Shown here piece by piece: positions 1 through 64,000 of a DNA stretch of 64,000 nucleotides (the stretch's first letter is position 1; every line of letters starts with the position of its first letter). Position numbers and translations under genes: made by a program. Location of the stretch: the NCBI RefSeq assembly GCF_012932565.1, contig NZ_JABBYJ010000001.1, positions 1,860,001 through 1,924,000 on the forward strand. The letters run 5' to 3'. Source of the DNA: Sneathiella limimaris (lineage in GTDB: Bacteria > Pseudomonadota > Alphaproteobacteria > Sneathiellales > Sneathiellaceae). Under the pieces are notes generated by a model. That model was not told where the DNA came from and did no database searches. It was given only the letters and a program-made list of their open reading frames with translations.

Positions 1-510
1 CAGATTGCATTTGAAGATGTCCGGGTACCCGCTGAAAATATGTTGGGTGAAGAAGGAGCAGGCTACCGGATTGCATTGGCGAATTTAGAAACAGGCCGCA
101 TTGGTATTGGGGCGCAAAGCGTGGGGATGGCAAGCGCCGCACTGAAGCATGCTGTTGATTATGCCAAGGAGCGTAACTCATTCGGATCCGCGATTATTGA
201 TCATCAAGCCGTTGGTTTCCGCCTTGCCGATATGGCGACAAAAATTGAGGTGGCCCGGCAAATGGTATTGCACGCAGCAAGCTTAAAAGATGCGGGGGAG
301 CCTTGTTTGACTGAAGCCAGCATGGCCAAGCTCTTTGCCTCTGAAATGGCGGAGGAGGTTTGCTCAGCGGCAATCCAGACTTTGGGTGGAAACGGCTATA
401 TCGCAGATTACCCGGTTGAGAAGATCTATCGGGATGTCCGTGTGTGCCAGATTTATGAAGGCACTTCTGATATCCAAAAACTGGTAATCGCCAGAAGCCT
501 TGCTGCATAA
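1..510 (+). CDS. acyl-CoA dehydrogenase, C-terminal part (5' end outside window)
   Basis: The reading frame is open from base 1, so the gene enters from the left and only its last 169 residues are here. They form the C-terminal helical domain of the FAD-dependent acyl-CoA dehydrogenases, which oxidise an acyl-CoA to the trans-2-enoyl-CoA and pass electrons to ETF. The closing block GGNGYI...YEGTSDIQ is typical. The Glu of YEGTSD, 17 residues from the end, sits where short/medium-chain enzymes carry their catalytic base. Isovaleryl-CoA dehydrogenases have a small residue there (GAGTSE). I therefore read it as a short-chain or general acyl-CoA dehydrogenase, not LiuA, despite the leucine genes downstream. 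The next gene starts 26 bases on and probably shares the transcript. Confidence 0.93.
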   Translation, partial: QIAFEDVRVPAENMLGEEGAGYRIALANLETGRIGIGAQSVGMASAALKHAVDYAKERNSFGSAIIDHQAVGFRLADMATKIEVARQMVLHAASLKDAGEPCLTEASMAKLFASEMAEEVCSAAIQTLGGNGYIADYPVEKIYRDVRVCQIYEGTSDIQKLVIARSLAA

Positions 511-536
511 ATAACAAGAAAATAGAGGAGGGAATT

Positions 537-1148
537 ATGAGCTTACCAATTGAGTTTTTTATCGAATTTTCATCGCCGTATGTTTATATCGCGGCAAATC
601 AGATTGATGAGATAGCTGCAAAGCATGGCTCTGAAGTCATTTGGCGGCCGATGTCGCTTGGCCATGTCTGGAAAGCCATTGGTGCAGAGAATGTTGGACC
701 AAGCTCAATCCCTCAGAAAATGAATTACATTAATATGGATAGCGGCCGTTCCGCGAAGCTGGCTGGTTTGCCAATGGCGAAACCAGCAGTATTTCCGATT
801 GATGCTAAACTGGCTCGCTTGGCTTTTTATCGGATAAATCGTTCAAATCCGGAATTGGCGAAGGAATTTGCAAAAGGTGTTTGTCGACGGGTCTGGGCTG
901 AAAGCAAAGAGGTAACAGCACCAGAGCATTTGATCGAGCTGGCAAAGTCCCTTGGAATTGACGAAAGCGAAATTACCGAAGCAGCAGAAGATGCGGATGC
1001 GAAGGCAGAGGTTATCGCTGCCACCACAGCTGCTGTTGAATGTGGTGCTTTTGGTGTGCCGTGGTTTAAGGTAGGTGATCAAGTTTTCTGGGGGGCAGAT
1101 CGGATCGCACATATTGACCAGTATTTGGCTTTTAAGGCTGCAAGCTAA
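537..1148 (+). CDS. 2-hydroxychromene-2-carboxylate isomerase-like protein (DsbA/GST-kappa family)
   Basis: 203 residues with a thioredoxin-like fold of the DsbA/GST-kappa type. The N-terminal EFSSPY motif (about residues 10-15) carries Ser where DsbA carries its redox Cys; in this family that Ser activates glutathione. GVPWF near residue 173 is the cis-proline segment. Characterised relatives isomerise 2-hydroxychromene-2-carboxylate in naphthalene breakdown, but no aromatic-ring genes are present and the name covers many uncharacterised relatives. A GAGGAGG ribosome site lies just ahead of the ATG. It follows the acyl-CoA dehydrogenase closely, so a role in acyl-CoA or glutathione-linked metabolism is an inference. 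Confidence 0.85.
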   Translation: MSLPIEFFIEFSSPYVYIAANQIDEIAAKHGSEVIWRPMSLGHVWKAIGAENVGPSSIPQKMNYINMDSGRSAKLAGLPMAKPAVFPIDAKLARLAFYRINRSNPELAKEFAKGVCRRVWAESKEVTAPEHLIELAKSLGIDESEITEAAEDADAKAEVIAATTAAVECGAFGVPWFKVGDQVFWGADRIAHIDQYLAFKAAS

Positions 1149-1159
1149 CCGCTAAAGCT

Positions 1160-1184
1160 GCTGGCCCGAATATTACGGGCCAGC
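1160..1184. other. hairpin between convergent genes
   Basis: A 9-bp perfect stem (GCTGGCCCG / CGGGCCAGC) with a 7-base loop lies between two genes that converge. Neither strand has a proper T run after it, so it may act as a weak, possibly Rho-assisted transcript end rather than a canonical intrinsic terminator. Confidence 0.4.
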
Positions 1185-1202
1185 GGAAATTATTGGTTAT
1201 TC

Positions 1203-1985
1203 CTAGAACAGGAAATAACCGCCGTCGATAAGGAAAGTATCGCCTGTATGATAGGAACTGGCACCCGACATAATGTAGACAGCAATGCCGCCAAAGTCTT
1301 CCGGTTGGCCCCAACGGCGGGCCGGAATGCGTGGCTTGACGTTGTCTGCAAACTTGTCCCAGTTAAAGGACGGCTCAGTCATGGCGGTTTCAATCCAGCC
1401 CGGCAGGATTGCGTTTGCGGTGATACCTTTGCTGGCCAGCTCAACGGACAGGGCACGGATCATGGAAATCAGGCCACCTTTGGTCGCGGCGTAATGTTCG
1501 TTGCGGGCAGCACCGGAGACAGCCGCAAGGCTTGCAGTTCCGACAAGGCGTCCACCAGGATCCCCGTTTTCAGCCCGCTCCACCATGTGACGAGCAGCTT
1601 CCTGCATCGTGTAAAATGCACCGTCCAGATTAATGCTGATGATGCGTTGCCATTCATCGTCGGTGATAGACAAAAACGGTTTTCCTTTCGAGGAAACACC
1701 AGCATTCGCAAAGCAGCCGTCAACACGACCAAAATCTTCAAGCGTTTTGGCAAAACTGTCTTTCACAGCTTGTTGGTCACTGACATCACACAGAAGGCTG
1801 CCAACTTTTGTTCCAAAAGTTTTCAGCTCATCAACTGCCGCCGCGTTTTTGTCGGCGTTGGTTCCCCAAATGCAAACATCTCCACCGGCTTCGGCAATGG
1901 CTTTTGCCATCCCCAGTCCAATTCCGCCGTTACCTCCCGTAATGAGCGCGACCTTGCCGGTCAGATCAAATGCTTTATAGGCCAT
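1203..1985 (-). CDS. SDR family NAD(P)-dependent oxidoreductase
   Basis: A 260-residue classical short-chain dehydrogenase. The cofactor motif TGGNGGIG is at residues 16-23, NAG at 94-96, and the catalytic set is Ser152, Tyr165 and Lys169 (YAATK). The C-terminal IDGGY strand is also standard. The substrate is not readable from sequence; the family includes 3-hydroxyacyl-CoA and alcohol/ketone oxidoreductases, and the neighbouring acyl-CoA genes make a hydroxyacyl substrate plausible. It lies alone on the minus strand between two plus-strand blocks of the degradative cluster and is transcribed divergently from liuB across a 149-bp spacer. Confidence 0.9.
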   Translation of the reverse strand: MAYKAFDLTGKVALITGGNGGIGLGMAKAIAEAGGDVCIWGTNADKNAAAVDELKTFGTKVGSLLCDVSDQQAVKDSFAKTLEDFGRVDGCFANAGVSSKGKPFLSITDDEWQRIISINLDGAFYTMQEAARHMVERAENGDPGGRLVGTASLAAVSGAARNEHYAATKGGLISMIRALSVELASKGITANAILPGWIETAMTEPSFNWDKFADNVKPRIPARRWGQPEDFGGIAVYIMSGASSYHTGDTFLIDGGYFLF

Positions 1986-2134
1986 TTTTGGCTCCCTTTG
2001 TTTTCATTCTTGTTCGAAAGTAGCCGTATCATACGTTCGCTTTTCCGCCAAGAGAATGATACTGGTTTAACCTGCAGTTGTTGGACGTTTGAGTCTGAAC
2101 GTTGCTATCTTTTTACATAAGGAAGAATGCGTAA

Positions 2135-3742
2135 ATGCCTGTTTTAAAAAGTAACCTCAACACGCGTAGTGATGAATACAAGGCAAATGCGGCCCATATG
2201 CAGTCCCTTGTTGATGATCTGAAAGAGAAGGTGTCGATCATCAAGCAGGGCGGCGGTGAACGTGCCCGTGAGAAGCACCTCTCCAGAGGTAAGTTACTTC
2301 CGCGGGAAAGGGTCCGCAAGTTGCTGGATCCCGGTTCTCCCTTCCTCGAGTTTAGTCAGATGGCTGCATGGGATATGTATAGCGGAGACATTAACTCTGC
2401 TGGAATTATTACCGGTATTGGGCGTGTCTCAGGTAGAGAATGCGTTATTGTTTGTAATGATGCTACGGTTAAGGGCGGGACCTACTACCCAATGACGGTA
2501 AAAAAGCATCTGCGGGCGCAGGAAGTTGCTGAACAGAACAATCTTCCCTGCATTTATCTGGTGGATAGCGGCGGGGCGAACCTGCCAAATCAACAGGACG
2601 TGTTTCCAGATCGCGAGCATTTTGGCCGCATTTTTTATAATCAGGCGAATATGTCGGCAAAGGGTATTCCGCAAATCGCTGTTGTGATGGGCTCCTGCAC
2701 GGCGGGCGGTGCTTATGTGCCAGCGATGTCTGATGAAAGTATCATTGTTCGAAATCAGGGAACGATCTTCTTGGCTGGACCTCCGCTTGTGAAGGCGGCG
2801 ACTGGTGAAATCGTCTCTGCTGAAGATCTTGGCGGGGCGGATGTGCATTCCAGAACTTCTGGTGTGACCGATCACTATGCGGAAAACGACCTTCACGCTT
2901 TGGAAATTGCGCGGAATGTTGTGGCGACACTCAACAGGCCAAAGCCGATGCCGCTGGATATTCGGAAACCACTGGACCCACTTTACGATGCAAGAGAATT
3001 GTATGGCTTGATCCCACGGGACACGCGTCAGCCGTTTGATGTCCGTGAGGTAATTGCCCGGATTGTGGATGGTTCAGAATTTGATGAATTCAAGAAACTC
3101 TACGGAACCTCCTTGGTAACTGGATTTGCCCATATCCATGGCTATCCGGTAGGCATTGTTGCTAATAACGGAATTTTGTTTTCAGAGTCCGCTGTGAAAG
3201 GAGCTCATTTTATTGAGCTCTGTTGTCAGCGGAATATTCCGTTGGTCTTCTTGCAGAATATCACAGGCTTCATGGTGGGCCAGAAATACGAAAGTGGCGG
3301 AATAGCCAAGGACGGGGCCAAATTGGTCACGGCTGTAGCAACGGCTAAAGTTCCGAAGTTTACAATGATCTTTGGGGGATCATTCGGTGCCGGCAACTAT
3401 GGTATGTGTGGTCGTGCATATAGCCCTCGGATGCTCTGGATGTGGCCAAACTCACGGATTTCTGTGATGGGTGGGGAGCAGGCGGCTTCTGTACTCGCGA
3501 CAGTTAAACGGGATGGCATGGAGGCGCGCGGGGAAACCTGGAGCGCTGAGGAAGAGGCTGCATTTAAAGCCCCCGTCCAGGCTCAATATGAAAAAGAAGG
3601 GCATCCCTATTTCTCGAGTGCCCGCTTGTGGGACGATGGAATTCTGGATCCCGCCGATAGCAGGCGTGTTCTCGGTTTAGCGATATCTGCGTCCCTTAAC
3701 GCTCCAATTGAACCAACTAAGTTTGGCCTATTCAGAATGTAA
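2135..3742 (+). CDS. liuB: methylcrotonoyl-CoA carboxylase, beta (carboxyltransferase) subunit
   Basis: 535 residues spanning both halves of the acyl-CoA carboxyltransferase fold. It transfers CO2 from carboxybiotin to 3-methylcrotonyl-CoA in leucine breakdown. The N-terminal half holds the glycine-rich acyl-CoA-binding segment ([12 protein letters not shown]) and the C-terminal half the biotin-side segment ([11 protein letters not shown]). Length and order next to a methylglutaconyl-CoA hydratase, a biotin subunit and HMG-CoA lyase favour MCC beta over propionyl- or geranyl-CoA carboxylase. An AAGGAAG ribosome site precedes the ATG. It is the first gene of a tight four-gene operon. Confidence 0.95.
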
Positions 3743-3751
3743 GGAAAGATT

Positions 3752-4546
3752 ATGAGTGAAGAATCTGCAGTACTCCATTTTTCAACTGACGGCATTGCAA
3801 CCGTTACCCTGAACCGGCCAGAAGTTCATAATGCTTTTGATGAGGAGCTAATTGAGCGGCTTGGGGACATGTTTGAAGATCTCGGACATCAGGAAGGCGT
3901 TCGGGCCGTTGTTGTCGCCGCCGCAGGCAAAAGCTATTGCGCTGGGGCAGACCTGAACTGGATGAAGCGGGCAGCTGGTTTTACGGAAGAGGATAACCGT
4001 GAAGATGCTCTTTTATTAGGTCGCATGCTGAAAAATCTCCAGGATATTCCAAAACCGACTATAGCATTGGTGCAGGGGGCTGCTTATGGCGGAGGCCTTG
4101 GTCTCGTTGCTGCCTGTGATATTGCGGTAGGTGTGAAAGCGGCAAAATTCTGTTTGTCAGAAGTAAAACTTGGTCTGCTGCCTGCTGTCATTTCGCCCTA
4201 TGTTGTTGAGGCAATTGGGATACGGGCATCTCGCCGCTATTTCCAGACAGCTGAGGTTTTCGATGCTGAAACGGCTTATCGACTGGGATTGCTTCATGAA
4301 CTGGTTGAGGATGTTCATGATCTAGCGCATGTCAGAGATGAGCTGATTGCTCAAATTATGGGTAATGCGCCAGGGGCCATGGCTGATTCAAAGGATTTGA
4401 TTTACACGGTTGCTGATCGTCCGATCGAGCAAGAGTTGATCAATGAAACTGCGGACAGGATTGCAAGCCGCCGAGCGACGGAAGAGGCTAAGGAAGGAAT
4501 TTCAGCCTTCTTTGAGAAACGTAAACCTTCCTGGAAAACAAGCTAG
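3752..4546 (+). CDS. liuC: enoyl-CoA hydratase/isomerase, probable methylglutaconyl-CoA hydratase
   Basis: 264-residue crotonase-fold protein. The two oxyanion-hole segments are visible: CAGADL at residues 63-68 and GAAYGGGLGL at about 109-118, followed by a SEVKLGLLPA block containing an acidic residue in the active-site region. Crotonases cannot be told apart by motif alone. Its place between the two carboxylase subunit genes and upstream of HMG-CoA lyase is the classic liu order, so hydration of 3-methylglutaconyl-CoA to HMG-CoA is a strong inference from context. The ATG lies 9 bases after the liuB stop, with an AAGGAAAG ribosome site. Confidence 0.9.
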   Translation: MSEESAVLHFSTDGIATVTLNRPEVHNAFDEELIERLGDMFEDLGHQEGVRAVVVAAAGKSYCAGADLNWMKRAAGFTEEDNREDALLLGRMLKNLQDIPKPTIALVQGAAYGGGLGLVAACDIAVGVKAAKFCLSEVKLGLLPAVISPYVVEAIGIRASRRYFQTAEVFDAETAYRLGLLHELVEDVHDLAHVRDELIAQIMGNAPGAMADSKDLIYTVADRPIEQELINETADRIASRRATEEAKEGISAFFEKRKPSWKTS

Positions 4547-4564
4547 AGTATAGGTGATAGAAAC

Positions 4565-6583
4565 GTGTTTGAAAAAATACTAATTGCCAATCGTGGTGAA
4601 ATTGCCTGCCGCGTCATTGAAACTGCTAAGAAACTAGGCGTGCGTACCGTTGCTGTTTATTCGGAAGCGGATGCTGCTGCTCGTCACGTAAATATGGCGG
4701 ATGAAGCAGTTCTGCTAGGGCCTGCAGAAGTTGGGGAAAGCTACCTGAAGGCAGATAAGATCCTGAAGGTTGCCAAGCTGACAGGGGCAGAAGCAATTCA
4801 CCCCGGTTACGGATTTCTTTCTGAAAATGCGGGCTTTGCTGAAAAGTGTCAGGCTGCCGGCGTGACATTTGTCGGGCCTCCTGCAGATGCCATTCGAGCA
4901 ATGGGACTGAAAGACGCCGCCAAAGCCATGATGGAAGAGGCGGGTGTTCCTGTGGTGCCGGGATATCATGGAGATAATCAGGATGCCGATTTGCTAGCAA
5001 AAGAAGCCGAGCGAATTGGCTATCCGGTTCTGATCAAGGCTGTTGCCGGCGGTGGCGGTAAAGGTATGCGCCGGGTAGATAGTGCCAAGGAGTTTCCTTC
5101 TGCATTGGAAGGCGCCAAACGTGAGGCTGCTAACGCCTTCGGTGACGAGCGGGTTTTGATAGAGAAGTTTCTCACAAAGCCAAGGCACATCGAAATCCAA
5201 GTTTTCGCTGATACGCACGGGAATGTAGTGCATCTATTTGAGCGCGATTGTTCCTTGCAGCGTCGTCACCAGAAAGTGATTGAAGAAGCACCTGCACCTG
5301 ACATGCCTGAAAATATGCGGGCAGCTATGGGTGCCGCGGCCGTCGCCGCTGCAAAAGCAATCGGATATGTAGGCGCAGGAACCGTTGAATTTATTGCTGA
5401 CGTTTCGGAAGGTCTGAACGAAGACGGCTTCTATTTCATGGAAATGAATACCCGACTTCAAGTGGAGCACCCCGTTACAGAGATGATCACCGGTCAGGAC
5501 CTGGTCGAATGGCAGCTGGTTGTCGCCAATGGTGGTGAACTGCCGCTTGAGCAAGATCAGTTGAAGATTTCAGGGCACGCTTTGGAAGCTCGTCTCTATG
5601 CAGAGGACCCGCATAATGACTTCCTGCCGGCAACAGGTCCACTTCTCAGGCTGCGGCCTCCGCTTGAGGAAAATGGTGTTCGTGTTGATACTGGAGTTCT
5701 AGAAGGAGACTCGGTAACCCCTTTTTATGATCCAATGATTGCAAAACTGATTGTTTGGGGTCCAGATCGTGATGCGGCGCTTCGCAAGCTTCAAAATGCG
5801 CTATCAGATTATCAGGTGGCGGGTTTGACAACAAACCTTGAGTTTTTGAAGAAAGTTGCGACCCATTCAGCCTTTGCTGAAAAGGATCTGGATACGTCTT
5901 TTATTGAACGATTCAGGAATGATCTTGTTCCAGAAAAAGCAGTAGCATCTGACTTACATTTGACTCTCGCCGTTTTGCATCTTGTCTTGAAAGCAACTCA
6001 GGAAAACGTGGCTTCTGCTGCGCTTAGCAGTGATCCCTATTCGCCATGGAATGAGGCAACAGCCTGGCGTTTGAATGATATTGCGCATCTCGACTACGTT
6101 TTTGAACGTCAGGGTGAAGAGGAAGTCATTACGGTTTCCTGCCTGGATGATGCCTTCCTCATCAAAGTAGGTGGACAAGAGCTGAATGCGCGCGCTGAGT
6201 TGCAGGGTGACGGATCCTTGCGCGCTGTCGTTGATGGCCATGCCGTCACGGCTTCTGTTGTTGAAGACGGTGAACGGCTAATTGTTATTCAGGGTGGGTA
6301 TCAGATCGATGTGAAGCGGGTCATCACTGATTTTGACGGAACCGGTGACGAAGGTGGTGCAGGTGCTATCATGGCTCCAATGCCAGGTAAGATTATTCAG
6401 GTCAATGTTTCAGCTGGCGCCAAAGTTGCCAAGGGCGATCCATTGATGGTGATGGAGGCCATGAAAATGGAGCATACATTATCAGCCGGGGCCGACGGAA
6501 CCGTCGCAGAAATTTTCTTTGAAACTGGTGATCAGGTGGATGAGGGAACCCTGCTTATCCAAATAGACGCGGAAGAGGACTAA
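4565..6583 (+). CDS. liuD: methylcrotonoyl-CoA carboxylase, alpha (biotin) subunit
   Basis: 672 residues. An N-terminal biotin-carboxylase domain with the ATP-grasp glycine loop GGGGKGMR and the EMNTRLQVEHPVTE segment is followed by a linker and a C-terminal biotinyl domain. The biotin motif MEAMKMEH puts the modified lysine at residue 634, 38 residues before the end. It carboxylates its own biotin with bicarbonate and ATP, and the beta subunit then passes the carboxyl to methylcrotonyl-CoA. Translation starts at GTG. Propionyl-CoA carboxylase alpha is similar; the neighbours decide in favour of MCC. Confidence 0.95.
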   Translation: MFEKILIANRGEIACRVIETAKKLGVRTVAVYSEADAAARHVNMADEAVLLGPAEVGESYLKADKILKVAKLTGAEAIHPGYGFLSENAGFAEKCQAAGVTFVGPPADAIRAMGLKDAAKAMMEEAGVPVVPGYHGDNQDADLLAKEAERIGYPVLIKAVAGGGGKGMRRVDSAKEFPSALEGAKREAANAFGDERVLIEKFLTKPRHIEIQVFADTHGNVVHLFERDCSLQRRHQKVIEEAPAPDMPENMRAAMGAAAVAAAKAIGYVGAGTVEFIADVSEGLNEDGFYFMEMNTRLQVEHPVTEMITGQDLVEWQLVVANGGELPLEQDQLKISGHALEARLYAEDPHNDFLPATGPLLRLRPPLEENGVRVDTGVLEGDSVTPFYDPMIAKLIVWGPDRDAALRKLQNALSDYQVAGLTTNLEFLKKVATHSAFAEKDLDTSFIERFRNDLVPEKAVASDLHLTLAVLHLVLKATQENVASAALSSDPYSPWNEATAWRLNDIAHLDYVFERQGEEEVITVSCLDDAFLIKVGGQELNARAELQGDGSLRAVVDGHAVTASVVEDGERLIVIQGGYQIDVKRVITDFDGTGDEGGAGAIMAPMPGKIIQVNVSAGAKVAKGDPLMVMEAMKMEHTLSAGADGTVAEIFFETGDQVDEGTLLIQIDAEED

Positions 6584-6586
6584 AAG

Positions 6587-7498
6587 ATGTCGTTTGACTA
6601 TCCTGATAAGGTCCGAATTTTTGAAGTTGGGGCCAGAGATGGCTTACAGAATGAAAAGACGCAAATCCCGACAAATATTAAAGTTGAGTTGATAGAGCGT
6701 CTGGTTGATGCAGGTGTGACAGCTATTGAAACTGGAAGTTTTGTTTCACCAAAATGGGTTCCCCAGATGGCGGACACCGCTGATGTCATGTCTGAAATTG
6801 AGAGAAAGCAGAATGTTTCCTATAGTGTGTTAACTCCAAACATGAAGGGGTACGAGGGGGCTAGGAACTCTGGTGCGGACGAGATCCTAATTTTCACTGC
6901 GGCATCTGAGGCGTTTAATCAAAGAAACATCAATTGTTCTATTGCTGAAAGTTTGGATCGATTTGCGCCTGTCGTAGCAGAGGCAAAGAAGGATGGAATA
7001 CCCTTCAAAGCAAGTGTTTCTTGCTCCCTTGGAAGTCCGTTTGGTGAGGAAATTACACCAGCCGCGGTCGCTGAGGTGTCAAAAAAACTTTATGACATGG
7101 GGGCCTATGAAATTTCTATTGCCGATACGATCGGTGTGGGAACGCCAAGAAAAACCGTTGAGGTGTTAGAGGCCGTGGCGAAAGTCATTCCATTAGAAGC
7201 GATTGGCATTCATTTTCATGACACCTATGGGCAAGCCCTTGCCAATATTCATGCGGCACTTCAAGTTGGCGTGACCAAGATTGACAGTTCTGTTGCGGGC
7301 CTGGGGGGCTGTCCTTATGCGCCTGGTGCGACAGGCAATGTTGCAACTGAAGATGTTGTATATATGTTAGAGGGTATGGGGATTGATAGTGGTCTCGATT
7401 TGACGAAATTGATCAAGACAGCCTGGTTCATTTCTGATTATCTTGATCGTGCGCCTGTCTCCAGTGTTGCTAAAGCCCTGAAAAATAAGCTGGACTAA
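6587..7498 (+). CDS. liuE: hydroxymethylglutaryl-CoA lyase
   Basis: 303-residue TIM-barrel lyase of the HMGL/DRE family. It splits HMG-CoA to acetyl-CoA and acetoacetate, ending leucine breakdown. The metal and catalytic start motif VGARDGLQNE occupies residues 14-23 (Arg17, Asp18), HFHDTYG provides the metal-binding histidines, and GLGGCPYAPG contains the active-site cysteine loop. The ATG is 3 bases past the liuD stop, so translation is likely coupled. No terminator is evident after it before the DUF1489 gene 28 bases on. Confidence 0.95.
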   Translation: MSFDYPDKVRIFEVGARDGLQNEKTQIPTNIKVELIERLVDAGVTAIETGSFVSPKWVPQMADTADVMSEIERKQNVSYSVLTPNMKGYEGARNSGADEILIFTAASEAFNQRNINCSIAESLDRFAPVVAEAKKDGIPFKASVSCSLGSPFGEEITPAAVAEVSKKLYDMGAYEISIADTIGVGTPRKTVEVLEAVAKVIPLEAIGIHFHDTYGQALANIHAALQVGVTKIDSSVAGLGGCPYAPGATGNVATEDVVYMLEGMGIDSGLDLTKLIKTAWFISDYLDRAPVSSVAKALKNKLD

Positions 7499-7526
7499 GA
7501 TACGGCATATGGACTAGTTACCAGTT

Positions 7527-7961
7527 ATGACAGTACATCTTGTGAAAGTATGCGTTGGGATCTCGTCTATCGAGCAACTTCGGAGAGCTCAGGAGCGCCG
7601 GTTGATCGCGGGCCCAATTTGCCATGTTACCAAACAAAGGCCTCAGCGGGAGGAAGAGCTCTTAGATGGGGGCTCTCTCTACTGGATTATCAAAGGTCAT
7701 ATTGCCGTTCGACAACGGATCGTTGAGCTTGAGCGTCTCTACGATACAGATGGCGAGAAATGTGGTTTGGTGTTGGACAAGGAACTGGTTGAAACTGAGC
7801 TCGTCGCTCGAGGCCCACATCAAGGATGGCGATATCTTGAAGCAAAAGACGCTCCACGAGATCTTCGTGATATCGTCGAAGAGGCGAACGGTGATGAAGA
7901 CAGTGAAGGCGAACTGTCACCTGAAATGGCTGCTGAGCTTCGGGAGCTTGGACTGCTCTAG
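7527..7961 (+). CDS. DUF1489 family protein
   Basis: 144 residues matching the small alphaproteobacterial DUF1489 family: an N-terminal LVKVCVG segment, a central GGSLYWIIKGHIAVRQ block at about residues 48-63, and an acidic C-terminal tail. No signal peptide or membrane segment is visible, so it is probably cytoplasmic. The function is unknown. It starts 28 bases after HMG-CoA lyase on the same strand and may share its transcript, but I see no functional tie. It converges on the molybdopterin enzyme gene with 8 bases between the stops. Confidence 0.8.
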   Translation: MTVHLVKVCVGISSIEQLRRAQERRLIAGPICHVTKQRPQREEELLDGGSLYWIIKGHIAVRQRIVELERLYDTDGEKCGLVLDKELVETELVARGPHQGWRYLEAKDAPRDLRDIVEEANGDEDSEGELSPEMAAELRELGLL

Positions 7962-7964
7962 GTG

Positions 7965-7988
7965 CTGGATCAGGACGGTCTGATCCAG
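7965..7988. other. hairpin at convergent gene ends
   Basis: A 9-bp perfect inverted repeat (CTGGATCAG / CTGATCCAG, 6-base loop) sits at the meeting point of the DUF1489 and molybdopterin enzyme genes and overlaps the stop region of the latter. There is no T run on either strand. It may protect 3' ends or work as a weak terminator. Confidence 0.4.
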
Positions 7989-10036
7989 ACAGCTGTATCA
8001 TGAAATGCAGCTCCGCCGTTCGGTTTTGCCCTGTCTGCACTGACCAAAAGATTGATGCCAACTTTTTCTATGAAATATTTGTTCGGCCAAATCCCTTCTA
8101 CAACGACGGTTCCGGGTTGAAGCCCATCAAACACTTCCACATGGATCAACAATGAACCTTGTTGGTTCCCCATCCGTACAATTTCGTCGCTTTGAACGCC
8201 GATGGTCTTCGCATCGGTGCTATGTAGCAGGACTGTCGGTTTCTTCTCACGCTTGAGAGAGGAGGGGGTTGCCGTGAAGGATGTATTCAAAAAGTTGCGA
8301 GCCGGCGCTGTTACCAGCCGATAAGGGTGGGTTTCATCAGCTTTTTGGATAACGTCCCAATGGTCAGGCAAACTTGGCATGCCCTCGAAGTCTTTTCCAA
8401 CCCCTGACCAATCAGCGGCAAAATGGAATTTACCATCGCTATGACCAAACCCGTTTAGGAAATGGGCATCTTCAAAGGGGACCTGAACATCAATCCAGTT
8501 CTTATTCGAGATAGTCTTGATATCAGGCCAGCCAGAATCTTTCAGAGTTCTTTCAATCAACTCTCGGGAAGTAAGATTAAATCCTTCATGTTCTGCTCCG
8601 AGCCGTTTGGCGAGCTCTGAAATAACCTCATGGTTAGACCGACACTCTCCAAGAGGCTCAATAACTTTAAGGCCAAGAGAAATATGGCTGTGACCGCCAC
8701 CCTGGTAAAAATCATCATGCTCAACAAAGGTTGTCGCAGGTAAAACGATATCTGCCATCTTTGCGGTTTCAGTCATGAACTGCTCATGGACACAGACAAA
8801 GAGATCCTCTCTGGCAAAGCCCGCGTGGACTTTGGCGAGCTCTGGTGCAACGTCCATGGGGTTTGTGTTCTGGATCAGCATTGCGGTCACAGGCGGGCCA
8901 TCACCGATGTCTTTTGGGTCCCCGGTCAAAACAGGTCCAATTCTGGATTGGTCCAGCATACGGGTCGACGCTTTTTTGACGTCCAGCCCCTCAATCAAAG
9001 TCTTGTCCCAATGAAAAATGGCTCCATTGGTATGAAAAGCGCCGCCGCCTTCATGTTTCCAAGCACCTGTCACGGCAGCAATGCAGGTCGCAGCATGCAT
9101 ATTGACGGCTCCGTTACGGCTTCTGGAAAACCCATAGCCCAGACGCAGAAAAGTCCGTGGCGTTTTTCCAATCATATGGGCGAATTCGGTAATATCCGAG
9201 ACGGAAAGACCTGTAATTTCTGCGGCCCATTCTGGGGTTTTTGATTGCAGGTGTTCTTCAAATTTTTCTGCATCGCGGGTATATTGTGCAAGATATTCTC
9301 GATCCGCCATGTCATCACGAAACAATATATGCATCACTGCTAGTGCAAGCGCACCATCTGTTCCTGGGCGAAGCATCAGATGAAGATCGCCTGCCAGAGC
9401 CGTCGCATTTTTGTAGGGATCTATAACCACAATTTTTGCTCCCCGCTCTTTTCGGGCGCGGGTGGCATGGGTCATCACGTTGATCTGGGTATGAACGGCG
9501 TTTGTGCCCCAAATAACAACAAGATCAGATTTTGCCATCTCTCGGGGATCACTTCCCCTGTAAACGCCAACGCCAGCTTTCCAGCCAGCCCTGGCAAGGT
9601 TAATGCAGATGGTAGAATCTTGACCTGAATAACCTTTGACGTGGCGAAGGCGTTCAATGCTGTCGCGCTGGACCATACCCATGGTGCCGGCATAATAATA
9701 TGGCCAGACAGTCTCAGGACCATATTTTCTCTCGGCTTCAAGAAACTTCTCAGCGACAGTATCTAAAGCATCCTCCCAGCTAATGCGTTCCCATTTTTCT
9801 TCCCCTTTTTTTCCAACACGTTTTAGGGGGTGCATCAGTCGATCCGGATGGTGGGTCCGTTCAGCATAGCGAGCTACTTTGGCGCAAATTACTCCGGCGG
9901 TATAAGTATTCTCTTCGGCTCCTCTCACTCTGCCAATTTGCTGTGGCCCAAGTTTCTCAATTTCCAGAGAACAAGTGGACGGGCAATCATGGGGGCATGA
10001 GGACGGAAGGATTTGGGGGTTTGGCTCAGCAGACAT
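7970..10036 (-). CDS. molybdopterin-dependent oxidoreductase, single-subunit
   Basis: A 688-residue member of the DMSO-reductase/formate dehydrogenase superfamily. An N-terminal 4Fe-4S domain has Cys14, Cys18, Cys22 and Cys51; the molybdopterin-binding body and the C-terminal molydop-binding barrel (TAPARNFLNTSF onward) follow. There is no twin-arginine signal, so the enzyme should be cytoplasmic. No partner iron-sulfur or membrane subunit lies beside it. The substrate cannot be called. I chose the ATG at 10036, with GGGA just ahead of it, over an in-frame TTG at 10048. A spacer of about 190 bases separates it from the divergent lipid A cluster. Confidence 0.88.
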   Translation of the reverse strand: MSAEPNPQILPSSCPHDCPSTCSLEIEKLGPQQIGRVRGAEENTYTAGVICAKVARYAERTHHPDRLMHPLKRVGKKGEEKWERISWEDALDTVAEKFLEAERKYGPETVWPYYYAGTMGMVQRDSIERLRHVKGYSGQDSTICINLARAGWKAGVGVYRGSDPREMAKSDLVVIWGTNAVHTQINVMTHATRARKERGAKIVVIDPYKNATALAGDLHLMLRPGTDGALALAVMHILFRDDMADREYLAQYTRDAEKFEEHLQSKTPEWAAEITGLSVSDITEFAHMIGKTPRTFLRLGYGFSRSRNGAVNMHAATCIAAVTGAWKHEGGGAFHTNGAIFHWDKTLIEGLDVKKASTRMLDQSRIGPVLTGDPKDIGDGPPVTAMLIQNTNPMDVAPELAKVHAGFAREDLFVCVHEQFMTETAKMADIVLPATTFVEHDDFYQGGGHSHISLGLKVIEPLGECRSNHEVISELAKRLGAEHEGFNLTSRELIERTLKDSGWPDIKTISNKNWIDVQVPFEDAHFLNGFGHSDGKFHFAADWSGVGKDFEGMPSLPDHWDVIQKADETHPYRLVTAPARNFLNTSFTATPSSLKREKKPTVLLHSTDAKTIGVQSDEIVRMGNQQGSLLIHVEVFDGLQPGTVVVEGIWPNKYFIEKVGINLLVSADRAKPNGGAAFHDTAVWIRPS

Positions 10037-10223
10037 TTTTTGTCCCAACGAGTTGAATGGGAAAGAATTTGTGACAAGGTTAGTGATTTATCCATCTTGC
10101 GGCAATATAACAAATGGTGATCACGGCACGGGATGCATAAATAACTGGCAGAGATTAAAGCAGCAGGATATATCCAACCTGCAATATTCAGGAAGTAAAA
10201 GTCGAAATAGGTCCGTTTCAAAA

Positions 10224-10940
10224 TTGAAGAAAATTCTGAAAAGTAAGTTTGCGATGTCGGTCATCACCCGATTGGCGGCGGCCTATATCTGGTTTGTTCA
10301 TAAATCTGTCCGATGGAAAGTAATCAACGGGGAGATTCCAAACCAGTATATGAAAGAGGGCAAACCCTTTCTCATGGCTTTTTGGCACGGCCGTTTGTTC
10401 TTGATGGCTGAACTAATTCCCTCTTATGCCAGACTTACCGTCATGATTTCTCAGCATGGTGATGGCGAGCTCATTGCAAGAACTGTCAAATACCTTGGTG
10501 TAGATAGTATCAGGGGGTCCTCATCCAAGGGCGGTGTACCGGCCTTGAAGGAGATGTTGAAGCTGTTAAAACGGAATAGAATAGCTGTGATTACTCCAGA
10601 TGGTCCACGGGGGCCACGGATGCATGCGCAAGACGGCGTTGTTGGAATTGCCGCCATGAGTGGTGTTCCAGTTATTCCCGTCAGCTTTGCGACAACCAGA
10701 ACCAAACATTTATCTAGCTGGGATCGGTTTGCTTTGGCCGCACCTTTTGGGAAAGGGGTGCTGGTTTGGGGCGATCCTATTTATGTCCCGCGCAAAGATG
10801 AAAATGGCAGTTTTGAACTCGCCAAAAAACAGATTGAAGACAGTTTGAATTTTGTAACGCAGGAAAGTGATCGGCTTTGTGGTCTAACTCCTGTAGAGCC
10901 TGCCTCCATAGAAAAGCAGGAAGAGCGCGTGGTAAGTTAA
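10224..10940 (+). CDS. DUF374 lysophospholipid acyltransferase family protein (LpxJ-like)
   Basis: About 238 residues of the DUF374 family. Visible motifs are FWHGRLF (probable catalytic His), SQHGDGELIA, and the PDGPRGPR block shared with glycerolipid acyltransferases. DUF374 members in epsilonproteobacteria (LpxJ) are late lipid A acyltransferases. This gene lies directly ahead of waaA and lpxK, which supports a lipid A role here. The start is unsure: the frame stays open upstream to about 9975, but that stretch is low-quality sequence overlapping the divergent gene. TTG at 10224 gives a natural N-terminus (KKILKSKFA); ATG at 10254 is the alternative. Neither has a clear ribosome site. Confidence 0.85.
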   Translation: MKKILKSKFAMSVITRLAAAYIWFVHKSVRWKVINGEIPNQYMKEGKPFLMAFWHGRLFLMAELIPSYARLTVMISQHGDGELIARTVKYLGVDSIRGSSSKGGVPALKEMLKLLKRNRIAVITPDGPRGPRMHAQDGVVGIAAMSGVPVIPVSFATTRTKHLSSWDRFALAAPFGKGVLVWGDPIYVPRKDENGSFELAKKQIEDSLNFVTQESDRLCGLTPVEPASIEKQEERVVS

Positions 10941-10941
10941 A

Positions 10942-12216
10942 ATGTATATGGCTCTTTATAATATGGCTCTGACAGTTGCCGCACCAATGATTAAGTCGCA
11001 TCTAAAGAAGCGATTAAAAGATGGAAAGGAAGACCCCAAACGATTTGAAGAGCGCTTTGGTGAGCCTTCGCGCTCAAGACCCAGTGGAGAACTAATATGG
11101 ATTCATGCCGCCTCTGTTGGCGAGGCAGTATCCTCTCTTCCTTTGATCAGGGTCCTTCTGGCAAGAAATAGTAATCGGTCTGTTCTATTGACTACAGGTT
11201 CCGTGACATCTGCTAGATTAATGGAAGACCGGCTCCCTACAGGGGCTTTTCATCAATTTATTCCTATCGATACCAAGGAAGCCGTTAGCAAGTTTTTGAA
11301 TTACTGGAACCCTCAAGTCGCTATATGGCTTGAGTCAGAGATCTGGCCCAACTTGATTACGGAAACCAGTAAGCGCAAAATTCCCATGCTGCTTCTGAAT
11401 GCAAGGATGACCGCAAGTTCATTCAGTACCTGGCGAAAAACGGGAGGCCTTATCAAAACTCTGCTGAAGAGATTTGGTTATATCCATGCACAGACCCAAT
11501 TGACGGCTGATCGGCTGGAATATTTGGGGGCAAAAGATGTTGAAACATTGGGCAACTTAAAGTTTTGCTCACCGCCGCTTCCGTTCCAAAAGGACAAGTA
11601 TCACGAACTCAATCGTGCGGTATCTAACCGCAAGGTATGGCTGGCTGCAAGTACACATAAAGGTGAAGAAGCGATTATTGCGGCAACCCATATGGCGTTG
11701 AAACCTGTTACTAAAAACCTACTTACAATTATAGTCCCTCGTCATCCGGAACGGGCCGAAGAAATTCGTGGTAAGCTCGAAGAGGCTGGTTTTGAAGTCG
11801 CTCAGCGGTCAGTGAAAGAGCCAATATCGGAAACAACAGATTTCTATCTTGCCGATACGATTGGAGAGCTAGGTACTTTTTATCGGCTTGTGGATGTGGT
11901 TTTTGTCGGAGGCTCACTTGTTTCAAAAGGTGGGCAAAATCCGTTGGAGGCAGCAAGACTTGATTGTGCGATCCTATTTGGGCCTGATATGAGTAATTTT
12001 GAGGAGATTGCAGTTGACCTTCTTGAAAACGAGGGCGCCATTATGGTCAAGGATGGTGTTCAACTGACTAAACAGCTCGCGTATCTATTTAGTGAAATCA
12101 AAGTGCGCGGTGAGATGGCTATCAAAGCTGTAGAGGTTGTTAAAACCGGTGAAGCGTTGCTTGGTCACTTAGTGATGGAAATTGAAAAATCGCTTTCTGG
12201 GAAAGATAAAAAGTGA
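10942..12216 (+). CDS. waaA: 3-deoxy-D-manno-octulosonic acid (Kdo) transferase
   Basis: 424-residue GT30 glycosyltransferase that adds Kdo from CMP-Kdo to the lipid A precursor at the inner membrane. A hydrophobic N-terminal stretch (residues 1-16) should anchor it. The HAASVGE motif with catalytic Glu61 is followed by the linker and the nucleotide-binding C-terminal half (FVGGSLV...GGQNPLEAA). The start is one base past the stop of the DUF374 gene, and its last bases overlap the lpxK start (GTGA), so translation of the cluster is probably coupled. Confidence 0.95.
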   Translation: MYMALYNMALTVAAPMIKSHLKKRLKDGKEDPKRFEERFGEPSRSRPSGELIWIHAASVGEAVSSLPLIRVLLARNSNRSVLLTTGSVTSARLMEDRLPTGAFHQFIPIDTKEAVSKFLNYWNPQVAIWLESEIWPNLITETSKRKIPMLLLNARMTASSFSTWRKTGGLIKTLLKRFGYIHAQTQLTADRLEYLGAKDVETLGNLKFCSPPLPFQKDKYHELNRAVSNRKVWLAASTHKGEEAIIAATHMALKPVTKNLLTIIVPRHPERAEEIRGKLEEAGFEVAQRSVKEPISETTDFYLADTIGELGTFYRLVDVVFVGGSLVSKGGQNPLEAARLDCAILFGPDMSNFEEIAVDLLENEGAIMVKDGVQLTKQLAYLFSEIKVRGEMAIKAVEVVKTGEALLGHLVMEIEKSLSGKDKK

Positions 12217-13196
12217 AGGCACCAAAGTTCTGGAATTCGAATAGAAACTCTATCTGGCCGGTTGTTCTAAGCCCGCTCAGTTTCATTTATGGATTTGCCA
12301 GCCGTGTCCGATTTACAGGTAAAAGGTCTAAAAAAGTTTCCGTCCCAGTAATCTGTATTGGAAACGTTGTCGCTGGCGGGGCAGGCAAAACGCCTGTTGC
12401 GATGGCTGTCGCTGAATATTTGAAACAGATTGGCTGGAAGGTTCATTTTCTTTCTCGTGGATATGGGGGTAGTCTTGCGGGGCCTGAGCGCGTCGTGTTG
12501 GATGTTCACACTGCAGATCAAGTTGGTGATGAGCCGCTCCTTCTGGCGACTGTTGCCCCAACATGGATTTCCAGGGATAGGGTGATTGGGGCAGAAGCTG
12601 CCATCGAAGCTGGAGCTGAAATCATTGTTATGGATGATGGTATGCAGAACCCTCTACTGGAAAAAGATATTACGGTCTTGGTCCTTGACGGAGGGTATGG
12701 CTTAGGGAATGGCTGGTTAATGCCTTCTGGTCCTTTGCGGGAACGTTTTTCAGAGGCTTTGAAAAAAGCAGATTTTGCCGTCTGGGTTGAGGGTGATTTG
12801 GAGCAGCCTCTAGATGTCGGAACGTTACCTTTATTCAAGGCACGGGTTGTCCCCCATGAGTTGCAGTCTGAGTTGGTTGGGGAAAAGGTAATTGCGTTCG
12901 CTGGAATTGGGCGCCCTGAAAAGTTTTTTAGAAGTTTACGCCAAGCCGGCGCTGAGCTGGTTGAAACCGTTGAATTCGCAGATCATCACGCCTATAGCCA
13001 AGAAGATATTATGAACCTGGTTGAGCGGGCGGCACTACATAATGCAGCTCTAGTGACAACGAGGAAAGATTATGTTCGTCTTTCACCTGAAGCTCGCATG
13101 ATGACAACAGTGTTTGATATTGATCTTGTCTTTGAAAGCCCTGCCTTGCTGCAGAAGTTATTGTTGGAGAAGCTAGGCAGCCGGGAACATGCGTAA
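12213..13196 (+). CDS. lpxK: tetraacyldisaccharide 4'-kinase
   Basis: 327-residue lipid A kinase that phosphorylates the 4' position of the disaccharide precursor with ATP. The Walker A loop AGGAGKT is at residues 54-60, and the family block MDDGMQNP follows the middle of the protein. A hydrophobic N-terminal segment (about 14-29) fits a peripheral inner-membrane enzyme. It starts with GTG inside the waaA stop (GTGA overlap) and its end overlaps the next gene by 8 bases. Confidence 0.95.
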   Translation: MKAPKFWNSNRNSIWPVVLSPLSFIYGFASRVRFTGKRSKKVSVPVICIGNVVAGGAGKTPVAMAVAEYLKQIGWKVHFLSRGYGGSLAGPERVVLDVHTADQVGDEPLLLATVAPTWISRDRVIGAEAAIEAGAEIIVMDDGMQNPLLEKDITVLVLDGGYGLGNGWLMPSGPLRERFSEALKKADFAVWVEGDLEQPLDVGTLPLFKARVVPHELQSELVGEKVIAFAGIGRPEKFFRSLRQAGAELVETVEFADHHAYSQEDIMNLVERAALHNAALVTTRKDYVRLSPEARMMTTVFDIDLVFESPALLQKLLLEKLGSREHA

Positions 13197-14073
13197 AAAA
13201 ATTACTTTTAGTCGAAAAGTCCGGTATTGGCTGGAATATCTTCTAATGCGCGGGTTGTTTGGTGTTTTTCGCTTGCTTGGTCGAAGAAAAGCTTCAAATT
13301 TTGGTGCGTGGCTTGGTCAAAAAGTCGGACCACTTCTTTCCGCACATCAGACTGCAATCGAAAACCTGAAGCTTGCTTTTCCAGAAATATCTAATGAAGA
13401 AAGAGCTGAAATTCTTTCAGGCATGTGGGGTAATCTGGGGCGGAATGCAGCTGAAATTCCGTTTGTGCGGGATTACGTATTTTCCAGCGAAGATGTCGAA
13501 CTTGTTGGAAAAGAGTATTTGGATGAATTCCTTGAAAGCGGACAAGCGGCTCTTTTCGTGACAGCCCATTATGGCCCTTGGGAGGCAACAGCTCTGGCCG
13601 GTAAATACTGTAATGTAGATGTGAATATTGTTTACAGAGCGGCGAATAACCCTCTTGTTGAGGCGTACTTCCAGAAGGAGCGGGCGGGAGTAGGCTACCA
13701 ATTCATTCCAAAAGGAAAATCTGGAGCTCGGTCTATCTTGAAAGCGTTGAAGGAAAATCGTCCTGTGGCGCTACTGAATGATCAGAAGCAGAACAATGGC
13801 TTAGCTGTTCCATTCTTTGGAAAAGAGGCGAAAACGGCTACTGCAATTGCTGATATTGCATGTCGATCTGGATTGCCAGTATATCCTGTTCGGGCAGAAC
13901 GAGACGATACTGGTAAAATTCGCGTTGAAATTTACGAGGCGATTTTTGCGCCAACGGAAGGAACCTCCGAAGAGAATGTTGTGAACTTTCTCACACGAAT
14001 AAATCAAATTTACGAAAACTGGATCCGGGAGAAACCGGATCACTGGTTTTGGGTTCACAACCGTTGGGGCTAA
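13189..14073 (+). CDS. lpxL: lysophospholipid/lipid A late acyltransferase, LpxL/HtrB family
   Basis: 294 residues of the bacterial lipid A acyltransferase family. The catalytic H-x4-E motif is at His127-Glu132 (AHYGPWE). A basic, hydrophobic N-terminus (about residues 12-30) should hold it in the inner membrane. It would transfer a secondary acyl chain from acyl-ACP to Kdo2-lipid A. The ATG lies inside the lpxK 3' end. Two acyltransferases of different families, DUF374 and LpxL, therefore bracket waaA-lpxK. Assignment to LpxL rather than LpxM or another chain-specific paralogue is not possible here. Confidence 0.92.
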   Translation: MRKKITFSRKVRYWLEYLLMRGLFGVFRLLGRRKASNFGAWLGQKVGPLLSAHQTAIENLKLAFPEISNEERAEILSGMWGNLGRNAAEIPFVRDYVFSSEDVELVGKEYLDEFLESGQAALFVTAHYGPWEATALAGKYCNVDVNIVYRAANNPLVEAYFQKERAGVGYQFIPKGKSGARSILKALKENRPVALLNDQKQNNGLAVPFFGKEAKTATAIADIACRSGLPVYPVRAERDDTGKIRVEIYEAIFAPTEGTSEENVVNFLTRINQIYENWIREKPDHWFWVHNRWG

Positions 14074-14084
14074 AGTTTTACCTC

Positions 14085-15137
14085 TTAACTCGCCATTTTG
14101 AGGCGGGTATTTTCTATTCTCTCACGGGCCATTTGGTAAGCGATCTCGTGGGTTGGCCGGTTCTCTCGATCAGCACGCGTAAAAATATTCAGCAGAGTGT
14201 CATGAATTTCGGCAACTTGCTTCATCGCTTTGTCACGGTTAAACGTGGGACCTTCATGACTGATTAGGATAATACCACCTGCATTGATCACATAATCAGG
14301 CGCATATAGAATTCCCTTGTCTCTCAAAATCTGGCCATGGCGATCTTCTGCAAGCTGATTATTTGCAGCACCAGCAATTATCTTGGCTTTGAGCTCTGGG
14401 ATTGTTTCATCGTTAAGAACAGCACCAAGAGCACAGGGGGCAAAAATATCAACGTCTTGCTGAATGATTTCCTCTGGCTTTACTGCCTTGGCATCAAACT
14501 CGGCGACCGCTTTTTGTACCATTTGATCATAGATGTCTGTGACGATTAGTTCTGCGCCAGCTTCCCGTAGATGTTTGCAAAGTCCGTAACCTACGTGGCC
14601 AAGTCCCTGAACGGCAACCCTCACGCCTTTGAGGTCGGTTGCATTCAAGCCATATTTTGCCGCCGCTTTCAGGCCGTTAAAGACGCCCCAAGACGTAGCT
14701 GGGGAGGGGTCACCGGCTCCTCCTTCGCTAATTCCGGCGATATAGGACGTTGACTGACGAGCATATTCCAGATCCTCAACAGAGGTCCCAACATCTTCAG
14801 CAGCAATATAATTGCCGTTAAGCCGACCAACCGCTTCACCAAATGCACGAAACAGTTCAGGGGATTTTTGTGTTTTTGCATCGCCAATAATGACTGACTT
14901 ACCACCTCCCAGATTGAGGCCGGTGAGTGAAGATTTATAAGTCATTCCGCGGGAGAGGCGAAGGACGTCTGTGAGCGCTTCTTCTTCGCTTCCATAGTTC
15001 CACATGCGGGTACCGCCAAGAGCAGGGCCTAAAGTTGTATCGTGGATGGCAATAATGGCCTTTAAACCGGTTTTGGGGTCTTTAAAAAAGAGAACGGTCT
15101 CGTGATTATCAAATTCTGGATTGCTGAAAATAGTCAT
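14085..15137 (-). CDS. ldh: leucine dehydrogenase (Glu/Leu/Phe/Val dehydrogenase family)
   Basis: 350 residues from the chosen start. The substrate lysine Lys68 (MTYKSS) and catalytic Lys80 (GGGKS) fall at the positions known in leucine dehydrogenases, and GLGHVGYG forms the NAD-binding loop. It deaminates leucine, valine or isoleucine oxidatively to the 2-keto acid, NAD-dependent, feeding the liu genes 7 kb away. The ATG at 15137 has a strong GGAGG site 8 bases upstream; a longer frame from 15173 lacks one. An imperfect palindrome lies about 65 bases ahead of the ATG. Phenylalanine or valine preference cannot be excluded. Confidence 0.9.
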   Translation of the reverse strand: MTIFSNPEFDNHETVLFFKDPKTGLKAIIAIHDTTLGPALGGTRMWNYGSEEEALTDVLRLSRGMTYKSSLTGLNLGGGKSVIIGDAKTQKSPELFRAFGEAVGRLNGNYIAAEDVGTSVEDLEYARQSTSYIAGISEGGAGDPSPATSWGVFNGLKAAAKYGLNATDLKGVRVAVQGLGHVGYGLCKHLREAGAELIVTDIYDQMVQKAVAEFDAKAVKPEEIIQQDVDIFAPCALGAVLNDETIPELKAKIIAGAANNQLAEDRHGQILRDKGILYAPDYVINAGGIILISHEGPTFNRDKAMKQVAEIHDTLLNIFTRADRENRPTHEIAYQMARERIENTRLKMAS

Positions 15138-15200
15138 GAAATATACCTCCGTTCTCTTAAGGATTTTTCGCATTTTGCAAAAAAATCAACAGTTTTGGAG

Positions 15201-15218
15201 GCGGATTTCGAAATTCGC
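15201..15218. promoter_or_regulatory. imperfect palindrome upstream of leucine dehydrogenase
   Basis: An 18-base near-palindrome with a perfect ATTTCGAAAT core and GCG/CGC ends, one mismatched pair between them. It lies 64-81 bases ahead of the leucine dehydrogenase ATG, in the region where an operator would be expected. An Lrp/AsnC or other dimeric regulator is possible; I do not recognise the site. Confidence 0.35.
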
Positions 15219-15342
15219 AGTATCGTTTCAGTATATCATTGAAATCCGAAATAAGCTGACCAAGAAGCCTCATATTCAGCAACTTTAGATACTGGCGAAT
15301 TTCTGAGAATTTTAATGTTTGGACCTTAAATCAGATTCAGGA

Positions 15343-16443
15343 TCAAATTTTGGGAAGATTATAAACATATTCAGCAATCGCTAGACTGGATGTAAGGCCG
15401 GGGCTTTCCATTCCATATAAAAGGACTAGGTTCGGTATGTTATGAGTTGTTGATCCAAGGATACAAAAATCCTTCATCGGATCATTCGGCCCTTGTATTT
15501 TAGGTCTGATGCCGCAATAGGCGGGTGTCAGGCTATCCTCAGGAAGATCTGGATAATATTGTCGAATAGCGCCATAGAAACTCTCAGCCCTGTTGGGGTC
15601 CACACTGTAATCTATTTCGGTAACCCATTCCTGATCTGGCCCAAAGCGTATCTGACCTGCTAAATCCAATGTGACGTGTACGCCAAGGCTTGCTGTATTC
15701 GGGACCGGATAAATCAGGCGATTGAACGGGCTTGGCTTTGACATAGTAAAGTAGTTACCCTTGGTTAGGTAACGGGTCGGTATATATCGATCTTCCAGGC
15801 CATTTATGGATTTTGAAACGGCCTGTGCAGCCAATCCGGCCGAATTTATCAAGCGGTTGCAGGCAAGCTTTGTACCGTCCTTCATGCTGAGAAGAAAGCC
15901 GTTTTCAATTATTTCTGCGCTTTGAAATTCAGTGTTATAGGCGATGAAACCGGCGTTATCTTCGACTTCCCCCACCAATGACAGCATATATTGATGCGTA
16001 TCAATGATACCTGTAGAGGGAGAGTGGAGTGCACCTTTGCAGTGAAGAGCGGGTTCCATCTCTTTCGCGGCGTTCTCGGAGATGAATTCAAGATCCATAA
16101 CTCCATTATCCTTCGCTTTTTTCTTTATGTTCGTTAGAACGTCCAACTCTTCAACTGTGGTGGCGACGATCAGCTTTCCAGAATTCTTGTGAGGGATATT
16201 ATGGTGTTTTGCATATTGATAGAGTTGCGCTTTCCCCTCCACGCAGAGGCGCGCCTTCAAGCTTCCTTTTTGATAATAGATACCTGCGTGAATAACTTCT
16301 GAGTTGCGAGAGGATGTTTCTTCACCAAACAGTGGGTGCTTTTCTAGGACGAGTACTTCGTGCCCGTTTTTGGCAAAGTAACGGGCAATCGCGAGACCGA
16401 TGACACCGGCCCCCACTATAACTGTATCAATTCTGTCGATCAT
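15343..16443 (-). CDS. FAD-dependent oxidoreductase, L-2-hydroxyglutarate oxidase (LhgO)-like
   Basis: 366-residue DAO-family flavoprotein. The N-terminal dinucleotide motif GAGVIG is at residues 11-16, followed by EETSSRNSEVIHAGIYY, a block typical of the L-2-hydroxyglutarate oxidase/dehydrogenase branch, and a C-terminal GMESPGLTSSLAIAE segment contacting FAD. Enzymes of this branch oxidise L-2-hydroxyglutarate to 2-oxoglutarate. The gene stands alone. It is separated from leucine dehydrogenase by about 200 bases and from mipZ by a long gap. A perfect 20-base palindrome lies about 100 bases ahead of its ATG. Confidence 0.85.
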   Translation of the reverse strand: MIDRIDTVIVGAGVIGLAIARYFAKNGHEVLVLEKHPLFGEETSSRNSEVIHAGIYYQKGSLKARLCVEGKAQLYQYAKHHNIPHKNSGKLIVATTVEELDVLTNIKKKAKDNGVMDLEFISENAAKEMEPALHCKGALHSPSTGIIDTHQYMLSLVGEVEDNAGFIAYNTEFQSAEIIENGFLLSMKDGTKLACNRLINSAGLAAQAVSKSINGLEDRYIPTRYLTKGNYFTMSKPSPFNRLIYPVPNTASLGVHVTLDLAGQIRFGPDQEWVTEIDYSVDPNRAESFYGAIRQYYPDLPEDSLTPAYCGIRPKIQGPNDPMKDFCILGSTTHNIPNLVLLYGMESPGLTSSLAIAEYVYNLPKI

Positions 16444-17154
16444 TAAGGCTGAGGGTGATTTTTTTGTCTATCTGATGGAACTCCATGGGTTTCTATAAGC
16501 TGTTTGGTTTTCGGACACAATTTAAAATCTAATTTTATCTAATCGCGTATTAACCGGTTAATACGTAAATTATGGAGTGTTTTTTTGTGTGGAGATTCGC
16601 AGTTCTGGGGCTTTGTATTTGCGAAACGGACAAGATTTGGGAAGCCGCGTCCTCTCTTTTGTGTCAGATCAGAAATTTTTATCATTAGTAATTGGTATTC
16701 CATGTCAGCCAAGAGTTTTAATAGCAGATGGGGAAAGTTCGGATAATATTAGTTTTATGTTCTCGGCCCATGGTCACCGTTTGAAATTATCTGTCGTACT
16801 GAATTAAATTTACACGTTTGTGGGGAAAAGCCTAGTTTTCTGCGCTGTTGAATGTCTGTTGTCTATATGTAGGAACTGTGCGTTCAGTCATTTAATTGAC
16901 GCGCTTGTGAGGCAAACTTAATCGGGATCCTATGTTGTTACTGAATGAACTTGTTAGTGTTCTTCAAACTCATGCGAGAAAACTGCATATCTACTCAACT
17001 TTTTCTATATATTTGTATTTAGTTTAATAAGACCACAACATGTTGTCGTGTAAGATGAGTCTTGTCAGGTTAGTAATGCTGGGTTAATCCTTAGTTTGAG
17101 AGATAAACTGCCTAATGATTTTGGGTGACAGGTTACCGAAATGTGGAGTGAAAA
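16444..17154. other. 711-bp intergenic region between the flavoprotein gene and mipZ
   Basis: No convincing gene. A 76-codon frame (16577-16807, GTG start) has no ribosome site and no recognisable motif. The stretch is AT-rich and holds a perfect 20-base palindrome at 16546 and a perfect 12-base palindrome ACAACATGTTGT at 17035-17046. It must contain the promoters of the two divergent genes; I could not pick sharp -35/-10 pairs. Confidence 0.6.
16546..16565. promoter_or_regulatory. perfect 20-bp palindrome, candidate operator
   Basis: The arm CGTATTAACC is followed directly by its exact reverse complement, with no spacer or mismatch. It lies in the divergent region, 103 bases ahead of the flavoprotein start and about 590 bases ahead of mipZ. 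A TetR-, GntR- or MarR-type dimer site is plausible; no regulator gene sits beside it. Confidence 0.5.
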
Positions 17155-18027
17155 GTGACGCTTACAGTTGAGGAGACAAAACCAGCCAGTGATACTCAGG
17201 CTACACGTGCCCATATTATTGTCATTGGGAATGCAAAAGGGGGGTCTGGTAAGTCAACGACTGCCATGCACGTGATTGTATCTCTGTTGACGCTGGGTTT
17301 CAGGGTCGGAGCCATTGATTTGGATGGTAAGCAAAAAACCCTTGGTCGTTATATCGAAAACCGTCAGGATTTTGTGACTAATAAGAAGCTTAAGCTTCCA
17401 ATGCCCTCCTTGACTGTTATTGAACCGAGCCAAAAGAAAAACATGGACGAAGCTCAGAGTGATGAGCGCGCACGGTTCGTCGCTGCACTGCAAGAGCAAG
17501 TTTATGGCAACGATTTTGTTGTTGTGGATTGTCCAGGAGCAGATAGCTTTATTGCAAAGCTCGGCCACTCCTTTGCGGATACACTATTAACCCCAATGAA
17601 TGACAGTTTTATTGATCTTGATCTCTTAGCCAAGGTCAATGAACGCACATATGATGTTGAACGGCCAAGTTGGTATAGTGAAATGGTTTGGGAACAGCGC
17701 AAGCGCCGCGCCCTTATCGACAAGCACCAAATAGACTGGGTCGTGATGCGAAATCGTCTGTCTCACACGGATGCCCATAACAAGCGGAATATTGAGCAAA
17801 TTCTTGATAAGTTAGCTTCACGGATTTCATTTCGTGCTGCACCGGGTTTTGGGGAACGAGTGATCTTTAGAGAGTTGTTTCTAAAAGGTCTCACGGTTCT
17901 TGATCTAAAACGCAAAGGCGTGGGGGTCAAAATGTCTATGAGCCATGTCGCTGCGCGCCAAGAAATTCGAAATCTAATTAAAGCGCTGCAGTTACCTGGT
18001 TTGGAAGAAAAGATCGACGAAATTTAG
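17155..18027 (+). CDS. mipZ: division plane positioning ATPase MipZ
   Basis: 290-residue ParA/MinD-type ATPase. The deviant Walker A motif KGGSGKST spans residues 28-35, followed by IDLDGKQKTLGRYIENR, the segment that marks MipZ among ParA relatives, and VVDCPG as the Walker B region. In Caulobacter, MipZ binds ParB at the origins and inhibits FtsZ polymerisation away from midcell. The start is GTG with GGAG about 10 bases upstream. It stands alone, long gap upstream and 276 bases downstream, as usual for a separately regulated cell-cycle gene. Confidence 0.9.
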   Translation: MTLTVEETKPASDTQATRAHIIVIGNAKGGSGKSTTAMHVIVSLLTLGFRVGAIDLDGKQKTLGRYIENRQDFVTNKKLKLPMPSLTVIEPSQKKNMDEAQSDERARFVAALQEQVYGNDFVVVDCPGADSFIAKLGHSFADTLLTPMNDSFIDLDLLAKVNERTYDVERPSWYSEMVWEQRKRRALIDKHQIDWVVMRNRLSHTDAHNKRNIEQILDKLASRISFRAAPGFGERVIFRELFLKGLTVLDLKRKGVGVKMSMSHVAARQEIRNLIKALQLPGLEEKIDEI

Positions 18028-18044
18028 AATTTTATCAAAAAAGC

Positions 18045-18070
18045 GGGATCAATCTTCCAAGATTGATCCC
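18045..18070 (-). terminator. terminator-shaped hairpin oriented to the minus strand
   Basis: A perfect 10-bp stem (GGGATCAATC / GATTGATCCC, 6-base loop; extendable to 12 bp). On the minus strand it is followed by GCTTTTTTG, the layout of an intrinsic terminator. On the plus strand there is no T run. Yet both neighbours, mipZ and the small exported protein gene, are on the plus strand, so no annotated transcript ends here. Confidence 0.5.
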
Positions 18071-18153
18071 ATAAAACAATCCGCGAATAAAAAAGGTGCA
18101 GATTTCTACGTTAAGATGTACCTAAATAAATCAACAGGTTAGCAAGCAAAACT

Positions 18154-18169
18154 TTGTGCTTGATCACAA
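18154..18169. promoter_or_regulatory. TTGTG-N6-CACAA inverted repeat upstream of small exported protein gene
   Basis: Five-base arms with a 6-base spacer, about 135 bases ahead of the exported protein start. It resembles half of a CRP/FNR-type dyad but the spacing does not match TGTGA-N6-TCACA, so the regulator is open. Confidence 0.25.
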
Positions 18170-18303
18170 TTTTGCCATAAAAATTAACCCGTATATCTTA
18201 TATTAACGTTTTCTGCGTATACATTGTAACTGTTAAAGAGTTCGAATGGATTTTGGCCACAGGTCGGTTCCTTTCGAAGGTTTCAATGTAAAAGGAGGAG
18301 CGT

Positions 18304-18669
18304 ATGTTTAAATATTCCAAACATTACGATGCAGCGGTTGAAGGTCTACGCATGCGCTCTGTCATTTCTATTGGACTTTCAGTGCTAGTATTTGCAGCTA
18401 TGATGGTTTCATTTCAAGTGACAGAGGCGAGTGCTCAAAATGCCTGTTTCGAGCGTGGCGCACTTGTAAAACACTTGGATGGAAAGTTTCAGGAAGCCCC
18501 AGTTGCAGCGGGACTAGCCGCAAATGGAAGTGTTCTTGAGGTCTTTACAAGCCCAGACGGTGTTACTTGGACAATCGTGCTTACGCAGCCAAACGGCGCG
18601 ACATGTGTTATGGCTTCAGGTGAATCCTGGATGGGTATTCCCTTAAAGAAAAAAGGGAAGGTCAGCTAA
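18304..18669 (+). CDS. small exported protein of unknown function
   Basis: 121 residues. A long N-terminal region ends in a hydrophobic segment (about 19-36) and an ASA site at 42-44, so a mature periplasmic domain of roughly 77 residues is expected. It holds two cysteines, Cys48 and Cys101, that could form one disulfide, and a beta-rich core with TWTIVLTQPNGATC and GESW motifs. Similar small exported proteins occur in alphaproteobacteria, but I know no function. A strong AAAGGAGGAG ribosome site fixes the ATG at 18304. A good terminator follows. It is not obviously linked to mipZ. Confidence 0.8.
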   Translation: MFKYSKHYDAAVEGLRMRSVISIGLSVLVFAAMMVSFQVTEASAQNACFERGALVKHLDGKFQEAPVAAGLAANGSVLEVFTSPDGVTWTIVLTQPNGATCVMASGESWMGIPLKKKGKVS

Positions 18670-18689
18670 AAAACTGATTTGGAAAAAGA

Positions 18690-18719
18690 AAAGGCGCTGA
18701 TTTTTCAGCGCCTTTTTTT
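18690..18719. terminator. bidirectional intrinsic terminator
   Basis: An 11-bp stem (AAAGGCGCTGA / TCAGCGCCTTT) with a TTTT loop and a seven-base T run on the plus strand; the A-rich left flank gives a T run on the minus strand too. It can end both the exported protein gene and the convergent phosphomannomutase gene. Confidence 0.85.
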
Positions 18720-18739
18720 GTTTGTGCAAATCTAAATAC

Positions 18740-20125
18740 CTATATGGCGGGCATTTCAATGCCGGCTTCCTGAAGATTGTCCCGCATATGCAGTTTGACA
18801 TCTTCAAGGGCTTCTTCACTTGGTGCTTCGCATCTCGCTACGAGGACCGCTTGAGTATTAGAGGCTCTCAATAGCCACCAGCCACCGTGCACGTTGACAC
18901 GGACACCATCGACATCAGAAAAATCGGCATTCTTCTCACGAAGCTGCGCCTGGATTCGCTCAACGGCTTTGAACTTTTCTTCATCTGGGCAATCGAACCG
19001 AAGCTCAGGTGTGTTGATAGCGGTTGGAAGATTATCAAAGAGTTCATCCAAAGATTGGCTTTCCTGACCCAGAAGGTTCAGAAGACGAAGACCCACATAG
19101 AGTGCATCATCATAGCCATAGAAAATATCATTAAAGAAGATATGCCCGCTCATTTCACCAGCCAGCGGAGAGGAAAGCTCAGCCATCTTGATTTTGATTA
19201 AGGAATGACCTGTCTTCCACATGACAGGATCACCACCCAAATTTCCAATTTCATCAAACAGCAGTTTACTTGCTTTGACGTCTGCAATGATCGAGGCGCC
19301 CGGTGTTTTTTTCAAAATCTCTCTGGAGAGAATTGCAAGCAGTTGATCGCCCCAGATGATGTTTCCGCGGCTATCAACAACACCAATACGGTCTCCATCA
19401 CCGTCGAAAGCTATACCAAGATCTGCACCGACACCTTTCACTGTGCGAATAAGATCCTGCAGATTGTCGGCAACTGTTGGGTCAGGATGATGATTGGGGA
19501 AGCTGCTATCGATTTCATCATAAAGAAGGACATGTCGTCCAGGAAGGTCCTTCGCGACCTTACGCATGGCCTCACCAGTCACTCCATTCCCGCAGTCCCA
19601 TACTACCACTAAGTCGGATTTGTGCTTATAGTCTTCCAAAACTCGGGCAACGTAGCGATCCAGCATTGGGTCTTCTGCAACTGATCCTGTTCCTGATTTG
19701 AACGAGCCTGAAGCGCAGAGCCTACCCAGTTCTTGAATGGCTTCACCATAAAATGGTTTTTTGCCCAGGATCATCTTGAACCCGTTATGAGATGGGGGAT
19801 TATGTGAGCCAGTAATCATAATGCCATTGCCCGTGTTCAACTCATAGGTTGAGAAATAGAGCATAGGGCTTGGACCCATTCCGACGCGGATAACGTTGAC
19901 GCCTGTCGATAACAATCCTCGAACAAGGGCTTCTTCCAGTTCAGGTGACGTTGCACGGCCGTCATAACCAACCGTTACCGAGTTGTCTCCATTTTCAATC
20001 ATCAGGGTTCCAAAGGCTTGGCCAATGGCTTCTGCGTCGATCGGAGACAATGTTTCCCCAATGATCCCGCGAATATCATATTCCCGCAAGACGGAAGGAT
20101 GAAAATCATGTTTTTCTAAGGCCAT
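18740..20125 (-). CDS. manB: phosphomannomutase/phosphoglucomutase
   Basis: 461-residue alpha-D-phosphohexomutase (AlgC type). The phosphoserine loop TGSHNP places the catalytic Ser at 107, the metal loop DGDGDR is at 241-246, and the C-terminal phosphate-binding segment (RASNTQAVL) closes the fold. It interconverts glucose or mannose 1- and 6-phosphates for surface polysaccharide and LPS precursors. It is the last gene of a minus-strand run after galU and ugd, so glucose-1-phosphate for GalU is its likely product here. Confidence 0.92.
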   Translation of the reverse strand: MALEKHDFHPSVLREYDIRGIIGETLSPIDAEAIGQAFGTLMIENGDNSVTVGYDGRATSPELEEALVRGLLSTGVNVIRVGMGPSPMLYFSTYELNTGNGIMITGSHNPPSHNGFKMILGKKPFYGEAIQELGRLCASGSFKSGTGSVAEDPMLDRYVARVLEDYKHKSDLVVVWDCGNGVTGEAMRKVAKDLPGRHVLLYDEIDSSFPNHHPDPTVADNLQDLIRTVKGVGADLGIAFDGDGDRIGVVDSRGNIIWGDQLLAILSREILKKTPGASIIADVKASKLLFDEIGNLGGDPVMWKTGHSLIKIKMAELSSPLAGEMSGHIFFNDIFYGYDDALYVGLRLLNLLGQESQSLDELFDNLPTAINTPELRFDCPDEEKFKAVERIQAQLREKNADFSDVDGVRVNVHGGWWLLRASNTQAVLVARCEAPSEEALEDVKLHMRDNLQEAGIEMPAI

Positions 20126-20146
20126 GTTGTGTCTCTTTTATAAGGC

Positions 20147-21454
20147 TTAAGCTTGTCTACCCACGCAGGTGTATTCAAAACCGAGATCTTTCATTTCCCT
20201 CGGCTCATAGATATTGCGAAGATCAACCATGATGGGTGACTTCATGCTGGATTTCACGCGATCTAAATCTAATGCGCGGAATTCGTTCCACTCAGTAATA
20301 ATGACTACCGCATCTGCTCCTTCTAAAGGCTCGTATGCATCCTTGCAGAATGTAATGTCGGAGAGTAATGACTTGGCCTCTTCCATCCCTTCGGGGTCGT
20401 AAGCGTGAATATTCGCACCAGCCTTGCAAAGAGTAGGAATAATATCAAGACTGGGGCTTTCCCGCATATCATCCGTATTTGGCTTGAAAGTGAGCCCTAG
20501 GACTGCAATTTTTTTGCCATCGATAGAGCCGCCACACGCTGTGATAACTCTATCCGCCATTCGGATTTTGCGGCTTTCATTTACATTGATAACCGTTTCA
20601 ACCAGTTTGATCGGTGCTTCAAATTCTAATGATGACTGATAGAGGGCTCGTGTATCTTTTGGGAAGCATGAGCCGCCAAAACCTGGGCCAGCATGCAGAA
20701 ATTTACCGCCAATTCGGCCATCCAGGCCAATTCCTTTGGCAACCGAATGAACATCAGCACCTACTTTTTCACATAGATCCGCGATCTCGTTAATAAAGGT
20801 AATCTTGGTCGCCAGGAACGCGTTTCCAGCGTATTTTGTCAGCTCTGAGCTTTCCAATGAGGTAAACAGAATTGGTGTTTGGATCAGAGAGAGTGGTCGA
20901 TAAATGGCTTCCATGACCTTTTTTGACTTGTCCGTTTCTGCCCCAACGACTACACGATCTGGGCGCATGAAATCCTCGATTGCTGCGCCTTCACGAAGAA
21001 ATTCCGGGTTTGAAACAACGTCGAAAAGATCTGAAGTACATGTTTCGGCGAGGATTTCGGCTACTTTGCGTCCTGTGCCTACAGGAACGGTGGATTTATT
21101 GACGACAACGGTATAGTCCTTGATGGCTTGGCCGATCTCTTTTGCCGCTTGAAAAACATAGGTTAGGTCAGCCTGCCCATCACCGCGTCGACTTGGTGTG
21201 CCAACTCCTATGAATACAGCGTCAGCTTTTTCAACTGCACTCACGAGGTCTGTTTGAAATGAAAGGCGTCCGGCTTTAGTGTTTTTTGCAACCAAAACAT
21301 CTAAGCCTGGCTCAAAAATTGGGATTTCACCGGCATTCAACCTGTCAATTTTGCCTTGATCTTTATCAACACAAATTACCTCATGTCCAAATTCGGAAAA
21401 ACAGGTGCCAGAGACCAAGCCCACATAACCGGTTCCGACCATTGTGATGCGCAT
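20147..21454 (-). CDS. ugd: UDP-glucose 6-dehydrogenase
   Basis: 435 residues. The NAD-binding GTGYVG is at 7-12, the GGSCFPKDT motif gives catalytic Cys263, and the C-terminal UDP-binding domain includes GLTFKPNTDDMRESPS. It oxidises UDP-glucose twice to UDP-glucuronate with NAD. It lies 11 bases after galU and 21 bases before the phosphomutase, so the three enzymes probably make UDP-glucuronate from one transcript, for exopolysaccharide or LPS decoration. Confidence 0.95.
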   Translation of the reverse strand: MRITMVGTGYVGLVSGTCFSEFGHEVICVDKDQGKIDRLNAGEIPIFEPGLDVLVAKNTKAGRLSFQTDLVSAVEKADAVFIGVGTPSRRGDGQADLTYVFQAAKEIGQAIKDYTVVVNKSTVPVGTGRKVAEILAETCTSDLFDVVSNPEFLREGAAIEDFMRPDRVVVGAETDKSKKVMEAIYRPLSLIQTPILFTSLESSELTKYAGNAFLATKITFINEIADLCEKVGADVHSVAKGIGLDGRIGGKFLHAGPGFGGSCFPKDTRALYQSSLEFEAPIKLVETVINVNESRKIRMADRVITACGGSIDGKKIAVLGLTFKPNTDDMRESPSLDIIPTLCKAGANIHAYDPEGMEEAKSLLSDITFCKDAYEPLEGADAVVIITEWNEFRALDLDRVKSSMKSPIMVDLRNIYEPREMKDLGFEYTCVGRQA

Positions 21455-21465
21455 TTTGATTTACC

Positions 21466-22347
21466 TTATAGATCTTTCGCTAGCGTTTTAATGTGATTGG
21501 CTATTTCTTGCCCCATGTCGCTTCGCTCTAGCGCAAAAGCAATATTTGCTTGCAGGAAACCAATTTTGTCGCCGCAGTCGTAGCGTGTGCCCTCAAAGCG
21601 AAGACCATAGAAAGGACTGGTCTTTAAGAGGTTTGAAAGTGCATCAGTGAGTTGAATTTCATTCCCAGCTCCGCGAGCCTGATTTTCCAGAAGATCAAAA
21701 ACCTGTGGCTCCAGAACATACCGGCCTATGACAGCGAGATTTGATGGCGCGTCTTTAGGATCTGGTTTTTCGATAAGGTGTTTGATCTCAACCTTTTTCT
21801 CATCATCAAAGCCTGGTTTGATGATCCCATAACGAGAGGTGTGTTCGTGGGGAACTTCCATGGCTGCCAGAACATTGCCTCCACCCATTTCATCACGCGT
21901 ATTTATCATTTGTCCAAGGCAAGGAGTCTTGCTCAGGATGAGGTCATCCGCAAGAATTACAGCAAACGGCTCATCGCCGACATAGCGTTTTGCGCACCAG
22001 ACGGCATGCCCAAGGCCAAGTGGTTCTCTTTGGCGAATATAGGCAACGGTTCCGGTAGGTGGCATACTATCGGCAAGTGTGTTTAATGCCACTTCTTTAT
22101 TGCGCTCTTCCAGAACACTTTCCAGTTCATAGGATCTGTCAAAATGATCCTCGATTGTAACTTTGCCGCGTCCCGTCACGAAGATAAACTCTTCAATTCC
22201 AGCTTCGCGTGCTTCATCTACTGCATATTGGATCAATGGCTTGTCGACCACTGGAAGCATTTCTTTCGGCATTGCCTTTGTCGCAGGAAGGAAACGAGTT
22301 CCTAGACCGCCAACAGGAAAGACAGCTTTACGGACTTTTTGTGGCAT
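21466..22347 (-). CDS. galU: UTP-glucose-1-phosphate uridylyltransferase
   Basis: 293 residues. The nucleotidyltransferase loop GGLGTRFLPATKAMPKEM starts at residue 13, with EKPD further on. It makes UDP-glucose from UTP and glucose-1-phosphate. I chose the ATG at 22347, which has GAGGGG about 10 bases upstream, over an in-frame ATG at 22365 with no ribosome site. It is followed at once by ugd. About 75 bases separate it from the DnaJ-like gene upstream. Confidence 0.95.
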   Translation of the reverse strand: MPQKVRKAVFPVGGLGTRFLPATKAMPKEMLPVVDKPLIQYAVDEAREAGIEEFIFVTGRGKVTIEDHFDRSYELESVLEERNKEVALNTLADSMPPTGTVAYIRQREPLGLGHAVWCAKRYVGDEPFAVILADDLILSKTPCLGQMINTRDEMGGGNVLAAMEVPHEHTSRYGIIKPGFDDEKKVEIKHLIEKPDPKDAPSNLAVIGRYVLEPQVFDLLENQARGAGNEIQLTDALSNLLKTSPFYGLRFEGTRYDCGDKIGFLQANIAFALERSDMGQEIANHIKTLAKDL

Positions 22348-22421
22348 AAAGTTAGTACCCCTCATTTGCTTTAAGCATTCGCTTATTGCACTCTAATTTC
22401 TGCAATTCAATAATAGAATAA

Positions 22422-23114
22422 TTACTGTTTTGTGAGGATGTCTCTGGCTTCGTTTAATTTCGCCGCCATATACGCAGATCCCTGATGGTCAGGATGAAAC
22501 TTTTTCATTAGCCTTCGATGCGCTGCTCGGATCTCATTCAGGCTAGCCCCCACCTCGAGTTCTAAAATTTCATATGCCTCTGCTTTCGTCATCTGGTTAT
22601 TTTGACGCGTGTTTGTGCTTTCAGACGCGTCTTCTTGATGACTATGTTGGGACCCCCTCTCAAAATTTCTGTCAATGTATGCTTGCAAGATAGCAAGGCT
22701 TTGTTGATCTTTGATTAATACAGTTTCCAGTTTTAGAAGATCTTCAAATGACAACTGGGACAGCGTTGCGCCCTCAAACTCTCCTTGCTTTATCGTAGCA
22801 TCCATTTCGCCGCTATCATGATCCAGTGTTGCGTGGAGCCACTCGGTGTTGACATCGGATGATTGGCCTGATGAAGGAGAAGAACTTGAGAAGAAAGGTT
22901 TGTTGCGTAAGAAAAAGAGGGACGCAATAAAAAGCCCTGACGCAATTTGAAAACGTCCAGTTAGGGCAAAGAAGAGGGCCGCACCAGCGAAACCGATTAA
23001 ACCGGTCCATCTCAAAATTTTAAGTAGGGTTCCTGGTTTGGCGTTGGCGATTGCGTGGCCACCCAAAACAAATGCGAAAAGCAGGGCAGCGCCAAGAATG
23101 AAATATCCGATCAT
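22422..23114 (-). CDS. membrane-anchored DnaJ-domain protein
   Basis: 230 residues. Two hydrophobic segments near the N-terminus (about 2-20 and 35-68) indicate membrane anchoring. A low-complexity Ser/Gln linker and a central helical region follow, and a C-terminal J domain ends the protein with the Hsp70-activating HPD at 207-209. The J domain at the C-terminus recalls DjlA-type and Tim14/Pam18-type co-chaperones rather than classical DnaJ. It should recruit DnaK to the inner membrane. The VWA gene ends 12 bases upstream, so the two are co-transcribed. Confidence 0.85.
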   Translation of the reverse strand: MIGYFILGAALLFAFVLGGHAIANAKPGTLLKILRWTGLIGFAGAALFFALTGRFQIASGLFIASLFFLRNKPFFSSSSPSSGQSSDVNTEWLHATLDHDSGEMDATIKQGEFEGATLSQLSFEDLLKLETVLIKDQQSLAILQAYIDRNFERGSQHSHQEDASESTNTRQNNQMTKAEAYEILELEVGASLNEIRAAHRRLMKKFHPDHQGSAYMAAKLNEARDILTKQ

Positions 23115-23126
23115 TCTTTATCTCTA

Positions 23127-23834
23127 CTATTTTAACTGCTGAGAAAGAAGCAATATGTCACCTCCTTCTTTTTTGCCATAATCCTGAAGGGCTTTTCGTC
23201 CCCCAACGGCAAATACAGCAACAGCTTTTAATAACTTTCTCAAGCTAGCAACTGAGTTTTGGTCGAACCGGAAAAATGCTCCTTTGCTCAATCTGCACAT
23301 TTGCCTGAAACAGTTTTCTGCAATCGGGTCGTGGCCTTCTTGGAATATAAATAATGGTGTATTTGTTATGCCCAATTGACCAGCGAGATGACAAAGCTCG
23401 TCTGCGTCTTCTTCCATGCAATCACCCACATAGACAACAGCGTTGATTGGCGATTGCTCATTATTGCGGATTGCATGTTTCAGGACTTTTCTGATTTGCG
23501 TGTGGCCACCAAGACACTGGACGCGTGACATTGGTCGGATCAGGCGGTCACTGTTCTCAGTCCAGGGAGTTGCCTTAAATTCACCAAACCCTCTGAAAAA
23601 CGCGACCTGCATTGCCAGTTTCCCGGTCTTCGAGGCCTCTTCAAACATCTCACATTGGATTTGGCAGGCATTATCCCAGGTGGGTTGACGGCTAGCCGTA
23701 GCGTCAATCGCAAACAAGAGGCGCCCAGAAGCTGCACCTGCCTCAGCTTTTGGGGTTAAGGCAACTTTTTTTAAAAAAGCATCTACATCTGATTTGGTAG
23801 ATTGCGCGTCTGATTGATCGAGTTCTTTAGCCAT
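23127..23834 (-). CDS. VWA-domain protein of unknown function
   Basis: 235 residues from the ATG at 23834; an in-frame GTG at 23855 is the alternative and neither has a clear ribosome site. After a short polar N-terminus comes a von Willebrand A domain with the metal-site motif DATAS at residues 44-48, the later GGHTQI Thr and VYVGDCMEEDAD. No signal peptide or membrane span is seen, so it is cytoplasmic. Such domains often pair with chaperones or AAA machines. Its partner is probably the adjoining DnaJ-like protein. Function unknown. Confidence 0.8.
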   Translation of the reverse strand: MAKELDQSDAQSTKSDVDAFLKKVALTPKAEAGAASGRLLFAIDATASRQPTWDNACQIQCEMFEEASKTGKLAMQVAFFRGFGEFKATPWTENSDRLIRPMSRVQCLGGHTQIRKVLKHAIRNNEQSPINAVVYVGDCMEEDADELCHLAGQLGITNTPLFIFQEGHDPIAENCFRQMCRLSKGAFFRFDQNSVASLRKLLKAVAVFAVGGRKALQDYGKKEGGDILLLSQQLK

Positions 23835-23983
23835 GATTTTCTGTTCTGAAGTCACTCAATTTAACTTAAGGATTAATGTGGTCCTTTTCAAATATGCAGT
23901 TTCAATAAACGGTTATTCAGTTGAAAGCAGTTTTCAATCAGGATAATTTTTAGTTTCTCTGAGCTCTTCAAAATCGATTGATA

Positions 23984-25303
23984 ATGTTCCCACCAAAATC
24001 CTCTTATCAGGAGGTTATGCGACTAGCATGGCCTGTTATCCTATCAAATCTGTCTGTTCCGCTATTGGGAGCGGTTGATACAGCTGTTATTGGACATCTG
24101 CCGAATGCAGCAAATCTGGGAGCGGTGGCTATCGGAACCATGATCTTCAGTTTTTTATATTGGGGTTTTGGGTTTCTCAGAATGGGAACGACAGGTTTCG
24201 TATCTCAGGCGAATGGCGCCGACGATGCAAATGAAATTAGGTCAATCATAGCACGTGCACTTTTATTGGGTTTGGTGCTATCTGGTTTGGTTCTTTCTCT
24301 ACAGTGGCCCGTATTGAACATTGCGCTTACTTTGGTGGAAGGTACTGCAGAGGTGGAGAGTGGTGCTGCAGAATATTTTGGTTATCGAATTTGGGGCGCT
24401 CCTGCAGCGCTTGCAAATTACTCTATTCTGGGAATTTTCATTGGTTTAGGTCAAACCCGCCTGGCGCTTGTCACACAAGTTTTCATGAACAGTGTGAATA
24501 TCATTTTGGATCTGGTTTTGGTCCTTGGTTTTGATATGGGAATTACGGGCGTTGCGATTGCGACCGTCATCGCAGAATATATGGCAGTGGTGCTTGGTCT
24601 GTTGATTGTATCAAACCAATTAAAGCGGATCGGGGGAATGTGGGTGATCCAGAATATCCTCTCCCTCGAGCGCTTTTGGGCCCTAATGAGTGTGAATCGG
24701 GATATTTTTATTCGAACGATCCTGCTGATTTTTACATTCGCCTATTTCACTGCGACTGCTGCCTCACTGGGAGAAGATAAGCTTGCTGCGGTAGCTGTTG
24801 CGATGAATTTCATGCATTTTCTTGCATTTGGCTTGGATGGTTTTGCTCACGCAGCGGAAAGTATGGTTGGTAATGCCATCGGCGCTAAACGAGAGAAGAG
24901 ATTACAGGAAGTTGTTTTTTCAAGCACCATCTTGGCAGTCATTGTTGCGGGGCTTTATGCGCTTGTCTATGGATTTGCAGGCGATGGACTGATTAATCTA
25001 CTAACAGATATCGAGGAGGTTCGCTTTGCAGCCTATGAGTTTCTTCCATGGCTGACTGTAATGCCCCTGGCGGCAGTATGGTCATACCAACTGGATGGAA
25101 TATTTATTGGAGCTATTCGAACGCGGGAAATGCGTAACGGGATGATTATATCTTTCATAATCTATTTCGCAGCTATCCAAGTTTTTGCAGATAGTTGGGG
25201 GACAGATGGATTATGGCTATCTCTCATCTTATTTATGCTAGCTCGGGCTGGTACTTTGATGTTGATGTATCCAGCAGTCAGACGATCAGCGTTAAAAAAC
25301 TAG
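23984..25303 (+). CDS. MATE family efflux transporter (DinF-like)
   Basis: 439 residues with about 12 hydrophobic segments arranged as two similar halves, each starting with the MATE pattern (LAWPVILSNLSVPLLGAVDT near the N-terminus). Members export drugs or metabolites with Na+ or H+. The start at ATG 23984 was preferred to TTG 23978. The gene diverges from the VWA gene and its end overlaps the convergent AbrB-type gene by 4 bases. The substrate is unknown. Confidence 0.92.
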   Translation: MFPPKSSYQEVMRLAWPVILSNLSVPLLGAVDTAVIGHLPNAANLGAVAIGTMIFSFLYWGFGFLRMGTTGFVSQANGADDANEIRSIIARALLLGLVLSGLVLSLQWPVLNIALTLVEGTAEVESGAAEYFGYRIWGAPAALANYSILGIFIGLGQTRLALVTQVFMNSVNIILDLVLVLGFDMGITGVAIATVIAEYMAVVLGLLIVSNQLKRIGGMWVIQNILSLERFWALMSVNRDIFIRTILLIFTFAYFTATAASLGEDKLAAVAVAMNFMHFLAFGLDGFAHAAESMVGNAIGAKREKRLQEVVFSSTILAVIVAGLYALVYGFAGDGLINLLTDIEEVRFAAYEFLPWLTVMPLAAVWSYQLDGIFIGAIRTREMRNGMIISFIIYFAAIQVFADSWGTDGLWLSLILFMLARAGTLMLMYPAVRRSALKN

Positions 25304-26346
25304 GCGCGGTTTTTCCAGCGCTTTTCAAATGCGGGATAGATAACTGGAATAATCGTGATAATGGCGGCTATTCGGACAACATGCATGATGGAAACAAACG
25401 CCACATCAATTCCAAGCGCTAGTGCAACAAGTGACATTTCCGCTAGGCCGCCTGGAGATAGTGCGAGAACCAAACCGGCGACACTGACATGCGTGTAATC
25501 AGATGAAACAAGCGCAAAGAACGTTGCTAATCCAATCATCAAGGTTGTGGATCCGATGCTCAGCATAATGATTTTGCGGATTTCAGTGAGTGTTGTTCCC
25601 AAAAATCGCAGTCCAATAGCGGTCCCGATAACCAGCTGCGCCAGGTAAATCAGGATCATTGGGGGCATCACGTCAATCAGACCAGTGATACTTAAAATGC
25701 CGGAAAACAACATAGGGCCTAGAAGATGGTGTGCAGGAAGTTTCAATAATCCGCCCAGAAAATATCCAGATATGCCCGCAACCACCATTAAAATGTAACC
25801 CGTTGCATGGCCAGCGATACCGAAGAGTTCAATGCTGTTTGTGCTTCCGTTGGTGCTCCCAATGTCTGTTGCATATCGAAAAAAAAGCGGGACCGTCATG
25901 ACAAGCAGTAAGATGCGCGTTGCATGGATCAGGGCGATGCTCCTTCCGTCGCCACCTTTTTCCTCCCCAATTTCATACATGACGTTGAAGCCACCCGGAG
26001 CAGAAGAAAAGAAGGCGGTTACCCGATCAAACTTACCAATATATCGAAAGTACCAATAGACTAAAGACATACAGACAATCACATTTACCGCTAAAAGTGT
26101 GAGGCTGCTTGTCCAAGCGCTCAAATGCCCAAGCGTTTCAGGAGAAAAGCTGGTGCCTAACATAAGGCCCAATATCGCAGTCATTATTTTTCGGAGAGTA
26201 CCATTCACATGAAGGTCTACACCTTTAAGGGCAACAATGGTTGTGATGCACATTGCACCCATCATCCAGGCCAGAGGTAAATTCGCCCAAAAAAACAGGG
26301 CCCCACCAATAGCGCCAATGAATAAGGATTTAAGACTTTTGACCAT
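25300..26346 (-). CDS. AbrB family membrane protein (PF05145)
   Basis: 348 residues, almost all in 10 or so hydrophobic helices, with two repeats of a GGxxxxWxxLPLAWMxG-like opening. Relatives are often mislabelled as transcriptional regulator AbrB or ammonia monooxygenase; they are integral membrane proteins, probably transporters. LSPGGLAEM near the C-terminus is a family signature. It is the last gene of a minus-strand trio with the GGCT-like and receiver genes. Function unknown. Confidence 0.85.
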   Translation of the reverse strand: MVKSLKSLFIGAIGGALFFWANLPLAWMMGAMCITTIVALKGVDLHVNGTLRKIMTAILGLMLGTSFSPETLGHLSAWTSSLTLLAVNVIVCMSLVYWYFRYIGKFDRVTAFFSSAPGGFNVMYEIGEEKGGDGRSIALIHATRILLLVMTVPLFFRYATDIGSTNGSTNSIELFGIAGHATGYILMVVAGISGYFLGGLLKLPAHHLLGPMLFSGILSITGLIDVMPPMILIYLAQLVIGTAIGLRFLGTTLTEIRKIIMLSIGSTTLMIGLATFFALVSSDYTHVSVAGLVLALSPGGLAEMSLVALALGIDVAFVSIMHVVRIAAIITIIPVIYPAFEKRWKNRA

Positions 26347-26370
26347 GGGTGGGAAGGGCTCCCAAAAGTG

Positions 26371-27108
26371 TTACACGGAGTCTCCCTCCAATATTGTTTC
26401 CAGAGGATAATGGAACGGGGAGGAAAAGCGGCTTAGTTTTTGAATGTGATGCTTTCTGAGATCTTTATCCTTTATATTTGAAAGAATAAACTCATCAAGT
26501 GATATCTCTTCATTGAAAAGTTCAATAATTTGGTTTTGCACCTCCCTTTGAGTGGCAGATCTAAAGGGCGCATTTGAGTTGCTGAATTCCCGAATTAGGA
26601 TCGGCTCGTTATGAGGGCCGAAGTGGCCGTGCTTGCTAATGTATGCATATATTGTGTTTAGAGGGCCGTAACCCTCACATTCACATAAAACGTTATCCAA
26701 TCGGGAGAATCTGTAATTGACACCCAATGCTTCTGTTGCATGCATCCTCTCGAGTTGGCTGCCAGTAAGCCACGTGATATGTCCTGTTATTTGCTGCCCT
26801 GGTGAATAACTCAGTGTTGCGGGGACTGATCCATATGCAGTTAGGTGGGCTGAAAAACTGCAAACAAAATCTCGTAGATGGATTTTTGTCACAGGAATCT
26901 GAGACGCTGGAATATGTGCAAATTTCCGCGCAAGTTGCTCTGGTGCGGCGTTGGATCCGCATGCGATTACAGGTGTAAGGGCCGAGAAATCTGTTGAGCC
27001 CGAGGGAAATGACTCGAACTTGCCGTCAGAAAAGAGAAAAGAATGGTTGGGCCGGGGATAGGGGTAACCAAGGGCCCTTTGGAGGATCTTATTTGGATTG
27101 GCAGGCAT
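26371..27108 (-). CDS. gamma-glutamylcyclotransferase-like protein
   Basis: 245 residues. VIACGSNAAPEQL (about 49-61) matches the YGSN-type substrate loop of the gamma-glutamylcyclotransferase/AIG2 fold, and a C-terminal helical tail follows. In this fold an acidic residue acts as catalytic base; ATEAL after the central strand is a candidate. Some family members degrade glutathione or gamma-glutamyl dipeptides, others have no known activity, so the substrate is open. It starts 15 bases after the receiver gene, so co-transcription is likely. No signal peptide. Confidence 0.65.
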   Translation of the reverse strand: MPANPNKILQRALGYPYPRPNHSFLFSDGKFESFPSGSTDFSALTPVIACGSNAAPEQLARKFAHIPASQIPVTKIHLRDFVCSFSAHLTAYGSVPATLSYSPGQQITGHITWLTGSQLERMHATEALGVNYRFSRLDNVLCECEGYGPLNTIYAYISKHGHFGPHNEPILIREFSNSNAPFRSATQREVQNQIIELFNEEISLDEFILSNIKDKDLRKHHIQKLSRFSSPFHYPLETILEGDSV

Positions 27109-27123
27109 TGATGAACAAAAATC

Positions 27124-27537
27124 TTAGGACAGAGCTTTTCTAAGGTCCGCCAAAGCAACTGGTTTTGTCAGTGTTTGAATTTTGGAAAGCCCTTTTGCGC
27201 CGCCCAGATCTTCCGCTAATTCGATGTAACGGGGATTGAAGCCGGTAACGATCAAAATATTGGCTTCGCAGTTTTGCTGGGCCAGCCAACTGATGAGTTC
27301 CACGCCGTCAATACCTGGCATAACCATATCCATGACGATATGTGTGGGAACTGAGGATAAGTAGGACGCCTGAAAATCCTGTGCTTTTTCAGTAACCGTC
27401 ACTTTGAAGCCCATGGCTTCAGCAACAGTCTTCACGAATTCACCGAATTCACGTTCATCATCGACAATAAGTAAATGCTTCTCAGCTAAGGCATCTGAAG
27501 TTTCTGTCGGCTGAACCTGGTTGCTGTTATCGTTCAT
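27124..27537 (-). CDS. single-domain response regulator (CheY-like)
   Basis: 137 residues. A polar N-terminal tail of about 20 residues precedes one receiver domain: acidic pair VDDE, phospho-acceptor Asp in VMDMVMPGIDG, and the conserved Lys in LTKPV near the end. There is no DNA-binding or output domain, so it acts through a protein partner or as a phosphate sink. No histidine kinase gene lies in the window. It heads the minus-strand group with the GGCT-like and AbrB-type genes. Confidence 0.88.
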   Translation of the reverse strand: MNDNSNQVQPTETSDALAEKHLLIVDDEREFGEFVKTVAEAMGFKVTVTEKAQDFQASYLSSVPTHIVMDMVMPGIDGVELISWLAQQNCEANILIVTGFNPRYIELAEDLGGAKGLSKIQTLTKPVALADLRKALS

Positions 27538-27727
27538 CTAGCCGCCTGCAATTGGGGGATTCGTATTTATTCCAAACATCAACTACATCTAAACCAAGGA
27601 TAAAAAATTATCCGTTAAGTTGTTGAAAAATCAACAAAGAAAACCATAGCAAATTGATTCTGATTGTAAAGTGGTTCCGCGATAACGGTTCTGTCGAAAC
27701 ACACTCATCGCGGTTACCAAATTCCAA

Positions 27728-28495
27728 TCAACTCACCAAATGCATGCCACCATCAACAAGCAGAAGTTCGCCGGTCACAAGATTAGCACCCTCGATGAAC
27801 CAAACTACGGCGTCGGCAATATCCTCTGGTTTAGAAATGTTTGCCAATGGAACCTTCTTCGTCATGGAAGCTTTGTTGCGATCATAGTTTTCTTCGCCCC
27901 AACCTTCCTTAAGCCATCTTGTCTCAATCATGCCAGGACAAATGGCGTTGACCGTAATTTCTGGGCCGAGCGCCCGCGCGAGCGATTTTGTCATGGAGTT
28001 AAGCGCTCCTTTTGAAGCGGCATAGGCAACTGATGAGCCGTGGCCGTGGGTTCCCGCAACAGAAGAAATCATGACAATTCGGCCGCGACCACTTTCTTTG
28101 AGGTAAGGAGCACAAGCCCGTGTCATCTGGAAGGGTCCAATTGTATTGACGGCATATATATCCTGAAAGTCTTGAGCAGATAGGCCATCGAGATCAGCGT
28201 GTGGAACAAATTTTGTCCGCCCTGCGTTATTGACCAGAGCATCAATTCGTCCCCATTTATCAACAGCAGCCTGCGCCAGTTTTTTGCAATCTTCATCGCG
28301 AGAGACGTCTCCCTGTACCACGATGCATTCGGCGCCTTCCGCGCGGACTTTGTCCGCTGTGTCATTCGCCTCTGTCTCACTTTTCGTGTAGTTGACGACA
28401 ATGTTGTAGTTCTTTTTAGCCAGTTCAATAGCGATAGCGGCGCCGGTTCCGGTTGCTGAGCCAGTCACAATAGCAACTTTTCGAGAGTTGGACAT
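27728..28495 (-). CDS. SDR family oxidoreductase
   Basis: 255-residue classical SDR. The cofactor loop TGSATGTG sits near the N-terminus, NNAG in the middle, then catalytic Ser of ISSVAG, Tyr and Lys of YAASK, and VDGGM at the end. The layout resembles FabG or acetoacetyl-CoA reductase. A phasin gene 6 kb away shows that the cell makes polyhydroxyalkanoate, but that does not prove a PhaB role. It is monocistronic: about 190 bases separate it from the receiver gene and 163 from divergent psuG. Confidence 0.88.
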   Translation of the reverse strand: MSNSRKVAIVTGSATGTGAAIAIELAKKNYNIVVNYTKSETEANDTADKVRAEGAECIVVQGDVSRDEDCKKLAQAAVDKWGRIDALVNNAGRTKFVPHADLDGLSAQDFQDIYAVNTIGPFQMTRACAPYLKESGRGRIVMISSVAGTHGHGSSVAYAASKGALNSMTKSLARALGPEITVNAICPGMIETRWLKEGWGEENYDRNKASMTKKVPLANISKPEDIADAVVWFIEGANLVTGELLLVDGGMHLVS

Positions 28496-28658
28496 ATACG
28501 TTCCCCAAATTGGTTGTTTATTTTTCTTTGCACTTAAAGTAGCGGGTTCCTGCGCATTAGTGCAACGAAAACCCGATCATTTTATGTTGAATTTCGAAGA
28601 AGCTCGCGTTAGGTCAATGAAACTTCTTTTTTAAGTCCTCCAGAATGTTGAGACAATT

Positions 28659-29567
28659 ATGAAACTCTCTTATTCCGCTGAAGTCGCTGAAGCTCTCAAG
28701 AATGGTGTCCCCATTGTTGCTTTGGAATCTACGATTATCAGTCACGGTTTTCCTTATCCAAAAAATGTAGAACTTGCGGAAGAGATGGAGACGATAATCC
28801 GGGAAAATGGGGCTATACCCGCTACTATTGCTATAATCCGGGGTAAAATTACCGTTGGGTTGGAGCTTGAAGAGCTATTGCATCTTGCCAAGTCCGGTGA
28901 TGTTCGAAAATGTTCTGTCCGTGACCTTTCAATGGCGTTGGTTGATGGGGTAACAGGGGCAACAACGGTTGCTTCTACGTCTTTTATTGCGGCTCGTGCC
29001 GGCATTCGTGTGTTTGCAACTGGTGGTATTGGAGGAGTTCATAAAGCGGAGGAGGGGGCGAACGGCTTCGATGTCTCTGCTGATTTACTAGAACTTTCTC
29101 GAACGGGCGTTGCTGTAGTTGCGGCGGGAGCTAAATCTATATTGGATTTGCCTGCGACTTTAGAGGTTTTAGAAAGTTTTAGTGTGCCTGTTATCGGCTA
29201 TCAGACAGACACCTTTCCCGCTTTTCATTGTCGTTCAAGCGGACTGAAATTACCTGCATGGACCGATAATATCGGGAAACTCGCTGATATTGTTGATACA
29301 CATCTGCAATTAGGGAGTGGGTCAGGTATGCTGATTTGTAACCCTGTTCCAGAAGCTGCTGCGATGACTAATGATGAAGTGGATGAGCTGGTTATGGCCG
29401 CTCAGCGTGAAGCGGTTGGTAAAGGCATAAAGGGTGCGGCGTTGACACCTTATATTCTGGGCGCTCTGGACCGGCTTTCGAAAGGGCGGACGAGCGAGGT
29501 GAACCTCGCTCTAGCCCTGAATAATGGAAAAGTTGCCGCTGAACTGGCAAGTTGTTTAGCTCGCTGA
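28659..29567 (+). CDS. psuG: pseudouridine-5'-phosphate glycosidase
   Basis: 302 residues. ALESTIISHGFPYP at about 21-34 is the family signature, and AAGAKSILD supplies Lys159, the expected Schiff-base lysine. It cleaves pseudouridine 5'-phosphate to uracil and ribose 5-phosphate reversibly. The partner pseudouridine kinase, normally adjacent or fused, is not in the window. The stop overlaps the convergent yedE gene by 12 bases. Confidence 0.93.
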   Translation: MKLSYSAEVAEALKNGVPIVALESTIISHGFPYPKNVELAEEMETIIRENGAIPATIAIIRGKITVGLELEELLHLAKSGDVRKCSVRDLSMALVDGVTGATTVASTSFIAARAGIRVFATGGIGGVHKAEEGANGFDVSADLLELSRTGVAVVAAGAKSILDLPATLEVLESFSVPVIGYQTDTFPAFHCRSSGLKLPAWTDNIGKLADIVDTHLQLGSGSGMLICNPVPEAAAMTNDEVDELVMAAQREAVGKGIKGAALTPYILGALDRLSKGRTSEVNLALALNNGKVAAELASCLAR

Positions 29568-29975
29568 GGCAGGAAACACTTTCTTGCCAATAAAGATACC
29601 GACAACCATTGCAACGCAGAACACAGCTATCTTTGGACTTGCATAAGCAAGGGAACTGAGCGCAGGTCCTGGGCATAAGCCACCGATTGCCCAACCGAGA
29701 CCAAAGAGTGCAGAACCGATGACAAGGCGTTTATCAATGTCTTTACGTGTTGGCAGGTAGAATTTGTCACCAAAGAGAGGGTGTGGCCGTTTTAGCAAAA
29801 AGTGAAATGCGATCACTGTCACCATCAGGCCACCGCCCATTACAAAAGCGAGACTAGGGTCCCAGTTTCCTGTCAAATCCAAGAAACCAACGACTTTGCT
29901 GGGGCTCAGCATGCCTGAGAGAGCCAATCCGTAGCCGAATAAAATGCCGGAAACAAGAGCAATTACTTTGTTCAT
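29556..29975 (-). CDS. YeeE/YedE family protein (DUF6691-type half transporter)
   Basis: 139 residues with four hydrophobic segments. The closing block GLGWAIGGLCPGPALSSLAY contains the conserved CPGPA cysteine loop. With its neighbour it forms the two-gene version of the YeeE/YedE fold, which carries thiosulfate or persulfide-type sulfur across the inner membrane through cysteine relay sites. The frame can be read back to 30104, but the ATG at 29975 has AGGAG 8 bases upstream and lies 2 bases from the previous stop, which settles the start. Confidence 0.9.
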   Translation of the reverse strand: MNKVIALVSGILFGYGLALSGMLSPSKVVGFLDLTGNWDPSLAFVMGGGLMVTVIAFHFLLKRPHPLFGDKFYLPTRKDIDKRLVIGSALFGLGWAIGGLCPGPALSSLAYASPKIAVFCVAMVVGIFIGKKVFPASAS

Positions 29976-29977
29976 GA

Positions 29978-30421
29978 TTAGGCTCCTAAAAATGTGCGAA
30001 TAATGAAAACAGTGATGACCGCGACAACCATGAAAGTTATCGTGGCGACGAGAGATCTTGCAGATAGACGGCCTAGTCCGCAAATGCCATGGCCGCTTGT
30101 GCAACCCGCGCCAATGTTCGTACCAAGACCAACAAGCAAGCCGCCGATAATCATCGCAATGTAATGCTCATTGTCGGACCAGTTATATGGATTGATGTTG
30201 ATGTAGGAGATGTCTCCACCGGAAATCGGAAAGAGGACAGCTCCACCGATAAGGCCAAGCACGAAGAGAACGCGCCATCCCAAGTCCGAGACAACTGGTG
30301 GGACAAGACCACCAAGAATACCGCTAATACCGGCGATCCGACCACCAGTTAGCAGGATAGTGGCTGAGATACCAATTATCAGTCCTCCAGCCAGAGAGAG
30401 ATAAGGGGTGAAATTTTCCAT
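29978..30421 (-). CDS. YeeE/YedE family protein (first half transporter)
   Basis: 147 residues, four hydrophobic segments, with the family motif GAGCTSGHGICG carrying two conserved cysteines. It pairs with the protein encoded immediately downstream, as in the PmpA/PmpB arrangement linked to BigR. The ATG directly abuts the sulP stop (TAAATG), so translation is likely coupled. The expected cargo is a reduced sulfur species; sulfite or selenium compounds are alternatives. Confidence 0.92.
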   Translation of the reverse strand: MENFTPYLSLAGGLIIGISATILLTGGRIAGISGILGGLVPPVVSDLGWRVLFVLGLIGGAVLFPISGGDISYININPYNWSDNEHYIAMIIGGLLVGLGTNIGAGCTSGHGICGLGRLSARSLVATITFMVVAVITVFIIRTFLGA

Positions 30422-32182
30422 TTAGATACTCCATTCCGGATCATTTAACAGGGGATTCCCTTTTTGGGATAAAACTTTGAAGGCTTCGAATGTACTCAGA
30501 AAAACAAACGGGGAATTCTCTGACTTTAAAAGTTGCGAGGTGGAGAGGCGATCCATGACAGGGCCTTTTACCTCGGCAAAATGCAGTTCAATTCCGTTTT
30601 CTTTGAGTTCCTCCTGAAGGAGCTCAAGAGTATGGAGCGCACTTCCATCAATGGAATTGATGGCACTGCAAATAAGAAGGACATCTGTAATCTGGGTCTT
30701 GCTTGCAACTTTGTTGAGAATGAAATTCTCAAGGTAACTGGCATTGGCAAAAAACAGGCTTTCGTCGATCCTGAGAGCAAGCAAATGGGGATAAGTTTTG
30801 ACTTTATGCCGGTTGATATTCCGAAAATGTTCTGTATCGCCTACCTGGCCTACGATGGCAATGTGGGGCCGGCTGGAACGCCAGAAATGTAAAATTAGCG
30901 AGAGTGAGATACCAACAATAAGTCCGGTCTCAATGCCAAAAAACAGAACCGAGATAAATGTACTGCCCTCTGCAATCCCGTCCGCACGATCGTAACGAAG
31001 GTTTTTTAGGAACCCTTTGATGTCGACAAGTTCAAGGATGGCGACGAGGATAATTGCGGCCAATACAGTTTTTGGGATGTAGTAGAAAAGCGGTGTAAAA
31101 AAGGCCAACGTGAGACCAATAAGACAAGCGGTAATAATCGCTGCCATCTGTGTATTGGCGCCAGCGGTGTGATTAACAACTGATCGGCTAAAGCCGCCAC
31201 AAACTGGACTTCCTCCAGTGAAACCACTTCCAAGATTGGCAAATCCGAGCCCCCAGGCTTCCTGATTAACGTCCAGCTTTTGGCGGCGTTTGTTTGCCAA
31301 GACCTTGGCGATTGCAACGCTCTCAACATAGCTGATGATTGTGATCAAAACTGCAGAAGGAGCCAACTGCTGGAAAAGTCCCAGGTCAAAGCTAATCATC
31401 TGCAGGTCAGGTAAACCTTCAGGGATGGATCCGATGACTTTTACGTTCTCAGTCTCGGCGAGGTTGAGGCCATACACAATCAGCGTGCTGAGTATAAGAA
31501 CCAGAAGTGGTCCCGTCTTTGAAAGTCCTGCCGCCAGATTTTTCAGTGGATCAATATTTTGCAAGATAGATGCAAAATATTTCCGAGCCAGATACAGAAG
31601 AATTAGGCTGAAAATACCAATGATGAGAGTTGTTCCATTCAAAGGGTCCCAGACGTTACTTAGTAAATTCTGTGGTAGGAAATCGTTATATGTGAGTTTT
31701 GAATTGAAGCCGCCAAAGGGTGTTAGTTGACTGAATGCGATCAGCAAGGCAGCCGCGCTTGTAAAACCCGCCATAACCGGATGGCTCAGAAATTCAGTTA
31801 AAAGCCCGAGCCGTAAGACGCCAATTATTAAAAAGCAAACACCAACCATGGCTGACAAGGTTATAGCGGCGGCCAAATATTCCTCTGTCCCTTGTGCGGC
31901 AACAGATGAAAGTGCATAAGCAACCATCAATGAGGCGACCGCCACGGGGCCGACTGCCAATGTGCGACTACTGCCAAACAATGCATACATAATTGGCGGC
32001 GTGATGCTGGCGTAGAGCCCAATTTCAGGGGGAAGACCTGCCAGGGCTGAGTAGGCCATAGCCTGTGGGATTAGAAGGATAGCGGTGATAATTCCCGCTG
32101 TCAGATCCCCTCCAAAAGTTTTCTGATTGTAGGTTTTCAGCCAACTGATTGCAGGAACGAATTTTTCAGTCTGAAAAGTCAT
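30422..32182 (-). CDS. SulP family anion transporter with STAS domain
   Basis: 586 residues. About 12-14 membrane segments of the SulP/SLC26 fold (PQAMAYSALAGLPPEIGLYAS near the start) are followed by a C-terminal STAS domain with the IDGSAL loop. Members carry sulfate, bicarbonate or other anions. Its place between a thiol-switch ArsR gene and a YeeE/YedE pair points to sulfate, sulfite or another sulfur oxyanion. The ATG at 32182, with AGGAAG 9 bases upstream, is 2 bases past the arsR stop; an in-frame TTG at 32200 is less likely. Confidence 0.93.
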   Translation of the reverse strand: MTFQTEKFVPAISWLKTYNQKTFGGDLTAGIITAILLIPQAMAYSALAGLPPEIGLYASITPPIMYALFGSSRTLAVGPVAVASLMVAYALSSVAAQGTEEYLAAAITLSAMVGVCFLIIGVLRLGLLTEFLSHPVMAGFTSAAALLIAFSQLTPFGGFNSKLTYNDFLPQNLLSNVWDPLNGTTLIIGIFSLILLYLARKYFASILQNIDPLKNLAAGLSKTGPLLVLILSTLIVYGLNLAETENVKVIGSIPEGLPDLQMISFDLGLFQQLAPSAVLITIISYVESVAIAKVLANKRRQKLDVNQEAWGLGFANLGSGFTGGSPVCGGFSRSVVNHTAGANTQMAAIITACLIGLTLAFFTPLFYYIPKTVLAAIILVAILELVDIKGFLKNLRYDRADGIAEGSTFISVLFFGIETGLIVGISLSLILHFWRSSRPHIAIVGQVGDTEHFRNINRHKVKTYPHLLALRIDESLFFANASYLENFILNKVASKTQITDVLLICSAINSIDGSALHTLELLQEELKENGIELHFAEVKGPVMDRLSTSQLLKSENSPFVFLSTFEAFKVLSQKGNPLLNDPEWSI

Positions 32183-32184
32183 GA

Positions 32185-32484
32185 TCAATCTTCCTGACAA
32201 TAAAGTGCATACAGAGTGGATATGATGTGCTTTGCTTCGTCACCGTCGAGGGAGTAAAAAATTGTTTGTCCTTCTCGACGCGTTTTCACTAATCCGTCTT
32301 TTCTCAGTAAGGCAAGCTGCTGCGAAATCGAAGAGGGGCGAGCCTCCAAGGCAGCAGCTAGTTCGTTTACCGGCTTTTCCTGATCATTGAGCTGGCATAG
32401 CAACATAAGCCGTGTTTCACTGGAAAGTGCTTTCATGAGGGTGCTGGCTCGTGTTGCTGATTTTTTCATGTCTTCCATATTCAT
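32185..32484 (-). CDS. bigR: ArsR/SmtB-family repressor, BigR/SqrR-like persulfide sensor
   Basis: 99-residue winged-helix protein. The recognition helix region is SSISQQLALLRKDGLV and the wing RREGQTIFYSL. It has only two cysteines, Cys30 (LLCQL) and Cys96 (ALYCQED), 66 residues apart; BigR and SqrR use a pair with the same separation to form a di- or tetrasulfide and release DNA. The metal-site CxC of ArsR is absent. It is first in the operon arsR-sulP-yeeE/yedE-yedE, and a palindrome lies just ahead of its ATG, so autorepression relieved by sulfide stress is inferred. A second ATG at 32478 is an alternative start. Confidence 0.88.
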   Translation of the reverse strand: MNMEDMKKSATRASTLMKALSSETRLMLLCQLNDQEKPVNELAAALEARPSSISQQLALLRKDGLVKTRREGQTIFYSLDGDEAKHIISTLYALYCQED

Positions 32485-32491
32485 ATATGCT

Positions 32492-32511
32492 TATCTACAT
32501 ATATACAGATA
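32492..32511. promoter_or_regulatory. candidate operator of the ArsR-type regulator
   Basis: A 20-base near-palindrome, TATCT-ac-ATATAT-ac-AGATA, with outer arms and centre symmetric and only the ac pairs breaking symmetry. It begins 8 bases ahead of the regulator ATG in a very AT-rich stretch, where it would cover the promoter or transcript start. AT-rich dyads at this place are typical of BigR/SqrR operators. Confidence 0.6.
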
Positions 32512-32704
32512 TATAGTCAAGAAAAGATTTATGATTTGTCAGCGTGAGTGGGGTTAATCCGGTGAGGGCAGGCTAAATAATTGGGCTTAGTCAGCCGGGC
32601 GATTTGAGATTTGTTCGTTTGTTAAGGGGATAAATAGATCCCATCAAAAGCATGGGAAATACGAGGCATGGCCTGCTTTACTATAAATGTGAAAAGCCGG
32701 AAGC

Positions 32705-34015
32705 TTAGTTTTGTGCAACCCGCATCAGGTTGCCATTGTCCGGAGTCACGATAAAGCAGGACATGCTTTGGCGCATAAGGCTTTGGCAAGCTTTTCGGGC
32801 GCTGTTTTCGTCGAAGCCTAACATTTGGGCTCGGTACACTGGGGTACCTTTATGGACGACTTTTTGAATATGGTAGCGCGTGTCGGTTAGCAAGTTACTG
32901 ATCCGATTGGAAGCCATATCCAACAGATCTCGCGCTCTGCCAGGCCGAGAGAATGCACCAATTTGAATTCCCCAGTTTCCGTCACTATCGATTTGTGGTG
33001 AAGGGGGTGGTGTTGGCGCGGATACTTTAGCGACAACAGGTTCCTTCGTCACTGCAGCGGATGCGACTGCAACCGGTTTGCTTGAGCCTGTATTGGTATG
33101 AGGACTTCCGAGCGCAATCTGAGGTGGCCGTTGGCTAGGCAGCGGAATTGTAAAGGGACGTATTGTGTCCATCTTCTCAAAACCACGATCCAACAGTTTG
33201 GTCATATGTCTGTCCCGGCTCTTTGCTGTTCTGCCGCCAAAGACAACACCGATCAAGCGGTTGCCGCCCCGTTTGGCAGAAGCAACCAGATTGAAACCGG
33301 ATGCGCGGATGTAGCCCGTCTTGATCCCATCTGCACCTGAATATTTCCCAAGCAGGTTATTGTGATTTTTGTATGTGTGACCCTTGTAGTCGAATTTCTG
33401 AAGGGACAGATAATCATAATAGCCGGGGAAGTCGTGGATAATTGCTGCCCCTAAAATTGCCATGTCGCGAGCTGTACTCTTTTGGCGCCGGTTTGGAAGG
33501 CCGCTTGCGTTCCGAAAACTTGTCCGGCTCATTCCGAGCTTGCGCGCTTTCTCAGTCATATCACGTGCAAATGCCGCCTCAGTCGGAGCCATAGCTTCTG
33601 CAAGGACTGTAGCGGCATCGTTGGCCGACTTAGTGATCAGGCCGAACATGGCGTCCCGCACACTGATTGTACTTCCGCGTTTCAAGCCAAGTTTGGTTGG
33701 TGTTTGGCCGGCAGCTCGCGCAGAAACAGGGAGGCGTTGGTCAAGCTTCAGTTTGCCAGTCTTGAGTGCCTCAAAAGTCATGTAAAGTGTCATGATTTTG
33801 GTCAGTGAAGCAGGATAAAGCTTTTTGTCGGCATTCCTTGCAAAGAGGACTTGTCCCGTACGGCTGTCCATCACAATTGATGCATATCTTGCTTCGGCCT
33901 GAGAAGCAAAATTGATGGTACCAAACAGTATTGTTAAAAGGAGAAGGGATAGTGTAAGCGCCTGCCGCACAAATGGGGCAGTTCGAGGTGATGCTTCCGT
34001 GTTGATGGCCTTCAC
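32705..34015 (-). CDS. dacC: D-alanyl-D-alanine carboxypeptidase with C-terminal SPOR domain
   Basis: 436 residues from GTG 34015. A signal peptide with hydrophobic core is cut after an AEA site. The penicillin-binding catalytic set follows: SLTK (SxxK) in YPASLTKIM, SAN (SxN) in TKSANDAA, and KTG in GIKTGY. A Pro/Val-rich linker leads to a SPOR domain (GNWGIQIGAFS...) that binds denuded glycan at the septum. It trims pentapeptide side chains in the periplasm. No ATG exists; GTG 34015 has AAGG 8 bases upstream and gives a clean signal peptide, while GTG 34051 and TTG 34099 are alternatives. Confidence 0.9.
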   Translation of the reverse strand: MKAINTEASPRTAPFVRQALTLSLLLLTILFGTINFASQAEARYASIVMDSRTGQVLFARNADKKLYPASLTKIMTLYMTFEALKTGKLKLDQRLPVSARAAGQTPTKLGLKRGSTISVRDAMFGLITKSANDAATVLAEAMAPTEAAFARDMTEKARKLGMSRTSFRNASGLPNRRQKSTARDMAILGAAIIHDFPGYYDYLSLQKFDYKGHTYKNHNNLLGKYSGADGIKTGYIRASGFNLVASAKRGGNRLIGVVFGGRTAKSRDRHMTKLLDRGFEKMDTIRPFTIPLPSQRPPQIALGSPHTNTGSSKPVAVASAAVTKEPVVAKVSAPTPPPSPQIDSDGNWGIQIGAFSRPGRARDLLDMASNRISNLLTDTRYHIQKVVHKGTPVYRAQMLGFDENSARKACQSLMRQSMSCFIVTPDNGNLMRVAQN

Positions 34016-34398
34016 ATTCAGGGCCTTAACAAGAGACTCAATCAATTGCACTTTCAATCCACATGTAAACTTTAATTTGATGACTGACGCAACGCACAAA
34101 GATGCTGTGACAATTACTCTATGAAAACGTGCGAATCATGTCCATCAAAAATAAAAAAAACTTATTAAAATCTGTCTGATAAGTGACATTTTTAACTTTA
34201 ACTGTTTAAAGCCCCCTTTTTGGAGCATGCCGCAATCCTAGAGTAAGTTGGTTAAGAAAGAGTAAGGCCAATCAGTTTATTTTTTGGCTTTTTTAAAGCT
34301 GCAACTGCTAAATAAAAGTGCATATAAATTTCCACTAATTTTCGTATCAGGTAAATTTGTTCATTAAAATCAATTATTTAGGTTGGATAAATTTTATA

Positions 34399-34413
34399 TT
34401 GTGCAGTGCACAA
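34399..34413. promoter_or_regulatory. TGC-N3-GCA dyad, candidate PhaR site 1
   Basis: TTGTGCA and TGCACAA form perfect 7-base arms around one base. The core TGC-agt-GCA matches the CTGC-N3/4-GCAG type of site reported for the polyhydroxyalkanoate regulator PhaR. It ends 6 bases ahead of the -35 box of the phasin promoter. Confidence 0.6.
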
Positions 34414-34419
34414 AAACTG

Positions 34420-34447
34420 TTGACAAGTTAGAATAGATGCATATATT
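34420..34447 (+). promoter_or_regulatory. sigma-70 type promoter of the phasin gene
   Basis: A consensus -35 TTGACA at 34420-34425 and TATATT at 34442-34447 are spaced by 16 bases. This predicts a leader of about 48 bases before the phasin ATG and is the clearest promoter in the window, in line with the very high expression known for phasins. Confidence 0.7.
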
Positions 34448-34456
34448 GAGTGCTGA

Positions 34457-34471
34457 TGTTGCGATGCAGCA
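34457..34471. promoter_or_regulatory. TGC-N3-GCA dyad, candidate PhaR site 2
   Basis: TGTTGC-gat-GCAGCA, one mismatch between arms, lies just past the expected transcript start. With site 1 it brackets the core promoter, so a bound repressor dimer pair would block polymerase. Confidence 0.55.
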
Positions 34472-34502
34472 TTTTGGATTGCTATTCTCGAAAGGTACCC
34501 CA

Positions 34503-35093
34503 ATGAGCACTACTAAAGCAAAGACTTCAGCCAAGGCGACTAACGGTTCCAAAGCTGAAAAAATCGAAAACCCATTTGTCACAAAGGACTTTGAAACTGC
34601 AATGTCTGCAGGTAAGAAAAGTCTCCAGGACGCATTTCTGACTAGTGCAGAAATGGCAGAAAATGCTTACAAATCTGGTCACGAAGCTTTCAAAACTTCT
34701 TTTGAAAAAGCAGTTAAAGACAGCAAAGCCCAGGTTGAAAAAGCAACTAAAACACTTGCAGACGTTCCAATGTATGACAAGGAAAGCGCAGAGCCTTTCT
34801 TGAAAGCTGGAACAGCAGTTGTTGAAAAAGGCGAGAAAATCAGCTTTGAACTTATCGAATTCGGTACAGGTCGGATGGATGCATATTTCGCAACAGCCCG
34901 TTCTGTAATCGAAGCAGAAGATGTTCAGAAAGCTCTCGAACTTCAAACAGAATTCGCTCGTGACTCAGTTGAGACATTTGTCAGTGAAGTTTCCAAACTG
35001 AACGCAATGTTCGTGGATGCTTCCAAAACAGTGATGGAACCATTTGGCGCACAATATGCTGCCAGCATGGATAAATTCCTGAGCCGCGCGTAA
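34503..35093 (+). CDS. phasin family protein
   Basis: 196 residues, rich in Lys, Ala and Glu, helical throughout, with the phasin-2 type core (AMSAGKKSLQDAFLTSAEMAE...). Phasins coat polyhydroxyalkanoate granules and control their size and number. The ATG at 34503 has AAAGG about 10 bases upstream; an open frame back to 34437 would overlap the promoter and is rejected. The gene uses noticeably more AAA/GAA codons and fewer GC-ending ones than its neighbours, as expected of a highly expressed Lys/Glu-rich protein. It is monocistronic, with a strong terminator. Confidence 0.92.
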   Translation: MSTTKAKTSAKATNGSKAEKIENPFVTKDFETAMSAGKKSLQDAFLTSAEMAENAYKSGHEAFKTSFEKAVKDSKAQVEKATKTLADVPMYDKESAEPFLKAGTAVVEKGEKISFELIEFGTGRMDAYFATARSVIEAEDVQKALELQTEFARDSVETFVSEVSKLNAMFVDASKTVMEPFGAQYAASMDKFLSRA

Positions 35094-35132
35094 GACATTT
35101 AAGAATAGTAGACCAAAAGTAGCGTTCAAATT

Positions 35133-35159
35133 AGCCCGGCTGTTCAGCCGGGCTTTTTT
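35133..35159 (+). terminator. intrinsic terminator of the phasin gene
   Basis: A GC-rich 10-bp stem (AGCCCGGCTG / CAGCCGGGCT) with a minimal loop and a six-base T run, 39 bases after the phasin stop. Confidence 0.9.
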
Positions 35160-35348
35160 GTGTTTTGGGCTGGGTTTCAAGGCAAATGACAAATTAATTA
35201 AAAATTTTTGTAAAAAAATCACGTCTGTTTATCATTTTTTTTGAATTTCCTGCTATGATCTCTAACTATGTAATAGGGGGCGCATTAAGTCCGCAAGTGA
35301 GTAGTTAAGTATAGTTTTTATGTTTGAATTGAACGGTTTCAGACAACG

Positions 35349-35681
35349 ATGATTACAGGTAACGATAAGAAGATCGGGGACACAGACACCAACACTGGTG
35401 TTGGAGTTGCAACTCGGACCAAGCCGAAGAAGCCATCTCTTTGGCGCGTAATTCTACTAAATGATGACTATACGCCTATGGAGTTTGTGGTTCACATCCT
35501 GCAAAGTTTCTTTGGGATGGATGAGCAAACAGCGGCCCAAGTGATGCTTCATGTGCATCATAAAGGGGTCGGTGTGTGCGGTGTTTTCACCTACGAGGTA
35601 GCTGAAACAAAAGTCGCGCAGGTGATCGAGTACGCTCGAAGTAACCAGCATCCTTTGCAATGTACAATGGAGAAAGAATAG
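35349..35681 (+). CDS. clpS: ATP-dependent Clp protease adaptor ClpS
   Basis: 110 residues. A flexible polar N-terminus of about 30 residues precedes the ClpS core: [18 protein letters not shown], then [23 protein letters not shown]. The [10 protein letters not shown] stretch forms the pocket for N-degron residues. It delivers such substrates to ClpAP. Its TAG stop overlaps the clpA GTG by one base, so translation is coupled. A small dyad (CCAACAC-tg-GTGTTGG, 35389-35404) lies within the early codons. Confidence 0.95.
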
Positions 35682-38050
35682 TGCCCGGATTTTCAAATGC
35701 CTTAGAAGAAAGCTTACACCGCGCAATGGCACTGGCGACATCTCGTCGTCATGAATTCGCGATGCTCGAGCACCTCCTTTACTCCTTAACAGAAGATCAG
35801 GATGCAGCTGCGGTGATGCGAGCCTGCAATGTAGATCTGGATCTGCTGCGCAAGGATTTGGATGATTTTATCTCAGAAGAGTTAGACGACCTGGTCATGG
35901 ATCGTTTCGTTGAAGCCCGTCCAACTCTATCCTTCCAACGGGTTGTTCAACGTGCATTAATCCACACTGAAAGCTCTGGCCGTGAAGAAGTGACAGGCGC
36001 CAATGTCTTGGTTGCGATCTTTTCTGAGAGAGAAAGCCACGCTGCCTATTTCTTGCAGAAACAGGAAATGACACGCCTGGATGCGGTTCAGTATATCAGT
36101 CATGGTGTGGCAAAAGCCCCAGGCAAAGATATCCCGCGCGTTGTCCGCGGTGTTGATGGTCAGTTTAAATCTGAAACCCATAAAAGTGCGGAAGAAGAAG
36201 AGAAAGGACCAGCAGAAGCTTCAGAAGCTTTGGACGCTTACTGCGTTAATCTTAACGAAAAAGCCAGCCGCGGGAAAATTGATCCTTTGATTGGCCGCCA
36301 AGCAGAAGTCGAACGGACTATTCAGATCCTGTGTCGCCGGTCCAAAAATAATCCTCTGCTTGTTGGCGATCCTGGCGTTGGCAAGACAGCAATTGCAGAA
36401 GGGCTTGCCAAGCGAATTGTGGACGGTGATGTTCCAGAAGTTCTTCTGGCTGGCGTGATTTATTCTCTTGATATGGGAACTCTTCTCGCGGGCACGCGCT
36501 ACCGTGGTGATTTTGAAGAGCGCCTGAAAGCTGTAATGACTGAGCTTGAAGGTATGGATAATGCGATCCTCTTCATCGATGAAATTCATACAATTATTGG
36601 GGCAGGTGCCACGAGCGGTGGTGCGATGGATGCCTCCAATTTATTGAAACCTGCTTTGGCTAGCGGATCTATTCGCTGCATAGGGTCTACGACTTACAAA
36701 GAATATCGTAGCCATTTTGAAAAAGATCGTGCGCTACTGCGTCGGTTCCAGAAAATTGATGTCTATGAGCCAAGTGTCCCGGACGCTATCAAGATCCTCA
36801 AAGGGCTAAAACCTTATTTCGAGGAACATCACAAAATCCGGTACACAGCGGAAGCCTTGAAGTCAGCTGTAGAATTGTCGGCTCGTTACATCAATGATCG
36901 GAAACTCCCAGACAAAGCGATCGATGTGATTGATGAGGTTGGTGCGGCTCAAATGCTCCGGCCGGAAAGTAAACGCAAGAAGACTATTGGCGTTAAAGAT
37001 GTTGAAGACATCGTCGCCAAGATTGCCAGGATTCCACCAAAATCTGTGAGCAAAGAAGACACAGAAAGCCTTCGGAAGCTGGATGTTGAACTAAAGCGTG
37101 TTGTATTTGGTCAGGATCAGGCGATTGACGCCTTGGCAAGTTCCATAAAGCTGGCAAGAGCGGGACTTCGGGAACCAGAAAAGCCGATCGGAAACTATTT
37201 GTTCTCAGGCCCAACGGGCGTCGGTAAAACCGAGGTGGCGCGTCAACTTGCATCCATAATGGGTGTGGAGCTGGTTCGTTTTGATATGTCTGAGTATATG
37301 GAGCGTCATACGGTAAGCCGTCTGATTGGTGCCCCTCCCGGTTATGTTGGTTATGATCAGGGCGGTTTGCTAACGGATGCCATTGACCAGCAACCGCATG
37401 CGGTATTGCTGTTGGATGAGATTGAGAAAGCCCATCCCGATCTGTTCAATATACTGCTTCAGGTCATGGACCACGGAAAGCTGACGGATCATAACGGTAA
37501 GCAGGTTGATTTTAGAAACGTAGTTTTGATTATGACCACAAATGCTGGTGCTCAGGAGATGAGTAAGCAGGCAATTGGGTTTGGCAATGAGCTTCGTGAA
37601 GGCGAGGATGAGGAAGCCATCAAAAAGCTGTTTACGCCAGAATTCCGAAATCGCTTGGATGCCATTGTTCCATTTGGACCGCTACCGCCTGAAGTGGTTA
37701 CTCGAGTTGTTGAAAAATTCATTCTACAGCTTGAAACTCAACTGCAGGATCGGAATGTGACCCTGTCCTTGACGGATGCGGCCGCGACCTGGTTGGCTGA
37801 AAAAGGATATGATCAGTTGAATGGTGCTCGTCCACTTGGACGTGTCATTCAGGAGAAGATCAAGAAACCGCTGTCTGAAGAATTACTATTTGGCAAGCTT
37901 GCCAAAGGTGGTCATGTAAATATCGGCCTTAAGAAAGGTGAGCTTTCTTTCACGATCGAAAGCACGGAAGACGTTAATCGCCGTGAAAAAGTTGAACGTC
38001 AAAAAGCCGGGAAGAAAAAAGATACCAAGACGGATAATCAAAAAGCCTGA
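35681..38050 (+). CDS. clpA: ATP-dependent Clp protease ATP-binding subunit ClpA
   Basis: 789 residues. An N-terminal repeat domain (ClpS docking) is followed by two AAA+ modules with Walker A loops GDPGVGKT and GPTGVGKT and Walker B boxes ILFIDEIH and VLLLDEIE. It unfolds proteins and feeds them to ClpP, using ClpS for N-end rule substrates. The start is GTG at 35681 with GGAGAAAG upstream, overlapping the clpS stop (TAGTG); reading from an ATG at 35660 would extend it into clpS. The C-terminal tail is strongly Lys-rich. No clpP gene in the window. Confidence 0.96.
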
Positions 38051-38075
38051 TTTGGTCACTGGTGTTAAAAAAATT

Positions 38076-38102
38076 AGGGCGCCGAAATGGCGCCCTTTTT
38101 TA
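38076..38102. terminator. bidirectional intrinsic terminator
   Basis: An 8-bp stem (AGGGCGCC / GGCGCCCT) with a 5-base loop and T runs on both strands, between convergent clpA and the ferritin-like gene. Confidence 0.88.
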
Positions 38103-38105
38103 TAA

Positions 38106-39209
38106 TTATTTTTGGCCAATCACACGTCGGTTCTGATTGATCGATTTAAGATATTCAATACCCTCATCAGCGATAGCGTAGCCAACCATGTCCTCACCCT
38201 CGCCATCAATTTCATCCATGTCCATCCAGTGGGAGTAAAGTGGCCGTGTTCGGTCGGTTATAATGCCGGCTTTGAGTAGGGTTTTAACAAGCACACGGAA
38301 AATGTTAGTGCTTTCTTTTAGCGCATCCCGACGATCTGCGTCTGTAAAGACTTCCCGACAGGCATCGCGAACCCACTCCCAATCAAGACCAAATTGTTCG
38401 TAAATAACGCGTTTCTGACGGATATTCATCAAGTTGAAGAGTAGCTTTTCAAAGCACTGGGCGGCCCAGTCCTCCACAATGTTGTGCTCTTTCTCAGACA
38501 GATGTGGGATCGTCTTATCAGCCCAGATTTTCCCAAACTTATGATGAAAGGCTTCGTCTGTCATCACGAGCTGAGTGAGCCGCTTCAGAAGGGGGTCGTT
38601 GGTTTTGGAATGGAAGCTTGCGAAGGCTCCCATGGCTAGTCCTTCCACCAGCATCTGCATGCCAACCAGCTTCTTATAAACTTCTTCTGCCGCAACTAAT
38701 TCTTTAAGCAGATCCCCAAGCTGCTCACCAACAGGGTAGGGGCTTCCCCAGCGCACCTGAATATAACGGCTATACGCTGTTACATGCCTGGCTTCTTCTC
38801 GGGTTTGATTGGTTGCATATTCCTGAGCGCCTGGGTCCAGCAGGATATGACAGAGGCTGGCACTGAGCGATAGTGCGCCTTGCTCACCATGTAAAATGCC
38901 AGAAATGCCCCAGCGAACGCTCTCATTGCCTAGTTTAATTTGTTGTTTTTCATCAAGCTTATCGACAACGGCGCTTTGCAGTTCTGGAATGGTTTCTCGT
39001 GGCATAATGAGTTCGTTTTCCAGATCAAACGGGGTTGAAAAATCAATGTAGGCATCATCAAGTGGATCCCAGAAATGGTCATGGGTTGCGGAAATGATTT
39101 GATCAAAGGCATCGGTTCGCGTGTTGTATCTGTCCGCGTCAAGCATCGCCGGAAAATCTGTCGGGGCGACAGCCTTGTAGATCGGGTCTTGTGTAATATG
39201 GTTGGCCAT
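38106..39209 (-). CDS. ferritin-like diiron protein of unknown function
   Basis: 367 residues, mostly helical. Diiron ligand patterns are visible: EEARHVTAYSRYI (ExxRH), EEVYKKLVGMQMLVEGL, and DEAFHHKFG (ExxxH type). This is the layout of four-helix diiron oxygenases and desaturases (AurF-like N-oxygenase, ribonucleotide reductase R2-like or acyl-ACP desaturase-like). No membrane segments, so a soluble oxygenase or oxidase acting on an unknown substrate is inferred. GGGGAGG lies ahead of the ATG. It is a single-gene unit with its own upstream palindrome and a shared terminator. Confidence 0.78.
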   Translation of the reverse strand: MANHITQDPIYKAVAPTDFPAMLDADRYNTRTDAFDQIISATHDHFWDPLDDAYIDFSTPFDLENELIMPRETIPELQSAVVDKLDEKQQIKLGNESVRWGISGILHGEQGALSLSASLCHILLDPGAQEYATNQTREEARHVTAYSRYIQVRWGSPYPVGEQLGDLLKELVAAEEVYKKLVGMQMLVEGLAMGAFASFHSKTNDPLLKRLTQLVMTDEAFHHKFGKIWADKTIPHLSEKEHNIVEDWAAQCFEKLLFNLMNIRQKRVIYEQFGLDWEWVRDACREVFTDADRRDALKESTNIFRVLVKTLLKAGIITDRTRPLYSHWMDMDEIDGEGEDMVGYAIADEGIEYLKSINQNRRVIGQK

Positions 39210-39247
39210 TTTTTGAGTTTCCTCCCCAGGTTGTCTCTATTATTTAC

Positions 39248-39265
39248 CTTTACGTAAACGTAAAG
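39248..39265. promoter_or_regulatory. perfect inverted repeat upstream of the diiron gene (LiuR-like?)
   Basis: CTTTACG-TAAA-CGTAAAG: 7-base perfect arms with a 4-base spacer, 39-56 bases ahead of the diiron gene ATG. From memory it resembles the ACGT-containing palindromes of LiuR, the MerR-type regulator of branched-chain amino acid breakdown; this identification is unverified. Confidence 0.5.
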
Positions 39266-39337
39266 CTTGACTGAATGGTAACCTAAAGTAGGGAAATGTG
39301 CAATAAAACTGCGAAAGTCCAGTTAGGAAACTAGACG

Positions 39338-40489
39338 TTAGCTTTTCTTGAAGGGAGAAAGCTTTCCCAAATAAGCAAGTTCAGCATCCATATGCCGGGT
39401 TTCCCGCTGAAGAAAATCACTAATCGCGTCATGGAATCCTGGGTCTTGCATCCAATGTGCAGAATAGGTTTTAGTCGGTAAATATCCACGGGCAAGTTTG
39501 TGTGGACCTTGAGCACCAGCTTCAACGCGATCGAGTTTTTGCTCAATGGCATATTCGATAGCTCTGTAGTAGCAGGTTTCAAAATGCAGGAAACGATGAT
39601 CCTCAATACAGCCCCAATAACGTCCATAAAGGCAGTCTTGGCTAACAAGATTAAGCGCCCCGGCAATATAGCGCCCCTCCCGTTTCACCATCATCAAGAC
39701 GATCTGTGGTCCTAACGTGGCCCCCAAAATATCGAAAAACTCTCTATTCAGATAAGGTATACCCCATTTGCGGCTGCCCGTGTCCATGTAGAATTCGAAA
39801 AACGCATCCCAGTGAGTTGAGGTGATTTCTTTGTCGGTTAAGGTCTCAAACGTAAGATCTGCAAAATTCTCTGGTTTCCGCTCTTTTCGGATCGCTTTGC
39901 GTTTACGAGACGATAAAGCGTTCAGAAAGGCATCAAAAGTGTCATATCCATCGTTAAACCAGTGAAACTGCTCCCCGACACGGAGGAGATAGTCTTGATC
40001 GGTAAAGGCTTTCGTGTCTTCCTTTTGAAGGAAGGTGGCATGAACAGAAGACAGTCCATATTTAACGGCAACTTGTTTTGCGCCTTGAGCAAGTAAGGTT
40101 TTCCGGTGAAGAAGTTCTTCCGCAGGGCCATGGCCACATAAAAAACGAGGACCTGTTACCGGGGAAAAGGGGACTGCAAGCTGTAGTTTAGGATAGTAGC
40201 GACCACCAGCCCGTTCATAGGCATCAGCCCAGCTGTGATCGAAAACATACTCCCCTTGGGAGTGACCTTTTAGGTACATGGGAGCAACCCCAAGAATGTT
40301 CCCATTTTGCTCCAACACCAAATGCATGGGGAGCCAACCAGTTTCGGATGTGGCAGAACCACTTTCTTCTAAGGCTGAGAGGAATTCATGGCTGACAAAA
40401 GGATGATCATCAGGTCTTAACCCGTTCCAGAGGCTGGAGGGAATTTCCCTAATTTTATCGACAGTTCTGATGGTAAAGTCTTCAGTCAT
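39338..40489 (-). CDS. COG3146 family GNAT-like acyltransferase
   Basis: 383 residues of the COG3146/DUF482 family, labelled peptidogalycan biosynthesis or GNAT-like. It has the FemAB-like double-GNAT arrangement: an N-terminal half with HPFVSHEFLSALEESGS and a C-terminal half with MVKREGRYIAGALNLV and FLHFETCYYRAIEYAIE. No signal peptide, so cytoplasmic. The substrate is unknown; an amino-acyl or acetyl transfer onto an amine is the family expectation. It follows the GDPD gene by 9 bases and is the last gene of a three-gene unit. Confidence 0.85.
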   Translation of the reverse strand: MTEDFTIRTVDKIREIPSSLWNGLRPDDHPFVSHEFLSALEESGSATSETGWLPMHLVLEQNGNILGVAPMYLKGHSQGEYVFDHSWADAYERAGGRYYPKLQLAVPFSPVTGPRFLCGHGPAEELLHRKTLLAQGAKQVAVKYGLSSVHATFLQKEDTKAFTDQDYLLRVGEQFHWFNDGYDTFDAFLNALSSRKRKAIRKERKPENFADLTFETLTDKEITSTHWDAFFEFYMDTGSRKWGIPYLNREFFDILGATLGPQIVLMMVKREGRYIAGALNLVSQDCLYGRYWGCIEDHRFLHFETCYYRAIEYAIEQKLDRVEAGAQGPHKLARGYLPTKTYSAHWMQDPGFHDAISDFLQRETRHMDAELAYLGKLSPFKKS

Positions 40490-40498
40490 ATGAAGAGA

Positions 40499-41278
40499 TT
40501 ATTGCCGTTTATGTTTCACTGTTTCTGGGGTCAAATTCTCAAAGATTATATTGTCGGCATACTGGCGCGCTTTTTCAAGATCTGTATCTGATTTTACTGT
40601 CCAGGCAAGCAGTGGCCGCTTACCTTTTGTTGTCCGTTGAGCTGCGGAAATTTCAATACTGTTGACATCATAGCCAACGTAATGAGGCTTTGTTAGAGAG
40701 TTTAAGGGCATATGTCGCAGCATGAAACGCCGATAAGCAGACATCCGAAACGGTGGGTTTTCCATTCCCAACTGACCTCTGGTCGTTTCGGGGGCCTGCT
40801 TTTTAAGCTCCAGCAACAAAAAAGGGTCAAAACTTTGAATGCTATAGTCACCCTTATAGGGTTTAAGGGCATCTAGTACGAGTTCTACAGCAAGGCTTCG
40901 TTTGATGGAAACGGGCTTAAGTTCGATCACCAGTGGCACTTGGCCTAAGACAAGATCAAGCGTTTCTTTGAAAGTGGGAATATGATCCTGACTGTCGATG
41001 AGCTTGAGTTCAGTCAGTTCCGCGGCAGTTGTTTGCGCGATTGAGCCGTCGCGACCTGTCATCCGTTTAAGATCAGCATCGTGGAAAACGAAAACTTCAT
41101 TGTCCCTTGAAAATCGCAAATCAAATTCGATGGCAAAGCCATTGTCGATGGCTCTCGCAAATGAAGGCAGTGAGTTTTCAGGTATGCCGTGATTGGCTGA
41201 ATGCAATCCCCGATGGGCAATCGGGACGGTGGTCAGCCAATCCGGATATAACTGATTAGGAAATTTCGAAGATGGCAT
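40499..41278 (-). CDS. glycerophosphodiester phosphodiesterase family protein
   Basis: 259 residues of a TIM-barrel GDPD. The catalytic start HRGLHSANHGIPENSLPSF holds the first His and the metal Glu (PEN), followed by EFDLRFSRD and VFHDADLKRMT with the second His. It hydrolyses glycerophosphodiesters to glycerol-3-phosphate and an alcohol. There is no signal peptide, so it is a cytoplasmic form. The ATG at 41278 lies inside the 3' end of ridA by 23 bases, so translation is coupled; the TTG at 41293 is less likely. Confidence 0.92.
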   Translation of the reverse strand: MPSSKFPNQLYPDWLTTVPIAHRGLHSANHGIPENSLPSFARAIDNGFAIEFDLRFSRDNEVFVFHDADLKRMTGRDGSIAQTTAAELTELKLIDSQDHIPTFKETLDLVLGQVPLVIELKPVSIKRSLAVELVLDALKPYKGDYSIQSFDPFLLLELKKQAPETTRGQLGMENPPFRMSAYRRFMLRHMPLNSLTKPHYVGYDVNSIEISAAQRTTKGKRPLLAWTVKSDTDLEKARQYADNIIFENLTPETVKHKRQ

Positions 41279-41723
41279 CAACTTCGACAGCAACGTTCAG
41301 GGGGAGGGCATTTGTTCCAACGGCGAAACGGGCATGTTTACCTTTGTCACCGAATACGTCGACCATTAGGTCTGAGGCGCCATTAATGACTTTTGGTTGT
41401 TCTGCAAATCCGTCAACGCAGTTTACAAATCCCCCCAGTTTTACACAGCGAACAACCTTGTCCAGGTCACCGCCACAAGCTTCTTTGACAACTGCGACAA
41501 TATTCAGTGCACAAACGCGGGCACACTCTGCAGCTTCTTCAGTGGTGAAGTCCTGTCCAACTTTACCTTGATAGGTGATTTTGCCGTCCACAAACGGAAC
41601 CTGGCCGGATACATAAACCAAGTTTCCCGAGATTGTGTAGGGTACGTAGTTGGCTGCGGGAGCGGCTACGCTTGGAACTTCAATTCCTTTTTCGTTGAGC
41701 CGTGCGTCTACCTGTCCTGTCAT
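41256..41723 (-). CDS. RidA family protein (enamine/imine deaminase)
   Basis: 155 residues of the YjgF/YER057c/UK114 family, in the slightly longer branch. GNLVYVSGQVPF and the C-terminal FAVGTNALPLNVAVEVDAIFEIS are the family blocks, but the Arg in the typical R-x-AVG motif should be checked: here it is HARFAVG. Members hydrolyse reactive enamines/imines arising from PLP enzymes. AAGGAGACAGG is the ribosome site. It is first in the unit ridA-GDPD-COG3146; the ALDH gene lies 27 bases upstream and may share the transcript. Confidence 0.93.
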   Translation of the reverse strand: MTGQVDARLNEKGIEVPSVAAPAANYVPYTISGNLVYVSGQVPFVDGKITYQGKVGQDFTTEEAAECARVCALNIVAVVKEACGGDLDKVVRCVKLGGFVNCVDGFAEQPKVINGASDLMVDVFGDKGKHARFAVGTNALPLNVAVEVDAIFEIS

Positions 41724-41750
41724 TCCTGTCTCCTTAACGTTTATTAGCTA

Positions 41751-43223
41751 TCAGCCGCCCGGACGTCCGCCGCCACCAGCGGTGATCCGAATGCCGACAT
41801 TTTTTGTCTGGACATAATTGAGGAGTGCCTCTTGTCCTTTCTCGCGACCATAGCCTGATCTTTTCATTCCACCAAACGGTGTTTCAATTCCGCCAGCGAA
41901 CCATTCATTGATAAAGACCTGTCCTGCAATCAGACGATCTGCAGCCCAATGTGCAAGTCCTAGATTTTTGGTGTAGATACCGGCGCATAAACCGTAGTCA
42001 GTCCCGTTGGCAAGCTCAATTGCTTCTTCAACATCATCATAAGCGAGAACAGAGAGAACCGGGCCAAAAACTTCTTCCTGGGCAATCGTCATATCTGCGG
42101 TGACATTTCCAAAAACCGTAGGTTCAATGAAGTGCCCTTCCAGGTCGGGATGTTTCCGCCCACCAGTAAGCGCTTCTGCGCCAGCCTGCTCAGCGCTCAT
42201 ACACATGCCTTCAATTTTGGCGGCCTGGTTTGCAGAAATAACTGGCGTGATGTCATGTCCATCAATTCCAGGACCGACGGAGAGTGATTTGGCCTTGGCA
42301 GCCATTTTCTCTAAAACTTCTGCTTGCAGCTTACGAGGTACAAGAAGCCGGGACTGGGCTGAACAAACTTGTCCTGCATTTGAAAAGATACCTGAAGCTG
42401 TGGAGTTGATAGCCTGATCAATATCCGCATCTTCAAACATGACGCCTGCAGATTTTCCGCCAAGTTCCATTACACTTGGGATGACCCGCTCAGCAGCTGC
42501 TTTGAGGATAGATTGACCCGTTTTTAACGAACCAGTGAAAACGATATGGTCAATATCCTGATGAGCGACCAGATAAGCGCCGCAATCATGTCCATAACCG
42601 CAGACAACATTAACGGCGCCAGCTGGGACACCAGCACGATCACAAGCTTCGGCAATGAAATAGGTCGAGAGGGGAGAAAGTTCAGGAGATTTCAAAACGA
42701 CTGTGTTTGCAGTAGCAAGTGCACAGGCAACAGACCGGGCGGCGATTTGTAGAGGGAAGTTCCAAGGAACAATTTGTGCTGAAACTCCAAATGGAGAGGG
42801 AATTGTGTAATCCACATAATCCGCACCCAACGGGATCATTCGGCCTTCCAGCTTATCGGCTAGTCCGCCATAATATGTGAAATAACGGGCCGCTGCGAGT
42901 GCTTCATTTTTTCCACCGGTAAGTGTCTTGCCATTATCCAAGCATTCCGCATAACCAATTTCCTCTGCCATTTCAGTCATATGGCGAGCAATCTCAAACA
43001 TCAGCTGGCCGCGATTGGTTGGCCGCATGTTGTAGAGAACTCTGGAATTAAAGCATTTACGAGCTGCAGCTACAGCCTGATCAATATCTTCTTCCGTTGC
43101 ACGGGCTACTTCGCAAAGCGGTTGTGCAGTGGCAGGGTTTTCCACGACAATCCGCTCGCCACGAGCACTATCAACCCACTGGCCATCGATATAATTTTTC
43201 CAGTATTTCTTTAAGTCCTGCAC
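41751..43223 (-). CDS. NAD(P)-dependent aldehyde dehydrogenase family protein
   Basis: 490 residues. Catalytic Glu253 (MELGGKSAG) and Cys287 (NAGQVCSA), with PWNFPL and FTGS for cofactor binding. It is close in pattern to betaine-aldehyde and gamma-aminobutyraldehyde dehydrogenases, but the substrate cannot be set. Translation starts at GTG with GAGGAGAGG upstream. The C-terminus ends in a Gly-rich tail. It is the probable first gene of the run ALDH-ridA-GDPD-COG3146, and diverges from the nucleotide cyclase gene across 244 bases. Confidence 0.92.
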   Translation of the reverse strand: MQDLKKYWKNYIDGQWVDSARGERIVVENPATAQPLCEVARATEEDIDQAVAAARKCFNSRVLYNMRPTNRGQLMFEIARHMTEMAEEIGYAECLDNGKTLTGGKNEALAAARYFTYYGGLADKLEGRMIPLGADYVDYTIPSPFGVSAQIVPWNFPLQIAARSVACALATANTVVLKSPELSPLSTYFIAEACDRAGVPAGAVNVVCGYGHDCGAYLVAHQDIDHIVFTGSLKTGQSILKAAAERVIPSVMELGGKSAGVMFEDADIDQAINSTASGIFSNAGQVCSAQSRLLVPRKLQAEVLEKMAAKAKSLSVGPGIDGHDITPVISANQAAKIEGMCMSAEQAGAEALTGGRKHPDLEGHFIEPTVFGNVTADMTIAQEEVFGPVLSVLAYDDVEEAIELANGTDYGLCAGIYTKNLGLAHWAADRLIAGQVFINEWFAGGIETPFGGMKRSGYGREKGQEALLNYVQTKNVGIRITAGGGGRPGG

Positions 43224-43467
43224 GGTCCTCTCCTCAAACTTACACGCTCTTTATATTTGGCCAGTCTAGGCTGGACCGACATTATTCCAGAAGACAGACT
43301 TTTTTCCAAGCTAGATTGTTTAACTTCAAACAACTTAATCCTGTGTATTGGATCACTTTTTCTGATATTTTTCACAGGCAGGGTTATATTTGTGCCATAA
43401 TCCATTATATGAACCTCGACCCTGTCCAAAGAGGCTTCTTTTCTCGCCTCATATTGAAAGATGATCA

Positions 43468-44766
43468 ATGAGCCGTTCTGATCTTACTTCACCTGAGGAA
43501 TGTTCACATTTTCCGCCGAAAAATGAGGAAGAAGAGCTTTTTTCCTGGTTGATTTCGGCTGGGATGAGTCAGGTATCAGTCGAGCAACTGCTGTTAGAGC
43601 TTTGCGAGAGACTTTCCGCTTTAGGTGTGCATTTGGTGCGCGGCAATATTGCGATGACCACCTTACACCCACAGGTGAGTGCGTTTATGTATACTTGGCG
43701 TGACGGTCAGGGAATTGTCAGCAATACACGATTTTTGCATACAGATCAGCCTGGTGAAGGTTGGTTTGCCAGTCCCTTCTTTTACATGTTGGGGAAGGAT
43801 ATCAAATTTATGCATCGTCAGCTGGAAAGCGCTGAAAACCTTGATTTTCCCATTCTTGTAGAGTTTCGAAAAGAGGGATTTACAGATTGGTTTGGCCAGT
43901 TTTTTGATTTTGGCTGGGGCGATGCAGATAATAGTCTTGAGGCAGGATTTGGACTGATTACTTCCTGGGCATCTGCGCATCCAGGTGGTTTTACAGAACG
44001 CGATTTCTCCATTCTAAGACGGGCAATTCCCTTATTTGCACTGGCTGCTAAGGGTATTGCGTCATTTGAGGTGGCTAGCACAATGCTGCAAACCTATGTG
44101 GGGCAGGAGACAGCACAAGAAGTTCTCTCCGGCCAGATTAAAAGGGGTGCAGCACGGTCTATGGATGCAGTCCTCGTCTTTGCAGATCTTCGGGAGTTTA
44201 CGAAGATGGTTGATATGGTTGCACATGATGACATCGTCGCAACCCTTGACCAGTATTTAGAGAGAATGGCAGACCCCATAATAGATATGGGCGGCGAAGT
44301 CCTTAAGTTTATGGGGGATGGCATGCTTGCCACCTTTGAGCTGAAGGAGGGCAATGAAGCCGATATATGCCGAACAGCTTTGGTGTCTATTCAAAATATG
44401 ATGCATGGAATTCGCCGTCTCAATGACAAAAGAGAAAAAGCTGGCTTACCAATCATGGAGCTTGATGTTGCGCTCCATATTGGGGAAGTAATGTATGGCA
44501 ATGTGGGGTCAGCTAGTCGGTTGGATTTTACGGTTGTCGGGTCTGCCGTAAATGAGGTTAGTCGGATGGAGGCATTGTGTGACAGCTTGAATACCCACGT
44601 GGTGCTGTCAGGTGATTTTGTCAGCCGAGCGCTTCATTGCCAGGATCATTTTGAATCCGCAGGTTTACATTCCTTGCGGGGAGTTAGAACTCCCCGGGAA
44701 TTATATCGTCTGAAGACAAGTAGCGGCTATTTGGCTGATTTTGCAAATGATGCTCAGTTCGCCTGA
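43468..44766 (+). CDS. class III adenylate/guanylate cyclase
   Basis: 432 residues. The N-terminal 200 residues look like a GAF-type sensor domain shared by many alphaproteobacterial cyclases (LGVHLVRGNIAMTTLHPQ...). The C-terminal catalytic domain has the metal Asp of VFADLREFT, the second Asp of KFMGDGMLATF, and GEVMYGNVGSASRLDFTVVG. It should make cAMP (or cGMP) in the cytoplasm; there are no membrane segments. Its last 13 bases overlap the convergent GGDEF gene. Confidence 0.9.
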   Translation: MSRSDLTSPEECSHFPPKNEEEELFSWLISAGMSQVSVEQLLLELCERLSALGVHLVRGNIAMTTLHPQVSAFMYTWRDGQGIVSNTRFLHTDQPGEGWFASPFFYMLGKDIKFMHRQLESAENLDFPILVEFRKEGFTDWFGQFFDFGWGDADNSLEAGFGLITSWASAHPGGFTERDFSILRRAIPLFALAAKGIASFEVASTMLQTYVGQETAQEVLSGQIKRGAARSMDAVLVFADLREFTKMVDMVAHDDIVATLDQYLERMADPIIDMGGEVLKFMGDGMLATFELKEGNEADICRTALVSIQNMMHGIRRLNDKREKAGLPIMELDVALHIGEVMYGNVGSASRLDFTVVGSAVNEVSRMEALCDSLNTHVVLSGDFVSRALHCQDHFESAGLHSLRGVRTPRELYRLKTSSGYLADFANDAQFA

Positions 44767-45479
44767 TGGACAAGAGTATTGAACTTCTTGTCTTCATACA
44801 TGGCTTTGTCAGCTGAGTTGATCAAATCATCATAGGTACTGTTTTTGTCGTAAATCGCCAAGCCCATGCTGGATGACAGTCTGATTGTTGCCCGCTTTAG
44901 CTTCACATCTGTCGCATTGATAATGTCACGGATTTCAGCAGCTCGTTTCAAGCCACATGTGGTATCTGCTTTTTCAAGGATGAAAACAAATTCATCTCCG
45001 CCGAGACGGGCGACAAAATCGGTATCTCTTAAATTGGCTTCGAGAAGTTTTGATAGTTTTTTTAGTACTATATCGCCAGCATCATGGCCGTAGGTGTCGT
45101 TGATTTTCTTGAAATCGTTGAGATCGAGAAACCCGATCACGCCGGTTTCGTTGTACCGTTTTGCTGAGGAGAGGACTTTTTGCATGTAATTTTTTAGACC
45201 ACGACGATTGGCTAGACCGGTTAGCTCGTCCGTGGTGGACATGTTTTCCAGCTCGCGGATCCGCATCTGCTGTTCAGCAATATGCTGTTCGGCACTGGCA
45301 GCAAAGGCGATAACCCGATCAAGGGCACTCCAGCCAAAAGTTGTATCAAGCTCATCAGAGCCAACTCCGGAATTTTTTATCTTTGAGGCTAACTCCTGTA
45401 GATGAGGAGAGATTTCAGCGTCAAAAGAACCAGTTCTTGGCTCGTAAGTGGAAGCCCCAGTATAAAAATCACCAGACAT
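44754..45479 (-). CDS. GGDEF-domain diguanylate cyclase
   Basis: 241 residues. About 80 residues with a short coiled coil (AEQHIAEQQMRIRELENMSTTDELTG) lead into a GGDEF domain with intact GGDEF active site and RDTD five residues ahead of it, the RxxD inhibitory site. It should make c-di-GMP from two GTP and be feedback inhibited. No receiver, PAS or membrane domain is present, so the input is unclear. AAGGAGTATGTC precedes the ATG. Confidence 0.92.
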   Translation of the reverse strand: MSGDFYTGASTYEPRTGSFDAEISPHLQELASKIKNSGVGSDELDTTFGWSALDRVIAFAASAEQHIAEQQMRIRELENMSTTDELTGLANRRGLKNYMQKVLSSAKRYNETGVIGFLDLNDFKKINDTYGHDAGDIVLKKLSKLLEANLRDTDFVARLGGDEFVFILEKADTTCGLKRAAEIRDIINATDVKLKRATIRLSSSMGLAIYDKNSTYDDLINSADKAMYEDKKFNTLVHQAN

Positions 45480-45809
45480 GACATACTCCTTATAGTGACA
45501 TCGGGGCAGCTTTGCTGATCCGACGTTATACGCATTACTCGAATTACTGCTAACTATCTAGCAAGCTATGTGCCACTTCCTCTGAAAGTTTAATTTATGA
45601 TTAAAAATCAACGACTTAATGTCATTTTTAGAGCTTGCCTGTAGGCTAGGTTAATGCGAGAAGTGGGAAGAATTTTCCGAGTTACGGGCTGTATTTGCCT
45701 TATTTAAGCCATCCTTAGAGAATTCTCTGCAAATCAAGCTTTTCTTGTTTATAGTGGCCAAGCCTTTAGATGTCTGGCTGAGTTGGTGTGAAAATAATGA
45801 CAGGTTTCA
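45480..45809. other. 330-bp intergenic region, no gene seen
   Basis: Divergent promoter region between the GGDEF gene and the EipB-type gene. AT-rich; I see only the ribosome site of the GGDEF gene at its left edge and no convincing -35/-10 pair, dyad or RNA structure. Confidence 0.5.
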
Positions 45810-46625
45810 ATGACTTTTAAAAACCGAGTACATAAGTTTGGATTGAATTTGTTGGTTGCAAGTTGTGGCTTATTTGTTGGGCAAACAGCTCTTGCGGCCT
45901 CATTTGAGTCTCATCGTGCCGTGTATGATCTCAAACTGGCTGAAAGTTATGACGGCAGTGGTGTTGAGAACGCAAGGGGTAGGATAGTCCTGCAATTCGA
46001 GTCAACCTGTGAAGGGAGTATCGTCAACCAACGAACCGTTGTTGAAATTGGCAATGCTGGTGGTGGTGTCGTGGTTTCGGACTACAGTTTGTCCACATTT
46101 GAAGCCAAAGATGGTAAATCCATGCAGTTCTCTGTCTCCAACTCGATCAATGGTCAGACGGTGGAAGAGTTTAAGGGCAAGGCGATCATGACAGGCGATG
46201 GCGGCAAAGTTACCTTTTCCAAAGGGGAAATTGTGGAAATGGATCTTCCCAAGGATGTGCTGTTCCCGACAGCTCATTCCGCTGAAATGCTGAAAGCAGC
46301 CATAGAGGGTAAGAAGCTGTTATCTGCCAAGGTCTATGATGGTAATGGCACAGATGGCCTGCAGGATAGCTTGACAATTATTGGCAAGCCGCAATCTGTT
46401 GTCTCCAAGATTATTGAAGACAACGGCATGGGTGATCAAACATCTTGGTATGTTCAAATGTCCTTTTTTGATTTGAGTGAGCAAAAAAGTGAACCTGACT
46501 ATAAAGTCAGTTACCGAATGTATGAAAATGGGGTTGGAACAGATTTGCTCATGGATTATCAGGAATTTGCGATGAAAGGCGAATTAGTTCAGTTGGAGTT
46601 CTTGCCAATGGACTCATGTAACTAA
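45810..46625 (+). CDS. eipB: EipB family (DUF1849) periplasmic cell envelope protein
   Basis: 271 residues. A signal peptide is cut after TALA at residues 26-29. The mature protein is the beta-spiral DUF1849 domain, starting SFESHRAVYDLKL. Two mature cysteines, Cys67 (STCEGS) and Cys270 (DSCN), match the disulfide that closes the EipB structure in Brucella, where the protein is needed for envelope integrity and works with lipoprotein partners. Two further envelope genes follow on the same strand. Confidence 0.92.
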   Translation: MTFKNRVHKFGLNLLVASCGLFVGQTALAASFESHRAVYDLKLAESYDGSGVENARGRIVLQFESTCEGSIVNQRTVVEIGNAGGGVVVSDYSLSTFEAKDGKSMQFSVSNSINGQTVEEFKGKAIMTGDGGKVTFSKGEIVEMDLPKDVLFPTAHSAEMLKAAIEGKKLLSAKVYDGNGTDGLQDSLTIIGKPQSVVSKIIEDNGMGDQTSWYVQMSFFDLSEQKSEPDYKVSYRMYENGVGTDLLMDYQEFAMKGELVQLEFLPMDSCN

Positions 46626-46656
46626 TTTGGTAATTCGTTCGACTGAGGGGGCTTTC

Positions 46657-47847
46657 ATGCAGACATTTATTTCTTTCGATATTGCGAATGGTCCAGTTTT
46701 TAAGCGGCTCCTGATCAATAAGCTTTTGGCCATACCAACTCTCGGGTTTTATCGCTTCTGGGGTAAAACACATCTACGACGCCTTTTGTGGCAGGCAATG
46801 CGGATTGGAGACGATCGCCTTGTCTATCATGGAACAGCAAAGGAATTGTTCATTGGCTTCTTGATCGCAATGGTCCTGCTGATTATCGTCTTTGGCCTTT
46901 TTGGCGTTCTGCTTCAGGTGATAGTTGCCGCAGGCAGTGTAAACCCCCAAATGGCAATGATCTTTAATGCCTTTAGCCAATTTATTAACTTTTTGCTTCT
47001 GTTGTGTTTTTGGCAATTTGCCCGCTATCGATTATGGCGGTTTCGACTGAGTAGAACTTCCTATCGGACAATTCGTTTCTATCAGTCCGGTTCTGCTTTG
47101 AAATACACCTTTAAATTCATGCTATGGGGTGTTTTGGCTTTAATTAGCCTGGGATGGTTATATCCTAAAATGCGGTATGAATTGTCGGCTTACCGGGTTA
47201 ACAACATGGGTTTTGGGGATCAGCATTTTGAATTTACAGGAAGTGCTGTCGACTTTTTCAGCATCTATTGGCCCGTTATTTTGTCTTTTACAGCCTACCT
47301 GGTCATTCCCTACAGCTTTGCTTTTCTAACCGGTCTGGACGGTGCTTTGATGGGGGACAGGACAGTTGTTGCCGCAAACGAAACGGCGGCCATAGTGTTT
47401 TTCTGTCTCAATTTTGGTCTATTGCTTCTGACTGGTATTTTAGCGCTGTTCGCGCGAGTTCGAGATTTCAACTATGTGACTTCAAACACGAAATTTGCGG
47501 GTGCGCAGTTCAAGTCTGATTTGCCGGTAAAAAGAGTGGTTCGGGTTGGCTTTGTCGCATTCCTATTTTTCGTTCTGATTTATTCAGGAATCTCAATTCT
47601 GTTTGGGCTAGGGATCGCAAGCGGAAATGAAGCAGCTTTCATGTACAGTCTGTTTCTCTTTTTCGGTGCTATGCTTTTTGTCGATATTATTCTGTATCTG
47701 TTTCTCTATATCCCACTGGTGAAGGTCGCGTGTGAGCATATCTATACAGATAACCTGGAAGTCTTTAATGAGGTCGCAGCCTCTTCGCAGGACTCACCAA
47801 AATATGGAGAGGGATTTGCGGACGCGCTGGATGTTGGGGCTTTTTAA
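46657..47847 (+). CDS. YjgN family (DUF898) membrane protein
   Basis: 396 residues. An N-terminal soluble stretch with LLINKLLAIPTLGFYRFWGKTHLRR, the DUF898 signature, precedes about eight membrane segments in two similar halves. Relatives such as YjgN have no firm function. The ATG at 46657 has GAGGGGG upstream; the frame can be read back to TTG 46627 right after eipB, but without support. Its TAA overlaps the ATG of the protease gene (TAATG), so the two are translationally coupled. Confidence 0.88.
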   Translation: MQTFISFDIANGPVFKRLLINKLLAIPTLGFYRFWGKTHLRRLLWQAMRIGDDRLVYHGTAKELFIGFLIAMVLLIIVFGLFGVLLQVIVAAGSVNPQMAMIFNAFSQFINFLLLLCFWQFARYRLWRFRLSRTSYRTIRFYQSGSALKYTFKFMLWGVLALISLGWLYPKMRYELSAYRVNNMGFGDQHFEFTGSAVDFFSIYWPVILSFTAYLVIPYSFAFLTGLDGALMGDRTVVAANETAAIVFFCLNFGLLLLTGILALFARVRDFNYVTSNTKFAGAQFKSDLPVKRVVRVGFVAFLFFVLIYSGISILFGLGIASGNEAAFMYSLFLFFGAMLFVDIILYLFLYIPLVKVACEHIYTDNLEVFNEVAASSQDSPKYGEGFADALDVGAF

Positions 47848-48965
47848 TGGTTGCGACGACTGCCGAATATTATGACGGTTCGTCAGCCCGTGGCATTCCG
47901 GTTCGGGTTGCTCTCGTTAATGAGGATCTGGAAATTCGGGATGCAGCAAATATTTTGCTCGCGACTTGGGCGCTTACCTTGATCCGGGATGAGAATATCC
48001 CTGAAGATCCAACGTCTCTTTATCTATCTTTGTCCGCTCAAAACAATGCCCGTCTCCGGTTATCGGATCCTGTATTAGTTGAGACGTTGCGCAATCGGTG
48101 TCCCAAATTACGGGCTCGCCGTAAGATTGCATCCAGTGACTGGGTGAAACCCTTTGCGGCAACGATCGCTGTCATAGTCTTGATCGCCGGGTTCGTGTGG
48201 TATGGGATCCCGTGGGTCGCTGATCCCCTCTCCAGATTAATCCCGCAATCCACATTGTCTGGGATTGGTCAAGGAGTGGAAAAACAGATCATCGACCGAT
48301 TTAGCAAAGGCAAGGGTGAAAACAGTGCGGTTTGCAGTGAAGCCGGCGGTGAAAAGCTGTTGCAGCGCGTAGTTGGGGAGATTGTCCTGACTGCTTCAGA
48401 AATAGAAGAGCGCTCACCAGAGACAGTGTCCATTATTGTCGTTAGAAGTAAGGTCGCTAATGCATTAGCATTACCTGGCGGGCGGATGGTTGTCTTTTCT
48501 GGACTGCTCGACATGATTGATAATCCCAATGCCCTTGTTGGGATCCTGGCGCATGAATATGCTCATGTTATGGGCCGGCATCCGACCCGCTTGATGCTGT
48601 CAAATGTGGGCATGGCGACGATCACTTCGTTTTTGTTGGGTGACGTGACGGGCGGAACGATTGCGGCGGCATTTGGGCAAATGGCTTTGGGTGCTGCCTA
48701 TAGCCGGGATGTAGAAGAAGAGGCAGATCGCAAAGCCTTGCAGGTTATGAGCAAACTTTCTTATGACATTAAGCCCATGATCCCTGTGTTAAAGGAACTG
48801 TCGAAGAAGCAACCGACGAACCCTATGTTTGATATTGTGAACACGCATCCTAACGTTGATGATCGGGTTAAGATCCTGCAAGGGCAGCCAGAAATGGCGT
48901 TCCGGCCTTCCATGACTGAGGCAGAATGGGCTGAGATAAAAACGATGTGCCGGTCAAGCATCTGA
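47847..48965 (+). CDS. M48 family zinc metalloprotease, membrane-anchored
   Basis: 372 residues. A cytoplasmic N-terminus and one membrane segment (about 107-124, FAATIAVIVLIAGFVWYG) are followed by an M48 peptidase domain with HEYAH at 236-240 (His236, Glu237, His240) and a downstream acidic ligand in DVEEEAD. The layout fits periplasmic proteases of the BepA/LoiP kind that act in outer membrane quality control, with an unusual cytoplasmic lead. It is coupled to the DUF898 gene; this pairing recurs in alphaproteobacteria and suggests a shared role. Confidence 0.9.
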   Translation: MVATTAEYYDGSSARGIPVRVALVNEDLEIRDAANILLATWALTLIRDENIPEDPTSLYLSLSAQNNARLRLSDPVLVETLRNRCPKLRARRKIASSDWVKPFAATIAVIVLIAGFVWYGIPWVADPLSRLIPQSTLSGIGQGVEKQIIDRFSKGKGENSAVCSEAGGEKLLQRVVGEIVLTASEIEERSPETVSIIVVRSKVANALALPGGRMVVFSGLLDMIDNPNALVGILAHEYAHVMGRHPTRLMLSNVGMATITSFLLGDVTGGTIAAAFGQMALGAAYSRDVEEEADRKALQVMSKLSYDIKPMIPVLKELSKKQPTNPMFDIVNTHPNVDDRVKILQGQPEMAFRPSMTEAEWAEIKTMCRSSI

Positions 48966-48977
48966 CCATAGGGTTTA

Positions 48978-50261
48978 CTATTGATCAGATTTTTTAAGGC
49001 CTCGGCCTTTACCGATGGATTGACTGCCGAACTTAGCGCGAACTGCATCAATAGCGTTTTCAATGTTCCGGGTCTTTCCCGATTTTGTATCCAGAAGATC
49101 TGGTATGTCTGCGTCTTCAACCGAGCCAAATTGGCTGATACCAACACCGATCAGCCGGAATTTAAGATTTTGATCTTCGATCTTGTTGAGCATCTGGACA
49201 GAATGCTGGTAGAGAGTTTCAGCGAGCTGTGTGGGGTGATCCAGAGTTTGACTTCTGGTGATGGTCTTAAAGTCAGCTGTTTTGAGTTTTAAGGTTATGG
49301 TTTTACCTGCTTTTTGTGACGCTTTAAGCCGCTCAGACACTTTCTCAGAAAGCCGCCAAAGCCGATCTCGCAGGTAAGGGAAATCCGCTATATCGGTCTC
49401 GAAGGTTGTTTCGTTGGAGATACTTTTTACTTTTCGCTCGGCCTTGACCTTTCGGCTGTCCAGGCCACGAGCAAACTCATAAAGGCGTGTTCCCATAACC
49501 CCATATCTGGCAACTAGATCTGCTTGTTCTTTGTGCTGTAATTGCCCAATTGAAGTTATGCCGTCACTTGTCAGTTTTCGGGCTAACGCTTTTCCAACGC
49601 CCCAGATGTCACTGACGGGGCGAGGAGACAGAAATTCAAGGGCTTCCTTTCTCCCGATCACAGAATAGCCATGTGGCTTGTCCAGATCTGACGCAAGTTT
49701 GGCAAGCGATTTGTTATAGCTTAAACCTATGGATACAGTGATTCCAATTGATTGCCTTATATCTCTTGCCAGTTTCGCCATGGATTGTGCCGCGCTTCGG
49801 TGATGGAGTTTTTCTGTTCCTGTGAGATCCAGGAAGGCCTCATCCAGGGAGAGCGGTTCAATGGCTGGCGTGAGCTGTTGAAAGAACGCGTGTATTTCTT
49901 TGCTGACTTCAGAGTAAACACTCATTCTTGGGGTGATGATTATGCCGTCAGGACATAGTTTCTTTGCCTTGAACAAGGGCATGGCCGACCGAACTCCATA
50001 CATTCTAGCGATGTAGCAACAGGTGCTCACTACACTTCTAGGGCTGTCATACGCAACAATTACTGGTATATCTTTGAGTGCGGGATTGTCCCGTTTTTCA
50101 ACCGCGGCATAAAAGGCATCGCAATCCATATGAGCAATTGTTAGCTGGTTGAGTTCTGGATGGGAGATTAGGCGAGGGGAACGACACTCTGGACAGCGCT
50201 TAACTGATGCGGGCAGAGGTTCTTCCCAGTTCGTCAGACATGTCCGGCAGAGTGTGCTCAT
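48978..50261 (-). CDS. dinB: DNA polymerase IV with N-terminal zinc ribbon
   Basis: 427 residues. A leading zinc ribbon (Cys5, Cys8, Cys23, Cys26) precedes the Y-family polymerase: HMDCDAFYAAVE (metal Asp and steric gate), SLDEAFLD (second metal site), the helix-hairpin-helix region and the little-finger domain. It copies past damaged bases. The ribbon is a known variant in alphaproteobacteria. It is the last gene of the minus-strand run from DUF3572 and converges on the M48 gene with 12 bases between stops. Confidence 0.94.
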   Translation of the reverse strand: MSTLCRTCLTNWEEPLPASVKRCPECRSPRLISHPELNQLTIAHMDCDAFYAAVEKRDNPALKDIPVIVAYDSPRSVVSTCCYIARMYGVRSAMPLFKAKKLCPDGIIITPRMSVYSEVSKEIHAFFQQLTPAIEPLSLDEAFLDLTGTEKLHHRSAAQSMAKLARDIRQSIGITVSIGLSYNKSLAKLASDLDKPHGYSVIGRKEALEFLSPRPVSDIWGVGKALARKLTSDGITSIGQLQHKEQADLVARYGVMGTRLYEFARGLDSRKVKAERKVKSISNETTFETDIADFPYLRDRLWRLSEKVSERLKASQKAGKTITLKLKTADFKTITRSQTLDHPTQLAETLYQHSVQMLNKIEDQNLKFRLIGVGISQFGSVEDADIPDLLDTKSGKTRNIENAIDAVRAKFGSQSIGKGRGLKKSDQ

Positions 50262-50282
50262 TGGATGAATTACTTTTCAAAT

Positions 50283-51176
50283 CTAGTCCCAGAGCCATGC
50301 GGCACCGCGCACACCAGAGGAGTCTCCGTAGCGGGCAGGAACTAGTTTAGTAGTGATGCCATCGGAAAACACATACTCTTGAAGCAGCTTTGGAACATTT
50401 TCGTAGAGTCTTTCAATATTCGAAAGGCCGCCACCGCATACTATGACCTCGGGATCCAGGATATTGACGATACCGGATAGTGCTTTCGCCAGACGTCGTT
50501 CATAAATGCTAATGCTTTTCAGCGCAGCGGCATCACCCTCTTTCGCCTGACGTACGATTTCCTCGGCAGATGGTCCGTGTGCGCCAACAGCATTGTGAAA
50601 TTGGCTCATTCCAGGACCAGATAGGAAAGTTTCGATGCAGCCTTTTCTGCCGCACCAACAAGCGGGTCCTGGATGTTCGTTTTGGTTAGCCCAAGGCAGA
50701 GGAGTATGTCCCCATTCTCCGCCAACAGCATTTGCGCCTCGATGGATTTTGCCGCCAATGACAATGCCGCCACCGACCCCTGTGCCGATAATAATTCCAA
50801 AAACAGATTTTGCACCTTCTCCTGCGCCATCTGTTGCTTCAGATAGGGCAAAACAATTAGCGTCATTTTCAGTTTTTACGGGGCGATCAATCCGCTTTGC
50901 GAGATCTAAATCCAGAGGAAAACCAATCAGTTCAGTCGTATTCGCGTTTTTAACTAGTCCAGTGAGAGGGGAGACAACACCCGGAATGCCGACACCGACG
51001 CTTCCCTTAGATCCCGTCGCTTCATCGGCCGCAGCCACAAGTGATGCCATGTTATCCACAATAGCCTCATAATTTCCCCGGGGCGTTGGCTGACGTTTGC
51101 GGAAAACTTCTTGGCCATTTGAGTCCAGCGCGATGATTTCTGTCTTGGTCCCACCAAGGTCAATCCCATATCTCAT
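50283..51176 (-). CDS. ROK family sugar kinase (fructokinase/glucokinase-like)
   Basis: 297 residues. The phosphate-1 loop DLGGTKTE is at the N-terminus, the ATP-binding GTGVGGG segment and the zinc motif CWCGRKGCIETF are in place, and the catalytic Asp lies in TENDANCFA. There is no helix-turn-helix domain, so this is an enzyme, not a ROK repressor. Fructose, mannose or glucose are possible substrates. Its ATG overlaps the stop of the HAD gene by one base; the two may act in one sugar-phosphate step. Confidence 0.9.
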   Translation of the reverse strand: MRYGIDLGGTKTEIIALDSNGQEVFRKRQPTPRGNYEAIVDNMASLVAAADEATGSKGSVGVGIPGVVSPLTGLVKNANTTELIGFPLDLDLAKRIDRPVKTENDANCFALSEATDGAGEGAKSVFGIIIGTGVGGGIVIGGKIHRGANAVGGEWGHTPLPWANQNEHPGPACWCGRKGCIETFLSGPGMSQFHNAVGAHGPSAEEIVRQAKEGDAAALKSISIYERRLAKALSGIVNILDPEVIVCGGGLSNIERLYENVPKLLQEYVFSDGITTKLVPARYGDSSGVRGAAWLWD

Positions 51177-51847
51177 TAGTTTTCCTTGGTTTCGATGTGG
51201 GAAAGAATATGGTCAGAAAGTTCTGTCCAATTATTCAAGCGGGCAGTGCTATTTTCAGCAGGACCCAACAGTTGTGCAAGCCGCTCATCGGCAATGTAGT
51301 GGAGCCGATGGACATAATCCGCATGTTCTTCGACGGAGGCGTGATTATGTGGAATATCATCAATAAAAAATGAAGGGTGATTTAGGGAGCGTGTCAGGTA
51401 ACTTACCACACGGCCTTTCGCACCAATATTGGCAATTAGTGGGAAATCCATACCGGCTCTTTTAAGGCCGGCCAACCTTTTCTCCGCATACTTAGGCGGA
51501 ACATTGCTGAGGACGATAACCTGAGCATGTTGGCTAAGATCCTCGAGCGTTTCTGCGGCGCCTTCTACTGCCGGCAAGTTTGCAGCATAATCGTGAAAGA
51601 ATTGATCCAATAGATGTGGAATTTTTTCATCTTCAACGGCAGAGTTGTCATGTTTTAGCTTGATATTTCCGCGAAGGGCAAAAGATTGCCAGTCGAAATA
51701 CATACCATTCGCCTCGAGAAATATCTCCATACCTTTCATAAAATTAAACAGAACCTCGTCCGCATCGGTGATGATCATTGGACGCTCCGGATCAATTTTA
51801 ATATCGGCAAGTTGGGGAATCACTTTTTCATGAATGCCGTCTGTCAT
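51176..51847 (-). CDS. HAD family hydrolase-like protein
   Basis: 223 residues. Motif I is ITDADEVLFNF, with the nucleophile and acid Asp two apart but Glu in place of the usual Thr region; VLSNVPP supplies motif II Ser, a Lys in GAKGR may be motif III, and FIDDIPHN gives the motif IV Asp pair. A small helical cap lies between motifs I and II. It should be a phosphatase on an unknown substrate. It begins 3 bases after the DUF3572 gene ends and is coupled to the sugar kinase. Confidence 0.8.
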   Translation of the reverse strand: MTDGIHEKVIPQLADIKIDPERPMIITDADEVLFNFMKGMEIFLEANGMYFDWQSFALRGNIKLKHDNSAVEDEKIPHLLDQFFHDYAANLPAVEGAAETLEDLSQHAQVIVLSNVPPKYAEKRLAGLKRAGMDFPLIANIGAKGRVVSYLTRSLNHPSFFIDDIPHNHASVEEHADYVHRLHYIADERLAQLLGPAENSTARLNNWTELSDHILSHIETKEN

Positions 51848-51850
51848 CTG

Positions 51851-52123
51851 TCACATATCCTGATTGAAACCGGGGTAAAGGTGTCTGATTTTTTGAAAAG
51901 AAGTGGGATCTACGTCAAACTGTTCACAAAATTCAAGCAACAAGTTCTCGTGATTCATCAAGAAATCGAGGATCCCTGCGAGGATTTCAGGGTTTCCTGG
52001 GTTGTTTTTGAGTTCATTTGTGTCCAATCCTGTTTCACCGAGAAGCCAGGAGATCCTTTTTTCATCAGATAACAGGTAAGTTATGGCTTGAAACGAGATT
52101 ATATCAGCAAGTTCTTGATTCAT
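51851..52123 (-). CDS. DUF3572 family protein
   Basis: 90-residue, helical, acidic protein of the DUF3572 family, found in alphaproteobacteria next to divK-pleD. The family block AITYLLSDEKRISWLLGETGLD is clear. No signal, membrane segment or cofactor motif. Function unknown; neighbour conservation hints at a cell-cycle or stress link but nothing in the sequence shows it. It heads the run DUF3572-HAD-ROK-dinB and diverges from divK across 212 bases. Confidence 0.85.
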   Translation of the reverse strand: MNQELADIISFQAITYLLSDEKRISWLLGETGLDTNELKNNPGNPEILAGILDFLMNHENLLLEFCEQFDVDPTSFQKIRHLYPGFNQDM

Positions 52124-52335
52124 TGTAATTTTAAAGTGAATTCCTTTTGCATTTGTAACTCTATGTTAAGCATATCGCTGTTAATTGTGTGATGATATTA
52201 CCATTTTAATCGTTTCGCGATGGTATTTATGGTTGGTTCTGACTGTTGAGCGGACATTAACTATGAAATACTGTTTAGAATATAGAGGGTATATTGGGTT
52301 ACTGATGTCATCTAAAGAAACAAGGCGGCCGGCCA

Positions 52336-52713
52336 ATGACTTCTGATAATAAAAAACAGGTTCTGATTGTTGAAGACAATGAATTGAACATGAAGCTTTT
52401 CCATGACCTTTTGGAAGCGCATGGCTATTCAACATTGCAGACAAAGGACGGAATGGAGGCCTTGTCGCTCGCGCGTGAACACAAGCCTGATCTCATTTTA
52501 ATGGATATCCAATTGCCAGAAGTCTCTGGCTTGGAAGTTACTAAGTGGATTAAGGAGGATGAAAACCTCCGTTCTATTCCCGTTGTTGCCGTGACGGCCT
52601 TTGCAATGAAAGGTGACGAGGAAAAAATTCGCGAAGGCGGATGTGAAGCGTATGTTGCAAAACCAATTTCCGTTGAAAATTTCATCAACACTGTCAAAGA
52701 GTTTTTAGATTAA
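52336..52713 (+). CDS. divK: cell-cycle response regulator DivK
   Basis: 125-residue single receiver domain. [20 protein letters not shown] at the start and [16 protein letters not shown] with the phospho-acceptor Asp are close to the DivK pattern; [10 protein letters not shown] near the end has the conserved Lys-Pro. In Caulobacter it signals through DivL to CckA, controlled by PleC and DivJ. It stands right before pleD (3 bases between genes), the standard alphaproteobacterial pairing. No clear ribosome site before the ATG. Confidence 0.95.
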
Positions 52714-52716
52714 TCT

Positions 52717-54081
52717 ATGTCTGCAAGAATTCTTGTCGTCGACGACGTCGTCCCTAATGTCAAGATATTGGAAGCCAAGCTTTCAGTAGAGTATTATGAC
52801 GTTATCACGGCATATAATGGTCCTGATGCGTTGGAGTTGGCGCATGAGAAATCGCCTGATCTCATCCTTTTGGATGTGATGATGCCGCAGATGGATGGTT
52901 TTGAAGTCTGCCAAAGGCTGAAAAAGGATCCAAAGACAGCCCACATTCCTGTAGTGATGGTTACGGCTCTTAGCGAAACTGCAGATCGTGTTCAGGGTCT
53001 TGAATCTGGTGCTGATGATTTTCTGACGAAACCTGTTGATGATGTCGCTCTTTTTGCGCGGGTTAAATCCTTGCTTCGTTTGAAAATGATGATGGATGAA
53101 TTCCGCCTTCGCGAGGCGACCAGCTTTGATCTGGGTGTGATCAATCCAGAAGAAGATGAAAACTCTCAGCAGATTAAGGGCCGGATCCTGGCCATTGATG
53201 ATAATGATTTTTCCAGCCAACAACTTCGTCAGATTTATGAAGACAAATATGATCTGACGATCGAATCCAATATGGATGAGGCTCAGGTTCTTGCCAGGGG
53301 CGGGGACTTTGATCTTGCGGTTGTTAGTCTTGGCTCTACCAGTTTTGATCCGCTGCGGCTATGTTCCCGGATCAGGACTTTTGAAGAAACTCGGCAATTG
53401 CCAATTTTGACACTCGTTGATGAAGCTGACTCAGATAAATTGGTTAAAGGGCTTGAGCTTGGCGTGAACGATTACGTCATGCGTCCGATCGATAAAAATG
53501 AGCTGATTGTGCGGACCCGTACCCAGGTCTTGAGGAAACAGTATCAGGATAGATTACGTCATAACTACCATAGAAGTATGGAGCTTGCGGTCACGGATTC
53601 GTTAACGGGACTATATAACCGTCGATATATGACCAACCACCTTGAAACGCTTCAAGGAAGTGCTCAGGCAGACTATAAACCAGTTTCCCTGCTAATTTTG
53701 GACATTGATTACTTTAAAAAGGTCAATGACACGCACGGGCATGATGTCGGTGATGAAGTGTTGAAGCAATTTGCTGGCCGTATGATTAAAAGTGTCCGCG
53801 GTATTGATCTTGCTTGCCGGTATGGTGGCGAAGAATTTGTTGTCGTAATGCCCGATACTGATCTAGCAGTTGCGCTGGGCGTTGCTGAACGCCTTCGAAA
53901 AGAGGTTGGCGATAGTCCTTTTCATATCCCTGGTGTCAATTTGACATTGGATATTACCTGTTCCATCGGTGTTGCGATGGCCAACCAGGAAGAAACAACT
54001 GAAAGTTTGATTAAGAGAGCCGACGAGGCGCTCTATCAAGCTAAGCGTGACGGACGTAATAGGGTCGTCACCGCTTCCTGA
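52717..54081 (+). CDS. pleD: response regulator PleD, diguanylate cyclase
   Basis: 454 residues in the order receiver, second receiver, GGDEF. The first receiver has VVDDV and ILLDVMMPQMDG with its phospho-Asp. The second lacks the acceptor Asp (VVSLGSTSFDP), as in PleD where it serves dimerisation. The GGDEF domain reads GGEEF and carries RGID five residues upstream, the product-inhibition site. Phosphorylation-driven dimers make c-di-GMP at the cell pole in the swarmer-to-stalked type transition. Confidence 0.96.
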   Translation: MSARILVVDDVVPNVKILEAKLSVEYYDVITAYNGPDALELAHEKSPDLILLDVMMPQMDGFEVCQRLKKDPKTAHIPVVMVTALSETADRVQGLESGADDFLTKPVDDVALFARVKSLLRLKMMMDEFRLREATSFDLGVINPEEDENSQQIKGRILAIDDNDFSSQQLRQIYEDKYDLTIESNMDEAQVLARGGDFDLAVVSLGSTSFDPLRLCSRIRTFEETRQLPILTLVDEADSDKLVKGLELGVNDYVMRPIDKNELIVRTRTQVLRKQYQDRLRHNYHRSMELAVTDSLTGLYNRRYMTNHLETLQGSAQADYKPVSLLILDIDYFKKVNDTHGHDVGDEVLKQFAGRMIKSVRGIDLACRYGGEEFVVVMPDTDLAVALGVAERLRKEVGDSPFHIPGVNLTLDITCSIGVAMANQEETTESLIKRADEALYQAKRDGRNRVVTAS

Positions 54082-54109
54082 TTTTCCTCACAGTCAATGA
54101 AAACGAGAA

Positions 54110-54142
54110 AAGCCTACCAATCTGTGGGATTGGAGGCTTTTT
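54110..54142 (+). terminator. intrinsic terminator of divK-pleD
   Basis: A 12-bp stem with one bulged base (AAGCCTaCCAATC / GATTGGAGGCTT), short loop, and T run ending at 54142, 29 bases past the pleD stop. Confidence 0.85.
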
Positions 54143-54151
54143 CCAAATGAC

Positions 54152-54175
54152 AAAACCCCGGCAAATGCCAGGGTT
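54152..54175 (-). terminator. probable terminator of rpmG
   Basis: On the minus strand a stem AACCC-t-GGCA / TGCC-g-GGGTT with one mismatch is followed by TTTTG. It lies about 45 bases past the rpmG stop; the T run is short. Confidence 0.55.
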
Positions 54176-54218
54176 CGTCGAATCACAAGCTGTAAAGTAA
54201 TCCGTTACAAAAACGGTG

Positions 54219-54386
54219 TTACTTAATTTTAGCTTCCTTGAATTCCACATGCTTGCGGACAACTGGATCATATTTGCGCATGACCATCTTTTCAGTCAAT
54301 GTCCGTGGGTTCTTCTTTGTTACGTAATAGAACCCTGTGCCAGCAGTGCTAACAAGTTTAATTTTCAGCGTAGTTGGCTTAGCCAT
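54219..54386 (-). CDS. rpmG: 50S ribosomal protein L33
   Basis: 55 residues, basic, reading [18 protein letters not shown] at the start and EFKEAKIK at the end: a full-length L33 of the type without zinc cysteines. It contacts 23S rRNA and the E-site tRNA on the large subunit. The frame extends upstream to 54413, but the ATG at 54386 is the family start. Its place after pleD is conserved in alphaproteobacteria. Confidence 0.97.
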
Positions 54387-54512
54387 GCCAGTAACTCCGT
54401 CTTCCGACTGCAATAAGTGCAGGAGAATTAATCAATGAAGCCCGAAAAATACGGATTTAAACGCTTAAGTCAAGCAGAACAGTAAAAAATCTGCAGGTTT
54501 TTTACAAACGGC

Positions 54513-55652
54513 CTAGGTGACCTGTTTTTTGGTAATTTGCCAAAGGTTTAAGCTAACAAAAAAAGCGCACAAAGCTGCGAAAACTAAGGGCATTCCAAAG
54601 GAGGATGAAAACTTCATCGCATACCCTCCTATAGCAGGTCCTATGAGGCTACCCACGCCCCAAAGGACCCCAGCTGTGGCATTTGCGGTGATCAGTTCTG
54701 CGCCGGTAAAAAGTCGGCCCATAATCACCAGAGCAAGGGTGTAGGTGCCCACCACAGCACCTCCCCACACGAGCAAGGCAGGCCACAACAAGTAAGTCGT
54801 TCCAATTAGATAGGGAAGGGCGAGGGAGCCACCCAGTCCAACAATACCACATACTAAAATCACAAGATTCTCACCAACTCGATCAGCGATCCATCCGATC
54901 GGATACTGAAGTAAGATATTTCCAGCCAATAAGGTGCTGGTCATTAAGACAGCCGTTCCTTCAGTCATTGCGTGTCTAACTCCATAGACCGGGAGTAGTG
55001 TCATGACTGCTCCATCAAAGAAGGAAAGGAGCAGGGCTGCGGAACAGATGACTGGTGCTATTCGGATAAACGATAGAACTGAAAAACTGCTCTTTTCTGT
55101 GAACTTAGGATAATCATGACTGGAAATTAGAAAGATTAAAGCTGATGAGGCAACGATCAATGCCGATACAATAAACGGAAAAGAACCCTCTGATCCCAAG
55201 AAATTGATTAAGATGGGGCCTAAGGCAAAACCACCAGTAAGCACAGAAACATAGATCCCGATTGTCTGCCCTCGTTTTTCCTCTTTCGCAACTTGGTTTA
55301 TCCAGGTTTCGCTGATTAAAAACAGGATCGACATGCCCACGCCAATGAATAGGCGTAACAAAAACCAGAGAACTAGATTCTCACTGAACGCCAGGCCTAA
55401 GATTGATCCACTACAGATCCCGATAGAAGCCCAAAGTAAGGGGCCAGAACCAAACATCCTGGCCAGGGCAGGCACAAGCGGTGACACCATCAGAAAGGCA
55501 AGGGCAGGAAGGGCGCCCATCCAACCAATAATATCCGCTCCAACATCTCGTCTTTCAAGGGCAAGGCTCACGAGCGGAATAGATAGGCTAACCGACAGCC
55601 CCATCGCTGTCGCGGCAGCGATAATCGTATAAATCGGATTGTTTTTGAGCAT
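54513..55652 (-). CDS. MFS transporter (TetR/YcaD-like subgroup)
   Basis: 379 residues, 12 hydrophobic segments in two six-helix halves. The MFS loop-2 region is present in weakened form (GWMGALPALAFLMVSPLVPALARMFGSG), and the second half carries GWIADRVGEN. The YcaD-like subgroup has unknown substrates. The ATG at 55652, with AGGCAG upstream, overlaps nothing; the TTG at 55676 would lie inside the Nudix gene. Probably co-transcribed with the two Nudix genes. Confidence 0.88.
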   Translation of the reverse strand: MLKNNPIYTIIAAATAMGLSVSLSIPLVSLALERRDVGADIIGWMGALPALAFLMVSPLVPALARMFGSGPLLWASIGICSGSILGLAFSENLVLWFLLRLFIGVGMSILFLISETWINQVAKEEKRGQTIGIYVSVLTGGFALGPILINFLGSEGSFPFIVSALIVASSALIFLISSHDYPKFTEKSSFSVLSFIRIAPVICSAALLLSFFDGAVMTLLPVYGVRHAMTEGTAVLMTSTLLAGNILLQYPIGWIADRVGENLVILVCGIVGLGGSLALPYLIGTTYLLWPALLVWGGAVVGTYTLALVIMGRLFTGAELITANATAGVLWGVGSLIGPAIGGYAMKFSSSFGMPLVFAALCAFFVSLNLWQITKKQVT

Positions 55653-55660
55653 TTGGCTGC

Positions 55661-56299
55661 CTAGTGGGGTAGCCAACGGATCAATGGCTTACCATTTCTA
55701 TATGTGAAAAGGGGAATGATATTATCAGAATGATTGTGGGAAGAAAGTCTGTTGTTAAGGACTTCCAAAACAAACTCTGTCACATCTACTAAAGGCATCG
55801 CCAAGGCATCTTCAATTTTGAACCATTGAAGTTCCAGTAGCTCTCCAGACCCACCAAGATCGCCGCTGATCTGATTGGCATCAACAGTTAAGAATCTCGT
55901 GTTGAACCGGATCGGATTGTGCGCAGGGGTTATTGCCCGCGCTAGAAATTCGACGCGGGAAAGGTCGGGTTTCAGGTCTCCATTCTCTTCTGTGCCAAGA
56001 ATTAGACCTGTTTCTTCCTGGGTTTCCCGAGCAGCCGCACAGGCGATTGCATGGGATTTATCCCCTGGATTGGATAGATATTTAGATACGGTTGGTTGCA
56101 AAGGTCTCAGGGCTTCGATAGCGCTATCAGTCGCATCAACTCTTCCACCCGGAAACACAAAGACGTTAGGGAGAAATCGATGGGCCTTGGCACGCTTGCC
56201 CATCAGAACATAGGTGCCACTTGCTTGCTTATCATAGATAATCAGGCTTGAGGCATCTCGAGGTTTGACTGGATGTTGCAATGGCGTGTTGGTTGTCAT
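55661..56299 (-). CDS. Nudix hydrolase 2 of tandem pair (NUDT19-like layout)
   Basis: 212 residues. The Nudix box is split: FPGGRVDA and, about 35 residues later, ARETQEETGL. An insertion inside the box is the mark of the NUDT19/RP2 branch, whose mammalian member cleaves acyl-CoA diphosphate bonds; that this bacterial protein does so is inference. The ATG overlaps the stop of the first Nudix gene (ATGA). The MFS gene follows. Confidence 0.88.
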   Translation of the reverse strand: MTTNTPLQHPVKPRDASSLIIYDKQASGTYVLMGKRAKAHRFLPNVFVFPGGRVDATDSAIEALRPLQPTVSKYLSNPGDKSHAIACAAARETQEETGLILGTEENGDLKPDLSRVEFLARAITPAHNPIRFNTRFLTVDANQISGDLGGSGELLELQWFKIEDALAMPLVDVTEFVLEVLNNRLSSHNHSDNIIPLFTYRNGKPLIRWLPH

Positions 56300-57015
56300 T
56301 CTGTTGTATAAACCCGCTTACCATTGACCATTTTAAAGAGCTTAACCGGATAAGACGATATAGTCTTTGGCTTTTCTTTCAGGTAGGTTTCTACCTCGCC
56401 CAGGATATATTCGGTAATCGCTGGTATCTCAAGATCCCGAGCTTCAGATAGGGTGACCCATTTCATATCCAAAAGCTCGTCAGATCCCCCGAGGTTGCCC
56501 TCTATTTCATTTCCATCAAGGACGAAGAAGCGGGTGTTGAATCGTTTTTTTCGCATCGGAGGGGTAACAGCTCTGGCGATATAGTCGAGCCTTGAAAGAT
56601 CAGGGCCGCAGGTGACTGTTCCAAAATCATTCCAAACTTGTAGCTTGGATCTTCGGGGCGCGCCATAGGATGCGGAAATCAGAAGTCCCGTCTCTTCAAA
56701 AGTTTCTCGGATAGCGGCAATGGCGAGTGCACGGGCGCGGGCAGGAGTGCATCCCCCGCGGCACAGTCGCTCAAGCACATCCTCGCGTAAATCTTTAGCT
56801 GGAATTATGCGGGCATCGCCAGCATCAACACGACCTCCTGGAAACACATATGTGTTTGGCATGAAGCTATGACGGGAGCTGCGCTCACCCATCAATATTT
56901 CAGTACGAGGACCACTCTGGCGGTGGATGATGATGGTGGAGGCGTCTTTAGGACGAGGGGCTTTTGTACCGTCTTTACGGTCTTCCGCAACAACGCGTTT
57001 TTTCTTATTTTCCAT
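56296..57015 (-). CDS. Nudix hydrolase 1 of tandem pair (NUDT19-like layout)
   Basis: 239 residues, a paralogue of the next gene: both share the N-terminal PRDAS/PKDAST-x-IIxxxxSG pattern, FPGGRVDA, the same split Nudix box (closing RETFEETGLLI) and a similar NTRFFVLDGNEIEGNLGGSDELL stretch. It has an extra lysine-rich N-terminus. It should hydrolyse a nucleoside diphosphate linked to X; CoA esters are possible. AAGGAAG lies 8 bases ahead of the ATG. Confidence 0.88.
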   Translation of the reverse strand: MENKKKRVVAEDRKDGTKAPRPKDASTIIIHRQSGPRTEILMGERSSRHSFMPNTYVFPGGRVDAGDARIIPAKDLREDVLERLCRGGCTPARARALAIAAIRETFEETGLLISASYGAPRRSKLQVWNDFGTVTCGPDLSRLDYIARAVTPPMRKKRFNTRFFVLDGNEIEGNLGGSDELLDMKWVTLSEARDLEIPAITEYILGEVETYLKEKPKTISSYPVKLFKMVNGKRVYTTE

Positions 57016-57092
57016 CGAAGGCTTCCTTGTTTTTACTTAAGAATGCCTCCTTTGAAATCAGAAGTCCAGTAGTTGGCGATCAAACGAATTGA

Positions 57093-57491
57093 TTAATCAA
57101 TTTGCTGAGCCGTATAACCCTCTTTCTCACCGCTAAAGCCATGCATAAAACGAGCCCACTGAATAGCGATTAACGCGCCTTTGATAGGCGGGAGTAGTAG
57201 AAGAGAAGCAATCGTGGCTGCCGGAATCCAGATTGACATGTGAACCCAGTTTGGCCAGTCATACATCTGCTGTGTTGTCAGAATGCCTGACCCGACAAAA
57301 TGCAGAACGATTAGCATTGTGAAATAGGGGGGCGCATCGTCTGCCCGCTGGTGATGAAGTTCCAGTCCACAAACATCACATACGGGTTTCACCTTGATGT
57401 AGCCGTTAAAAACACGGCCCTCACCGCACTGAGGGCACTTTTTTCGCAATCCCCGAAAAAAAGAAGTTCCAAATGGTCTTTCTTCAGTCAT
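57093..57491 (-). CDS. DUF983 family protein
   Basis: 132 residues. A zinc-ribbon-like N-terminus (CPQCGEGRVF, then CDVCGLE) precedes two hydrophobic segments (about 57-72 and 81-103). Found widely in alphaproteobacteria; in some genomes it lies near rnr, as here, 115 bases downstream of it. Function unknown. Confidence 0.88.
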   Translation of the reverse strand: MTEERPFGTSFFRGLRKKCPQCGEGRVFNGYIKVKPVCDVCGLELHHQRADDAPPYFTMLIVLHFVGSGILTTQQMYDWPNWVHMSIWIPAATIASLLLLPPIKGALIAIQWARFMHGFSGEKEGYTAQQID

Positions 57492-57606
57492 TCCATCACC
57501 ATCACACTTTCCAACATTCTTAGAATATCATGAAGTGGTAACCTGTCCCTTAAAATATGTTGGTTGCGACATTGTGCCGCAAACTCACTACACTCGTCAC
57601 ACGAAC

Positions 57607-59922
57607 TTAGGATTGGTGTGATTTTCGTTGTTGAGCACGCTTTTTGCCTTTGGGTGTCGTTCTTTTTTTGCGGGGTTTACCCGTCGGTGCTGTTCCAGGC
57701 TTACGGCCTTTTGACAGCGCCCTTCTCGATTTTCCTCGGGCTTTGGCATCAAAGGCGGAGCTGCCGTCTTCCTCTTCAACTGAGACAACCATACTACCCG
57801 TAGGAATGTCCACTTCTCTGAGGCGGACCATGATCTTATCGGCTAACTGAAAGACCACGCCAGTCCGTTCACCAATCAGTTTATGTCGATCTTGATCGTA
57901 GATAAAAAAGTCATGTCCCAGAGTTGAAATGGGCGCGAGTGCGTCAGCACCTGTTGGCTCTAGGGAGACAAACAACCCTGCTCGCGTTACGCCGGTGACT
58001 TTCGCTTCAAAAATCTTGTCAACTTGGTTGGCATGATAAACAGCGGTAAAGCGATCAAGGGTCTGACGCTCTGCCAGCATTGCACGACGCTCAAGGTTGG
58101 AAATCTGCTCGCCAATGGCGTCAAAGTTATCGGCAACCTCATCGGATAGACCATCATTGCCAAAGCCGTGTGCGGAGATAAGGCTTCGGTGAACGAGCAA
58201 ATCCGCATAACGCCGGATAGGCGATGTGAAATGGGCATAGTTCTTCAGGTTCAGTCCGAAATGATGCCTGTTATCAGGACTGTACACAGCCTGGGATTGT
58301 GATCTGAGTACTAGAGCACTTACCAACTCCCGATCTGTTTCAGTTTTCGCCTGCGACAGGATCCGATTGAAGGTAGCGGTCTTCATGACCTGACCCTTGG
58401 CGAAGTTGATGTCCATATCGGAAAGTGTTTCTTTTAAGCCCTCCAGTTTGTCTTGATCTGGCGGCTCATGCACGCGGAACATGCAAGGGCGTTTCTTCTT
58501 AATCAGAGTTTCCGCTGCGCAAACATTCGCCTGAATCATAAACTCTTCGATCAGCATGTGAGCTGTAAACCGAGTTTTCTTGGTAACGGCCTTGATAAAG
58601 CCATCCTCGTTGAGCTCAATTTTTCGCTCAGGAAGCTCCAGATCTAGAGGTTCCCGTTTGTCGCGAGCTTTTTTTAGAGCTTTATAGGCCTCAAAGAGCG
58701 AATCCAGAATTGGCTTTAAAGGTTCTGTTTGCTCATCTGGATGACCTTCATGAGAATCCTGTGCTTGCCTGTAGGTGAGGGACGCGACCGAGTTGATCAG
58801 CGCCCGCATAAATTTATGGCGAAGCTTCTTTCCGTTTTTGTCGAACCACATTTGAACCGCCATCACAGGCCGGTCTACGCCTTCATGGAGGGAGCAGAGG
58901 TCACTGGAAAGTTCATGAGGCAACATAGGAACTACGCGATCCGGGAAATAAACAGAATTACCCCGCTCCAGCGCGGATGTATCTAACGCAGATCCTGCAC
59001 GGACATAATAGGCGACATCTGCAATTGCAACGATGGCTTGCCATCCCCCAGGATTTTCTGGGTCATCATCAGGCGCCGCCCAGACTGCGTCGTCGCGGTC
59101 CCGTGCATCTGCTGGGTCAATGGTAAGGATCGGCACATCCCTAAGATCAGTGCGTTTACCGAGAGTTACCGGTTTAGCCTTCAGGGCTTCTTTTTTGACA
59201 GTTTCGCTGAATTCATAAGGGATCCCGTGTGTGTGGATCGCAATCATGCTAATTGATTGCGCATCTCCCATCGGACCAAGGCGTTCGGTAATTTTTCCCT
59301 CTGGAAGGCCAAACTGTCGACCCGGAAGTAGTTCGCAAATTACGACTTCGCCAGATTGGGCGCCCTTGGAATATTCATCCAAGATCACAATTTCTTTTTT
59401 ATTTTTTCGGTCCGTTGGTTGAACCCGCCCATTATTTCCTGTTCGCGTAAAGATACCAAGAATGGGCCCTTCGGCAGCCTTAAGATGGCGGATGATCTTA
59501 GCTTCATAATGACCATTTGGTTGGCGGTGAGTTCTGGCTAAGAGACGATCCCCAACCCCAGGCGCAGGGCCCTTTCGGTTTCCAGTCTTGTTGTTCACGA
59601 AGATTACTGGTGGTGGAGTGTCTTCATCCCATTTGACAGGTTTGGCTATCGCTTCCCCCTGGTCATCAATGCGGGTAATTTCAATGATCAAGACAGGCGG
59701 GAGCGTTCCTGCAGGATTAATTGATCTGCGATGGCCTTTTTCCAGGACACCTTCCTCAAGCAGCTCTTTAAGCATCTGTTTGAGGTAGATCCGATCCGCA
59801 CCTTTAATCCCAAAGGCTTTGGCTATTTCCCGTTTACCAACGGGACCAGTGCTGGAAGTAATAAATTCTCGGACTTGGTCTTTGGTGGGCAGATGGGCCT
59901 GCCATTTTGTTCTATTGGTCAC
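57607..59922 (-). CDS. rnr: ribonuclease R
   Basis: 771 residues from GTG 59922. An N-terminal winged-helix region (PVGKREIAKAFGIKG), cold-shock domains, the RNB nuclease core (TIDPADARDRDDAVWA, with the metal aspartates) and an S1 domain are followed by a basic Lys/Arg-rich tail, known to bind structured RNA. It degrades structured RNA 3' to 5'. The start is uncertain: GTG 59922 has GGAA 10 bases upstream; TTG 59931 is the alternative. It lies 65-75 bases after topA and probably shares its transcript. Confidence 0.94.
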   Translation of the reverse strand: MTNRTKWQAHLPTKDQVREFITSSTGPVGKREIAKAFGIKGADRIYLKQMLKELLEEGVLEKGHRRSINPAGTLPPVLIIEITRIDDQGEAIAKPVKWDEDTPPPVIFVNNKTGNRKGPAPGVGDRLLARTHRQPNGHYEAKIIRHLKAAEGPILGIFTRTGNNGRVQPTDRKNKKEIVILDEYSKGAQSGEVVICELLPGRQFGLPEGKITERLGPMGDAQSISMIAIHTHGIPYEFSETVKKEALKAKPVTLGKRTDLRDVPILTIDPADARDRDDAVWAAPDDDPENPGGWQAIVAIADVAYYVRAGSALDTSALERGNSVYFPDRVVPMLPHELSSDLCSLHEGVDRPVMAVQMWFDKNGKKLRHKFMRALINSVASLTYRQAQDSHEGHPDEQTEPLKPILDSLFEAYKALKKARDKREPLDLELPERKIELNEDGFIKAVTKKTRFTAHMLIEEFMIQANVCAAETLIKKKRPCMFRVHEPPDQDKLEGLKETLSDMDINFAKGQVMKTATFNRILSQAKTETDRELVSALVLRSQSQAVYSPDNRHHFGLNLKNYAHFTSPIRRYADLLVHRSLISAHGFGNDGLSDEVADNFDAIGEQISNLERRAMLAERQTLDRFTAVYHANQVDKIFEAKVTGVTRAGLFVSLEPTGADALAPISTLGHDFFIYDQDRHKLIGERTGVVFQLADKIMVRLREVDIPTGSMVVSVEEEDGSSAFDAKARGKSRRALSKGRKPGTAPTGKPRKKRTTPKGKKRAQQRKSHQS

Positions 59923-59996
59923 GATTACCAAATTCCGCGGGAGACCCGCAATTGAACTTCAGATGTAAAGTCAACCTATACACTCTCAAATCACTT

Positions 59997-62618
59997 TCAA
60001 GACTCAGCTTTAGTCGCTGCTTTTTTCTTTGCAGCAGTTTTCTTAGCTGGTGCCTTTTTCTTTGTGGTGGCTTTAGCTTTAGTTTTAGCAGCTGCTTTTT
60101 TAGGCTTTTTACCTGTCTTCTCTGCGCGCTCTGCCAAAAGCTTAACGGCTTCTTCCAGTGTAATCGTCATTGGGTCTGATGATTTTGGAATAGTCGCATT
60201 AATTCCGCCATGCGTTACATACGGTCCATAACGGCCATCTTTCACGTTGATATCAGCACCATCATCTGGATGTTGACCAACAACGCGAAGTGGTGGTGCA
60301 GCCCGACCGGCACCGCGGGTTTTTGAAGCTGCCAGGAGTTCAACAGCACGGTTCATACCTACAGTAAGGACCTCCATCCCGCTCGACAGCTTTCCATACT
60401 TCTTGTCGCATTCCACATATGGACCATATCGGCCAAGGTTAGCCGTGATCATGGACCCGGTTTCTGGATGAGGACCAATTTCCCGGGGAAGGGAGACCAG
60501 TTGCAGGGCAATTTCCAGATCGATGTCCTCAATCGGAATATCTTTAGGAATGGAAACGCGTTTTGGCTTTTTCTTGGGTTCAGCCTCACCAAGTTGCAGA
60601 TAAGGTCCATACGGTCCTTTCCGCAGAGAGATTTCCAATCCGCTTTTAGGCTCAAGTCCCAAAATACGGGGACCATCATCCTGTGTGGCTTCCGCTTCTT
60701 CTTCTGTTGCACCCAACTGACGGGTGTACCGGCAATCTGGATAGTTTGAGCAGCCAATAAAGGCACCAAATCGACCTGTTTTGAGACTTAATCGTCCATC
60801 ATCACATTTTGGACATCCACGCGGATCCCTACCATCTTCTTTCGGTGGGAAAATATGGGGGCCAAGGACGCGGTTCAGTTCTTCCAGAACATCTGCCACA
60901 CGAAGCTCGGATGTGCCCTCTACAGAGACCGTAAAATCACTCCAAAAGTCACGCAAAACCTGCTTCCAGTCAATTTTAGCATCAGAGATTTCGTCGAGCT
61001 GCTCTTCCAGTTGAGCGGTGAAATCATACTCCACATATCGAGTGAAGAAAGAGGAGAGAAAAGCCGTAACCAGCTGCCCTTTATCTTCTGGAATAAAGCG
61101 CTTCTGGTCTAGCTTCACATAATCCCGGTCCTGGAGTACTGAAATGATGGAAGCGTATGTTGAAGGTCGCCCAATCCCTAGCTCTTCGAGTTTTTTGACC
61201 AGGCTGGCTTCAGTGTAACGTGGTGCAGGTTCTGTGAAATGCTGATCCTCCCTGACATCAAGGGTGTCCATGGATTCCCCTTCTTTAACAGCGGGGAGAC
61301 GTTTGCCGTCTTGATCATCAAGTTTATCGTCTTGGCCTTCTTCATACAGTTTAAGGAAGCCAGGGAAACGAACAACACTACCGGTCGCACGTAATTCCTG
61401 ACCCGCTCCGTCTGTAAAGTCGATGGACGTGCGTTCCAATTGAGCGCTTTCCATTTGGCTTGCGATGGTCCGTTTCCAGATCAACTCATAAAGTTTCAAA
61501 TGTTCAGCATCCAGATATTTCGCCATCATTTTAGGCGTACGGCTCATATCTGTAGGACGGATCGCCTCATGGGCCTCTTGTGCATTCTTAGATTTTGTTT
61601 TGTATTGCCGTGGACTGTTCGGCACATACTCATCGCCATATTCAGATGCAATGACTGACCGACAGGAAGCAATTGCCTCTCCAGCGAGTGTGACACCGTC
61701 AGTCCGCATATATGTGATTAGACCTGTGGTCTCCCCTCCAATGTCGAAGCCTTCATAAAGTTTCTGAGCAACAGACATGGTTCGCTTGGCCCCAAATCCC
61801 AATTTTCGGGAGGCTTCCTGTTGCAAAGTGGAGGTGGTGAAAGGCGGAGAAGGATTTCGTTTTGCAGGTTTCTTTGCAACTGATGCAACTATGAAGGAAC
61901 CCTTTCGAACTGCCGCACCAGCGGCTTTCGCCAGTTCCTCATTTGGCAGGGTGAATTTTTCGACTTTTTCACCATTCAGTCGAGTGAGGTGAGCTGTTAT
62001 GCTGTCACCTTTCGGTGTTTTGAAATCTGCATCAATGGTCCAGTATTCTTCGGGCACAAAGGCTTCTATTTCAAGCTCCCGTTCACAAATCAAGCGGAGC
62101 GCAACAGATTGCACGCGGCCAGCGGAGCGGGCACCTGGTAATTTGCGCCACAAAACTGGAGAGAGGGTAAAACCCACTAGATAGTCGAGAGCCCGCCGTG
62201 CCTGTTGAGCATTGACAAGGTTCATATCCAGTTCACGAGGATTGGCAATCCCATCCAGAACGGCTTTTTTTGTAATCTCGTTAAAGACAACCCGACTGAC
62301 ATGCGTGTCTTTCAGTTTTTTCTTTTCCTGCATCACTTGAAGAACATGCCAGGCAATGGCTTCGCCCTCACGATCCGGGTCAGTCGCGAGATACAGGTTT
62401 TCAGCACCTTTTAGAGCGTCTGCAATAGCCTTGATGTGCTTGGTGGATTTAGCGTCATTCTGATAATGCATCGCGAAATCCTGATCCGGTTCCACTGACC
62501 CATCCTTGGACGGTAGATCGCGGATATGTCCATAAGAGGCAAGTACGGTATAATCCTTACCAAGATACTTGTTTATGGTTTTTGCTTTAGCCGGGGACTC
62601 AACAACGACGACATTCAT
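59997..62618 (-). CDS. topA: DNA topoisomerase I
   Basis: 873 residues from the ATG at 62618. It has the Toprim domain (VVVESPAKAKTI at the start, DPDREGEAIAWH in the middle), the catalytic Tyr in TYMRTDG, a C4 zinc motif CPKCDDG...CSNYPDC, several degenerate C-terminal repeats of the GRYGPYV type, and a Lys/Ala-rich tail of about 45 residues. It relaxes negative supercoils. A GTG at 62654 would add 12 residues with no family support. Confidence 0.96.
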   Translation of the reverse strand: MNVVVVESPAKAKTINKYLGKDYTVLASYGHIRDLPSKDGSVEPDQDFAMHYQNDAKSTKHIKAIADALKGAENLYLATDPDREGEAIAWHVLQVMQEKKKLKDTHVSRVVFNEITKKAVLDGIANPRELDMNLVNAQQARRALDYLVGFTLSPVLWRKLPGARSAGRVQSVALRLICERELEIEAFVPEEYWTIDADFKTPKGDSITAHLTRLNGEKVEKFTLPNEELAKAAGAAVRKGSFIVASVAKKPAKRNPSPPFTTSTLQQEASRKLGFGAKRTMSVAQKLYEGFDIGGETTGLITYMRTDGVTLAGEAIASCRSVIASEYGDEYVPNSPRQYKTKSKNAQEAHEAIRPTDMSRTPKMMAKYLDAEHLKLYELIWKRTIASQMESAQLERTSIDFTDGAGQELRATGSVVRFPGFLKLYEEGQDDKLDDQDGKRLPAVKEGESMDTLDVREDQHFTEPAPRYTEASLVKKLEELGIGRPSTYASIISVLQDRDYVKLDQKRFIPEDKGQLVTAFLSSFFTRYVEYDFTAQLEEQLDEISDAKIDWKQVLRDFWSDFTVSVEGTSELRVADVLEELNRVLGPHIFPPKEDGRDPRGCPKCDDGRLSLKTGRFGAFIGCSNYPDCRYTRQLGATEEEAEATQDDGPRILGLEPKSGLEISLRKGPYGPYLQLGEAEPKKKPKRVSIPKDIPIEDIDLEIALQLVSLPREIGPHPETGSMITANLGRYGPYVECDKKYGKLSSGMEVLTVGMNRAVELLAASKTRGAGRAAPPLRVVGQHPDDGADINVKDGRYGPYVTHGGINATIPKSSDPMTITLEEAVKLLAERAEKTGKKPKKAAAKTKAKATTKKKAPAKKTAAKKKAATKAES

Positions 62619-62688
62619 ATAAGACACCACAGGTTTTGTTCTGGTTCCAGTCACTCTTTCATATGGGTACTTGCCATATATAGAGACG

Positions 62689-63810
62689 CTAGTCGATCAA
62701 GGAAACCCTGTTTCCAAAATGGCGTTCTAGTCTGCCTGCGAGTTCTAATTCAAGTAAAATCGTTAAAACAGTTGACGGGGGCAGTTCAGATTGCCGGATT
62801 AAGTCATCCGTATTTATGGGGGTGTGACTTAAGAGAATACTTATGGAATCTCTTGCTTTATCTGAGATCTCTACTTCCTGTCTTAGGGTACTGAAAAGGG
62901 GTAGAAGATCAGAGTCAGGTTCCCTCACTGGAGATTTAAGGGTGTGACTAATTTCTTGGAGTATTTCCTCAGCCGATTCAACAAGTAATGCCCCGTTTCT
63001 AATGAGATTGTTGGTTCCTCTCGCCCTGGGATCCATTGGAGAGCCGGGAATGGCAAAGACTTCCCTTCCTTGTTCAAGGGCCATTCGCGCGGTGATGAGG
63101 GAACCTGATTTAGGGGCTGCTTCCATGACAAGGATACCCAGACTAACGCCCGAAATTATCCGGTTCCGTCTTGGAAAATGTCTCGCCTGCGGTTGGGTGC
63201 CGAGAGGTTGCTCTGCGATGATGCAGCCACGATCCCGAATTTGTTCATAGAGTTCCTGATTCTCCTTTGGATACACAATATCAACGCCGCCTCCTACGAC
63301 GGCGAGGGTTCCTGTCTCTAAAGCTGCGAGATGGGCGGCGCTGTCTATACCTCTGGCCAATCCAGATGTGATGACCAGGTTTGCATGCCCTAAATCCCTA
63401 GAAAGGGTCTCTGTCAATTTCCTTGCGACAGCCGATGCGTTTCGAGAGCCCACTATTCCGATGCTATGTTTTTGTAGAAGTCCTTTATGCCCCAGAATAC
63501 TGATAACAGGTGGAGGGTCATAGATTTGACGCAGCCGGGGTGGGTAATCCGGTTCAATAGAAGTGATCAATTCCCCTCCCAGATTGATGAGTGCTTCCGC
63601 TTCAGCTTTTGTTTCTTTTCGAGAATGAATTCGGATTTTTCGCTTTGCGCCACCTTTTTCAGCAAGCTCCGGGATCCTATCTAGAGCCCGATCTGCGGTT
63701 CCATATTTTTCAATAAGATGATGAAAGGTCACTGGCCCCACATTCTCAGAGCGGATCAGTTGTAGCCAGTCCAGTTTTTCATCAGCAGATAACGTTTTTA
63801 CACTATTCAT
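62689..63810 (-). CDS. dprA: DNA-processing protein DprA
   Basis: 373 residues. An N-terminal SAM-like part (VGPVTFHHLIEKYG), the Rossmann core with VGSRNAS, SGLARGIDSAAH and GGGVDIVYP, and a C-terminal winged-helix domain. It loads RecA on incoming single strands in transformation. The gene is very common in non-competent species too, so competence is not implied. Order plsY-dprA-topA-rnr is the conserved alphaproteobacterial one. Confidence 0.95.
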   Translation of the reverse strand: MNSVKTLSADEKLDWLQLIRSENVGPVTFHHLIEKYGTADRALDRIPELAEKGGAKRKIRIHSRKETKAEAEALINLGGELITSIEPDYPPRLRQIYDPPPVISILGHKGLLQKHSIGIVGSRNASAVARKLTETLSRDLGHANLVITSGLARGIDSAAHLAALETGTLAVVGGGVDIVYPKENQELYEQIRDRGCIIAEQPLGTQPQARHFPRRNRIISGVSLGILVMEAAPKSGSLITARMALEQGREVFAIPGSPMDPRARGTNNLIRNGALLVESAEEILQEISHTLKSPVREPDSDLLPLFSTLRQEVEISDKARDSISILLSHTPINTDDLIRQSELPPSTVLTILLELELAGRLERHFGNRVSLID

Positions 63811-63883
63811 AGCGGAAATAGTGTGAGATTAAAACCCGCGCGTCAACAACTTAAAATAAATATTATTTATTAATATCAATGGG

Positions 63884-64000
63884 TTATGAATTTTTTTTAC
63901 CGATTTTCGGCTCCTGCCCTTTGACCAGACGTCCAATGTTTTGATGATGACGGATAAAAATAAGAGCTGCCATGAAAACGCTAAGTTCAATGCGCTGCAG
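63884..64000 (-). CDS. plsY: glycerol-3-phosphate acyltransferase PlsY, C-terminal end (5' part outside window)
   Basis: Read on the minus strand from the window edge, 38 codons end in a stop at 63884-63886. They give a last membrane helix (SVFMAALIFIRH) and the NIGRLVKGQEPKIG tail that marks the PlsY family, an inner membrane enzyme that acylates glycerol-3-phosphate from acyl-phosphate. Its place upstream of dprA is the usual one. Confidence 0.85.
   Translation of the reverse strand: MQRIELSVFMAALIFIRHHQNIGRLVKGQEPKIGKKNS

Follow-up and report, generated by a model that had tools for sequence, protein, structure and literature searches.

Putative PhaR operators on both sides of the phasin promoter in Sneathiella limimaris and related Alphaproteobacteria

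The phasin gene of Sneathiella limimaris is preceded by a promoter that lies between two TGC-N3-GCA dyads. Here, we report an analysis of this arrangement in the window, the whole 64,000-nt stretch of DNA under study, and in the 3.66-Mb genome that carries it, together with the phasin loci of the order and of the wider class. We propose that the two dyads are operators of PhaR, the polymer-responsive repressor of PHA granule genes, and that PhaR bound there would block the promoter until polymer relieves the block. Judged from sequence comparison and by analogy with studied systems, this reading has a probability of about 0.88. An earlier note on this DNA had already taken the dyads to be PhaR-type sites, a suggestion now supported at the sequence level by their fit to a footprint-based consensus, by the phaR gene of the genome and by the conserved pair at phasin promoters. 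Our main addition is the class-wide counts, in which a pair 55–61 bp apart around the promoter is common in alphaproteobacterial phasin loci; PhaR control of phasin would be carried from a few model species to a further order. A literature search, mostly without subscription papers, found no PhaR study in Sneathiella or its order and no class-wide survey of PhaR operator spacing.

The features of the locus, in window coordinates, are as follows.

32705–34099, minus strand: D-alanyl-D-alanine carboxypeptidase gene, divergent from the phasin gene
34368–34380, plus strand: IHF-like site AATCAATTATTTA, centre at about −80, an exact match to the consensus as we assume it
34399–34413, no strand assigned: putative operator 1, TTGTGCAGTGCACAA, a perfect dyad
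34420–34425, plus strand: −35 hexamer TTGACA
34442–34447, plus strand: −10 hexamer TATATT, after a spacer of 16
34457–34471, no strand assigned: putative operator 2, TGTTGCGATGCAGCA, a near-perfect dyad
34490–34495, plus strand: probable ribosome-binding site GAAAGG, from the sequence, with AAAGG kept in the order alignment
34503–35093, plus strand: phasin gene, 196 aa, PF09361
35133–35154, plus strand: terminator-like hairpin 3′ of the phasin gene (1 found against 1.2 expected from regional shuffles)

The palindrome of operator 1 is perfect except for its central base, and the self-complementarity of operator 2 is broken at one arm pair and at the central three bases. Both dyads have the sequence and coordinates given in the earlier note, which was also correct in placing them on either side of a TTGACA-16-TATATT promoter before the phasin gene: the promoter (34420–34447) lies between the two and matches 11 of 12 consensus positions. 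Transcription is predicted to start near 34454, and with this inferred start operator 1 would be centred at about −48 and operator 2 at about +10. The gene product is identified as a phasin by PF09361 (E 2.8e-16, above cut-off) and by TIGR01841 (31.6 bits; cut-off 30.2), and scores 40.7 bits against TIGR01985, under the cut-off of 99.7. We set the start of the gene at the ATG at 34503, rather than at the longer open reading frame start at 34437, because this ATG aligns across relatives. Among named records, the phasin itself is most similar to that of Sneathiella glossodoripedis (74% identity).

Both dyads agree with the known PhaR motif over a longer sequence than the bare core. According to the accessible part of PMC6201568, DNase I footprints in Bradyrhizobium define the PhaR consensus TGCRNYGCASMA, and the 12-mers of operator 1 (TGCAGTGCACAA) and operator 2 (TGCGATGCAGCA) are both exact fits. 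The R. eutropha PhaR motif, YTKNTGCRNYGCANMAR, is described in the available text of PMC12849132 with up to three mismatches allowed; counted by eye, the window sites have 1 and 2. The window contains fewer copies of the core TGCNNNGCA than expected (13 against 23.3), and a core pair within 60 bp is present in 40% of 200 order-1 simulated windows, so a bare TGC-N3-GCA pair is, on its own, not remarkable by chance. The case for the dyads is carried by the longer sequence match and by conservation; we rejected a chance origin of the bare pair because the pair is conserved at the phasin loci of the order (23/23) and of the class.

In the window, the full consensus TGCRNYGCASMA is matched 4 times, at 3 places, where 0.90 matches are expected and 1 of 100 shuffles reaches 4; two of the three places are the phasin-promoter dyads. 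The perfect 15-mer TTGTGCANTGCACAA occurs at only 2 places in the genome. Genome-wide, the consensus is matched 36 times and the backwards pattern once, a comparison that proves nothing because the backwards pattern has CG where the original has GC and is an unfair control. With a crude open reading frame picker, the 32 distinct places divide into 13 between and 19 inside reading frames; two of the latter are the phaR site, in a spurious frame, and the second phasin site, in an over-long one. Most of the other genome matches are probably chance.

Conservation within the order is complete. Of 25 genomes, 23 gave a phasin locus, and all 23 loci contain exactly one TGCN3GCA pair 50–70 bp apart, always at the phasin promoter, with a spacing of 57–61 bp and with TTGAC between the two cores; the TATAT of the −10 hexamer is likewise kept in the alignment. 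The absence of the core from the phasin promoters of close relatives had been named beforehand as evidence against the proposal, and the core is present in every one. Four phasin loci read from a second collection show spacings of 59, 59, 59 and 61 bp (L038, from Bacteroidia and 31% identical, was left out of this reading), and are not independent of the order count because at least three of the four share promoter letters with G005, G010 and G020. The centre of the core is RNY in 46/46 operator cores of the order versus 5/16 other TGCN3GCA cores in the same loci. This bears on the idea that the downstream dyad works as a hairpin in the leader RNA of the phasin gene, for which operator 2 lies suitably downstream of the predicted start and has arms that could pair. 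An RNY centre is needless for a hairpin loop, the motif also stands upstream of the promoter, where it is untranscribed from this promoter, and no Rfam match reaches the gathering threshold in 32000–38000; we give this idea almost no credence.

For the class, we searched 143 alphaproteobacterial genomes, 95 of which have a PF09361 match, and assembled 70 phasin loci from 69 of the 95 (30 returned by the tool and 40 picked by hand). In the 600 bp before the phasin domain, the strict box TGCRNYGCA occurs at least once in 66/70 loci and at least twice in 52/70, compared with 6/70 and 1/70 in a control stretch lying beyond it on the upstream side and up to 600 bp long. When the RNY centre is not assumed, a TGCN3GCA pair 50–70 bp apart is found in 48/70 loci and in 1/70 controls; exact TTGAC lies between the pair in 41 of these 48, always beginning 17–21 bp after the first core starts. 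Cores with an RNY centre make up 131/139 in the phasin upstream regions versus 7/21 in the control stretches. The best strict pair around the promoter is spaced 55–61 bp in 40/47 loci (range 48–68).

The PhaR DNA-binding domain is present in 66 of the 69 class genomes. G072 has neither a PhaR hit nor boxes, and three of the four loci that lack a strict box (G033, G054 and G109) belong to genomes with PhaR. Box pairs occur without a PhaR hit in G154 and G161, whose assemblies are fragmented (440 and 230 contigs), and these pairs either count against PhaR or reflect missing sequence. Short dyads are used by more than one family, and this, together with the pairs in G154 and G161, would fit another regulator with a TGC-N3-GCA site as the owner of the dyads. 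Such an owner is highly improbable in our view, given that the dyads match the footprinted PhaR consensus (PMC6201568, in its accessible part), that boxes stand before phaR itself, that the PhaR domain is so widespread in the class set and that phasin is the classical PhaR target.

The genome has a single phaR, at about 919.5 kb on C1, identified by PF07879 and PF05233 above cut-off and by the TIGR01848 equivalog (157.5 bits; cut-off 109.45). It sits outside the window, in keeping with the earlier remark that the window holds no phaR, and its neighbours are a divergent alpha/beta-hydrolase gene followed by phaA- and phaB-like genes. The hydrolase (411 aa, L039:5404-6639) bears a distant resemblance to class III PHA synthase (170 bits against a cut-off of 365), and weak matches to the PhaC query in other genomes of the order also lie near the phaR hits of those genomes.

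The earlier proposal to look for the core before phaR and phaC held for phaR in relaxed form and failed for phaC. Before the genome phaR stand TGCGGCGCAGCA and, 20 bp away, CGCATTGCACAA, and a relaxed NGCRNYGCR pair 20–22 bp apart precedes phaR in 23/23 order loci, 10 of which have a strict box. Controls were counted for the strict and YGCRNYGCR forms; the order control for YGCRNYGCR is 0/23. The signal in the wider class is weak: a strict box precedes phaR in 6/30 loci (control 1/30), and YGCRNYGCR in 18/30 (control 7/30). No strict or YGCRNYGCR box was found before phaC in the 21 readable order loci (21 of 22 kept, L225 being out of register, with second PHA synthase copies left out), and no TGCN3GCA before phaA or before a second, weaker phasin-like gene (C3) in this genome. 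The accessible text of PMC12542648 likewise reports no detected PhaR site at S. meliloti phbC.

These positions suggest how the promoter may be controlled. When polymer is lacking, PhaR, probably as one dimer per dyad, would occupy the site just upstream of the −35 hexamer and the site on the start region, and the bound protein would exclude RNA polymerase. Nascent PHB would draw PhaR off, the operators would become free and phasin would be made; once the granules are covered, PhaR would be free again and repression would return. Occlusion and polymer relief are inferred from the accessible parts of two papers, one proposing steric hindrance of RNA polymerase at R. eutropha phaP1, where PhaR covers one site immediately before −35 and a second around the start (PMC12849132), and the other describing how polymer takes PhaR off phasin promoters in S. 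meliloti (PMC12542648). Here the sites are placed to block a sigma-70-type promoter, which sits between the dyads, as it does in 23/23 order loci.

The spacing of the operators bears on how they could work together. Among 46 class promoters, with −10 positions assigned by consensus and therefore noisy, the variance of the total distance is 11.06 and the summed variances of its parts 11.03 (permutation P 0.51). The total variance thus equals the sum of the parts, with no compensation and no sign that the distance between operators is held. Operator 1 lies a mean of 19.1 bp from −35 (sd 1.2 bp) and operator 2 is placed more loosely relative to −10 (sd 2.9 bp), so each operator seems, from its position, to be set relative to the promoter and not to the other operator. 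PhaR might instead bridge the operators, as a tetramer or through a DNA loop, with selection holding the inter-site distance. The narrow class spacing would suit such bridging, as would the treatment of Herbaspirillum PhbF as a tetramer (PMC3206438) and the cooperative binding of PhaR with two sites (PMC12849132, PMC10888616), as far as the available text of these papers goes. Bridging at a fixed site-to-site distance is, however, unsupported by the covariation test, and the spacing already ranges from 57 to 61 bp within the order; we consider this mechanism very unlikely.

The tight register of operator 1 to −35 could also be read as a sign that PhaR acts at these sites as an activator of the phasin gene, or as activator and repressor at once, and R. 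eutropha PhaR does activate phaP3 (PMC12849132). In the accessible part of the same paper, however, phaP3 has its PhaR sites some 200 and 70 bp upstream and a further one within the gene, at a promoter that looks sigma-N-like; operator 2, on the start region, is in a repressing position, as in the PhaR-repressed phaP1 of R. eutropha. Activation is very improbable on these grounds. We continue to favour occlusion of the promoter by a repressing PhaR.

Upstream of operator 1, most order loci have a further element resembling WATCAANNNNTTR, which we take to be the IHF consensus. Within 75 bp upstream of operator 1, an exact match occurs in 11/23 order loci versus 0.67 in shuffles, and a match with at most one mismatch in 20/23 versus 8.07; the next stretch upstream, used as control, gives 0 and 1. 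The best match is centred 27–29 bp before the core in 17/23 order loci, one of these matches having two mismatches, and the window site lies about 28 bp before operator 1. Among the 46 class promoters, exact matches number 2 against 0.18 expected and matches with at most one mismatch 10 against 3.2 (controls 1 and 3), so the sequence signal for an IHF-like site outside the genus is weak. Our literature search, mostly without subscription papers, found no study of IHF at phasin promoters.

Several further places carry PhaR-type sequences. Eleven of the 25 order genomes contain the perfect dyad TTGTGCANTGCACAA, which has 12 occurrences in all: 8 at phasin promoters, 3 in the gap that separates a nasS-like gene from a nitrate-type ABC transporter gene (L265, L266 and L269, at 1501), and one at C2:48386. 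The gene beside the transporter is presumably nasS. In this genome, the same gap holds a PhaR-type box, TGTTGCACCGCACAA, at L050:6954-6968. The transporter ATPase scores 397.9 bits against TIGR01184 (cut-off 291.8); the permease (ntrB) is below cut-off (154 versus 209), as are the binding proteins. A small gene of 97 residues, with no Pfam or NCBIfam match, is preceded by two PhaR-type boxes exactly 63 bp apart in 11/13 order loci and by the proximal box in 13/13, a second G000 match with stops being left out of the count; the pair is at L044:4321-4392 (C1:1759320-1759391), and also in L249–L260. The gene next to it holds DUF1127. If PhaR acts at such candidate targets, nitrogen uptake and carbon storage would be linked through them.

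Apart from operator 1, this genome has a single perfect dyad, at L042:4387-4401 (C2:48386-48400), followed after 40 bp by a SulP-type transporter gene and after some 350 bp by a DEAD-box helicase gene; PMC6201568 names rhlE among the genes that PhaR represses in Bradyrhizobium. A one-mismatch dyad, TTGTGCAGTGCAAAA, stands just before the urea transporter gene urtA at L043:4259-4273 (C1:1146258-1146272). A PhaR-type box at L082:1974-1985 is identical to operator 2 over 15 letters and lies about 280 bp from an mmgR small RNA (RF00519) at L082:1618-1694 on the minus strand (46.9 bits; gathering 41). We do not claim this box as an mmgR control site because the distance is far from the layout of S. 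meliloti mmgR, where the site is 13 from the start in the accessible part of PMC12542648.

A broader scheme can be drawn from these observations, in which the phasin promoter of many Alphaproteobacteria is a fixed-register module: operator 1 precedes the start of −35 by about 19 bp, operator 2 covers the start region, and Sneathiella adds an IHF bend near −80. PhaR might then act with RNA polymerase and IHF, holding rather than only excluding polymerase, and in the genus the PhaR signal might extend to the nitrate-type transporter operon and to the small gene preceded by boxes 63 bp apart, so that nitrogen uptake would be tied to polymer storage. As a whole, we regard this scheme as unlikely.

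Comparisons with known PhaR systems, made with the accessible parts of the papers cited, place the window layout among them. Herbaspirillum seropedicae PhbF recognizes a similar motif, TG-N-TGC-N3-GCAA, and represses phaP1 and its own gene; unlike the window, this betaproteobacterium has one footprinted site, at the phbF promoter (PMC3206438). Sinorhizobium meliloti phaP1 and phaP2, under PhaR/AniA, have two palindromes per phasin promoter, the EMSA-tested phaP1 promoter site TTATTGTGCACTGCACAAATT is nearly identical to the window box, and phbC is without a detected site, as phaC is here; in contrast to the window, the sites are 18 and 28 bp apart by their listed coordinates and flank the −35 element, not the whole promoter (PMC12542648). 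At Bradyrhizobium diazoefficiens phaP1, the footprinted 12-mers are TGCGACGCACAA and TGCGTCGCACAA (PMC6201568, PMC10888616); both window sites fit the consensus of this species (PMC6201568), whereas its sites flank −35 at a distance of about 29 bp from each other (PMC10888616). The closely spaced pairs of these two rhizobial models differ from the 55–61 bp layout common in the class. The nearest likeness is to Ralstonia eutropha phaP1, where a sigma-70 phasin promoter likewise has one PhaR site immediately before −35 and another around the start (PMC12849132; background in PMC3206438), with the palindrome TGCRNYGCA and its one central base (PMC12849132). R. eutropha differs in being a betaproteobacterium with a third site predicted inside its phaP1 (PMC12849132). 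The layout in the window is that of R. eutropha phaP1, a PhaR system already known.
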